Below are positions 1-37,148 of a DNA stretch of 37,148 nucleotides, one piece after another (the first letter of the stretch is position 1; every line of letters starts with the position of its first letter). The position numbers were made by a program, and so were the translations under genes. Below the pieces are notes generated by a model. That model had not been told where the DNA came from and made no database searches. It was given only the letters and a program-made list of their open reading frames with translations. The DNA comes from a virus: IMG/VR virus record IMGVR_UViG_3300044998_000118, positions 1 through 37,148 of that record; one strand, given 5' to 3'.

Positions 1-2
1 GA

Positions 3-148
3 TAGGTCAACATCGCTGACCTACTTGGGTCAACATCGCTGACCTAACCATTTCACTAGCCAAGCCATTGAAAGAAAACAACTTTTGTAACCGATCGACC
101 TAAGTAGGTCAACATCACTGACCTATATAGGTCAACCTCACTGACCTA
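3..148. repeat. Four dyad repeats TAGGTCA-N7-TGACCTA in two pairs
   Basis: Four near-identical 21-bp interrupted palindromes lie at 3-23, 26-46, 105-125 and 128-148. The arms are TAGGTCA and TGACCTA (the second copy begins TGGGTCA) and the 7-nt centres are ACATCGC, ACATCGC, ACATCAC and ACCTCAC. Within each pair the pitch is exactly 23 bp, about two helical turns, so a dimeric protein would bind all sites on one face. A further back-to-back half-site pair, GACCTA-AG-TAGGTC, lies at 97-110. Such arrays serve either as repressor operators or as initiator iterons. No cognate protein can be named from this window. Confidence 0.85.
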
Positions 149-347
149 ATAATTAATTTTTGTTAACTATTTACCCCCCGACGGCCCCTCCCGTCCTATC
201 TGTCATTCGCCCGCTCTTGACATATCTTCCCCCCTTCTATAGCCCCTTTAGGGGGCTATAGAAAGGAAGATTAGTCAAGAGGGGGCGAAGGAAGACAGAT
301 GACGGGAGGAGGGGGCCGGCGGCCAAAACTTTTTTGTGTCCGATCGA
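80..347. repeat. Direct repeat ending CCGATCGA bracketing the leader
   Basis: AACTTTTGTAACCGATCGA at 80-98 recurs at 327-347 with two extra T and two changed bases, as AACTTTT-TT-GTGT-CCGATCGA. The two copies flank the second dyad pair, the AT-rich stretch and the long hairpin. They could be binding sites or duplicated promoter elements. Only the sequence similarity is observed. Confidence 0.5.
183..317. promoter_or_regulatory. Long imperfect hairpin, possible origin or structured leader
   Basis: The two halves of this 135-nt segment are imperfect reverse complements along their whole length. The innermost stem pairs TCTATAGCCCC (236-246) with GGGGCTATAGA (252-262) around TTTAG. Further out TCTTGAC (215-221) pairs with GTCAAGA (274-280), TTCGCCC (206-212) with GGGCGAA (283-289), ATCTGTC (198-204) with GACAGAT (294-300), CTCCCGTC (188-195) with GACGGGAG (301-308), and GGCCCC with GGGGCC at the ends. 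An AT-rich run (149-175) lies just upstream, next to the dyads. Dyads plus AT-rich DNA plus hairpin is the architecture of replication origins. A structured 5' leader for the early operon is the alternative. Confidence 0.6.
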
Positions 348-401
348 GATTAGACTAGACAGGCCAAGCACAATCCCCTATGGGCTGGCTACCGAATCAC
401 C

Positions 402-416
402 TGGAAAGGAACAGAC
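402..416 (+). promoter_or_regulatory. Recurring RBS block GGAAAGGAACRGAC
   Basis: The block GGAAAGGAACAGAC directly precedes the ATG at 417. Near-copies precede the ATGs at 827 (811-826), 1309 (1294-1308) and 18168 (18152-18167), and a shortened AAGGAACGG precedes the TTG at 2785. Conservation extends beyond a Shine-Dalgarno core, so it may be a shared translation-control site or a hallmark of a moveable gene cassette. Confidence 0.7.
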
Positions 417-803
417 ATGACTGACATTTATGCTCAATTCGACCGCGCTTTTTCCCAAGTGCGAGCTGGCGTCATCCTGAAGGATGGCGCGCCGGCTGGC
501 CGCTATGCTGTCAAGTATCCGCGTGACGGCATGGGACGCGCCAGCTTTTATCTCCAGGCCTGGGGCTCGCCTATGGTGAAGGGGAGCGCGTCAGGCTGTG
601 GCTATGACAAGACGACAGCCGCCGCCCACCGCGCCGGCCATGCGCTTGTGGCGACGATCCGGCGCGGTAACGCCGCGGATTTCGATGAGAAAGCCGCGGT
701 GGCGCTTGAGATTGGCGCCGCCTTGGCGGGTGACAGCGACGGCGGGTATGGCTGGCGGAGTCGCTTGGAACAGGCCGGCTACACGGTCGCATTTGCTATC
801 TGA
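417..803 (+). CDS. Small early protein of unknown function (128 aa)
   Basis: First gene after the leader, with the recurring GGAAAGGAAC ribosome binding block 5 nt upstream of the ATG. The 128-residue product is soluble and acidic-to-neutral, with no signal peptide or membrane segment. It begins MTDIYAQFDRAFSQ and has an alanine-rich helical second half (around residues 65-110). I do not recognise a domain. The position at the head of the early operon fits a host-takeover or regulatory protein, but that is only inference. The next gene starts 23 nt after its stop and has the same RBS block, so they are likely co-transcribed. Confidence 0.75.
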   Translation: MTDIYAQFDRAFSQVRAGVILKDGAPAGRYAVKYPRDGMGRASFYLQAWGSPMVKGSASGCGYDKTTAAAHRAGHALVATIRRGNAADFDEKAAVALEIGAALAGDSDGGYGWRSRLEQAGYTVAFAI

Positions 804-826
804 CGAGACAAGGAAAGGAACGGACA

Positions 827-1312
827 ATGACCCTAGGGCACTTTGAGCACGGTTTCGACCGATTCGCTTGTATCGGAGACACAATCGAAGCCGAAGTTGA
901 CGGTTTCCTGATTGTGGCGCGGCTGGAAGATGACCGCGGCCTCGCATCGCCAGACAAGGTCGATGAAGGTTTCTGGCCGTCGCTCGATCCGTCGGACCCC
1001 GGCTATATCGGCCCCAAGAGCCCTGCAACTCTGCGGCGGCACATGAAACGCGCACGAGCTATCCTCGAAGCTTGGGAGCGCGGCGAGTGGTCTTGGTGCG
1101 GCGTAGTGCTGTCCATATATCGCGACGGCGTGTTGCTGGATGGGCACGCGGCCAGCTTGTGGGGGCTTGCACTGAACTTCCCGGCTTTCACCAAGCGTGA
1201 CCAAGCGCGTTCCAACTGTTACCTTACCGAATGCGCGGAAGAGATGATCCCGGAAGCTTTGGACGTTGGCCGCGCAATTTTGAGCAAGCTTACTGAAAGG
1301 AACGGAAAATGA
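827..1312 (+). CDS. Conserved-looking phage protein of unknown function (161 aa)
   Basis: Preceded by the strong AGGAAAGGAACGGACA block. The protein is 161 residues, starts MTLGHFEHGFDRFACIGD and has an early beta-rich part (residues 14-35, DTIEAEVDGFLIVARLED), then a DPSDPGYIGPKS loop and helical segments ending LSKLTERNGK. No catalytic motif, signal peptide or transmembrane helix is seen. Its stop overlaps the next start (ATGA at 1309-1312), which indicates translational coupling. Function is unknown. Confidence 0.8.
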   Translation: MTLGHFEHGFDRFACIGDTIEAEVDGFLIVARLEDDRGLASPDKVDEGFWPSLDPSDPGYIGPKSPATLRRHMKRARAILEAWERGEWSWCGVVLSIYRDGVLLDGHAASLWGLALNFPAFTKRDQARSNCYLTECAEEMIPEALDVGRAILSKLTERNGK

Positions 1313-1719
1313 CCGACACAAATTCAGCACGCGGCGCCCCCGCATGGTGGAACTCTTTGGGGCGCCGATCCGCCTTTATTGCCGGATACGTAGAGGCGAT
1401 GTTTTTCACCTGGCCCGACGATGACGGGGACAGCCCCGCTAGCGTCGGAGATCTGGCCCCCGAAACGCTGGCGCGCATCTTTCGCGACTGTCGGCACTTC
1501 CAGCAACGGTCCAGGTCAACCCTGGCGGCCGCCTGCATCCTGCACGACTATTCCCTGGAACAGGCCGGCCGTGATTTCTGGTTCGCCAGAAACGGCTACG
1601 GCGTCGGATACCGGGACCGCGATCTGGGCGACCTGGGCGATCGGCTGACGCGCATTGCCGGGCGTTTCGGCGAAGTTTACCCCTACCGGGGCGACGATGG
1701 CCGGATGTATCTGGCATGA
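1309..1719 (+). CDS. Conserved phage protein with DFWFARNGYGVGYRDR motif (136 aa)
   Basis: Starts at the ATG overlapping the previous stop. Residues around 85-120 contain the phrase DFWFARNGYGVGYRDRDLG followed by GDRLTRIAGRFGEVYPYRGDDG. I recognise this as a recurrent small phage/plasmid protein family (usual form HDFWLTRNGHGAGFWDR). It has no assigned biochemical function that I know. The N-terminal half is acidic (DDDGDSPASVGDL) and helical. No membrane segments. It is operonic with its neighbours. Confidence 0.85.
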   Translation: MTDTNSARGAPAWWNSLGRRSAFIAGYVEAMFFTWPDDDGDSPASVGDLAPETLARIFRDCRHFQQRSRSTLAAACILHDYSLEQAGRDFWFARNGYGVGYRDRDLGDLGDRLTRIAGRFGEVYPYRGDDGRMYLA

Positions 1720-1728
1720 GGCGGCGTT

Positions 1729-2166
1729 ATGCGCTCCCCCCGGCCCCCCGATCTCCCCGCGGCACGGCCGGCAGGCTATGGCTTTTGGTGGCGGCCTTGG
1801 CCGTTCTGGGGATGGGATGGACAGGCACCTGAAACGGAAGGCAAGGCAATGGAAGTAGCTGACGCAATGCGCTGTGTTGCAAACAGGGGCGACGAGAGCC
1901 CGCATCTGGATCCCCTGGCCGATTGGCTGCGGGGCGTCCTGCTGGCGATCCCCGATGGTGAGACGTGGACTAGCCGCGCGCTCTATGAGCACATGGAATC
2001 CCTTGGCTTGGGCGCCCCGCACAAACTTATCAACCAGTCCCTGTGGCGGCTGCGGGCCAGCGGCAAGGTGGATGATCTCTGGCAGTATGATTACACCCGG
2101 CGTTTCATGGGGCACCCGCTCATCTTGTGGCGCCGGCCTGCTGCCGTCGATCCGGGCGTTTTCTGA
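1729..2166 (+). CDS. Possible winged-helix early protein (145 aa)
   Basis: The ATG at 1729 has GAGGCGG overlapping the previous stop as its RBS. An internal ATG at 1849 (MEVADAM) is an alternative start that would drop a proline/tryptophan-rich N-terminus of about 40 residues. The remaining part (LADWLRGVLLAIPDG...SRALYEHMESLGLG...HKLINQSLWRLRASGKV) reads like a winged helix-turn-helix with a basic recognition helix and a wing (DDLWQYDYTRRFMGH). DNA binding is therefore plausible but unproven. The stop overlaps the next ATG (TGATG). Confidence 0.7.
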   Translation: MRSPRPPDLPAARPAGYGFWWRPWPFWGWDGQAPETEGKAMEVADAMRCVANRGDESPHLDPLADWLRGVLLAIPDGETWTSRALYEHMESLGLGAPHKLINQSLWRLRASGKVDDLWQYDYTRRFMGHPLILWRRPAAVDPGVF

Positions 2167-2654
2167 TGTTCGGCACCTACACCCGCAAAGGCCCCCGGCC
2201 CGCCTGGCTTAACCCCTATCTCCGAAAGCCGGATAACAGCTTTACCCGCTTCGCGTCTGCTGTGCGCCGATCTGGTAAACGGAACCTCCTGGATGAGATA
2301 ATGGACCCGGTGCGGGTGAATGTGGCTGCTGGTGACGCCCCGCCCGATCTGGTGGCGGCCTTGTCAGCTTACACGCGCCGCCCCTTCTATTCGCCGGAAG
2401 AACTGGCGCGCCTATGGCCCGTCGTTTCGGTTGGGCTGTGCGGCAAATCGCGGGGGCTGAGGCCCACGGCTTCCGCTGTGCGGTCCAATCTGGCGCTCGC
2501 TAGGCTGCCTCTTTTGCAACGGGCCGGCGGGTCAACCTGGTTCATGAAAAACGGCCGGATGCACGAATTTTTCATTGTGTCAGACGTTCGCCATTGGACA
2601 CGCGGCCCGATCTCGCAGGAGACCTTCGACGCGGTGATGGCCGGAGACGGTTGA
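2166..2654 (+). CDS. Early protein of unknown function (162 aa)
   Basis: I start it at the ATG at 2166, which shares its A with the previous TGA. A longer version from 2127 would overlap the upstream gene for no reason. The product begins MFGTYTRKGPRPAWLNPYL and is basic at its N-terminus. Its middle (FYSPEELARLWPVVS...GLRPTASAVRSNLALARL) looks like helix-turn-helix-type helices, and the C-terminus has alternating beta strands (STWFMKNGRMHEFFIVSD). No family is recognised. The gene closes the small early operon, and its stop lies inside a TTGACA at 2651-2656. Confidence 0.7.
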   Translation: MFGTYTRKGPRPAWLNPYLRKPDNSFTRFASAVRRSGKRNLLDEIMDPVRVNVAAGDAPPDLVAALSAYTRRPFYSPEELARLWPVVSVGLCGKSRGLRPTASAVRSNLALARLPLLQRAGGSTWFMKNGRMHEFFIVSDVRHWTRGPISQETFDAVMAGDG

Positions 2655-2680
2655 CACCGCGCCCCCATGCGGGCCACGAT
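2651..2680 (+). promoter_or_regulatory. Candidate promoter upstream of primase gene
   Basis: A perfect TTGACA (2651-2656) overlaps the stop of the preceding gene. With an 18-nt spacer the -10 would be CACGAT (2675-2680), only a weak match. It sits at the start of the only sizeable intergenic region in the early block, so a promoter here is reasonable, but the evidence is one hexamer. Confidence 0.3.
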
Positions 2681-2684
2681 TTGG

Positions 2685-2777
2685 CTAGCGGATTTGCTCC
2701 CCGCTAGTGCCGGCCCTCTGCTGTGGTTCCGTTCCTCCACGTCATATCGGAGGGCCGGCACGCCTTAAGGAACGGAA
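2685..2777 (+). promoter_or_regulatory. Structured leader with loop complementary to primase RBS
   Basis: Two perfect stems follow each other: CTAGCGG (2685-2691) with CCGCTAG (2701-2707), and GTGCCGGCCCTC (2707-2718) with GAGGGCCGGCAC (2750-2761), a 12-bp stem with a 31-nt loop. The loop contains TTCCGTTCCT, exactly complementary to AGGAACGGAA (2768-2777), which holds the ribosome binding site of the TTG-start primase gene. A loop-RBS pairing that competes with translation is a possible control mechanism. Confidence 0.5.
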
Positions 2778-2784
2778 TGAAACC

Positions 2785-4725
2785 TTGTCTGAAGCCGTCA
2801 ACCCCCGCCTGAAAGCCGCCCTGGCCTACGCGCAACGGGGCTGGCACGTCTTCCCCTGCCTGGCCGGTCTCAAGGTGCCGGCGACCGAGAGCGGCCATCT
2901 GGACGCTACAACGGACGCGGCACGCATTGCGGCCTGGTGGGAGGAAAATCCCGCCTACAATGTCGCCATTGCGACCGGCCCAAGTGGGCTGTTAGTCGTG
3001 GACGTAGACCCGGCAGGGGTGCCGCACTGGGATGACCTCTTGGCGGCTTTCCCCGATCTGGCGCAAGCCGCCCTGGCCGCGCCAAGGGTCGCAACGCCCC
3101 GTCAGGGGTGGCATGTCTATTTTGAGGGAGAGGGCCCGTCCACGGTCCGAAAGCTGGCGCCTGGGATAGATACCCGCGGGGCGGGCGGTTATGTGGTAGC
3201 GCCCCCGTCTGTCATAGACGACGGCAAGAGCAAGGGCGAATACAGCGGCGATACCGAATGGGTGCCGCTTGTGCCTCTGCCCGAGGCTTTTGGCGCGCAT
3301 GTCGCCAGTCTTAAGCAGCCTGTCGATCGTGCGGCACCAGCTTTGCCAGCCGGTGAAATAGAATGGGACCGTCCAGAGACCGTCACCCGCGCCGGGAGAT
3401 GGTTGGACGGTCTGGTTGAAGCTGGCGATGTAGCGGTAGAGGGATGCGGTGGCGACCAAAGAACATATGAGGTCGCATGCCGTGTCCTGGAACTGGGGAT
3501 AACGCCCGAGCGGGCCGCCTCGCTTATCTCCGATCGCTGGAACCCGCATTGTCGGCCGCCATGGGACGAAGCCGAGTTGCGCGCCAAGGTTCGCAATGCA
3601 TGGACCTATGGCCAGGAGACACGGGGCGGCAAGGCCGAGAAGCCTCTGGAGCAGGAACACGCGCACTTGCTGGAAACTCCGGCCGAGGCGAAAACATACC
3701 GCTATGAGGTTCTGCACATATCGGAAGCGCGTCAAAAGTGGGCGCCGCCCGAATGGCTGATCGAGAATGTGATCCCGACCGAGGGAACGGGGGTCGTTTT
3801 TGGCCCGTCGGGAACATTCAAGAGTTTCGCGCTGTTGGACGTGGCGCTTTCGCTTTCCACCGGCCACGGCCCTAACTGGTGGCAGGGAGACGACAGGGAA
3901 CCGCGGTCGGTCCTGTATCTGGTGGGCGAAGGGCCGTCGGCTTTCGTTCGCCAGCGCACCGATGCCTGGTATGCCGCCCACGGGGTTCCTGGCCTCGACA
4001 GGCGATCGAGGCTCTACACCGTGAAAGGCGTTCCACCGTTCGAGATGCATGTTCATTGGCAGGAGATTATCGAGCAGATTGAGGCTCGTGATATTCGGCC
4101 CGCCTTTATCGTGATCGATACTCTCAGCCGTGCCATGGCTGGCCTGGATGAGAACAGCGCCAAGGACGTGATGACGGCGACACTGAAGATGGAAGCGATG
4201 TCGCGTCGGTTCGGATCTTTCGTGCTCGGGGTGCATCACACCGGCAAGTCGATCGAGCGGGGGATGCGCGGTTCCTACGCCTGGTTCGGCAATTCGGATG
4301 TTGTGCTTGAGACCGAACGCAAGTCGGAATCCCATGTCGAAATCGATATGCACGTTCGGAAGATGAAAGACGGCGACCGGATGGAGCACCCGATCCACCT
4401 GGAGGGTGAACTGTTCGGCTCGACCTTGGCCTTTCGTCGTGTGTGGGGCTATGAGCCCCCCGAAGTTACAGCGCCACCAAAGGCCCAATCCGGCGCAGGC
4501 ACCGAGGAATGGCTTCAGCCGGCCGCCCTTTATGTCGTCCTGTCCAAAGGCCCGCTGCATCTCGACCATCTGGCCGTCGCGCTGTCGCAAGCCTACCAGG
4601 TCAGCGAGCGCAAGGTGAGACGCGCTCTGCTCGATGCCAAAGACCGGCGTCTGCGCGCGTGGTGCCCCGATGGCCTGATCTGGCAAGTGCCAGCGGCTTC
4701 TACACCCGAAGGGACCGAGTTTTGA
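2785..4725 (+). CDS. Bifunctional primase-polymerase with RepA-type ATPase domain
   Basis: The 646-aa protein joins two domains. Residues about 5-190 are a primase-polymerase (Prim-Pol) domain, with LLVVDVDP supplying the metal-binding Asp73/Asp75, GWHVYFE supplying the conserved His110, and DTRGAGGYVVAPPS. After a helical linker comes a RecA/RepA-like ATPase: Walker A GPSGTFKS (340-347), LYLVGEGP, Walker B FIVIDTLSRA (Asp445) and the sensor stretch GVHHTGKS. A C-terminal winged-helix-like tail follows. The likely role is primer synthesis and origin or fork unwinding. I choose the TTG at 2785 because AAGGAACGG lies just upstream and the Prim-Pol homology begins there; the ATG at 2777 is out of frame. 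The stop overlaps the helicase TTG by 4 nt. Confidence 0.88.
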   Translation: MSEAVNPRLKAALAYAQRGWHVFPCLAGLKVPATESGHLDATTDAARIAAWWEENPAYNVAIATGPSGLLVVDVDPAGVPHWDDLLAAFPDLAQAALAAPRVATPRQGWHVYFEGEGPSTVRKLAPGIDTRGAGGYVVAPPSVIDDGKSKGEYSGDTEWVPLVPLPEAFGAHVASLKQPVDRAAPALPAGEIEWDRPETVTRAGRWLDGLVEAGDVAVEGCGGDQRTYEVACRVLELGITPERAASLISDRWNPHCRPPWDEAELRAKVRNAWTYGQETRGGKAEKPLEQEHAHLLETPAEAKTYRYEVLHISEARQKWAPPEWLIENVIPTEGTGVVFGPSGTFKSFALLDVALSLSTGHGPNWWQGDDREPRSVLYLVGEGPSAFVRQRTDAWYAAHGVPGLDRRSRLYTVKGVPPFEMHVHWQEIIEQIEARDIRPAFIVIDTLSRAMAGLDENSAKDVMTATLKMEAMSRRFGSFVLGVHHTGKSIERGMRGSYAWFGNSDVVLETERKSESHVEIDMHVRKMKDGDRMEHPIHLEGELFGSTLAFRRVWGYEPPEVTAPPKAQSGAGTEEWLQPAALYVVLSKGPLHLDHLAVALSQAYQVSERKVRRALLDAKDRRLRAWCPDGLIWQVPAASTPEGTEF

Positions 4726-7376
4726 GACTTGACTACACAGGGAAGGATTTTGTCCTGACGCTCGACCCTCGGGTTGACGGTCTGGCGCCCGCCGATCTGA
4801 TGTTGGAGCGCGGTTTGGACTATTCCCTGCCTGACAGCCGGCCGGGTCATTCCGTGCTCTACACCAGGGAGCCATGGGCCGTTGCCGATATGGTCGAGCA
4901 CGCTACGCCGCGCGCTGCGGCGGTTCTCAAGCCCATGGCCAGCCGCATCGCCGCCTCACGGGCCGAAACGTCTGATTCGCATTTCCGTATGCCGCCAGAC
5001 AAGGAACTGTGGCCTTTTCAGCGGGCCAGCCTGGACTATGTGCTCTCCCGGCAACAGTCGATTATCGCAGACGCACCGGGGCTCGGAAAAGAGCAACGGG
5101 TTGATGAGCCCGTTTTGACGCCTTCGGGTTGGCGACCGATTGGTGAATTAGAGGTCGGAGATAAAGTGTTCGCCGCAGACGGCACCGTGACCGAGGTTAT
5201 TGGGGTGTTTCCGCAGGGAATGAAGGCATCCTACCGAGTTACTTTTCGCGATGGCACGTCGGCTTGCTGCGGCGAGGAACATCTATGGAAGGTTTACAAT
5301 AAATCTTGGAAGGGTGAGAAGTGGCGGGTCATTTCGCTGCGGGCCATGTTGGATAACGGGTTTACGATGCCTAGAGGCAACCGTAAGAATCCTAGGTTCC
5401 GTATACCCCTATGCGCGCCGGTCCAGTTCCCGGAACGTGATCTGCCTGTGGACCCTTATGTGTTGGGTGTTCTTCTCGGCGACGGGTCATTGACAGGGCC
5501 AAGCGTTAACTTCTCTAACCCCGATTTTGACAGTGCAATTCGTGAGGAAATCCTGCGTCGGCTACCCGGAGAATACGCGCTCACAGCCAATAGACACGCA
5601 GCTTGCCCGTCTTATGAAATCGTGCGGCCCAACTCTCGCCAACCTAACCCGATCAAGGCGGCGTTGGAGGAACTCGGAGTCCGAGTGTTATCGGGCGACA
5701 AGTTCCTCCCCGACATATATTTTCAAGCCAGTGTGGCACAGCGTCTAGATTTGCTACGCGGGCTCATGGATACTGACGGGTCTTGCACAGCAAACCGAAC
5801 AACCTTCCACACGATCTCGCCTCTTTTGGCCAACGGCGTGGCTGACTTGGTGCGCTCTCTCGGGGGCCAGGCGGTAGTGCGTTTTTACGACCGCGCGCAC
5901 CATCAGAAACCGGGTGAGTTTCAGGTCAACGTCAAGATGGAAGTCTGCCCTTTCTTTCTGCCGAGGAAAGCCGCTGAGTGGGCGCCTCAGCGTGGGCTTA
6001 CAAAGGCGATATGGGGCGCGGAATATGAGGGGAGTTTTGAGTCCGTTTGCATTCGGATCGCGCACCCCGAACAGTTATATATCACGCGGGACTACACCGT
6101 AACCCATAATACGCCGCAGGCGATCGTCTATGCCAACGAAATTGGCGCGAAGCGGGTGCTGGTGATCTGTCCGGCGGCGATACGCCATCAGTGGGCTCGG
6201 CGGATCCGGGAATGGTCCACGATGCGCTGGCCCTTTGTTGTCTATACCGTCTCGAACAGCAAGAATGGTATCCACCCGACTGCCGAATGGACGGTGATCT
6301 CCTATGCACTGGCCCGGAACCCGGCTCTGGTGGCGGCCATTGCCGCGCAGCGGTTCGATCTGCTTATCGTCGACGAAAGCCATTATCTCAAAGACCCCAA
6401 CGCTGGACAGACAAAGGCGATCTACGGCGGTGCCGATGGCCTGTATCATTTCCGAAGCGGTGCCGATGCCCTGCCGTCAATCATATCCCGCTGCGCGCAT
6501 GTTCTATGCCTGTCGGGAACCCCGATCGTGAACCGGCCTCTTGAAGCCTACACCACGTCCAGGAACCTGTGTTGGGACTCCATCGACTATATGAGCCTGG
6601 AAAAGTTCCGGATGCGCTACAATCCACAGAAAACGAAGTTCGTGGGGGACGGCAAGCGCGTCAACGATGAACGGATTGGCCGAGTGCGGGAATTGGGCAA
6701 CCGGATGCGGGGCACATTCATGGCTCGCCATGCCAAGCGAGACGTGATGAAGCAACTGCACATGCCTGAATATGAAATTGTGCAGGTCGAGGAAACCGGC
6801 GAGGTTCGCGCGGCTCTCCGGGCCGAGAGCCTTCTCGGGCTCGACATCGAGACGCTTCAAACCACGAGGGATTACACGATCCTCGGGCATATCGCGCAGG
6901 TCCGGCGTGAGATGGGCATAGCCGTAGCGCCACAGGCAGCGGATTATGTCCGCGTTATCCTTGAAGGCGGCGAGGACAAGGTCGTCGTCTTCGGCTGGCA
7001 TATCGAGGTGCTCGACATTCTGCAACAGTCTCTCGCCCGCTTTGGCGTCCTGCGGATTGACGGGTCAACGACTGCGAAAAAGCGCCAGCACTATGTCGAT
7101 CTGTTTCGTTCCGATCCGGCAATGCGGGTCATGCTTGGGAATATCCAGAGCATGGGGACAGGGGTGGACGGGTTGCAGGAGGTGGCCACGCACTGTGTTC
7201 TGGTTGAACCGTCATGGACACCCGGCGAGAATCAGCAAGCCGTGGACCGGCTGGACCGTGGCGGCCAGAAAGGGCAGGTGCAGGCCGATTTTCTGGTTGC
7301 ACCCGGATCGGTCGCTGAAAAAATCCTGGTGGCGGCGTTACGGAAGGCTGACACCATCCACAGGACCATAGGTTGA
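4722..7376 (+). CDS. SNF2/DEAD-type helicase interrupted by an intein
   Basis: The precursor is 884 aa and the predicted spliced protein 544 aa. Extein motifs are LWPFQRASLDYVL before motif I, motif I APGLGK/T (interrupted between Lys123 and Thr464), VLVICPAAIRHQW (Ia), LLIVDESHYLKD (motif II, DESH), LCLSGTPIVNRP (III), a C-terminal RecA lobe with VVVFGWHIEVLD, and motif VI QAVDRLDRGGQKGQ. This is the SF2/SNF2-like fold common in phage replication modules. The TTG start at 4722 overlaps the primase stop and is preceded by GAAGGGA at 8 nt; an upstream start would extend far into the primase gene. Loss of intein splicing would leave the ATPase P-loop broken. Confidence 0.9.
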   Translation: MRLDYTGKDFVLTLDPRVDGLAPADLMLERGLDYSLPDSRPGHSVLYTREPWAVADMVEHATPRAAAVLKPMASRIAASRAETSDSHFRMPPDKELWPFQRASLDYVLSRQQSIIADAPGLGKEQRVDEPVLTPSGWRPIGELEVGDKVFAADGTVTEVIGVFPQGMKASYRVTFRDGTSACCGEEHLWKVYNKSWKGEKWRVISLRAMLDNGFTMPRGNRKNPRFRIPLCAPVQFPERDLPVDPYVLGVLLGDGSLTGPSVNFSNPDFDSAIREEILRRLPGEYALTANRHAACPSYEIVRPNSRQPNPIKAALEELGVRVLSGDKFLPDIYFQASVAQRLDLLRGLMDTDGSCTANRTTFHTISPLLANGVADLVRSLGGQAVVRFYDRAHHQKPGEFQVNVKMEVCPFFLPRKAAEWAPQRGLTKAIWGAEYEGSFESVCIRIAHPEQLYITRDYTVTHNTPQAIVYANEIGAKRVLVICPAAIRHQWARRIREWSTMRWPFVVYTVSNSKNGIHPTAEWTVISYALARNPALVAAIAAQRFDLLIVDESHYLKDPNAGQTKAIYGGADGLYHFRSGADALPSIISRCAHVLCLSGTPIVNRPLEAYTTSRNLCWDSIDYMSLEKFRMRYNPQKTKFVGDGKRVNDERIGRVRELGNRMRGTFMARHAKRDVMKQLHMPEYEIVQVEETGEVRAALRAESLLGLDIETLQTTRDYTILGHIAQVRREMGIAVAPQAADYVRVILEGGEDKVVVFGWHIEVLDILQQSLARFGVLRIDGSTTAKKRQHYVDLFRSDPAMRVMLGNIQSMGTGVDGLQEVATHCVLVEPSWTPGENQQAVDRLDRGGQKGQVQADFLVAPGSVAEKILVAALRKADTIHRTIG
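5091..6110 (+). mobile_element. Class 3 intein with LAGLIDADG endonuclease (340 aa)
   Basis: The insert lies inside the Walker A motif, between GLGK and T. It starts with Glu, not Cys/Ser, and ends VTHN before Thr. It has the class 3 signature: Trp two residues after the block B His (EEHLWKVY), Cys in block F (ESVCIRIAHPEQLYIT) and Thr at the +1 position (the WCT triad). Two LAGLIDADG motifs, VLGVLLGDGSL (block C) and LLRGLMDTDGSC (block E), flank a complete homing endonuclease domain. Codon use and base composition are visibly less GC-rich than the extein, consistent with recent arrival. Class 3 inteins are known from phage DnaB and SNF2 helicases; the class assignment rests on these residues. 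Confidence 0.9.
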
Positions 7377-7391
7377 CAGGAGGGAAAAACG

Positions 7392-7736
7392 GTGAGACGA
7401 TATATGCAGGAGCGGAATATGGAACGGCTCAACAGTTTTATCGAAGCTGCGCTTAATGCGTATGAACTCGCCGTCGGCCTCAAGCCGGAAGCGGTCGGCG
7501 GCGTGCTGCAAGTCTATTTTCCGGAGGCAATCAGGTATCTGAAAGGAAAGAAGGATGATCGAGATCAAACTCACATGCGAGACCGTGGCGGAAGCGCAGG
7601 CCGAGATGAAGGCCCTGCTCAACGGCAGCCCGACCTCTTTGGCAACGACTGCACCGGCTCCGGTGATTACAACCAACTCGACCTCTTTGGCCGTGGTTGC
7701 ACCTGCGAAGGTTTTGGCGACGACCACAGCCTCTGA
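7392..7736 (+). CDS. Small protein, C-terminus overlapping the AT-hook gene; two clamp-motif-like peptides
   Basis: The GTG start at 7392 has a good AGGAGGG at 7 nt. Residues 1-54 (ERLNSFIEAALNAYELAVGL, VLQVYFPEAIRYLKGKK) form a convincing helical domain not overlapped by any other gene. From 7555 onward the frame overlaps the next gene, yet stays open to 7736. The overlapped tail carries QPDLF (79-83) and QLDLF (95-99); the latter is the exact consensus of bacterial sliding-clamp binding peptides (QL[S/D]LF). The tail may be a true overprint or fortuitous, because the DNA there is a short internal duplication. Confidence 0.55.
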   Translation: MRRYMQERNMERLNSFIEAALNAYELAVGLKPEAVGGVLQVYFPEAIRYLKGKKDDRDQTHMRDRGGSAGRDEGPAQRQPDLFGNDCTGSGDYNQLDLFGRGCTCEGFGDDHSL

Positions 7737-8163
7737 TGGTGCGACCGGTGCGTCAGCCAGTTCAACGCAAAACACGGAGAAGCGCGGACGCGGGCGCCCG
7801 AGGAAGAATACCGTTTCTGGCTCGGAGCCGGCGACGACGACGACAAAGGAAGATGACGAGGGAAACTCGCCGTCTGGCGAAACCTCTGCGACGGTCGAGG
7901 TCGAACAGCCTTCGGTCGATGCATCCTCGACTTCTTCGGAGACTGCGACTGCTGCCGATGACCCGATCTCGGATCAGGATTTGCAGCGGTTCTGCGCTCG
8001 TGTGGCACAGCATTTCGGCGGGCCGGCCAGGCTTTTCGATATGTGCCAGCCCTATGTTCCCGAGGGTGGAGTGCTGCGTCCCACGAATATCGCCGACCAG
8101 GCCAAGCGCCGTGCGTTCGTGGCCGATCTCGAAGCCGCCAGCGGGCTGAAGTTCCATGGCTAA
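7555..8163 (+). CDS. AT-hook protein of replication module (202 aa)
   Basis: Starts with ATG after GGAAAGAAGG. The N-terminal 30 residues (MIEIKLTCETVAEAQAEMKA) form a small helical domain. They are followed by a long Ser/Thr/Ala-rich linker containing an AT-hook-like basic patch KRGRGRPRK. A C-terminal domain (SDQDLQRFCARVAQHFG...DQAKRRAFVADLEAASGLKFHG) follows. The layout suggests a DNA-binding accessory protein of replication, with the AT-hook contacting the minor groove. The stop overlaps the start of the nuclease gene by 8 nt. Confidence 0.8.
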   Translation: MIEIKLTCETVAEAQAEMKALLNGSPTSLATTAPAPVITTNSTSLAVVAPAKVLATTTASDGATGASASSTQNTEKRGRGRPRKNTVSGSEPATTTTKEDDEGNSPSGETSATVEVEQPSVDASSTSSETATAADDPISDQDLQRFCARVAQHFGGPARLFDMCQPYVPEGGVLRPTNIADQAKRRAFVADLEAASGLKFHG

Positions 8164-9286
8164 GGGCCACAGTCTGTTGGGGGCTTCCAGCGCCGCGCGC
8201 TGGTTGGCCTGTCCCGGCTCGTTCGATCTGGTGCAGCTTGTGGGAGAGGAGCCCGAGAGCGAACATGCCGCGCTCGGGACAGCCGCCCACAAGGTTGTCG
8301 AGATGGCGCTGAATGAGGGGAAGGATGCCTGGGAGTTCGTTGGCCAGAAGATTGACGGCTTCGACGTGGCACCCGACCGGGACGACGCTATCGACCCAAT
8401 CGCGCTTCAGGTCTACCTGGACTACATCTCGGCTATTACCGATGAGGCGGATTATGTAGAGGTCGAGCACACCTTCGGCAAGAAATACAGGCCGAACCCC
8501 TATTTTTGGGGGACGGCGGATTTCGTGGCTGTGTCTGACCATCTGCATGTCGTGGACTACAAGAACGGCGCCGGGATCGAGGTTGATGCCGTTGGCTCGC
8601 CCCAACTTCAGTATTATGCTTGGGGGGCTATCAACGAACTCGACTTCGATTTCCCGGACGATATGCCGGCCAGGCTGGCGATCGTGCAGCCGCGATCCTC
8701 GCATGGCTCGGAGCCGAAGGAGTGGGTTACGACGGTCGGCGCTATCCGCAAGTGGGCCACCGAAGTTCTGCTTCCGGGTATGGACCGGGCCATATCGGGC
8801 GCTGGCGATCTTCAGACGGGCGAGCACTGCCGTTTCTGCCCGGCGAGACTGGCCTGTCCTGCTGCCCGTGCCGACTTCGAGGCCGTAGCGACCGCCACGG
8901 CTGATGTCAGCGACGAGGCCCTGGACAGGCTCTATCTTCAGATGCAGACGGCCAAGATCGTCATGAAGGCTATCGAGGCCCGTATTTTGGCCCGCTGCAT
9001 GGAGGGGGCGAATTTCCAGCACGTCAAGCTGGTCAGGAAACGGACGACCCGCACATGGAAGGAAGGGGTCGAACCGAAGATCGTCGAAGCCCTCGGCGAT
9101 GACGCCTACGTCAGATCGTTGATCTCCCCGGCTCAGGCCGAGAAGATTTCGAGCAAGATGAAGGCGTTTGTGGCGGAAAACGCGTTTTTACCGGAGAGTG
9201 ACGGCTACACGATCGCCTTGGCAACCAGCCCGACTCCGGAGGCCACTCCGTCCAGCGACTTGGCCCGTCAATTCGCTCATTACTAG
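8156..9286 (+). CDS. DUF2800 PD-(D/E)XK nuclease, Cas4/RecB-like (376 aa)
   Basis: The protein has the RecB/Cas4-type nuclease pattern: GTAAH (His45), WGTADFV (Asp122), VVDYKNG (Asp134, Lys136) and QLQYYAW as the Q-x-x-x-Y motif. Cys19 (ACPGS) together with Cys225, Cys228 and Cys234 (HCRFCPARLACPA) could bind a 4Fe-4S cluster, as in Cas4/AddB. In phages the DUF2800-DUF2815-PolA gene string is a recurring replication/recombination unit, and it is intact here apart from an inserted endonuclease gene. The last 28 codons before the TAG are duplicated downstream, fused to that endonuclease. Confidence 0.9.
   Translation: MAKGHSLLGASSAARWLACPGSFDLVQLVGEEPESEHAALGTAAHKVVEMALNEGKDAWEFVGQKIDGFDVAPDRDDAIDPIALQVYLDYISAITDEADYVEVEHTFGKKYRPNPYFWGTADFVAVSDHLHVVDYKNGAGIEVDAVGSPQLQYYAWGAINELDFDFPDDMPARLAIVQPRSSHGSEPKEWVTTVGAIRKWATEVLLPGMDRAISGAGDLQTGEHCRFCPARLACPAARADFEAVATATADVSDEALDRLYLQMQTAKIVMKAIEARILARCMEGANFQHVKLVRKRTTRTWKEGVEPKIVEALGDDAYVRSLISPAQAEKISSKMKAFVAENAFLPESDGYTIALATSPTPEATPSSDLARQFAHY
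9200..9283 (+). repeat. Duplicated gene 3' end, upstream copy
   Basis: Codons for 28 residues (DGYTIALATS through RQFAHY) that end the DUF2800 gene are repeated at 9822-9905. The two copies encode identical peptides. Thirteen codons differ, all synonymously, and a central 35-nt core (9224-9258 and 9846-9880) is identical. Confidence 0.97.
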
Positions 9287-9293
9287 GTGCTTT

Positions 9294-9917
9294 ATGCCAA
9301 ATCCGAAAAACGATCGGTTGTCGGTAGAAGATTTGAGGGAGCGTGTTGAATACGATCCCGTCTCCGGGCGTTTTACGCACGCCTTATCTAGGGGTCCGGC
9401 GGTCAAAGGTAATCCGACAGGCACACGAAAGGCGAACGGCTATACGTCACTTACAGTAAAGGGGGTCGAAGTTCTGGCTCATAGAGCGGCATGGGCTTTG
9501 ACCTATGGAGATTGGCCGGATGGGTGTCTTGATCATATATCCCTAGATAAGAACGACAACCGAATTGCTAATCTCCGACTAGCCTCCGCCACTCAAAACC
9601 GCGCAAATACGCCGGTCCACAAGAACAATCTTTTGGGGGTGAAGGGGGTCCACCGCACGAAGCAAGGGCGGTTTCGGGCAGCCATCAAGGTAGCAGGAAA
9701 AACGAAAGCCCTTGGGGTAGTGGATTCCGTAGAGGAAGCGGCAGACCTATACGACGGCGCGGCGAAACGGTATTTTGGAGATTACGGCCGTGGCGACAAA
9801 AGGGGTTGTAACGCGCCGGCAGACGGGTATACTATCGCTCTGGCGACCAGCCCGACTCCGGAGGCCACTCCGTCCAGCGATCTGGCCCGCCAGTTTGCCC
9901 ATTATGATGTCAATTAG
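9294..9917 (+). CDS. HNH-AP2 homing endonuclease fused to duplicated host-gene tail (207 aa)
   Basis: The ATG at 9294 lies 7 nt after the DUF2800 stop. Residues 60-105 are an HNH nuclease (LAHRAAWALTYGDWP, LDHI with His81, KNDNRIANLR with Asn89). Residues 113-165 are an AP2-type DNA-binding domain (GVKGVHRTKQGRFRAAI, AADLYDGAAKRYFGDYG). This pairing is typical of free-standing phage homing endonucleases. Residues 177-204 are a second copy of the C-terminal tail of the upstream nuclease, followed by DVN and a stop. The element therefore appears to have inserted into the 3' end of the DUF2800 gene, restoring that end upstream and keeping the displaced end in frame downstream. Confidence 0.9.
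   Translation: MPNPKNDRLSVEDLRERVEYDPVSGRFTHALSRGPAVKGNPTGTRKANGYTSLTVKGVEVLAHRAAWALTYGDWPDGCLDHISLDKNDNRIANLRLASATQNRANTPVHKNNLLGVKGVHRTKQGRFRAAIKVAGKTKALGVVDSVEEAADLYDGAAKRYFGDYGRGDKRGCNAPADGYTIALATSPTPEATPSSDLARQFAHYDVN
9822..9905 (+). repeat. Duplicated gene 3' end, downstream copy
   Basis: Second copy of the 28-codon tail, in frame with the HNH-AP2 endonuclease. It is probably the original end of the DUF2800 gene: its codon choices (CTG, GCG, CGC, CAG) are the more GC-typical ones, and it continues three residues further than the upstream copy. That assignment is inference. Confidence 0.9.
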
Positions 9918-9929
9918 AAAGGTAAGATC

Positions 9930-10706
9930 ATGTCCAAGAAGTATTATCCCTATGTCCTCTCTCAACCCGGTCGGGCGCTCTACATCAACGCTGTCGAGGC
10001 TTCCAAGCCGCGCACCGTTGCTGAGGCCAAGACCAAGTATTCGGTGACACTCGGTATCGAGGAATCGGACGCTCAGGCGCTGTTCCAGCTTCAGGCAGAT
10101 GCGATCAAGGAAGCGTTCGGGACTTTTACGGCTCCCGACGACTACATGCTCGCTTGTGTCTCCGGTGCCAAGGCTGCGGCCAAGGTGCTGGCAAGCGCGG
10201 AGATCAACGCCCGCGGCAAGCCCGAGGACGAGCGGTTCAAGATCATGTCGGCTGCGGAAGCCCGCGCCGATCTGTTCAAGCCCTATGCTGGCGTCCTGAA
10301 CGCATCGAGTCGTGTTGCGTTCCATGACAGGTTTCTGGATCGGTATCAGACTGATCTCGACCCGAAGGAGCGTGAGAACGCCGACCGGATGGGTTTCCGC
10401 CTTTCTGTGATGGCGAGGCCCAAGTTCATCGTTCTTGATACACCGCTCCTGTTCCAGGAATACAAGGATCGGTTCTACCGTGGATCCTACATCGGCGGGT
10501 CGTTCAACCTGAACGCCTGGCCGCGCAAGACGGCTGACAACAAGGATGGCGTCACCGCCTATCTGAAGTCTCTTGTGTTCGTGAAGGACGGCGATCGTCT
10601 GTCGGCTGAGCGTCCGCTGGAAGACGAGTTCAGCCACTATCAGGGCCTGGCGACCGACTACAGCCCGGCGGCGGAAGCGGCCAAGGTGGACGCCTACCAG
10701 TTCTGA
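9930..10706 (+). CDS. DUF2815 protein, putative ssDNA-binding (258 aa)
   Basis: Starts MSKKYYPYVLSQPGRALYIN after AAAGGTAAG. The protein matches the DUF2815 family by its overall pattern: LFKPYAGVLNASSR-type central region, FRLSVMARPKFIV, a GSYIGGSFNLNAW strand pair, VTAYLKSLVFVKDGDRL, and an acidic/aromatic tail ending VDAYQF. Members are encoded beside DUF2800 nucleases and PolA in many phages and are thought to be single-strand DNA-binding proteins. The acidic C-terminus fits a partner-binding tail. It is separated from the polymerase gene by a terminator-like hairpin. Confidence 0.85.
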   Translation: MSKKYYPYVLSQPGRALYINAVEASKPRTVAEAKTKYSVTLGIEESDAQALFQLQADAIKEAFGTFTAPDDYMLACVSGAKAAAKVLASAEINARGKPEDERFKIMSAAEARADLFKPYAGVLNASSRVAFHDRFLDRYQTDLDPKERENADRMGFRLSVMARPKFIVLDTPLLFQEYKDRFYRGSYIGGSFNLNAWPRKTADNKDGVTAYLKSLVFVKDGDRLSAERPLEDEFSHYQGLATDYSPAAEAAKVDAYQF

Positions 10707-10711
10707 ACTTT

Positions 10712-10740
10712 GGGAGGGGGTTTTGCAGCCCCCTCCCTTT
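10712..10740 (+). terminator. Terminator-like hairpin upstream of polymerase gene
   Basis: GGGAGGGGG (10712-10720) pairs with CCCCCTCCC (10729-10737) around TTTTGCAG, followed by only three T. The stem is strong but the U-run is weak, so it may act as an attenuator lowering polymerase expression relative to the abundant DUF2815 protein. Confidence 0.55.
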
Positions 10741-10755
10741 CCCGAGGAACGGTTG

Positions 10756-13617
10756 ATGCCCACTTACGTTGTCTTGGACTTCGAGACTGCCTCCTGCGCC
10801 GATCTGCGTAAGGTCGGAGCCTGGCGTTACGCCGAAGACCCCTCCACGTTCATTCTATGCCTTGGCTACAAGGTCGTCACGGATGGGAAGGCCGACCCAA
10901 CCGAAGTTCTGACCGAAAAGGATATTGCGTGGCGGAGCGAGCCACTATTCTCCCTGGTCGGAAACCCGGATGTGATCTTCGTGGCGCACAACGCCAATTT
11001 CGAGCAGGCGATCTGGCGCCACATCATGGTCGGGGTCCACGGATGGCCCCCATTGCCCCCGGACCGCTGGCACGACACGATGGCGGTTGCTTGCCGCAAG
11101 ACGCTGCCTCCGGCTCTCGATAACGTTGGCGCTCTCCTGCGTCTCCCGGTCCAGAAGGACAAGGAAGGCCATCGGCTGATGATGCAGATGTGCAAGCCCG
11201 GCCGGAACGGTTTTTTCGACCATGATCCAGTCAAGATGGACCGCCTGGTTCAGTATAATGTCGGGGACGTGGACACTCAGTATGAACTTCACCGGGCTCT
11301 TGGTGGCCTCGGGCCGGAAGAACGTCGGGTCTGGATACTCGACCAAAAAGTGAACCAGCGCGGTATCCGTGTTGACGTGGCCTATGTCCGCCAGTGCATG
11401 GGTCTGTTGGAGGCCGCCCGCGCACCGATGGAGCGTTCCTTTTGTGCTTTGACCGGCGGCATAAGCCCGACACAGCGGGCCAAGACGTTGGAGTGGATAC
11501 AGAAGCAGGGGGTCAGGATGTTCGATCTCCGCAAGGCCACCCTGGACGCTTTCCTCGACCCTGAGAACGAACTGGATGACTTCGACGATCTTCCGGCCAA
11601 TGTGCTGGAAGTCATCAAGATCCGGCGCGTGCTGGCTTCGTCATCGGTGGCCAAACTTGGGCGCATGATCGAGACGATGAACTTCGACGGTCGTATCCGC
11701 GGCACGATGCAGTATCACGGCGCCAGAACCGGCAGGACAGCCGGCAGACTGGTGCAGCCCCTCAACATGCCCCGACCGACCATCCTTAGCGATACCCTCA
11801 CTCAAGGCGCTGTGATGGACATGATCCGCCGTGGCGCGGTTGGCGAAATCAATGAAGCCTGCGGGAACGTCTACGAGGCAGTGATCTCGACGCTGAGAGG
11901 CTGCTTCGCGCCAGCCAAAGGGCACATCTTCGCTGTCGGAGACTTCAACGCCATCGAGGCGCGGATCGTGCTGGCTCTGGCTGGTGAGTATGACCGCGCC
12001 AATAGCTTCGACAAGGGCGACCCTTACAGCGACATGGCTGCCAGCATCTACGGCCGCCCAGTAAACAAGCGAGACCACCCGAAGCTGCGTCATGACGGAA
12101 AGACGGTCGTGCTCGGGTGTCTTGCTGAAGGCACGAAAGTTTTGACCCATTCCGGTTGGCGGGCTATTGAAACCATCACGACAGAACACCGGCTTTGGGA
12201 TGGGGAACAGTGGGTAGAGCATCAGGGACTGCTAAAGAAAGGTTTGAAGCCAACGCTCTCGCTTTGCGGACTTTGGTTGACGCCGGATCACCTAGTGTGG
12301 TGCGGCGGGCAGACTTGGTTCCCCGCCGAGCAACTAGCGGCTCCCGGAAACGGCATGATCCGCCGGGCATTGGCGATCGCTTCGGCAAACTGGAAATCAC
12401 CGGCTATGTGGTCGGGCCTCGGGGCGGCCTACAGACTCTTATTGTCCGCTGTTCCTGTGGCCAACCGGAGTATACCGTGGCTCTTAACAGTTTCCGGGGC
12501 GGCCGCTCAAGTCGGTGCAACCTGTGCGCGCTCAAGGCAGCACAGGCGACTTATCGCAGGAAATACTATTGGGCTTACGCCGATGCTTGCCCGGATGATG
12601 AGCACCGTCAGCGGTTACTTAACCGGCTTTCAGCGGCGATCACTCGTTGCCACAGACCTGTTCGGAGCACCGAACGCGGCCGCTCTGTCGCCGCCGCATA
12701 TACGGACCGGGGAATCAGGGTGTGCGACGAGTGGCGGGCCGATCGTGCGGCTTTTCTCCGGCACGTTCTTACGCTTCCTGGTTGGGACAATCCCGCGCTG
12801 GAAATGGACCGGGTGGACAACTCGAAGGGATACGAGCCGGGTAATATCCGCTTCGTTGACCGGCGAACCAACAACAGCAACCGGAGGACCGTGGCAAAGC
12901 TTCAGGCGGAAGTTGATGACTTACGACATCGCCTTCGCCGGGCCGAACAACAGATTCACGGTTGCGACCGATGCCGGGCCGCTGGTGGTCCATAATTGCG
13001 GCTTTCAAATGTCTGCCGCGAAGTTCGCGTTGGTGACAGGAAAGACGCCTGAGTTTAGTGAGCGCGCTGTTGGGGTATACCGCAAGGAGTGGGCCCCGCT
13101 GGTGCCGAAGCTGTGGTATGGCCTCGACGATGCCAGCACGAAGGCGGTATGGTGTAACGCCAGGCGCGCCTATGAGTATCGGGGTATCTCCTACCAGATG
13201 CGCGGCCAGTATCTCGTCTGTAGGCTCCCGAGCGGACGGGAAATCTACTACTTTGAGCCCAAGCGGGAGCAGAAACAGGCACCGTGGGACCGTTCTCAGA
13301 TTCTTCCGGCTTGGTCATTCTTGTCCTTTCAGGGCAAGCGCATCCAGCGCAAGTTCATGTTTGGCGGCCTGGCCACTGAGAATGTGGTGCAGGCCACGGC
13401 CAGGGATATCATGGTCGAAGCCATGTTCCGCTGCGAGGGCAACGGTCTGCCAATCGTGTTCACTGTCTACGATGAACTGATCGCGGAGCCGCTGCTGAGT
13501 TTGCCGGATCCCGATAAGCTGCTGAAGCAATGCATGGAGGAGCGCAGCGACTGGGTAAAGGAATACCGGATCCCTATCATGGCTGAGTGCGAGACCATGC
13601 ACGAGTATGCGAAATGA
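10756..13617 (+). CDS. Family A DNA polymerase with 3'-5' exonuclease, interrupted by an intein
   Basis: The precursor is 953 aa and the spliced form about 660 aa. The N-terminal DEDDy exonuclease shows YVVLDFETAS (ExoI), FVAHNANFEQAIW (ExoII) and YNVGDVDTQYEL (ExoIII). The polymerase part shows TMQYHGARTGRTAGRLVQPLNMPR, motif A VGDFNAIEARIVLALAG, motif B (O helix) RHDGKTVVLG/CGFQMSAAKF, split by the intein, and motif C VFTVYDELIAE. No 5'-3' exonuclease domain is present, as in other phage polymerases. The ATG at 10756 is preceded by GAGGAACGG. The stop overlaps the methyltransferase ATG (ATGA). Confidence 0.93.
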   Translation: MPTYVVLDFETASCADLRKVGAWRYAEDPSTFILCLGYKVVTDGKADPTEVLTEKDIAWRSEPLFSLVGNPDVIFVAHNANFEQAIWRHIMVGVHGWPPLPPDRWHDTMAVACRKTLPPALDNVGALLRLPVQKDKEGHRLMMQMCKPGRNGFFDHDPVKMDRLVQYNVGDVDTQYELHRALGGLGPEERRVWILDQKVNQRGIRVDVAYVRQCMGLLEAARAPMERSFCALTGGISPTQRAKTLEWIQKQGVRMFDLRKATLDAFLDPENELDDFDDLPANVLEVIKIRRVLASSSVAKLGRMIETMNFDGRIRGTMQYHGARTGRTAGRLVQPLNMPRPTILSDTLTQGAVMDMIRRGAVGEINEACGNVYEAVISTLRGCFAPAKGHIFAVGDFNAIEARIVLALAGEYDRANSFDKGDPYSDMAASIYGRPVNKRDHPKLRHDGKTVVLGCLAEGTKVLTHSGWRAIETITTEHRLWDGEQWVEHQGLLKKGLKPTLSLCGLWLTPDHLVWCGGQTWFPAEQLAAPGNGMIRRALAIASANWKSPAMWSGLGAAYRLLLSAVPVANRSIPWLLTVSGAAAQVGATCARSRQHRRLIAGNTIGLTPMLARMMSTVSGYLTGFQRRSLVATDLFGAPNAAALSPPHIRTGESGCATSGGPIVRLFSGTFLRFLVGTIPRWKWTGWTTRRDTSRVISASLTGEPTTATGGPWQSFRRKLMTYDIAFAGPNNRFTVATDAGPLVVHNCGFQMSAAKFALVTGKTPEFSERAVGVYRKEWAPLVPKLWYGLDDASTKAVWCNARRAYEYRGISYQMRGQYLVCRLPSGREIYYFEPKREQKQAPWDRSQILPAWSFLSFQGKRIQRKFMFGGLATENVVQATARDIMVEAMFRCEGNGLPIVFTVYDELIAEPLLSLPDPDKLLKQCMEERSDWVKEYRIPIMAECETMHEYAK
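12118..12996 (+). mobile_element. PolA intein with no endonuclease in its own frame (293 aa)
   Basis: The insert begins Cys (CLAEGTKVLTHSGWRAIE, block A) and ends LVVHN before Cys, interrupting the O-helix motif of the polymerase at residues 455-747. Block B is GLWLTPDHLVW and block F is YDIAFAGPNNRFTVATD. Between blocks B and F the polymerase frame is open but encodes about 160 residues of low-information Ser/Ala/Arg-rich sequence with no LAGLIDADG or HNH motif. The endonuclease is instead in a different reading frame of the same DNA. Splicing residues (Cys1, His-Asn, +1 Cys) are all intact, so splicing should work. Confidence 0.92.
12195..12995 (+). CDS. HNH endonuclease overprinted out of frame within the PolA intein
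   Basis: In the -1 frame relative to the polymerase, this reading frame encodes a complete HNH endonuclease. It has an N-terminal GDRFGKLEITG strand (nt about 12369 on), paired cysteines RCSC and RCNLC (86, 88, 108, 111) for a zinc site, then DRGIRVCDEWR and MDRVDNSKGYEPGNIRFVD followed by NNSNRR. A coiled-coil tail VAKLQAEVDDLRHRLRRAEQQ ends it. This is the homing-type HNH pattern. The TAA stop (12993-12995) lies inside the CAT AAT codons for the intein's terminal His-Asn. The true start is uncertain: the first possible start is TTG at 12195, without a clear RBS, and a -1 ribosomal shift from the polymerase frame is an alternative. Confidence 0.85.
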   Translation: MGWGTVGRASGTAKERFEANALALRTLVDAGSPSVVRRADLVPRRATSGSRKRHDPPGIGDRFGKLEITGYVVGPRGGLQTLIVRCSCGQPEYTVALNSFRGGRSSRCNLCALKAAQATYRRKYYWAYADACPDDEHRQRLLNRLSAAITRCHRPVRSTERGRSVAAAYTDRGIRVCDEWRADRAAFLRHVLTLPGWDNPALEMDRVDNSKGYEPGNIRFVDRRTNNSNRRTVAKLQAEVDDLRHRLRRAEQQIHGCDRCRAAGGP

Positions 13618-15524
13618 CCGTGCAAATCCTTAATGGCGATTGCCGCGTCGTGCTGCCGACCCTGCCCGCGCAATCCGTGCACTGCATCGTGACCAGCCCG
13701 CCCTATTTTGGCCTGCGCGATTATGGCGTCGATGGGCAGATTGGGCTTGAGCAGACGCCGGATGCCTTCGTTGCCGAACTGGTAGCGGTGTTTCGGGAGG
13801 CGCGGCGCGTGTTGCGGGATGACGGGACGCTGTGGCTTAATCTGGGGGATAGCTACGCGAGCAAGTTTGCCGGTGAGCGACGGAACGCCATGGGCGCTGG
13901 ATCGCCGGACCCCAGCGTGCGCCGCGCCAATCGTCTATTTGGCCTGAAAGAGAAAGACCTTATCGGCATCCCTTGGCGCGTTGCATTTGCGCTGCAAGCA
14001 GATGGCTGGTATCTCCGGCAGGATATTATCTGGTGCCTATCCGGTGGCGCTTCCGTCTACGCCCGCACGCAGAAGGGCGACATGCCGATGATGGTCAAGG
14101 ATCTGGTTCGGCTACGGCCCGAGACCGTGAAGCTGTGGAACGGCGAGAAGTGGACGCAAGTTCTCGGCTGGTCGAGGTCGAAACGCCCACGCGACGGCGC
14201 GCTAGAGATCGAACTGCGCAGCGGCGAGCGCATTGGTTGCACACCGGGGCATCAATGGCCGACCGAGCGCGGCGTGGTGCGTGCTGACGATCTGCGCATC
14301 GGAGACGTGATTGCTACAACGCGCCTGCCGCAGCCCGACGCTCCGAGAGACCCCGCCGCGCTTGGCAATGACGTGGCGTGGTTGTGCGGCCTCTACCTCG
14401 CTGAAGGTTCGATCAATGGCAACACAATACAGCTCGCCGGCCATGCTGACGAGACGGCCAATCGCCTTTCTCGGATTGAGGGCGTGGCGGCATCGTTTGA
14501 CGCTCCAGTAGGCGTCCACACCGATGGCAACAACGCGACGATTCGGATTGAAGGCGCGCTGATCGCTTCCGTCATCCGGGCCTACATCCACGGCGTCAGC
14601 GCCCACGACAAGGGCATCAAGGTTCGCGCATGGAATCGTGGGGATGATTGGTTGCGCAGCCTGTTCGAGGGCTACCTTGCGGGCGACGGCCACCATGACG
14701 CGAAGAACGACCGCTGGCGCTTGGGCTTCTGCCGCAATGATCGCCTTGCGCGTGACTTCCGAACCCTGGCGGCTAGGCTTGGCCTGTCGCTCCGACTCGC
14801 AGCTATGACCGCGACCGGCTTCGGCAAGGAATGGCCAGCCTATCGTGGCGACGTGCGCCTCACGCCAACGGAGCACCATAACGCGCGCCGCGACGGCGAG
14901 ATTGTCGCCATCCGGGCAAGCCGAGCGCGAGAGTTTTGGGACATCGGCGTCGAGGATGAGCCGCACCTGTTCGCGCTCGCGTCGGGCGTGCTCACGCACA
15001 ACTCCAAGCCGAATCCGATGCCGGAAAGCGTGCGCGACCGCTGCACCAAGGCGCATGAGTATCTGTTCCTGCTGTCGAAGCGGCCTCGATACTATTATGA
15101 CGCAGACGCGATTGCGGAGCCGGCAATCCACGCTGGACGAGTTGTGCTCGCCTCTGGCGATAAGGCAAAAAACGCCAATGCTGGATTTGGCAGCGACACA
15201 AAGGCGGGATTTACGAAGCACGACACTATTGTTGCCGAAACCCGCAACAAGCGCAGCGTCTGGACGGTCACAGCGAAGCCATTCAGCGGCGCGCATTTCG
15301 CCACCTTCCCGCCAGACCTGATCGAACCATGCATCAAGGCAGGATGTCCCATTGGCGGCACAGTCCTCGACCCCTTCGGCGGCGCTGGCACCACCGGGCT
15401 TGTCGCCGACCGGCTGCAACGGAACGCAGTCTTGATCGAACTGAACTCAGCCTATGCGGCTATGGCGGCAGAGAGACTTGGGCCAACAGAAAACAAGATG
15501 GAAATCCGAGAGGATATGTTCTGA
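13614..15524 (+). CDS. Beta-class DNA methyltransferase interrupted by an intein
   Basis: The precursor is 636 aa and the spliced form about 313 aa. Catalytic motif IV is SPPYFGLRDY, near the N-terminus. The AdoMet-binding motif I is near the C-terminus (LDPFGGAGTTGLVADRL), so the order is that of beta-class N4-cytosine/N6-adenine enzymes. The phrase KPNPMPESVRDRCTKAHEYLFLLSK is typical of the family. The ATG at 13614 overlaps the polymerase stop. The likely role is protecting phage DNA against host restriction. The C-terminal EIREDMF and the stop are part of a 50-nt sequence repeated after the Dam-type gene. Confidence 0.92.
   Translation: MTVQILNGDCRVVLPTLPAQSVHCIVTSPPYFGLRDYGVDGQIGLEQTPDAFVAELVAVFREARRVLRDDGTLWLNLGDSYASKFAGERRNAMGAGSPDPSVRRANRLFGLKEKDLIGIPWRVAFALQADGWYLRQDIIWCLSGGASVYARTQKGDMPMMVKDLVRLRPETVKLWNGEKWTQVLGWSRSKRPRDGALEIELRSGERIGCTPGHQWPTERGVVRADDLRIGDVIATTRLPQPDAPRDPAALGNDVAWLCGLYLAEGSINGNTIQLAGHADETANRLSRIEGVAASFDAPVGVHTDGNNATIRIEGALIASVIRAYIHGVSAHDKGIKVRAWNRGDDWLRSLFEGYLAGDGHHDAKNDRWRLGFCRNDRLARDFRTLAARLGLSLRLAAMTATGFGKEWPAYRGDVRLTPTEHHNARRDGEIVAIRASRAREFWDIGVEDEPHLFALASGVLTHNSKPNPMPESVRDRCTKAHEYLFLLSKRPRYYYDADAIAEPAIHAGRVVLASGDKAKNANAGFGSDTKAGFTKHDTIVAETRNKRSVWTVTAKPFSGAHFATFPPDLIEPCIKAGCPIGGTVLDPFGGAGTTGLVADRLQRNAVLIELNSAYAAMAAERLGPTENKMEIREDMF
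14034..15002 (+). mobile_element. Methyltransferase intein with LAGLIDADG endonuclease (323 aa)
   Basis: Inserted between IIW and SKPNPMPES at residues 141-463. It starts with Cys (CLSGGASVYAR) and ends VLTHN before Ser. Block B is the GCTPGHQW stretch, LAGLIDADG motifs are WLCGLYLAEGSI (block C) and LFEGYLAGDGHH (block E), and block F is REFWDIGVEDEPHLFAL. All splice residues are present, so it is a standard class 1 intein. Its GC content matches its surroundings, unlike the helicase intein, suggesting longer residence or a donor of similar composition. Confidence 0.92.
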
Positions 15525-15550
15525 TGATCCTCGGTATCGACCCCGGCATT
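15501..15550 (+). repeat. 50-nt repeat spanning methyltransferase stop and ruvC start (copy 1)
   Basis: This segment encodes the end EIREDMF, the stop and MILGIDPGI of the resolvase. It recurs at 16549-16598 with 47 of 50 bases identical. At the second site the downstream resolvase is missing after nine codons. Confidence 0.95.
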
Positions 15551-15970
15551 AACGGTGCTCTTGCCATCCTGGACGGCCAGCATCCGGTCATCCTCGATGT
15601 GCCCAAGATCGGCAAGGAACCGGACTACTCGGAGTGGGCAAAGGCGTGGTCCTGTTACCTCCCCTTTGCCGAGCACATCTGGATTGAGAAGGTGAGTGCG
15701 ATGCCCGGCCAAGGCGTCACCAGCATGTTCAGTTTCGGGGAGCGATATGGCTTCGTGATTGGCCTCGTGGCGGCCAGTGGGGCGCCCTACAGCTTCGTTC
15801 GACCCCAGGAGTGGCGGAAGACCGCCGGGATCGTGAACGGTGCTGCAAAGGGGGCCAGTCGGCTTCGAGCCAAGCAACTGTGGCCTGGGAGTCCTTTGTT
15901 CGACCGCGCGAAAGACGATGGACGGGCCGAGGCGGCATTGATAGCCTATCACGGGAGCCAGCGGAAATGA
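15524..15970 (+). CDS. RuvC-like Holliday junction resolvase (148 aa)
   Basis: Starts at the ATG sharing its A with the methyltransferase TGA. The RNase H-fold signature is ILGIDPGINGALAILD (first catalytic Asp), IWIEKVSAMPGQGVTSMFSFGERYG (Glu and the helix typical of phage RuvC), and KDDGRAEAALIAYHG (C-terminal Asp). The small size matches phage resolvases. It would resolve branched DNA produced by replication and recombination before packaging. It overlaps the next gene by ATGA (15967-15970). Confidence 0.9.
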   Translation: MILGIDPGINGALAILDGQHPVILDVPKIGKEPDYSEWAKAWSCYLPFAEHIWIEKVSAMPGQGVTSMFSFGERYGFVIGLVAASGAPYSFVRPQEWRKTAGIVNGAAKGASRLRAKQLWPGSPLFDRAKDDGRAEAALIAYHGSQRK

Positions 15971-16572
15971 CCATCGAAGCCACCTACGACAAAGAATACA
16001 CAAGGTTGCACATGGAGCACGATCCTAGAGAACATGTTCTGTTGGAGCAACCTAAAGGCTTTACGCATCACAGTATCGACAACCGGACCGTCGAATGGTG
16101 GACGCCTAAATGGATATTCGACGCTCTTGGCTTGTCGTTTGATCTAGACCCTTGCTCGCCTTCTGGCGGCGTCCCGTGGCTGCCTGCTGCGAAGCACTAC
16201 AGTTTGCCCCAAGACGGCTTAACGCTGCCTTGGCATGGCAACGTGTGGCTCAACCCTCCCTACGGGAAGCATACCGGAGATTGGCTCGCCAAGATGCACC
16301 AGCATCGGAACGGGGTGGCTCTCGTCTTTGCGCGCACGGATTGCCGCTGGTTTCACGAGTATGTCGTGCCCGCCGACCGAATCCTGTTTCTGCGCGGTCG
16401 GATTCGTTTTGTGGACGGCATGGCCGTCACGAAAGGCACCGGCGCTGGTGCCGGTTCCTTGCTGACTGCATGGGGCAACGAGCAGTGCGCCGCTCTCGAC
16501 CGGATGGCCCATGACGGGCACGGTTGGGCTGTTTCAGGCCGGGCGACCGAGATCCGAGAGGACATGTTCTGA
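15967..16572 (+). CDS. Phage Dam-type N6-adenine methyltransferase (201 aa)
   Basis: Begins at the ATG overlapping the resolvase stop. The phage Dam family pattern is clear: VEWWTPKWIFDALG, FDLDPCSP (AdoMet-binding region) and GNVWLNPPYGKHTGDWLAK with the catalytic NPPY. VALVFARTDCRWFHEYV and ILFLRGRIRF follow. The last codons, EIREDMF, are the same as those of the beta-class methyltransferase and lie in the 50-nt repeat, so this end was exchanged or duplicated. Expected function is adenine methylation for anti-restriction or regulation. Confidence 0.9.
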   Translation: MTIEATYDKEYTRLHMEHDPREHVLLEQPKGFTHHSIDNRTVEWWTPKWIFDALGLSFDLDPCSPSGGVPWLPAAKHYSLPQDGLTLPWHGNVWLNPPYGKHTGDWLAKMHQHRNGVALVFARTDCRWFHEYVVPADRILFLRGRIRFVDGMAVTKGTGAGAGSLLTAWGNEQCAALDRMAHDGHGWAVSGRATEIREDMF

Positions 16573-16644
16573 TGATTCTCGGTATCGACCCCGGCATTCT
16601 TCATCCGGGCTTATCTTGAAGCCGAGGTGGAGCGCCTGAAATGA
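16549..16644 (+). pseudogene. Fossil junction: ruvC start fused to a dcm tail
   Basis: After the Dam-type stop, the first nine codons of the resolvase (MILGIDPGI) are repeated from 16572. They then run straight into a sequence encoding [14 protein letters not shown] and a stop (frame starting 16600, TGA 16642-16644). That matches the C-terminus of the downstream cytosine methyltransferase ([15 protein letters not shown]). The first part is 47/50 identical to 15501-15550. A tandem array of resolvase and a second cytosine methyltransferase probably collapsed here by deletion. Confidence 0.85.
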
Positions 16645-17672
16645 CCGCCTATTATAATGAGACAGACCCCTACGCTGCCCAGTGGTTGCGAAATTTGATC
16701 GCCGCCGGGCATATAGCGCCGGGCGAGGTGGACGAGAGGAGCATCGAAGATGTCGCGCCAGATGACCTTGCCGGGTATGACCAGTGCCATTTCTTCGCCG
16801 GAATCGGAGTATGGTGCCTCGCCCTGCGGCAAGCCGGATGGCCAGACAACCGCCCGATATGGACCGGCTCCTGCCCATGCCAGCCTTTCAGCGCGGCAGG
16901 CAAAGGCGGCGGGTTTGATGACGAGCGGCACTTATGGCCCGCGTTTTTCTGGCTCATCGAGCAGTGCCGCCCTTCAGTCGTCGCTGGAGAGCAGGTTGCG
17001 GGAAAGGACGGCGCAGCTTGGCTCGACCTTGTATCGGCTGACATGGAAGGAGCAGGTTACGCCTTCGGGGCGGTCGTTTCCCCTGCTGCGGGCTACGGCG
17101 CCCCGCACATCCGCCACCGGACGTATTGGCTGGCCGACGCCGACGACACGAGACCACAAGGATGGGGCGGAGTGTCCGAATGTGCCGCTGAACAGCCTGC
17201 TGGGGCGGGAGGTGTGGTTGGCGGGTTGGAACACGGCACGAGCGACGGACGGCTCGAACGGGGGCCCCAACCAGGCGGGCGGGGCTTTGGCGGCGGATGC
17301 GGCATTATCGGGCTGGCCAACGCCGAGTGCTGCGGAGTTCGGCCATGCCGACCGGGAGGCGTTGCTGGAACGCAGGAGACGCTGCAAAAACAACCGGAAG
17401 AACGGCAACGGCTTTGGGTTGACTCTGGCGCAAGCCATGACGGTCTACGAACCAGGCCCGGCCCGACTAACGGCGTCTGGCGAGATGCTGACTGGCTCGG
17501 ATGCCGAGATGGAAAGTGGAGGCCAGTTAAACCCGGCGCATTCCCGTTGGCTCATGGGGCTGCCGCAAGAGTGGGACGACTGCGCGCCTACGGAAACGCC
17601 CTCGTCGCGCCGCAAGCCGAAGCCTTCATCCGGGCCTATCTTGAGGCCCGAGTTGACGAATCAATCTTTTGA
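16641..17672 (+). CDS. C5-cytosine DNA methyltransferase (343 aa)
   Basis: Motif I is [17 protein letters not shown], motif [17 protein letters not shown] with the catalytic Cys, motif [11 protein letters not shown] (Gln in place of the usual Asn of ENV), motif [18 protein letters not shown], and motif [18 protein letters not shown]. The target-recognition region, about 170-290, is Gly/Arg-rich and low in information, because the same DNA encodes a second protein in another frame. The start ATG overlaps the stop of a fossil tail of a related gene. It probably modifies phage DNA against restriction. Confidence 0.92.
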
Positions 17673-17688
17673 TCCGAACATGTTCTGA
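16750..17688 (+). CDS. Conserved-looking protein encoded in another frame across dcm (312 aa)
   Basis: This frame lies almost entirely inside the cytosine methyltransferase gene and ends 16 nt beyond it. It has its own ribosome binding site (AGAGGAG at 16735-16741, 8 nt from the ATG). The protein begins [20 protein letters not shown] and includes [48 protein letters not shown] and [20 protein letters not shown] recognise these phrases as recurring in phage proteins, so the frame is not a random shadow. Function is unknown; co-encoding suggests a role linked to the methyltransferase. Confidence 0.75.
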
Positions 17689-17702
17689 GAAAGGGGTAGA
17701 TA

Positions 17703-18122
17703 ATGGCACTGACACCAGCACAACTCGCGCTTTGCTCTCTGATCTTTGGAGCGGGCATCGCTACGCAACCTGTTGCCGAGAAGGTCAAGAGCCGTGCGGT
17801 CGCGCAGAAGGTTGCGCCGAAAGCGAAACCCGCGTCTGCATCTCGTGCAGCTTCCAAGCCTCAAAGCACCAGCATCATGGACTGCCCGACGCTGGTGCTC
17901 TATCCGGTGATGCCAAACCTGGCCCCAATCCCGCCGCTCGACAAGCCGCAGGTCGTCGATCTGAAAACCGGAAAAGATGTTACGCCACCGTCTGGCGGTA
18001 GCCTTGTATGGATCTGGCGGCCACCTGCTCCTGCCGTGCCCGAACCAGCGGTATGGGGCATGATGGTCTCAGGCTTCGGCTTCATCGGCCTCGCTCTCCG
18101 TCGCCGTAAGGCGGCGGCATGA
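17703..18122 (+). CDS. PEP-CTERM sorting-signal protein (139 aa)
   Basis: The last 28 residues (from Val112) form a canonical tripartite PEP-CTERM signal: VPEPAVWGMM, a hydrophobic SGFGFIGLAL stretch and an RRRK tail. This is the variant common in Sphingomonadales. The N-terminus (ALTPAQLALCSLIFGAGIA) is hydrophobic, although without the usual basic start of a signal peptide. The middle is rich in Ala, Lys and Pro (VKSRAVAQKVAPKAKPASAS) and then PMPNLAPIPPLDKP. PEP-CTERM proteins are processed by exosortase at the inner membrane and exported. A phage-encoded example may modify the host envelope or be a captured host gene. No other domain is recognised. Confidence 0.8.
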   Translation: MALTPAQLALCSLIFGAGIATQPVAEKVKSRAVAQKVAPKAKPASASRAASKPQSTSIMDCPTLVLYPVMPNLAPIPPLDKPQVVDLKTGKDVTPPSGGSLVWIWRPPAPAVPEPAVWGMMVSGFGFIGLALRRRKAAA

Positions 18123-18167
18123 GCGCCTGGTGCCCATCGGGCGATATCTTGCTGAAAGGAACGGACA

Positions 18168-18275
18168 ATGAACTTGATGCGCCAAGGTCGCCGCCGTGGC
18201 GGTGATCGTCTTTCTGTTTTTGCCCGCGCTGAAATGGCTGTTTTTGTGAGCGCCAGTTGGAAGGATAGAACATGA
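18168..18275 (+). CDS. Short gene, probably frameshifted small membrane protein (35 aa)
   Basis: The ATG at 18168 carries the recurring GAAAGGAACGGACA block, so it was once a translated start. In the ATG frame the product is a basic 35-mer (MNLMRQGRRRGGDRLSVFAR...). One base out of frame, the same DNA from 18182 encodes KVAAVAVIVFLFLPALKW and LFL before a stop, an excellent transmembrane helix. A single-base change after MNLMRQ would have broken a small membrane protein. The stop overlaps the next ATG (ATGA at 18272-18275), so it now may serve only as a coupling ORF. Confidence 0.45.
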   Translation: MNLMRQGRRRGGDRLSVFARAEMAVFVSASWKDRT

Positions 18276-18913
18276 CAATTTACAAAGGCCCAGTCGAGGA
18301 CGATCTCACCGTCGAACAGGGTGACGATGCTACATGCGTCACCAGCGTCGGAGGCGGGCTCGACATCTACGCCGAGGGTGCGCAACTGCCGGCACTGACC
18401 AGCGTCGGTAGCTCGCTCTACATCAACGCCGAGGGTGCGCATCTGCCGGCACTGACCAGCGTCGGTAGCTCGCTCTACATCGACGCCGAGGGTGCGCATC
18501 TGCCGGCACTGACCAGCGTCGGAGGCGGGCTTGAAATCCGCGCCGGCAAACATCTCCACGCACCGCAGCTTAGCAAGGTCGCGGGCTATCCCATCGCCAC
18601 GCCAGAAGCCGCTTCCGCTCTACTGCTGGAGGTCGCCAAGGCCGCATTGGCCGCGCCATATGCGCTCACCATGTCGAGTTGGCACTGCGGCACCTCCCAC
18701 TGCATAGCTGGCTGGGCGGTGCATCTGGCGCCGGGCGGATATGAACTTGAAGCCGAAATGAAAGAAGCACTTGGCTCCGATAAGACGCTCGCGGCCGGCA
18801 ACATCCTGTTGGGTGTCGAGGCCAGTTCACTTTTCTTCCTCGACGACGAAGCAGCCCGGTCGGCATTGCGTCGCGTGTTGGACGGAAAGCCCGCGCTGGA
18901 GATGGGCCAATGA
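18272..18913 (+). CDS. Repeat protein with LRR-like 19-residue units (213 aa)
   Basis: After a short N-terminus (MTIYKGPVEDDLTVEQGDD), residues about 24-92 are four units of the type TSVGSSLYIxAEGAHLPAL. They form a short solenoid like bacterial leucine-rich or receptor-L repeats. The C-terminal 120 residues form a separate domain (SSWHCGTSHCIAGWAVHLAPGG and AGNILLGVEASSLFFLDD) that I have seen with such repeats in alphaproteobacterial phages but cannot assign a function. The His/Cys-rich WHCGTSHC stretch could bind metal. No signal peptide. The stop overlaps the next ATG. Confidence 0.8.
   Translation: MTIYKGPVEDDLTVEQGDDATCVTSVGGGLDIYAEGAQLPALTSVGSSLYINAEGAHLPALTSVGSSLYIDAEGAHLPALTSVGGGLEIRAGKHLHAPQLSKVAGYPIATPEAASALLLEVAKAALAAPYALTMSSWHCGTSHCIAGWAVHLAPGGYELEAEMKEALGSDKTLAAGNILLGVEASSLFFLDDEAARSALRRVLDGKPALEMGQ
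18341..18538 (+). repeat. 57-bp tandem repeats inside the LRR-like gene
   Basis: ACCAGCGTCGG recurs at 18341, 18398, 18455 and 18512, exactly 57 bp apart. The two central units are nearly identical at DNA level, so the number of units could change by slippage or recombination. Confidence 0.9.
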
Positions 18914-19140
18914 GCGCCTGGTTTTTCTCAAAGCGCCGATCGTCTCCGACGGCTTATGCTCGACGGCGCGCGGAGAACGCCAAGCAAGAGAAGTTTCGGG
19001 CGAGGCTTGATCGGTTCGCCGAACTTCTTAGCGAAGGTCGAGGTTTGCCGGAGATCGCAGGCATTATGGGCATTGGTCGGTCCACAAGCGAGGAGTATCT
19101 GCGGAGGATCCGGGTCGAACTCGGGCCGCAGGCCAAATAG
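18910..19140 (+). CDS. Small helix-turn-helix protein (76 aa)
   Basis: The product has a basic N-terminus (FFSKRRSSPTAYARRRAENAKQ) and a helix-turn-helix segment LLSEGRGLPEIAGIMGIGRST followed by SEEYLRRIRVEL. The pattern resembles small sigma-like or Xre/transposase-type HTH domains that recognise DNA, and it may be a late-gene regulator because it is the last gene before the switch to the late strand. The first codons (ATGAGCGCCTGG) are repeated at 18119, just after the PEP-CTERM gene, which suggests the genes between were inserted. Confidence 0.75.
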   Translation: MSAWFFSKRRSSPTAYARRRAENAKQEKFRARLDRFAELLSEGRGLPEIAGIMGIGRSTSEEYLRRIRVELGPQAK

Positions 19141-19177
19141 ACATAAGCCGCGATCTCGTGTATAGGGCCATCAACAA

Positions 19178-19232
19178 AACCCCCCAGGCGACCGGCATGA
19201 TGCCGGGCTCAATACCGGGGGGTTACTTTTTT
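19178..19232. terminator. Bidirectional terminator between converging gene blocks
   Basis: AACCCCCC (19178-19185) pairs with GGGGGGTT (19217-19224), enclosing a second perfect hairpin CCGGCAT-G-ATGCCGG (19192-19206). A T-run (CTTTTTT) follows on the plus strand, and AAAA precedes on the left, giving TTTTG on the minus strand. It sits exactly between the last rightward and the last leftward gene. Confidence 0.85.
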
Positions 19233-19491
19233 AGTAGGGTTTGGAGCACGCCCGCATAATGCCGTCCGCCTCGATGCCGTAGGCGCGCCATTCGAGCAGC
19301 CGTTCAAGTGCCCGCGCCAGCCGGGCCTTGTCGGTCTCGGGCATATCGCCAAGGCCGCCGGGTATCTCGGGCACCCGCTCGACACAGGCGACCGGCACCG
19401 GCACCTTGACTTCGATTGTCCGCACGATTGGCTCCGGCCGTGTCGTCGCGCAGCCGGCCAGCAGCAGCGCCGCGAAAAATGCCCATCTCAT
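19231..19491 (-). CDS. Rz1-like outer-membrane lipoprotein spanin (86 aa)
   Basis: Starts at the ATG overlapping the stop of the Rz-like gene (ATGA, 19488-19491). MRWAFFAALLLAGC is a lipoprotein signal with lipobox LAGC (lipidated Cys14). The mature part is Pro-rich at first (TRPEPIVRTIEVKVPVPVACVERVPEIP) and then helical. This is the o-spanin partner that links to the i-spanin across the periplasm and fuses the membranes at lysis. A longer start at 19506 is possible but would ignore the signal peptide. Confidence 0.82.
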   Translation of the reverse strand: MRWAFFAALLLAGCATTRPEPIVRTIEVKVPVPVACVERVPEIPGGLGDMPETDKARLARALERLLEWRAYGIEADGIMRACSKPY

Positions 19492-19910
19492 TTCAGAACC
19501 TCCCATGCTTCCACGATTACGGGGTCCATAGGGTCGCTCACAGCCCCGCCAGAACGCGAAACAGCCGCGAGCCTTCCCCGAATACCTTCCGTGGCTTTTC
19601 GCTCTCTGGCGGCCTCCTGACGGGCTCCCTCGGCGGCTCTGCGCGCTGCCTGCCCGGCCTCCTCGATCTCGGCGATTGCTGCATTCTGCCGGGCGACCGC
19701 ATCTTCCAGCGCCGCCGCATTGGCGCGCGCCTGGCGGAGGTCGCTCACCAGCGCCGCCACCTCTCCGTCGCGCGATGCATAGCCCGCCCGGAATCCGGCC
19801 GATCTGACCTGCGTGTAGCCGACCACGAGCAGCAGCGCGACACCTATCCCGAGCCAGATGCGCGGATCGACGCGCCGGACCAGCGCCCAGATTTTCGCGA
19901 AAAATATCAT
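19488..19910 (-). CDS. Rz-like inner-membrane spanin (140 aa)
   Basis: The start is the ATG at 19910 preceded by GGAGCAGGAAG; the frame is open further upstream but that part only shadows the holin gene. Residues 17-33 (IWLGIGVALLLVVGYTQ) form one membrane anchor. A long charged coiled coil follows (EVAALVSDLRQARANAAALE through EAGQAARRAAEGARQEAARERK), the classic periplasmic rod of i-spanins. It overlaps the holin stop by ATGA and the o-spanin start by ATGA, which couples the three lysis genes tightly. Confidence 0.8.
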   Translation of the reverse strand: MIFFAKIWALVRRVDPRIWLGIGVALLLVVGYTQVRSAGFRAGYASRDGEVAALVSDLRQARANAAALEDAVARQNAAIAEIEEAGQAARRAAEGARQEAARERKATEGIRGRLAAVSRSGGAVSDPMDPVIVEAWEVLK

Positions 19911-20137
19911 TCTTCCTGCTCCTCGATCTGCCGCAGCGCCAGCGCCCGGCCGCCGCTGCTGCTGCCGAATTCGTAGCCGATGACGCTGCCGCCCCAGCCG
20001 ATCACCGCGCCCAGGATGCCCCAGACCTCCGCCGGGATCGTGCTTTTGTCGAGCGGCAGGAATAGCAGCCCGGCAATGATGAAAAGCCCGCCGACCACGA
20101 CAATGAGGCCGATGATGCGCCGAAAGTTCCATTTCAT
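19907..20137 (-). CDS. Holin-like protein, two membrane segments (76 aa)
   Basis: Translation starts at the ATG overlapping the endolysin stop (ATGA, 20134-20137). The 76 residues have a basic N-terminus (MKWNFRR), membrane segment 1 (IIGLIVVVGGLFIIAGLLFL, 8-27), a short polar turn (PLDKSTIPAE), membrane segment 2 (VWGILGAVIGWGGSVIGYEF) and an acidic tail ending EEQEE. Size, topology and location between endolysin and spanins are those of a holin or pinholin. Sequence alone cannot exclude an unrelated small membrane protein. Confidence 0.7.
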   Translation of the reverse strand: MKWNFRRIIGLIVVVGGLFIIAGLLFLPLDKSTIPAEVWGILGAVIGWGGSVIGYEFGSSSGGRALALRQIEEQEE

Positions 20138-20760
20138 GGCTTGAATCCTATCGCCCGATCGAAAGCCGCGAAATCGCCCAGATACAGCAGCCGCTCCGCA
20201 TTGCGCCTGCGAACCAGGCCCGCAAGCACCTTGCCGCCGCCCTTGTTCCACAGCAGAAAAGCGTCAGCCGCCTTGTCGTGCGCGCCTGCATTGTGGCGGT
20301 GCAGGACCGACGACCGGCCAAATGCGGCCATCCCAATATTGTAGGCCAGCGAGACCATGGCGCCGAACTGGTGGTCGGTCGCCCTCGGTGCCGCCTTGGC
20401 CACGCCGTCCTCGAAAGTGGCAAGGATATTCCTGAAAAGCGCGTCGGCGCGCTGTTGCGAGATCCGGTCGCCCGGCTTGACCGGGCCGCCATCCTCGTAT
20501 CGCGTATTGCCCCACCCGATAGTCCAGACGCCAGCCGGGCAGCGGTAGGCCGTCAGCCGGCAGCTTTCGAAATGGTGCAGCAGCGCGATCGCCCGCGCGT
20601 CCACGCGCCGCTTGCCGTCCGGTGGCGCAGCCGGCGCGACCCGCGCCATCACCGCGCGATGCGTGGCCGGCCCGTAGATGCCGTCTGGATCGACACCGAC
20701 CGCGCGCTGTAGCGCCTGCACATCGGCCAACGTGACGCCTGCGAAACGGGGTGCGCTCAT
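20134..20760 (-). CDS. Endolysin: peptidoglycan-binding plus GH24 muramidase, Glu-Cys-Thr triad (208 aa)
   Basis: Residues 9-40 (VTLADVQALQRAVGVDPDGI, YGPATHRAVMARV) form a PG_binding_1-like cell-wall domain. Residues about 55-205 are a T4-type lysozyme: FESCRLTAYRCPAGVWTIGWGNT carries Glu65 and Thr80 at the canonical 15-residue spacing, but the position of the usual catalytic Asp (Glu+9) is Cys74. Downstream helices (FGAMVSLAYNIGMAAF, VLAGLVRRRNAERLLYL) are typical. There is no signal peptide, so release depends on the holin. The ATG at 20760 overlaps the previous gene's stop. Confidence 0.9.
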   Translation of the reverse strand: MSAPRFAGVTLADVQALQRAVGVDPDGIYGPATHRAVMARVAPAAPPDGKRRVDARAIALLHHFESCRLTAYRCPAGVWTIGWGNTRYEDGGPVKPGDRISQQRADALFRNILATFEDGVAKAAPRATDHQFGAMVSLAYNIGMAAFGRSSVLHRHNAGAHDKAADAFLLWNKGGGKVLAGLVRRRNAERLLYLGDFAAFDRAIGFKP

Positions 20761-20915
20761 GGTTGCTGTCCTAGTTGCATGAACCGTTGCCGGGCGCCCT
20801 CGACCCTGTGCTGAAATCGGGTGTAGGTCTCGGTCCTCGCGCGCGCAGTCATTCTGTCCCGCATCGCGATTGCCTCCTGCCACTCGGTCCAAGCCCGCAT
20901 CTGTTCGTCCGTCAC
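20757..20915 (-). CDS. Small unknown protein with GTG start (52 aa)
   Basis: A 52-codon gene fits exactly between its neighbours. The GTG start overlaps the stop of the upstream gene (GTGA, 20912-20915), GGAGG lies just before it, and its stop overlaps the endolysin ATG (20757-20760). The product is strongly helical and charged (TDEQMRAWTEWQEAIAMRDR, MTARARTETYTRF, GARQRFMQLGQQP). Function unknown; the tight overlaps argue it is real and part of the lysis operon. Confidence 0.75.
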   Translation of the reverse strand: MTDEQMRAWTEWQEAIAMRDRMTARARTETYTRFQHRVEGARQRFMQLGQQP

Positions 20916-21220
20916 TTGCGCGCCTCCATCATCGTCTCAACATGGAAGTTCGATCTGCCGATCTCACCGAAATCTCTGTTGTAGTAGGTGGAAACGCCCT
21001 TGACGATAAATCCCTCGGGCACGGGCCGGGTCATGTCGTGCTCGGGGCTGAATCCTTGCCTTGCGGCCTTGATCTTAAGCGCCTTCATTGCTCGCCTGAC
21101 GACAGATTCGTGGCAGCCAAGAGCCTTCGCTGTCGCCCTATTGGAGCCATACAGATCGAAGGCGTCCAGTATCTCTCGCTGGCGTTCGGTAGCAAACGCA
21201 CGCAACTGTTCGTCAAACAT
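20912..21220 (-). CDS. Helix-turn-helix protein, probably shortened (102 aa)
   Basis: Residues 10-50 (FATERQREILDAFDLYGSNR, ATAKALGCHESVVRRAMKAL) are a helix-turn-helix, followed by KAARQGFSPEHDMTRPVPEGFIVKGVSTYY. I recognise this as the N-terminus of a larger phage protein in which the HTH part is followed by a metallophosphoesterase-like domain. Here the protein stops after about 40 further residues, so it may be a truncated remnant or a stand-alone DNA-binding form. Confidence 0.75.
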   Translation of the reverse strand: MFDEQLRAFATERQREILDAFDLYGSNRATAKALGCHESVVRRAMKALKIKAARQGFSPEHDMTRPVPEGFIVKGVSTYYNRDFGEIGRSNFHVETMMEARK

Positions 21221-21229
21221 AGCTGGTCC

Positions 21230-21460
21230 TTACTGGAAGATTTCGCGCAGTTTCGCCCCGACGGCACCGGCAATCATGGACACGCCAGCCAACAAGCCCC
21301 AGGCGCGGTTCTTCAGTTTCTGGTAGTCAGCATTGATAGTGTTGTGCGCCTGCTCGACCTGCTTGATCTCCTGTTCGAGAGCAAGAAGCCGCTTGTCGAT
21401 ACCCTCAAGAAGCGCCTCGATACGGGCCAGCCGTTCAACGGTGGTTTTGGCGGCGGTCAT
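21230..21460 (-). CDS. Small coiled-coil membrane protein, XhlA-like (76 aa)
   Basis: Residues 1-50 form a coiled coil (VERLARIEALLEGIDKRLLA, LEQEIKQVEQAHN) and residues 54-70 a membrane segment (WGLLAGVSMIAGAVGAK) with a short basic cytoplasmic end. This topology resembles hemolysin XhlA-type holin accessory proteins. A role in lysis timing or virion assembly is possible. The gene overlaps the end of the large ejection-protein gene by 4 nt. Confidence 0.7.
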   Translation of the reverse strand: MTAAKTTVERLARIEALLEGIDKRLLALEQEIKQVEQAHNTINADYQKLKNRAWGLLAGVSMIAGAVGAKLREIFQ

Positions 21461-23646
21461 TGCGGAACCCCCATCATGGAGGCTTCCGGCGGAGGCGGGA
21501 CACCTTCTGGCACACGATCGCCAGTCAGGAGTGTCGTGCCGGCCGAGAGGAAGACCCCCTGCACCAACTCACGGACCCCGCGGCGCGGCATACCAGATTT
21601 TTCCAGAATGTCGAGAACGCGGGGCAGCTTCTTGGGGTCAAACAGATCGTCGGCCAGTTTTTCGGCCGCAGCGCGGCCGATCGGCGTGCGGGCCAGAAGA
21701 TTGTTGACGATGGCCGCCTTGAACGCGCCACCGCCACCGAAGCCAAAACCGGACAGGATGTCTACCATGTCTTCGGTCGAGTTCAGGACGGTCTCGATCT
21801 TGTCGGGCGGCACACGGGCCAATGCGGCAAGGGCGTCGATTGCCTGCTTCTGAGAAGCGGCGTAGTTCAGGAACGCTTCACCTTCCCCGCCCGGCATGGC
21901 CGCAACAATCCTCTCCCGAAAACCGGGGTCATTGGCTGCCCGAGTGGCTAACGAATAGGACTGACTGAGAGAATCGTCATACAGGCCGGAACGGGCGCCA
22001 AGGGTGACGCCGGTTGCGCCTTCGGGGCTTTGGCGGGCGATTGCGGCCAGCGTGTCCGTCGTAGACGCACCGGGGCTGGCTGCCTGCCGTCCGAGTTCAG
22101 CGCCACCGACATACCGAGGATTGCCGCCATCAGCCACAGCGTTACGTCGCGCAAAGTTCCGCACGGCTACACCATATTCAGGCACCTGGTTGCTGACAAA
22201 CTGGTTCACCTCGTCGGCCAGGTCTTTGTAGTCCCGAGCACCGGGAACCTGGGGGTTCTTGGCGAGCGCACGGCGGATCGTGTCAAAATCACCGACGGTA
22301 AGGGGTTGGCCGTTGTCGAGAGCGTTGCGCAAGCGATCGCGGGTCAGTTTCGGCAGAGAGACATAGGGCAGGATGTCTTCGGCGATAACCTGGTGCATAC
22401 CGGAAATGTCAACAGGAGTATCCCGAATGGCTCCGAACTCTGCATCGGCAAGATCGCTGGCACGTCGCTTGAGTTCTTCCGGACCAACAACCGGACGCCG
22501 GCCGGGAATCGGGCCTGCACCGGGGTTGGCCGACAAAGCATTGGGGGTTGCGTTGGGAGTCCGCACCAACCTGTCAGCCATTTCCTCTGGCAACGTCGTG
22601 CGGGCGGTATCGAGTTCACGGGCCACACGACCGACCTGAGACCCCTCCAGCGGACGGGTAAAGCGCCGCGCTTCTTCCGGAGTCAGAATGTCGGCCAGAC
22701 GGGGGCCTTTGCCGGTAGACCGCGAATACTGTTCGGCGCGTTGCATAAGATCAGCCGGATCGAGGCCAGCCGATTGAATATAGTCAGCCGCCGCCGTCTC
22801 CGGCCTCTTGCCGAATTGCTGGACTACACGCCGAGCCCCCGCGGCCAAGGGAGGCGCCACTGCGCCAAACCCGGCACCGAGCACAGCATCCTGGTCCACG
22901 GTGTCTAGCCTTTGGTCAGGTTCCTGCGCTCCGGCACCCGCCAATGCACTCATACCCGCCCCGATACCGGCACCGGCAAGCATCTGCTTCCCCAGGCCGG
23001 CCACACGGCCAAGCGCGCCTGCGGGGATAGCAAACTGCCCGGCGATTCCGCCAGCCTGCCCCAACATACGAAAGTTCGGGTTGTCGGCTTGGCGGCGTTG
23101 TTGCTGGCGCTGCCAAGCGGCTTCATACTCTGGCCCGGAAAGAGCGCCTGTTTCGATAAAGGCTTGCGCTTCGTCGGCCCAGTTGAACAGCATGACGTCA
23201 AAAAAACCGCGCGCAGTCGCGCCAAGATCGCTACTGGGGGTGTAGTTTCCTTCGGCGTCGGGCGCTACACGGGTGATCTCCCATTGAAGCGGATCCGTCC
23301 CGCCTCGACGGTAGTAATCGGCTGCGGCCTCGATCTGCGTGGGTTTCGGCAAAACGATCCCGCCACCGGTTTCCGCGCTCCTGACGGTGCCGATATACCG
23401 CCGAACCGCATCCGGCGTTGCCCCGCGCCGAAGCATCTGCTCGATCTCGAACTGCATTTCGTTCTGTCGAACAGCGTTTGCCGGTGCGACCTCGCCGATG
23501 GCGTCGAACTCGTCTGCAACCGGCTGTGGGGCCGGTGCGACCTCGCCGATGGCGTCGAACTCGTCTGCAACCGGCTGTGAGGCCGGCATGGCTGCGGGAA
23601 CCGGCGGGGTCTCCACAACGTCGCTGAAGGCGTCGAACTCGTCCAC
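21457..23646 (-). CDS. Large internal virion/ejection protein (729 aa)
   Basis: The protein is long, Ala/Arg-rich and largely helical. The N-terminus has acidic repeats: PVADEFDAIGEVAPA occurs twice in tandem after MDEFDAFSDV. Glycine-rich hydrophobic stretches (GQAGGIAGQFAIPAGALG, MLAGAGIGAGMSALAGAGA; GFGFGGGGAFKAAIVNN) could form membrane helices. Position at the end of the structural block, next to a transglycosylase, and these features fit the P22 gp20/gp16 or T7-like class of proteins ejected to form a DNA channel. No enzymatic motif is visible. Confidence 0.75.
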   Translation of the reverse strand: MDEFDAFSDVVETPPVPAAMPASQPVADEFDAIGEVAPAPQPVADEFDAIGEVAPANAVRQNEMQFEIEQMLRRGATPDAVRRYIGTVRSAETGGGIVLPKPTQIEAAADYYRRGGTDPLQWEITRVAPDAEGNYTPSSDLGATARGFFDVMLFNWADEAQAFIETGALSGPEYEAAWQRQQQRRQADNPNFRMLGQAGGIAGQFAIPAGALGRVAGLGKQMLAGAGIGAGMSALAGAGAQEPDQRLDTVDQDAVLGAGFGAVAPPLAAGARRVVQQFGKRPETAAADYIQSAGLDPADLMQRAEQYSRSTGKGPRLADILTPEEARRFTRPLEGSQVGRVARELDTARTTLPEEMADRLVRTPNATPNALSANPGAGPIPGRRPVVGPEELKRRASDLADAEFGAIRDTPVDISGMHQVIAEDILPYVSLPKLTRDRLRNALDNGQPLTVGDFDTIRRALAKNPQVPGARDYKDLADEVNQFVSNQVPEYGVAVRNFARRNAVADGGNPRYVGGAELGRQAASPGASTTDTLAAIARQSPEGATGVTLGARSGLYDDSLSQSYSLATRAANDPGFRERIVAAMPGGEGEAFLNYAASQKQAIDALAALARVPPDKIETVLNSTEDMVDILSGFGFGGGGAFKAAIVNNLLARTPIGRAAAEKLADDLFDPKKLPRVLDILEKSGMPRRGVRELVQGVFLSAGTTLLTGDRVPEGVPPPPEASMMGVPQ

Positions 23647-23647
23647 G

Positions 23648-25282
23648 TCAGCGCCTCACCCGAACCTGGCCGTCAGGCGTGCGAAACATCGTGCCCGGCG
23701 GGAGGGCTCGCGCTTCCGCAGCCGAGGTAACGGCGACCGGACCACCCTGACGAGGCCGGCTGTCGATTCCTGCTCGCTGAACACGAGCATACAGGTCAGG
23801 AGGGAGGGCCTTTCTCAGCGTGTCTCCGGGGCCAAACAGCTTGTCGAGTTGGTCAACCGCAAACAGGTTGGCCTCCACGTCCTGCGTGGGATCGGTCGCC
23901 ATGTTCAGGAAGAACTGAAGTTCGACGTTCGAGTTCATTTGCTGCGCCGACATGCCAGTTACCTGTTTCAACTGCGCGATGATGGCCGGACGGAGGCTGT
24001 TCACCCGTTCCCGGAGCCGCTGGTCCTCCGAACCCAACGCACGGCCTACCCTCTGGCCGATACCAGTTCCCGCAACGTAGTTCCGCACGTTGGACACGAG
24101 GCCGCGTTCCGCACTGGGAACAAAACCTCTCCGGTCGAGGCTTGCGTAGGTTGTCGCCAAACCGGAAAGAGTTTCGCCAAGGCGGGCTCTGGCTTCAGCC
24201 CTTGAGCCGTCGTCTTCCTTGCCAGCGGCGCCTCTAGGTGCTGCCACGGGCCTGGGCGGGGCGTCCGGCGTTGCGGCCAGGCGGCGAGCACCACCTTGGC
24301 CCCCGAGAACCTTCGGAACATACGCCCGCGTTTCCGCGGGAAGCTGGCTTAGCCAGTTATCCCCACCACGCTGGATCGCCTGCCGGACTGCTGCGGGACC
24401 AGCGTTGTAAGCCGCTACGGCACGTTCGATGTCCCCGAACTGCCGCAGCATCTCGTTGAAATAAGCTTCCCCGAGCGCCCGGTTATATTCCGGATCGGTG
24501 CGGTAACGGTTTTCATCAAACGGCAGGCCAGCCAAGGCAGCGGCTTCGGGAGCAGTGCCGGGCATGACCTGCGCGATACCGATTGCCCCGGCGGACGAAG
24601 TAAGCGGGCGGCCGTTGGCGTCAAACTGACGCCCGCCGCTTTCAACAGTCAGCATACGCTGGAAAACGGAACGCGGGTCTCTTGGAACAGACGGCGCACG
24701 GTCAACCTGGAACAGTTCCGTGCCACCGCCACCGCGGCGGATCGCGGCTGTGGTCGGGGGGAGTTTGATCTGCGACCAATACTCCACCGCCCTCTGCCGA
24801 TCGCCGCCAAAAATCTCGGTCAGGCGCTCGATAAGCTGAATGTCGGCAGACGGTGAAACACTCTGCGGAGCCTCAAAAACCGACTCGACCGTCCCATCCT
24901 CGCCCACACGAACAAGATTGGTGCCGACCTTCATAAGCTGCGGGCCGGGAGGGCGAAGCGCATTGCGTGCGGCTACGGCCTGCTCGGGGCCTTCCTGAAA
25001 CAGAAAAGCGAAAGCTTCTTCGTCGTTGGGGTTGGCAGCCAGACGGGCACGGGCCTGCCGGACCTGCTCGGCTCGCTCCATCTGCTGGCGGCGAGTCATC
25101 TCGGTTCGGTAGACCGGCTCGACGCCCCCTGCCATGGCAAAGGCGTCGGCTACTGTGCCAAGCTTCTCCAGGAAGTTCCTTTTCGGGCGCGCCTGTCGCA
25201 CGGGCGGCAGGTTGAGACCCGGCATCTGCGGCATTTGCGGAAGGGGCGAGGTCAGCACGCTGCCGAGGTAGTTTTCAGGCAC
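23648..25282 (-). CDS. Ejection protein with lytic transglycosylase domain (544 aa)
   Basis: Residues about 205-335 form an SLT-type lytic transglycosylase: FQRMLTVESGG with catalytic Glu214, SSAGAIGIAQVMPGTA, YFNEMLRQFGDIERAVAAYNAG, and a final ETRAYVPKVLG. The N-terminal 200 residues are helical and Pro/Gln-rich; the C-terminal 200 are helical with a LGSEDQRLRERVNSL stretch. Such proteins are packaged in the virion and locally cut peptidoglycan so the DNA channel can cross the periplasm. It overlaps the upstream gene's end by 8 nt. Confidence 0.85.
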   Translation of the reverse strand: MPENYLGSVLTSPLPQMPQMPGLNLPPVRQARPKRNFLEKLGTVADAFAMAGGVEPVYRTEMTRRQQMERAEQVRQARARLAANPNDEEAFAFLFQEGPEQAVAARNALRPPGPQLMKVGTNLVRVGEDGTVESVFEAPQSVSPSADIQLIERLTEIFGGDRQRAVEYWSQIKLPPTTAAIRRGGGGTELFQVDRAPSVPRDPRSVFQRMLTVESGGRQFDANGRPLTSSAGAIGIAQVMPGTAPEAAALAGLPFDENRYRTDPEYNRALGEAYFNEMLRQFGDIERAVAAYNAGPAAVRQAIQRGGDNWLSQLPAETRAYVPKVLGGQGGARRLAATPDAPPRPVAAPRGAAGKEDDGSRAEARARLGETLSGLATTYASLDRRGFVPSAERGLVSNVRNYVAGTGIGQRVGRALGSEDQRLRERVNSLRPAIIAQLKQVTGMSAQQMNSNVELQFFLNMATDPTQDVEANLFAVDQLDKLFGPGDTLRKALPPDLYARVQRAGIDSRPRQGGPVAVTSAAEARALPPGTMFRTPDGQVRVRR

Positions 25283-25970
25283 GGGACACGTCCAGCCTGG
25301 AGTAATCCACCGTCAGGAAACCGTTTTCAAGCGGGCCAAGCGCCTCGGGACGCAGGACCGCAACCTCGTTGGCCAGCACGCCGATATGCTCCCGGTCGTC
25401 TCCCCTGTAAGTGAAACGATAGACGCCAAGGCCGTCCGGCTTCGTGTCGATCAGTTCGATGTTATCCTTGGCCCGCGGATCCGACAGCGTTGCAAGACCG
25501 CCAGCCACCTGGCCGATCTGTCCGAGCGCGCCGAGGAAGCCCGTAAGACCACCCGTCTTCCTGTTTTGCGATCCGACATCGGCAATAAGCTGGCCGGCCC
25601 CCAGACCGCCTTGCAGTCCGACTTGCGAGCCCTGCAACAGATTGCCGAGATAGTTCTGATAGGCGCCCTGCGCCAGTTGGCCGGCGCGCGTCTGAAGCCC
25701 CCGAAGGGTCGAACCGGACTGAAGAAGGCCGCGGGCCGCAGCCGATCCGCTGACGCCGCGCATGGCCTCACCAAAGATGTTCTGGTAGCCAATGGATCGC
25801 TTGAAGTTATCGAAACCCGCGCCGCCGTCTTCGCCCGTCAAGGCGTTCATATAGGCGCCAAGACCCTGGGAGCCCTGCGCGGCAAGTTGGGAAGCAATCG
25901 GCCTGAACGTGTCAGTGATATACCGATACTGAAGGTTGGTCGGCTTCCTCCTGGACTTCAAAAAACCCAT
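25275..25970 (-). CDS. DNA-transfer/tail protein with S74-like C-terminus (231 aa)
   Basis: The first 155 residues are Gly/Gln/Ala-rich and helical (GSQGLGAYMNALTG, AGQLAQGAYQNYLGNLLQGS), as in P22 gp7-like ejected proteins. From residue about 162 the sequence SDPRAKDNIELID, YRFTYRGDDREHIGVLANEV and GFLTVDYSRL is the hallmark of the peptidase S74 intramolecular chaperone domain of tail spikes and fibres. The usual catalytic Ser is within SDPRAKDNI. The domain may trimerise the protein and clip itself off. It overlaps the next upstream gene by about 60 nt. Confidence 0.78.
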   Translation of the reverse strand: MGFLKSRRKPTNLQYRYITDTFRPIASQLAAQGSQGLGAYMNALTGEDGGAGFDNFKRSIGYQNIFGEAMRGVSGSAAARGLLQSGSTLRGLQTRAGQLAQGAYQNYLGNLLQGSQVGLQGGLGAGQLIADVGSQNRKTGGLTGFLGALGQIGQVAGGLATLSDPRAKDNIELIDTKPDGLGVYRFTYRGDDREHIGVLANEVAVLRPEALGPLENGFLTVDYSRLDVSRA

Positions 25971-26385
25971 AGCGCGCCTCGAACTTCTGGCGGGTCATGG
26001 AGAAATGCTCCTGCTGACCCTCTGCTGTGTCCGTCAAACCAAGAGACTTGAACCCCATCTGACGTGTAAACCACCGAGAAGCGCGATTGAACGCGGGCAC
26101 CATTCCGACAATGGCGCGAGCCTGGCAAGCGACGAACATATACCGCAGCAAATCTATAGCCGTCAAGAAGGCTTTTGGCACGCGATCGACCATCAACCAA
26201 TGGCCCTTGTAGACGCGATCTCCCACTTGCTCGAACATGAGAATGTTCCGACCGTCCGTTACGGCAATGTTGTCGGGATCGGCCAACCACACTGCCGCGT
26301 TGAAACCATCTTCCACCATACCAGCCATGTCCGGCTGGTCCACGCGCTCCTGAAGCGTTCTGGCGCATGTGAGAAAGGTAATCAT
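25912..26385 (-). CDS. GNAT-fold protein, P22 gp14-like (157 aa)
   Basis: I use the ATG at 26385, which overlaps the stop of the fibre-like gene (ATGA); a longer version would shadow that gene. The fold signature is that of acetyltransferase-like DUF2824 proteins found in P22-like head operons (gp14): MVEDGFNAAVWLADPDNIAV, MVDRVPKAFLTAIDLLRYMF and the final NRASRWFTRQMGFKSLG, where GNAT enzymes have their acetyl-CoA-binding helix and last strand. A head-assembly role is known in P22; enzymatic activity is unproven. Confidence 0.7.
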   Translation of the reverse strand: MITFLTCARTLQERVDQPDMAGMVEDGFNAAVWLADPDNIAVTDGRNILMFEQVGDRVYKGHWLMVDRVPKAFLTAIDLLRYMFVACQARAIVGMVPAFNRASRWFTRQMGFKSLGLTDTAEGQQEHFSMTRQKFEARYGFFEVQEEADQPSVSVYH

Positions 26386-27248
26386 ACGATACTGCCCGGA
26401 TCGCCAATAACACCAATGCTGAAAAACCCCGAAGCGGCAAAACCCGAAGTCACCGAAGTTACCACCGGGGTTGCAAGGGGTATCTGGCACCGAGCCGCGA
26501 CGACGGCAGGGAAAATAATCCCTTGTAGTCCTCCGGAAGCGCTGGCACCTATTGGTAGGACAAAAGTTCCACCTGCGTCAGTTCTGGACACCGCTAGGAC
26601 ATACTGAACTCCCTCGATAAGCGTGACCGGAGCCGTCAGATTAAGCCGAATTGTGGCTAGTGTAACTGTAGTTGGGGCAGTATATTCAACGCCGTTATCA
26701 ACAACTGCCGTAATCGTGGCCGTTGAAGAAAGGCCCGACACTTCATAAACTCTTGCGTTATACTTCCCCCCGGCGGCTAAAGTTAGTGTAGCGACTAAAG
26801 CAGAGATTTCCATATCAGCAAGAGGCATAAAATATATACCTTTTGTCGCAAAACTTGAGGTAGAAGCTGACTGTCCATAGGACAGAAATGAGTCGTAAAA
26901 CAAACCACCGCCTCCTCCGCCACCTGAACCGCTGGTTGCAGCCGTAATCCGGCCTTGCGCGTCAACAGTTAGGTTCGTGTTCGTGTAACTTCCCGGCGTA
27001 ACCGACGTGTTTGACAGATTGAATGTGCGATCCGCGCTCAGGTTTCCGCCACCAGTGAGGCCGGTTCCGGCCGTCAGGACAATCGACTTGTCCGCCTTGC
27101 CGTCCACACCGTCAGCCGTGCTGCTCTCATTGCCGAATAGCTGCTCCCACAGTCGCATGAACGTCGAGGTGGGAGTTCCGGTCTCGGGATCGACGATCGG
27201 CCTCTTGATGTTGAGAGGGTCGATTCGGAGCCTCGGGGGCTTAGCCAT
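26382..27248 (-). CDS. Fibre-like structural protein (288 aa)
   Basis: An N-terminal LRIDPLNIKRPIVDPETGTP is followed by IVLTAGTGLTGGGNLSADRT and SYTNTNLTVDAQGRITAAT, phrases typical of phage tail-fibre shafts. A poly-Gly linker precedes a C-terminal beta-sandwich-like domain (residues 120-288; AGGKYNARVYEVSG, LIEGVQYVLAVSRT). It probably forms a trimeric appendage or collar protein and may bind the host surface. The C-terminal domain is AT-richer and Ser/Thr/Val-rich, as usual for adhesins. Confidence 0.75.
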   Translation of the reverse strand: MAKPPRLRIDPLNIKRPIVDPETGTPTSTFMRLWEQLFGNESSTADGVDGKADKSIVLTAGTGLTGGGNLSADRTFNLSNTSVTPGSYTNTNLTVDAQGRITAATSGSGGGGGGGLFYDSFLSYGQSASTSSFATKGIYFMPLADMEISALVATLTLAAGGKYNARVYEVSGLSSTATITAVVDNGVEYTAPTTVTLATIRLNLTAPVTLIEGVQYVLAVSRTDAGGTFVLPIGASASGGLQGIIFPAVVAARCQIPLATPVVTSVTSGFAASGFFSIGVIGDPGSIV

Positions 27249-28146
27249 CTTGCGTGTCTCCGTTCAGGCGCACATCCAGGCCGTCGATCCGAACAGTGGC
27301 GCCAGTATCCCGAAACTCGAAAATCCGCCCCGGCGCCCGAATGAGGCCGAGAGAACGCCACATGATTTCGGCGCTGTCTTCGCCGGCCGGAACGTCAATC
27401 GAGCCTTGGTCCTGAAACGACTTGCCGTTGTCGTCGCTGGTGTAAAGCGTGATGGCCGCCGGCACAAAAGCCGGGTTCCCGGTGTTGATAACGAGAAACA
27501 CCGCATTGTTACGGACGGACTGGCGCATACGGGCCGGGACGCCACCCGAGACACGACGCTCGAAGTCTTCGGGCGGGTTTTCCTCGATCGGGCTGTCATC
27601 GAGGCCATTGTTCGGATCCAGTGTCCACAGAAGGCCGAAATTGTCGTCGCCCCCCACGACATTGGTAGCTGCGCCTCCGAGATAGTTGGCTTTGTCGATA
27701 GACAGCCAGTTGAGACCGAGATGCAGCCTCCATGTCGGGGTGCCCTTGTTGGACCATGTGCTCCACGAGTTCGTGGTCAGATCGTAGACAAGGCTACTGC
27801 TCTCACCAAGGCGGAGCACATAGAAATCATGGCCATCGAGGCTGAAAGCCCAGGCACGGGCTTTGCGGATTTCCGGCTTTCCTGTTACCGCTACCAGAAC
27901 TGCGGTTTGCGATATTTGAAACGGCGAACCGGAGCCAAACAGCACCATAGACGAAAACTGCGACATGTCCACTTGCTGCGAAGCAAGGTTATAGGCAGTA
28001 AACAAAGAAAACTGGGACAAGTTGAGGTCCGGGTTCCCCCCGCTGAGGGAAAAAACCGTAGCCTGTGACAGATTTAGGTCAGGTTCTCCCTCGTTAAGAG
28101 ATAGAGCCGCGGCCTGTGAAGTCTCAATTTCAGGCGTATCAGCCAT
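27241..28146 (-). CDS. C-terminal half of gp10-like hub with SQ repeats (301 aa)
   Basis: Starts at the ATG at 28146 which overlaps the upstream stop (TAATG). Residues 1-100 contain five 17-18-residue repeats centred on hxhSQxxxh (TSQAAAL, LSQATVF, LSQFSLF, MSQFSSM, ISQTAVL). The remainder (ARAWAFSLDGHDFYVLRLGE, LVYDLTTNSWSTWSNKG, SGGVPARMRQSVRNN, GLDVRL) matches the C-terminal half of phage packaged-DNA stabilisation proteins (P22 gp10 family, beta-propeller-like). The N-terminal half seems to be the gene at 29323-30594, with a lectin-like gene between. Confidence 0.7.
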   Translation of the reverse strand: MADTPEIETSQAAALSLNEGEPDLNLSQATVFSLSGGNPDLNLSQFSLFTAYNLASQQVDMSQFSSMVLFGSGSPFQISQTAVLVAVTGKPEIRKARAWAFSLDGHDFYVLRLGESSSLVYDLTTNSWSTWSNKGTPTWRLHLGLNWLSIDKANYLGGAATNVVGGDDNFGLLWTLDPNNGLDDSPIEENPPEDFERRVSGGVPARMRQSVRNNAVFLVINTGNPAFVPAAITLYTSDDNGKSFQDQGSIDVPAGEDSAEIMWRSLGLIRAPGRIFEFRDTGATVRIDGLDVRLNGDTQDG

Positions 28147-29321
28147 TAGACCGTCCGGTCGATCTTCAGATTCATCGCATCGACAGCGGTCGGGGTCCAG
28201 GGCGCACTGGTGGCGGGGTCTTCCTCGAAGATGTCGAACCAATAGGTAAAAGCGGGCGTGATCGGACGATCCGCGCCAGCCTGTTCATCGGTCCCACTAA
28301 CCACCGACACTTGGATATTGCCGTCACCGCCGTCGATTTTACGCGACCTGTGAATGGACATAACTCCCCGGACACTGGTGATGTCAGGAGGCAGATTTGT
28401 CAGGCTGCAAACATAGGCATCGGGCGGGGTATTGTCGGCGGAGATGTATTGCGTGGCGTCCAACGGCGGGTTGTTGTCCAGCAGATTCCACCCGGTTGAA
28501 CCCGTCGAAGGCGCCCAGTTAAGAGCAACATCGCCGTCAGGAACAAGTTTGACAATAGACACAGACCCAAGAAAATTATTGTTGTAGGTGCCGGTGGTGT
28601 CCCAAATAATAAAATCCTTGATGTGCCAGACCGGAGGGCCTAGCCCGCCTGTGCCCCGGCGGAAATTATGAAACGCAATAGCTGCACAAGGAGCGTTGCT
28701 AGCAGACGTATTGATATTGCTAGCGTTTATAACCGTAACTCCATCAACCCTGATTTCAATTGCGCCGTTTATGCTATCAAATGTAGCCTTGATTTCAACG
28801 TGCTGCCACGCATTAGTGACAATTACAGGACCGACTGTTTCTGCGATAATAGTCGCGCGATTAACGTTTGAACTGGCGCCACTTGACTCAGTAATCGTCC
28901 CCCTCCAACATTGAATTCGTCCGGTAGGAGTAACTTCAACATTGAAAATAATATTGTTGTTGTTGTCCTTGAACTGGAAAATTCCACAACATGTGTCTAC
29001 AACGCTTGAAGGGAGCGTATTAAACCACAACCTGACGCCAGCACCAACCGCAGTTTTTGGGGTATTTAGAACTTTCCTAAGTAGATTAGTAAAGGACGTA
29101 GTAGTGCCAGTTCCTACGTTGTTAAGTGTCGTGCCCATCCTAAAAACAATACTACCGGTAGCATTAGGATCAGGATCGGTTACAACGGTGTTGAGTGATC
29201 CGCCTTGGGGGTTAGACCCCGCTTCGTTGGTCGTGCTGGCATACAGCCCGTTCAACATCAGGTTGGTTGCGGTTGCTCCGGTGCCATACAGGGAAAAGTT
29301 TTCCATCCACTCAATAGCCAT
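28146..29321 (-). CDS. Lectin-like structural protein (391 aa)
   Basis: The protein is rich in Asn, Thr, Gly and beta strands. It contains a jelly-roll region (VRLWFNTLPSSVVDTCCGIF, AWQHVEIKATFDSINGAIEIRVDGV, IAFHNFRRGTGG) like concanavalin/LamG carbohydrate-binding domains, and ends in an immunoglobulin-like tail (AFTYWFDIFEEDPATSAPWT). The coding DNA from about 28560 to 29160 is distinctly AT-richer than its surroundings, which suggests transfer. It is likely a virion appendage binding surface glycans. It is flanked directly by the two apparent halves of the hub protein. Confidence 0.72.
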   Translation of the reverse strand: MAIEWMENFSLYGTGATATNLMLNGLYASTTNEAGSNPQGGSLNTVVTDPDPNATGSIVFRMGTTLNNVGTGTTTSFTNLLRKVLNTPKTAVGAGVRLWFNTLPSSVVDTCCGIFQFKDNNNNIIFNVEVTPTGRIQCWRGTITESSGASSNVNRATIIAETVGPVIVTNAWQHVEIKATFDSINGAIEIRVDGVTVINASNINTSASNAPCAAIAFHNFRRGTGGLGPPVWHIKDFIIWDTTGTYNNNFLGSVSIVKLVPDGDVALNWAPSTGSTGWNLLDNNPPLDATQYISADNTPPDAYVCSLTNLPPDITSVRGVMSIHRSRKIDGGDGNIQVSVVSGTDEQAGADRPITPAFTYWFDIFEEDPATSAPWTPTAVDAMNLKIDRTV

Positions 29322-29322
29322 A

Positions 29323-30594
29323 TCAAAGCACCTTTGCCAGTCTGAGAGCGGTTCGGATTCTTTCCTCTACGCTGTTGTCCGAAATGCGCTGCGGCGCACC
29401 ACCCGAAATGGCATACACCACCCCGTCGCTATCCGCAACGATGATGGTGTCCTTGATCTGCGCGTCTGTGCCCTCGACGGTGCCACGATCAAAGACCTGG
29501 CCCTGCACCCGGAGAAACGGAACCTCGAAATCTCCGGTTGGATACCAGACTTCCGTGGTTTTCTCTCCAAGAAGCCAGAATTGATCTCCGACGACCCGAA
29601 CAGCAAACAGGGGATCCGGCGACCTTTCAGCCGTGGCAAAGTTCAAGGGCCGGATGAACGTCTCACCGGGCTCGATCCAGAAGAACCGCCCGTTGAAACC
29701 ACTCACATTCGTCGTCTTCGGAACCACAATGACATATCCGGCAACGAAAGCCACGCTGACAGGCGCCAGATCGTCGGGCATATCCACGGTCGTCAGATAG
29801 GGCGACCCGCCTCCCGTAAGCGTAGCCGCGCCCCAGGAGATGTTTGCGCCCGTCTCCGTTGTCGTGATACCGTTTCCGGGAGCGCCGACATCTCGCGCCT
29901 GCACCCGAAGCGTGAGGGCTGTTGAAGACCGGCCGAGAACAGTCGGGTGCTCCACCAGCAACGTGGAATACTGCGTGCCAGCGTCCCCATCGTTGTTTAT
30001 GGCCGCTCGCATATTGTCGAGAGACACAACATTCGAGCCGCCAAGCTGCACCAGCCACGGATTGGCTGAAGTGCCAGCAGGCGTTCCGGCGTTTACACTG
30101 GCGTTGGTCCACTGATAATACACGCCGCCGATCTCGATGACATCGTTGTTCTGGATCGCCCCCGCAGCCGACAGAACTCCAAGCGCGTATCCGTTCTCCG
30201 TGTAAAGCCAAAGCGTCGTGCCATCGGCAACGTAGCAGAACTCGGGCGTTCCTGGGCCAAGAGCCGAAGTGATGGCGATACTCGGAAAGCCATCCGGGTT
30301 CCCCGCAATGCCGGAACCAATGAAGGTAACGATGTTCGTCGGGTCCAGCCGGTATAACTCCTGCCCCGAGACGATAAACAGCGCGCCGCCAAAGCTACCT
30401 GGCTCGCTGAACAGCGCACGAATCGGGCCTTCTCCGACACTGACAAACCGTTGGTTGGAAGGCCGCGACAGGATCGCGGTCCCCTCCTTCAAGTTCGTCG
30501 GGTTGGCTTCCAGATAGCGGTTGCGGAGCGGAATGAAGGGCTCACCCGCTACACTACGCCGCCAGTCGGTGTTCCAGAGATTAACAGTTACCAC
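29323..30594 (-). CDS. N-terminal half of gp10-like packaged-DNA stabilisation protein (423 aa)
   Basis: I use the GTG at 30594, which overlaps the stop of the adaptor gene (GTGGTAA); the frame is open to 30693 but that part shadows the adaptor. Blades of a beta-propeller are visible: PIRALFSEPGSFGGALFIVS, PEFCYVADGTTLWLYTENG, VAFVAGYVIVVPKTTN, FWLLGEKTTEVWYPTGDFE, ADSDGVVYAISGGAPQRISD. This is the P22 gp10 family that plugs the portal after packaging. The protein ends VEERIRTALRLAKVL, where relatives continue with another propeller part, here found at 27241-28146. Confidence 0.75.
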   Translation of the reverse strand: MVTVNLWNTDWRRSVAGEPFIPLRNRYLEANPTNLKEGTAILSRPSNQRFVSVGEGPIRALFSEPGSFGGALFIVSGQELYRLDPTNIVTFIGSGIAGNPDGFPSIAITSALGPGTPEFCYVADGTTLWLYTENGYALGVLSAAGAIQNNDVIEIGGVYYQWTNASVNAGTPAGTSANPWLVQLGGSNVVSLDNMRAAINNDGDAGTQYSTLLVEHPTVLGRSSTALTLRVQARDVGAPGNGITTTETGANISWGAATLTGGGSPYLTTVDMPDDLAPVSVAFVAGYVIVVPKTTNVSGFNGRFFWIEPGETFIRPLNFATAERSPDPLFAVRVVGDQFWLLGEKTTEVWYPTGDFEVPFLRVQGQVFDRGTVEGTDAQIKDTIIVADSDGVVYAISGGAPQRISDNSVEERIRTALRLAKVL

Positions 30595-31376
30595 GGGTTG
30601 CCGCCATACCACTGGTTGTAGCTTTGGTGGGTATCGGGCACGTTCTGGCCGCCGTAGCTGGTCGATGCCCGCTGCGTGTATCGTTGCTTGCACCGCGGCA
30701 GAAGCCGGTTGTAGATGAACATGGTCCCGGCAGTCGGATCGATCTCGTCAAGGCCGGTCAGACGAATTGCGGTGCCGGCCACGAGCAGATCGTCAAACTC
30801 GGGCGGCAGCGGCAACGGGTCGGTAAGGGTCAACGGCTGGATCGGACGCCAATCGGCCAAATCCGACCGATAGAACAGAGTCAACGGGTCAAATCCAGGC
30901 AACAGCACCATCGTCGATGCGCCGTCCACCAGGCGGCCATTGCCGTCTATCGTCAGATTGGCAGGCGAAGCTACGCTGACAAAGGCCATGCGAGCACCAT
31001 CCGAAGGATTGGACGGAAGATAGACGGTTCCAGCCGAACCTCCACGCCACAGCACCCGAGAGTTCTGCGGCGGCTGGCTCACATAGGCTGTGGACGCTGG
31101 CGTTCTTTCGCCAATCGGAAAGGTCTGGTCGTAGTCTGACTGGTTGGACGGAAAGGGAAGCGCCACCGGATCCGCGTTGAGCGGCGCGGCGATCTGCACA
31201 GTAGGCACAGCCCACTCAGAAAGGTTCTCCCCGATCTCCGCGCCAAACAGGGACATAAGGAAGCCATTGAGCCGCGACAGGCCCTCATCAAGTTCCGCTG
31301 GCGTGAAAGCGGGGCTGTTGACGGTCTTGATCGCTGCCTCTCTGTAGGCGCGCTCTACGGCTTCCTGTGCGAGCAT
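30588..31376 (-). CDS. P22 gp4-like head-to-tail adaptor (262 aa)
   Basis: The N-terminus (MLAQEAVERAYREAAIKTVN, AELDEGLSRLNGFLMSLFGA) has the helical layout of P22 gp4-type adaptors, and the gene lies directly before the gp10-like gene as in P22-like phages. The middle is beta-rich (AGTVYLPSNPSDGARMAFVS, LTIDGNGRLVDGASTMVLLP), an addition relative to the 166-aa P22 protein. The C-terminus ends in Tyr/Asn/Gly-rich YNQWYGGNPW. It should dock under the portal and accept the hub. Confidence 0.75.
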   Translation of the reverse strand: MLAQEAVERAYREAAIKTVNSPAFTPAELDEGLSRLNGFLMSLFGAEIGENLSEWAVPTVQIAAPLNADPVALPFPSNQSDYDQTFPIGERTPASTAYVSQPPQNSRVLWRGGSAGTVYLPSNPSDGARMAFVSVASPANLTIDGNGRLVDGASTMVLLPGFDPLTLFYRSDLADWRPIQPLTLTDPLPLPPEFDDLLVAGTAIRLTGLDEIDPTAGTMFIYNRLLPRCKQRYTQRASTSYGGQNVPDTHQSYNQWYGGNPW

Positions 31377-31582
31377 CAGAACATATCCGTCTCAACGTCG
31401 GGTTCGGCTTCGCTCTCGACGACCTTCTTTGGACGACCCCGAGGCTTGGGCTCTTCGGTTTTCGACTCAACCACCCTGGAAGGGTGATCTTGCCAGCCCT
31501 CGGGAACTTCCTCGGCCGATCTGAAAATAGCCGACCGACCGCCAGGGCCGTAACGGAACGAGGGGAATGTTTGGTTGCCCAT
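31376..31582 (-). CDS. Small protein with AT-hook-like patch (68 aa)
   Basis: The gene lies between coat and adaptor and overlaps the adaptor start by one base (TGATG). The product starts MGNQTFPSFRYGPGGRSAIF and ends in a charged tail with KPRGRPKK, an AT-hook-like core, followed by acidic residues. It could be a capsid decoration or DNA-contact protein; I do not recognise the family. It follows the coat-gene terminator, so it is read only by read-through or from its own promoter. Confidence 0.72.
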   Translation of the reverse strand: MGNQTFPSFRYGPGGRSAIFRSAEEVPEGWQDHPSRVVESKTEEPKPRGRPKKVVESEAEPDVETDMF

Positions 31583-31623
31583 GTAAATGCCTTTCCTTTG
31601 GTGGCATTACGCCCCTTAAACCG

Positions 31624-31658
31624 AAAAAGGAGGGGGAAGGTCAAGAGCCTTCCCCCTC
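31624..31658 (-). terminator. Rho-independent terminator after coat gene
   Basis: On the minus strand, GAGGGGGAAGG (31658-31648) pairs with CCTTCCCCCTC (31640-31630) around a 7-nt loop and is followed by CTTTTT. It lies 6 nt after the coat stop. Partial termination here would make coat and upstream genes more abundant than tail genes. Confidence 0.88.
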
Positions 31659-31664
31659 TCATGG

Positions 31665-33008
31665 TCAGGCGGTGCCAGCAACCAGAGCGCCCATGAACGG
31701 GTCCATGTTCTCAGCGCCGTAGATGCAGTCCCACCGATGGATGTGCTGGCCGGTAGCAATGTCCGACCCGCGCCAGTAGCGAATGGAGATACCCGTTTCG
31801 GGATCCACCGCGTAGCTGGATTCACCCGTGAAAGGCTGATGCAGCCGAGCACTCACCAACTGGATCGCGGAGCGGGTCCACGCACCCCGGATACGGCGGG
31901 TCAGGTTGGCCGCGCCAAGGTGGGTGACAACCGCATTGTCCACCGCAGCAGCGTTGACGGTCGCGAACGCAGTGTTGGCTGCGGTCGAGATACCGTCGTT
32001 GGTGCCTTGGACGATCAGCGGGGGGTTGACGATGAGGTTCATGGCGCCGCCAGCGTCGGCAACGATCGGCGTGTTGAGCGGGGAACCGACCGGAACCGAA
32101 CCCGAAGCAGTCGAGGAGCCACCGAGCACCGTGAACTGCTGAAGGTAGGGAAGCTGGACATTGTTCCGCCAATCCCACGCAAACACGTTTTCGATGGTGA
32201 GGATTTCACCAACCCGAACAGTGGCGCCGGCCGTTTGACCGTCAACCGTAAGGGTCTGGACCATGGTGTCCTTCACATCACGATAGTTGACGCTCAGAGT
32301 GCCGTTGTTGATCAACGTCGTGTTCGCCGCAACACGGGTGCCGTTCGTGACCGCCGGGCATTGCTGCGTGGCGTAGAGGTCAATCTCCGAGAGGATCGGG
32401 ATGCGGATCCTGTTCAGTGCATCCCGGTTCACGTTCTGGATATTGCCGCCGATCAGCGAACCACGGATGTTCTCGCCATCCTCGAACAGAACGGTCGAAA
32501 CCAGGTCCGTGTTCGGAACACCGAGGTTCATCAGTCGGGTGTGAACCCGATTGAAGGCCGCGGGGCTCTGGATGAAATTGTCCGGGTCCGTTGCCGGCGT
32601 CGAACCACCGACGTAGGAGAAGAACTTGGCCACTTGACGCTGAAGATGCGCGTCGATCTGGTGAGCAAGCGTCGAAGCAGCCGACTTCATGACCTCCGAA
32701 CGCATGAGCGCGTTGTAGGACTCGACATACTCGATGTCGCCCACAGCCACGTGGACCTTCGCATACTGGTCCACCGCAATGTCGATGGAACCAGTGACGA
32801 TGTCCTGGGTCGCCAGCGCGGCGCTCTTGGCCGAAGCATCGTTGCGAGCGAACCGCGGAGGACGCTTCACATTGATCTTGAGGCCGTTTTCGTCGGTCAC
32901 CTGGTCCCGGAACGTGCCCTTGACCAGCTTCCCGGTCACGAGTTGGTTCTTGGCCAGAAGGAGCATGACATTCGCATACTCCTGTGCGTTGAGAAACTGG
33001 TTTGCCAC
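31665..33008 (-). CDS. Major capsid protein, P22 coat-like (447 aa)
   Basis: Length and layout match P22 gp5-type coats: N-terminal MANQFLNAQEYANVMLLLAK, early strand region KGTFRDQVTDENGLKINVKR, IAVDQYAKVHVAVGDIEYVE, the helical EVMKSAASTLAHQIDAHLQR, and a central insertion-domain-like segment (residues about 225-345, containing LTVDGQTAGATVRVGEILTI). The final part GISIRYWRGSDIATGQHIHR and DCIYGAENMDPFMGALVAG is characteristic. It lies between scaffold and adaptor, and its mRNA has a strong terminator downstream. Confidence 0.9.
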   Translation of the reverse strand: MANQFLNAQEYANVMLLLAKNQLVTGKLVKGTFRDQVTDENGLKINVKRPPRFARNDASAKSAALATQDIVTGSIDIAVDQYAKVHVAVGDIEYVESYNALMRSEVMKSAASTLAHQIDAHLQRQVAKFFSYVGGSTPATDPDNFIQSPAAFNRVHTRLMNLGVPNTDLVSTVLFEDGENIRGSLIGGNIQNVNRDALNRIRIPILSEIDLYATQQCPAVTNGTRVAANTTLINNGTLSVNYRDVKDTMVQTLTVDGQTAGATVRVGEILTIENVFAWDWRNNVQLPYLQQFTVLGGSSTASGSVPVGSPLNTPIVADAGGAMNLIVNPPLIVQGTNDGISTAANTAFATVNAAAVDNAVVTHLGAANLTRRIRGAWTRSAIQLVSARLHQPFTGESSYAVDPETGISIRYWRGSDIATGQHIHRWDCIYGAENMDPFMGALVAGTA

Positions 33009-33013
33009 GGCAT

Positions 33014-33970
33014 TTACCCCTTACTGTTGGCCATCTTCTCGAAAGCCAGAAAATCTGCGGTTGCCGCCGAAGTGCTGAACTGGCCCGTGGACCCCCTGGC
33101 GGGACTGATGGGGTCCGGTGCGCTCGAAACAATCTTTGGCTTGGGACGGGCTGGCTGAGACATCTCGGCCTCTTTCCGGCCAAACCAGAGAGCCTGCTGC
33201 CGCGGGTTCATGTCAGCGACTCTGGCCGCCTCCACCGGATTTTGAGCGAGATAGTAGAGAATCTCAGCGGCGACCTTTGTTTCCGCTGCGGTCTCGAACA
33301 TCTCCTGGGTCAGAGGGAACTCGCCATTCCTGGCGGCTTCCACAACGACCGTATCGAAATCGGAGAACTTGGCTTGGCCGATTTCCGTGATCTGGGCAGC
33401 CTTTTCGCGGACTTGAGCAAGATGTTGCTCGGCAGCAGCCGCGCGCTGAGCTTCTTCCTGCTTTTGCAGGAGCGCCTGTATTTTCTGCTCCGCGCGGAAA
33501 TCCGCCAGATCAGAGAAATACTGCGGGTCCAGTTCCCCATACCGATAATTTCTCGGATCGGGGCCTTGAACAGTCGGATCTCTATTCCCCTCGGCAACAG
33601 GTGTCAAGGGGTCTTCCTTTGCAGCTTTCGCGGCCGCTAGTTCGGCTTCGATTTGCTGAAGCCGAGTGCGCTGTGCAAGGGCTTCGCGCTCCCAATACCG
33701 ACGATCCGCCGTCAGTTTGTTGATGCGTTCGGCGGTGGTTCGCTTGGACTTGTTGAGTTTTTCGACTTCCTCGCTATCTTCAGCGCCGCTGTCGTCATCT
33801 CTGCCTGCATCATCGCCAGTCTCGCCGGCGTCAGCAGCCACAGGAATCGCGTCTTCGGGCTCATCCCCGGTTTCCTCCTTGGGAGCCTCACGCAACGCAG
33901 CCGGCGTGAAGATCGAAATATCGGTTTCCTGAGTGTCAACCGCGTTTGCGTCGGGGTTCTGTTCGGTCAT
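33014..33970 (-). CDS. Scaffolding protein (318 aa)
   Basis: Starts at the ATG at 33970 with AGAGGACGG upstream, overlapping the portal end by 35 nt. The N-terminus is very acidic (ETGDEPEDAIPVAADAGETG, DDAGRDDDSGAEDSEEVEKL), followed by a long helical coiled coil (EREALAQRTRLQQIEAELAA, ALLQKQEEAQRAAAAEQHLA) and a C-terminal basic stretch (SQPARPKPK) before helical FLAFEKMANSKG. This is the usual composition of P22-type scaffolds, whose C-terminal helix-turn-helix binds coat. The scaffold is expected to leave the procapsid during packaging. Confidence 0.85.
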   Translation of the reverse strand: MTEQNPDANAVDTQETDISIFTPAALREAPKEETGDEPEDAIPVAADAGETGDDAGRDDDSGAEDSEEVEKLNKSKRTTAERINKLTADRRYWEREALAQRTRLQQIEAELAAAKAAKEDPLTPVAEGNRDPTVQGPDPRNYRYGELDPQYFSDLADFRAEQKIQALLQKQEEAQRAAAAEQHLAQVREKAAQITEIGQAKFSDFDTVVVEAARNGEFPLTQEMFETAAETKVAAEILYYLAQNPVEAARVADMNPRQQALWFGRKEAEMSQPARPKPKIVSSAPDPISPARGSTGQFSTSAATADFLAFEKMANSKG

Positions 33971-36038
33971 CGTCACCGTCCTCTTGCAAAGAATTGGCCA
34001 GTTCCATGGCCTTGAAAATCTTGTCCGAGTCTCTGGTTTCCACCTTGGCGTCCACGTCACGAGCCCGAGCATCGGCGTCAGACAAAGCCTTGCGTGCGGT
34101 TGCCCGAAGATTGACAGCGCGGGCCATCCGTTCGGCGACTTCGGCCCGGACAGCCTGAATCTCGGCTTCCTTCAGTTTCATGTCGATCTCCGCAGCCATC
34201 TGCGCCGCCTGGCTTTGCTGCTCCTGCATTTCCTGCATTTCAGGCGGCAATTCATCAGGCGGAACGACGCCAGGCGGCAGATTCAGACGGAAACGACGCG
34301 CAAACTCGGACGCCTGGGGCCAATCCTGGGCTTCCGCGACCAAATCCATCACAAGAACGGCGCTTTCGGGCGCTGCGTTCACGAAAGTCATCATCTGTTC
34401 GGCCGCCAGAGCCCGTTTTGTGACTGTCGCGGGGCCAGTCGTCACCGTCAGACCGTATTTGCCCATGGTGATGTCGCTATCGGGGTCCGTAGGGTCGTTG
34501 ATAACGACCTGAAGGGCCTTGTCCTTCTCCCCGAGGATCGTAACCGTCCGCATCGTGTCGTAAACGGTCGGAATAAGTTCCAGAAGGTTCTTCGCGCACC
34601 GTTCTTCGGCAATCCGAAGCCGGTCGTGGTAGACGAAACTGCCAAGATCGCTGACGGACTGGCGCGCCTGAATGGCTCTTCCAGACACTTCGTTCGATTT
34701 CTGGCCCAAAGACGCCTCGTGGATGTTGGACACATCCCGAATGTCCTGCACGGACATCTGTGTCTCGGTCAGCAACGCCGCGTCGAGCGCTGGCGGATCT
34801 TGCCGCTTGGGCTCCATGCCCTCCGAGTTGTAGATCAGCAACGGATCGTCACTCAGATGGCTGTTCCGCCACTCCTTTTCGTATCCCGCAACGGCTTCCT
34901 TGGTCGCCACCCACTTGTTGCGGGGCGCTGCGACCATCTGTTCGGCCGCGATCGAGCGTTGGTAGTTGTGAAGGCGCTGAGGGTCTTTGAGAAGCCTCAC
35001 CAGGCCCCAACGATGCACCTTGTCGCCCTCCCGCAGTTCCCATCCGGGAACCCGGTAGACCGGAACAGACGACACAGGAAGCGTGTAGGGGCCTTCGAGG
35101 ATGTCTCCGCCCGAGCAAAGATACTTCTGGCAGACGATCCGGGGCACGTCGCGGACCATCGGTGTGCCGTCAGGGCGCCGGACAATCGCTTCGGGGTTCG
35201 GAGAGCCATCCGGCAGGATGGAGATGACCGAAAGACGCTCCTCAAGCATCTCCGGTTCGATCTCGACCGTGCTTCCGCTCTGAAGCAGGGCAATCGTGCG
35301 CCGGCCGTCCTCGATCCGCCGCCAGTAGCTGACCACCTTGATGCAGTCGGATGCATACCAGGTCGTCGTGCCAGTGCCCGTGGTGGCCGCGGAATCCCCG
35401 AATCCAGTGGTCGCCGCCCACGGATAGCGCGCTTTGAAATCGCCGATTGCGATGTCGTCCACCACAAACGCAAAACGGCTGTCTCCCGCGCACGGAAGAA
35501 CGGCCATGGGGTCGAACACAGCCGCAAAGGGGTTGGCAATCGGCTCGATCTTGGCGTCTTGGTAGAACACCTCGTCGTTATTGTATTCCAGGCAAAGCTG
35601 GAACGCCCCGATACCGCAGATGGTCTGGTATTTCATCGCCTCATCGCGGGCAAAATCGGACTGCGAGTTCCTGAATATGGCCTTGATGATCCCCTGACGG
35701 ACTTCCGCGATCTCCCGCGTGCCATCCTGCATGGGGTATACCCGGATTTCAGTCTCGTTCATGAGACGATTCCCGATGATCTGCGCCACGAACGCAGGAA
35801 GGCGGTTGATCGTCAGGCAGGGCTTGCGCGCTCTCTTGCGCTGTTTGAGGACGTTCGAGTCCCACTGTTCGCCGAAAGTGAACCGGATGTCTTCCAGCGC
35901 CGCTATACGATTGTCGTTATCGGCCTCGATCCCCTGGTCGAAGCGTTTACGCATCTCGGAGAGGAACTCCTCGGCGTTTCTGTAGCCTTTGGGGACCGCT
36001 GGCTTGCGGCGTCGGGACGTATCGGTGTCGTAAGCCAT
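33936..36038 (-). CDS. Portal protein, P22 gp1-like (700 aa)
   Basis: The length and motifs match the P22 portal family: EEFLSEMRKRFDQGIEADND, FTFGEQWDSNVLKQRKRARK, CLTINRLPAFVAQIIGNRLM, then the core ANPFAAVFDPMAVLP, DIAIGDFKARYPWA, VPVYRVPGWELREGDKVHRW and GQKSNEVSGRAIQARQSVSD. The C-terminus is a long helical, Gln/Glu/Ala-rich barrel (EMQEMQEQQSQAAQMAAEID onward). Twelve copies form the DNA channel at one capsid vertex. It follows the terminase with no gap. Confidence 0.92.
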   Translation of the reverse strand: MAYDTDTSRRRKPAVPKGYRNAEEFLSEMRKRFDQGIEADNDNRIAALEDIRFTFGEQWDSNVLKQRKRARKPCLTINRLPAFVAQIIGNRLMNETEIRVYPMQDGTREIAEVRQGIIKAIFRNSQSDFARDEAMKYQTICGIGAFQLCLEYNNDEVFYQDAKIEPIANPFAAVFDPMAVLPCAGDSRFAFVVDDIAIGDFKARYPWAATTGFGDSAATTGTGTTTWYASDCIKVVSYWRRIEDGRRTIALLQSGSTVEIEPEMLEERLSVISILPDGSPNPEAIVRRPDGTPMVRDVPRIVCQKYLCSGGDILEGPYTLPVSSVPVYRVPGWELREGDKVHRWGLVRLLKDPQRLHNYQRSIAAEQMVAAPRNKWVATKEAVAGYEKEWRNSHLSDDPLLIYNSEGMEPKRQDPPALDAALLTETQMSVQDIRDVSNIHEASLGQKSNEVSGRAIQARQSVSDLGSFVYHDRLRIAEERCAKNLLELIPTVYDTMRTVTILGEKDKALQVVINDPTDPDSDITMGKYGLTVTTGPATVTKRALAAEQMMTFVNAAPESAVLVMDLVAEAQDWPQASEFARRFRLNLPPGVVPPDELPPEMQEMQEQQSQAAQMAAEIDMKLKEAEIQAVRAEVAERMARAVNLRATARKALSDADARARDVDAKVETRDSDKIFKAMELANSLQEDGDDDRTEPRRKRG

Positions 36039-37148
36039 CTAGAGCATCCACCCACCTTCGGAGTTCTCGAACTCATGATACGACACTGCCACAGTCGGGG
36101 TTAATTCTACCTCGCTCAAGGAAACCCGGCGTTCTGGTTTTGGCTCAAAATACTCTTTTGAGGCAAAAGTCAAGGCCAGGGCGTCCCCGAGATCGGGCGA
36201 CCGCAATCCTCGGGTCTTCATGTCGGCCTTCGACATCAGTAACCAATCGAGGTTCGTGCGGTGTATCTGGCGGACTGACACGAGATCGGAAGCAAGGTCA
36301 TCGTCATTCGGTATCGAGGCATAGCCCTCGGGGTCTTCCAGCCACTCTTTCAGCCTGCCATACATCTCTGCCCGCCGGTTCTCCGGTCCTACGCGGCTGC
36401 GGTTGGCCATCTTCATCTGCGAGGGCGACCCAAAGCTGACTGCCCGTATCTTGTCGCTGTATGAAGGGCCGTAGGCTCTCAGGGACGTGACGATCGCCTG
36501 CCCCATGTTTCCGCTGTCGATATTCACGCGGTCGGGGTCGTGTCGGTCGATCATGTCTTTTACCCATTGAACGGCCTCAGCGTGTTGAAGTTTCGTGCGC
36601 CATTCCTTGACTGTCACGGCGTTGCCATGGCGCATGACGATGGCGAAGCGGTCCCCGCCGCCGCCAGCCGGGTCGACGCCCATGATCTTCGGGCCAGCCG
36701 GAATCGTATCGCGGCCACGGGCTCGCAGAATTGCCGCAGGGTTGATGAACGTGTCCGTCTCGATCGACGACCATGCATCCATGGGGGTGCAGGGGTATTC
36801 ACGGTTGAACCTCTGCAGGCCGAGTTCTTTCACCTTGAGACGCCGCCACATCATCTGGCCATCGTCAAGGTCGAATGTCCGGGCGAGTTCGGCCTCGGAG
36901 ACGTTCGTGTCGTCAGGCGGCGCCGTTTCCAGTCTGAACTCGGTCTGTGGCGGGAAACGATACTCTTTCTGGATGAACCAGGGGATGAACACGGACTGGT
37001 AGATACCCTCGTCTTTCTCCCCCTCACGGAAAATCTCGTAGAACTTGCCCGTGGGGCCACCGGACGTGGACTCGATGATTATCTCGGTGCCAGGCAGGAG
37101 GGCCACGCACTGAACGGACGCGGCAAAATGGCTGTCGGCGTTCTGCCA
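36039..37148 (-). CDS. Terminase large subunit, C-terminal part (cut by window edge)
   Basis: The reading frame is open to the end of the window, so the N-terminal ATPase Walker motifs are outside. Visible parts are motif III (IIIESTSGGPTGKFYEI), the linker, and the RNase H-like nuclease: IMGVDPAGGGGDRFAIVMRH (first Asp), DRVNIDSGNMGQAIVTSL (second Asp) and SPDLGDALALTFASKEYF (third Asp). The protein ends EFENSEGGWML, directly before the portal gene. It cuts concatemeric DNA and powers packaging. The small subunit is not in the window. Confidence 0.9.
   Translation of the reverse strand, partial: WQNADSHFAASVQCVALLPGTEIIIESTSGGPTGKFYEIFREGEKDEGIYQSVFIPWFIQKEYRFPPQTEFRLETAPPDDTNVSEAELARTFDLDDGQMMWRRLKVKELGLQRFNREYPCTPMDAWSSIETDTFINPAAILRARGRDTIPAGPKIMGVDPAGGGGDRFAIVMRHGNAVTVKEWRTKLQHAEAVQWVKDMIDRHDPDRVNIDSGNMGQAIVTSLRAYGPSYSDKIRAVSFGSPSQMKMANRSRVGPENRRAEMYGRLKEWLEDPEGYASIPNDDDLASDLVSVRQIHRTNLDWLLMSKADMKTRGLRSPDLGDALALTFASKEYFEPKPERRVSLSEVELTPTVAVSYHEFENSEGGWML

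Follow-up and report, generated by a model that had tools for sequence, protein, structure and literature searches.

A gene end that is found twice, on either side of an endonuclease gene, raises the question of which copy is native and how the other came to be there. In the 37,148-nucleotide viral DNA analysed here (the window), comparison of the sequence with itself places 28 codons both at the terminus of a DUF2800 gene (copy A, 9200-9283) and, in frame, at the C-terminus of the HNH-AP2 endonuclease gene that follows it (copy B, 9822-9905), these and the other features of the locus described below lying on the + strand. The host gene (8156-9286) encodes a DUF2800/PD-(D/E)XK exonuclease of PHROG 69 (PF10926, E 1.3e-56; PF12705, E 3.1e-13). 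The endonuclease gene (9294-9917) starts 8 nt past the host stop, and its product carries an HNH_3 motif above the Pfam cut-off (PF13392, E 4.8e-13) and matches PHROG 99, the homing endonucleases (E 2.3e-53). The AP2 domain of the window protein alone scores below the Pfam cut-off (17.1 against 33.3 bits); a profile of four family members matches AP2/ERF structures from plants (E 1.3e-8), so that a C-terminal AP2 DNA-binding domain is recognised at the family level, and the same profile matches the structure of an HNH homing endonuclease, 1u3e. As a single-protein query against viral contigs, the endonuclease retrieved no relative.

Native and imported copies of the gene end

The two copies encode the same peptide (28 of 28 residues), and the codons that are unlike, 13 of the 28, all differ silently. 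Codon comparison and a repeat search delimit a 35-nt core without mismatch (9224-9258 in copy A, 9846-9880 in copy B), which gives a run of 11 identical codons that is not expected by chance amid such diverged flanks (permutation P about 0.001). The two copies, their silent differences and the core had been described in an earlier note made from the sequence alone, and were confirmed.

The direction of the event is given by L001, an IMG/VR contig whose host protein is 98% identical to that of the window and which is devoid of the endonuclease. Its DUF2800 gene is uninterrupted and has a single end, AFLPESDGYTIALATSPTPEATPSSDLARQFAHYDVN and a stop, directly followed by the gene of the ssDNA-binding protein, which in the window is the native flank (9930-10706; Gp2.5-like, PF10991, E 5.4e-12; PHROG 112). 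The L001 terminus, DGYTIALATSPTPEATPSSDLARQFAHYDVN and a stop, is identical with copy B in its final codons, in the stop and in the ribosome site of the following gene, and from position 9906 the first 300 nt after copy B, including the DVN-stop with which the endonuclease frame closes at 9917, are identical to L001. Since the native end and flank of L001 match what follows copy B, copy B is, on this comparison, the displaced native 3' end (9822-9917 with its DVN-stop), and copy A is the one imported with the endonuclease insert. The proposal that an endonuclease gene had been inserted together with a replacement gene end that restores the host gene, leaving the displaced end fused to the endonuclease, is thus supported by the uninterrupted allele, and the imported end keeps the exonuclease gene intact.

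L001 is the only close uninterrupted relative of the locus; a DNA search with the locus among named phages gave no match, and in genome contigs the DUF2800 relatives were all distant. The window and L001 are nearly identical through the end of the ssDNA-binding protein gene (about 10706), beyond which they are not alignable. Apparent inteins are present in three neighbouring genes of the window, those of an SNF2-like helicase (4509-7376), DNA polymerase A (10723-13617) and an N6/N4 methyltransferase (13587-15524), as judged from Pfam LAGLIDADG_3 or Intein_splicing matches in the helicase and the methyltransferase and by eye in the polymerase. The helicase intein region (5070-6670) shows 0-1 differences per 100 nt from L001 and the adjoining extein 3-5 per 100 nt, as would be expected after a recent intein sweep.

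The imported tract is longer than the duplication. The AFLPES codons that precede copy A, and that are missing from copy B, are likewise recoded with respect to L001, which indicates that the tract begins earlier than copy A, at about 9182; codon tables against L001 and against L002, a relative with 71% identity to the window protein, thus place the silently recoded 3' end (the AFLPES codons, copy A and a new stop) at 9182-9286. Compared with L001, the native 18 nt for AFLPES are gone and 9182-9821 (recoded end, stop and endonuclease) stand in their place, a swap of about 18 for about 640 nt that break repair near the AFLPES segment could leave. Copy A is itself a mosaic: recoding affects 12 of the 13 codons at 9182-9220 and 5 of the 6 at 9266-9283, and the stretch between them (9221-9265) is L001-like with a single change, while copy B has six silent differences from L001, close to the junction. 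The core matches L001 nearly as well as it matches copy B, and we tentatively read it as a patch of past recombination with native-type sequence, the earlier note having taken it for a possible recombination tract. The L001-like middle of copy A and the differences in copy B suggest a history more complex than a single clean insertion.

The same layout at other genes

The earlier note suggested looking for other HNH-AP2 genes that carry the ends of their neighbours. Loci with HNH-AP2 genes were drawn from viral contigs and phage records, giving 195 distinct usable ones, and the translated sequence upstream of each endonuclease was compared with that downstream in all same-strand frames. In a null set of 3000 mismatched pairs of HNH loci the top scores were about 50, save for one pair at 337 that probably consists of homologous loci. 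Among the 195 loci the clear cases were the window (score 147), L016 (156) and L209 (62), to which bacterial genomes contributed L267 (144); extra samples of bacterial genomes mostly yielded the same loci again. In all four, two copies of a host-gene terminus flank the endonuclease, at the 3' end in L016 and L267 and at the 5' end in L209, and the return of the layout in further genes speaks for a general mechanism. Leaving aside the window, which was given beforehand, the survey gave about 3 such cases among some 200-240 loci; most HNH-AP2 genes surveyed show no visible gene-end duplication, so that this appears to be a minority mode of the family. The endonucleases of the other three loci are 31-43% identical to that of the window, for which reason the four layouts are probably of independent origin.

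In L016 the duplicated 3' end is that of a terminase gene, ending SSHPADSFRYLAVGYRER and so on. The order is the terminase with its end SSHPADSFRYLAVGYRERGSWKSGAIKRGLKGIA, the HNH gene, and then SSHPADSFRYLAVGYRERNSWKGGAIKRNIQGIA outside the HNH frame; over 34 codons the copies differ by 17 silent and 5 amino-acid changes. When this neighbourhood was scanned for uninterrupted relatives, L016 alone came back and no close relative. Its 14-kb phage contig (G005) carries three HNH_3 genes, and the gene-end duplication is confined to the one at the terminase end. In the window and in L267 the displaced end shares the reading frame of the endonuclease, in L016 it does not, which shows that the fusion is not required; the idea that the endonuclease tags itself with the displaced end therefore holds as a description of the window, where the fusion is real, the tag itself being incidental.

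In L267 a tape-measure gene ends in ENSAALGRMMDAAVLQVIEREKRPGGTLY(S), and the HNH protein closes with the same 29 residues plus Q. The 29 residues are identical with 22 codons recoded, no amino-acid change and no 11-mer in common. The GC3 of the upstream copy, which completes the gene, is 0.38, that of the HNH gene 0.42, that of the gene body 0.64 and that of the displaced copy 0.79. As the completing copy resembles its HNH gene and not the body, it seems to have travelled with the endonuclease. The displaced copy has the base composition of a GC-richer genome, and it is this composition that supports its being native; the genome family that holds L267 yielded nothing but L267 when searched for an uninterrupted relative.

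L209 is the mirror case: here the gene affected codes for a tail fibre, and the duplicated terminus is its 5' end. At its N-terminus the HNH protein carries the start of the fibre gene, MPKNKVSEYSATAA, and after it the fibre gene restarts (MAKNKVSEYSSTAA / MAKNKVSEYSSTAANN); uninterrupted homologues are present in public phage genomes.

Three further candidates (L029, L110 and L273) were rejected as tandem or remnant HNH genes, L080 was not counted since it looks like a tandem or remnant HNH gene or a chance match, and no duplication was seen in two whole genomes of named phages that hold several HNH genes. L011, L087 and L009 are possible cases only, their end duplications being short or weak. 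In L011 (2903-3534; Pantoea phage PdC23, also L079 and L082) the HNH C-terminus, RDIIAYRVIENDGREG, resembles DIVAYRVVKSGG and TYRQIENDGG near the end of the upstream gene, and this may be a weaker gene-end case in a cultured phage. In L087 (2993-3509) the HNH gene, at the terminus of an apparent DNA polymerase gene, is flanked by a 17-nt repeat, GGAGAGGTCGAATGACA, possibly a minimal gene-end duplication.

Insertion and origin of the recoded end

We consider it likely that the window contains a free-standing, intron-less HNH-AP2 homing element that enters a phage gene at its terminus and brings along a substitute for the end it displaces. Cleavage and homing by the endonuclease are deduced here from the arrangement of the sequence. 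The nuclease would cleave uninterrupted alleles within or close to the 18-nt AFLPES segment, the cut site being predicted at the insertion point, and repair of the break from an element-bearing genome would copy in the recoded end and the endonuclease jointly. The recoded end would rescue the function of the host gene and at the same time abolish the cut site, making the new allele resistant, and its identity to the displaced native end would be too low for easy recombinational excision, even if the 35-nt identity between the copies still leaves a route for it. The displaced end would stay as passenger sequence, sometimes read as a tail of the endonuclease. As to the source of the recoded end, it could be either a diverged donor or the native copy, silently changed under selection.

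The earlier note took the replacement end to come from a diverged relative, by which reading ordinary recombination with a related phage brought in the upstream end and the silent differences are old divergence. This departs from the best explanation solely in the source of the recoded end, and we regard it as possible, if somewhat doubtful. It would account for the amino-acid differences that accompany the silent ones in L016 and L209, for the deviating base composition of the imported end in L267, as if it came from another genome, and it has a parallel in the foreign ends of mitochondrial mobile ORFs (PMC3630166). The pattern of codon changes, however, weakens it. Between the window and L001, the last 34 codons differ by 18 silent and no amino-acid changes (codons 1-342, by 6 and 7), while between L001 and L002 the silent and amino-acid counts are 5 and 12 for the same tail and 109 and 95 for the body. 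Taking codons as independent and with this one reference pair, the window tail departs from natural divergence at Fisher P 3e-5 against the body and 7e-6 against the tail, and the 22 silent changes of L267 depart from that of the window gene body at P 4e-6. The imported end thus looks re-encoded and not merely diverged, and that not one amino acid has changed speaks against the view that it was simply captured from such a relative. A search with a degenerate ARQFAHYD pattern, moreover, matched L001 and L002 only, so that no donor of the copy A codons was found.

It can also be the case that the insertion duplicated its target and that the upstream copy then changed silently in place, under selection against excision or re-cutting. 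Identity of the peptide follows directly from such a process, the silent changes go both from T to C and from C to T, as if difference per se were favoured, and within the recoded blocks, whose limits were set post hoc, 17 of 19 codons differ, more than random re-encoding would give (P 0.005). We nevertheless find it unlikely, since the flanks are mostly 0-4% different from L001 and copy A about 21%, with an abrupt onset at 9182, since recoding extends to the AFLPES codons, which do not belong to the duplication, and since the completing copy of L267 has the composition of its endonuclease.

HNH endonucleases are frequent residents of group I introns, and the same peptide is encoded before and after the insert, as if copy B were a true second exon and copy A merely the unspliced ending; but a self-splicing intron is very improbable here and was rejected, given that Rfam detects no group I intron RNA, nor any other match up to E 1, around the endonuclease gene (8900-10200), nor, in L016, L267 and L297, any match that passes the gathering score, that copy B continues the reading frame of the endonuclease, as does its counterpart in L267, and that the duplication of L209 is at a 5' end.

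Going beyond the insertion itself, we tentatively suggest, with rather less than even confidence, that phage HNH-AP2 elements of this kind are home-and-rescue drives of natural origin, whose rescue terminus would have been selected for the same peptide together with silent divergence, escaping self-cleavage and excision, and which would have arisen repeatedly, in different genes and at both ends.

Comparison with known systems

In the engineered home-and-rescue drive HomeR the rescue is reportedly recoded. Like the phage element, HomeR combines a nuclease in an essential gene with rescue of its target, but it is synthetic, CRISPR-based and made for a diploid insect, whereas the phage element is natural (PMC7968924). 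Among natural systems, phage HNH and AP2-associated homing endonucleases, for example those in ICP1, and PHROG 99 share the domain architecture and likewise stand close to important phage genes; the excerpts of that work considered here describe no gene-end duplication or recoded terminus (PMC10448857). The Seg and Mob endonucleases of T4-like phages, which perform intronless homing, are also free-standing, their described cut sites being hundreds or thousands of bp away from the genes that encode them, and break repair that co-converts adjoining sequence would operate in the same manner in the present case; a displaced, duplicated gene end does not figure in the portions of the account drawn on here (PMC2988022). 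The open-access literature searched contained no phage report of this architecture, which is weak evidence of its absence.

The closest parallel is that of the mobile ORFs of fungal mitochondria, found in atp6 of Allomyces macrogynus and in atp6, atp9, cox2 and nad3 of Glomus sp., in which the gene is expressed with the inserted C-terminus, its native one having been displaced (PMC3630166). There, as here, an endonuclease ORF stands at the 3' end of a gene with a replacement C-terminus, and the native C-terminus, pushed downstream, is nearer to relatives than the inserted one (PMC3630166). The mitochondrial enzymes are, however, of the LAGLIDADG or GIY-YIG type and those of the phages HNH-AP2; the mitochondrial inserted ends are said to be foreign (PMC3630166), whereas in the window and L267 the two ends are identical in amino acids; and the phage set includes a 5' version, L209.

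A free-standing endonuclease could accordingly enter the coding part of a phage gene with neither intron nor intein, bringing its own working gene end. Overwriting of gene ends in terminases, tail proteins and recombination nucleases bears on phage phylogenies and annotation, and the elements offer a natural test of whether selection can silently recode a short peptide. The architecture as such is already known from fungal mitochondria; the phage loci are its counterpart, widened to 5' ends.
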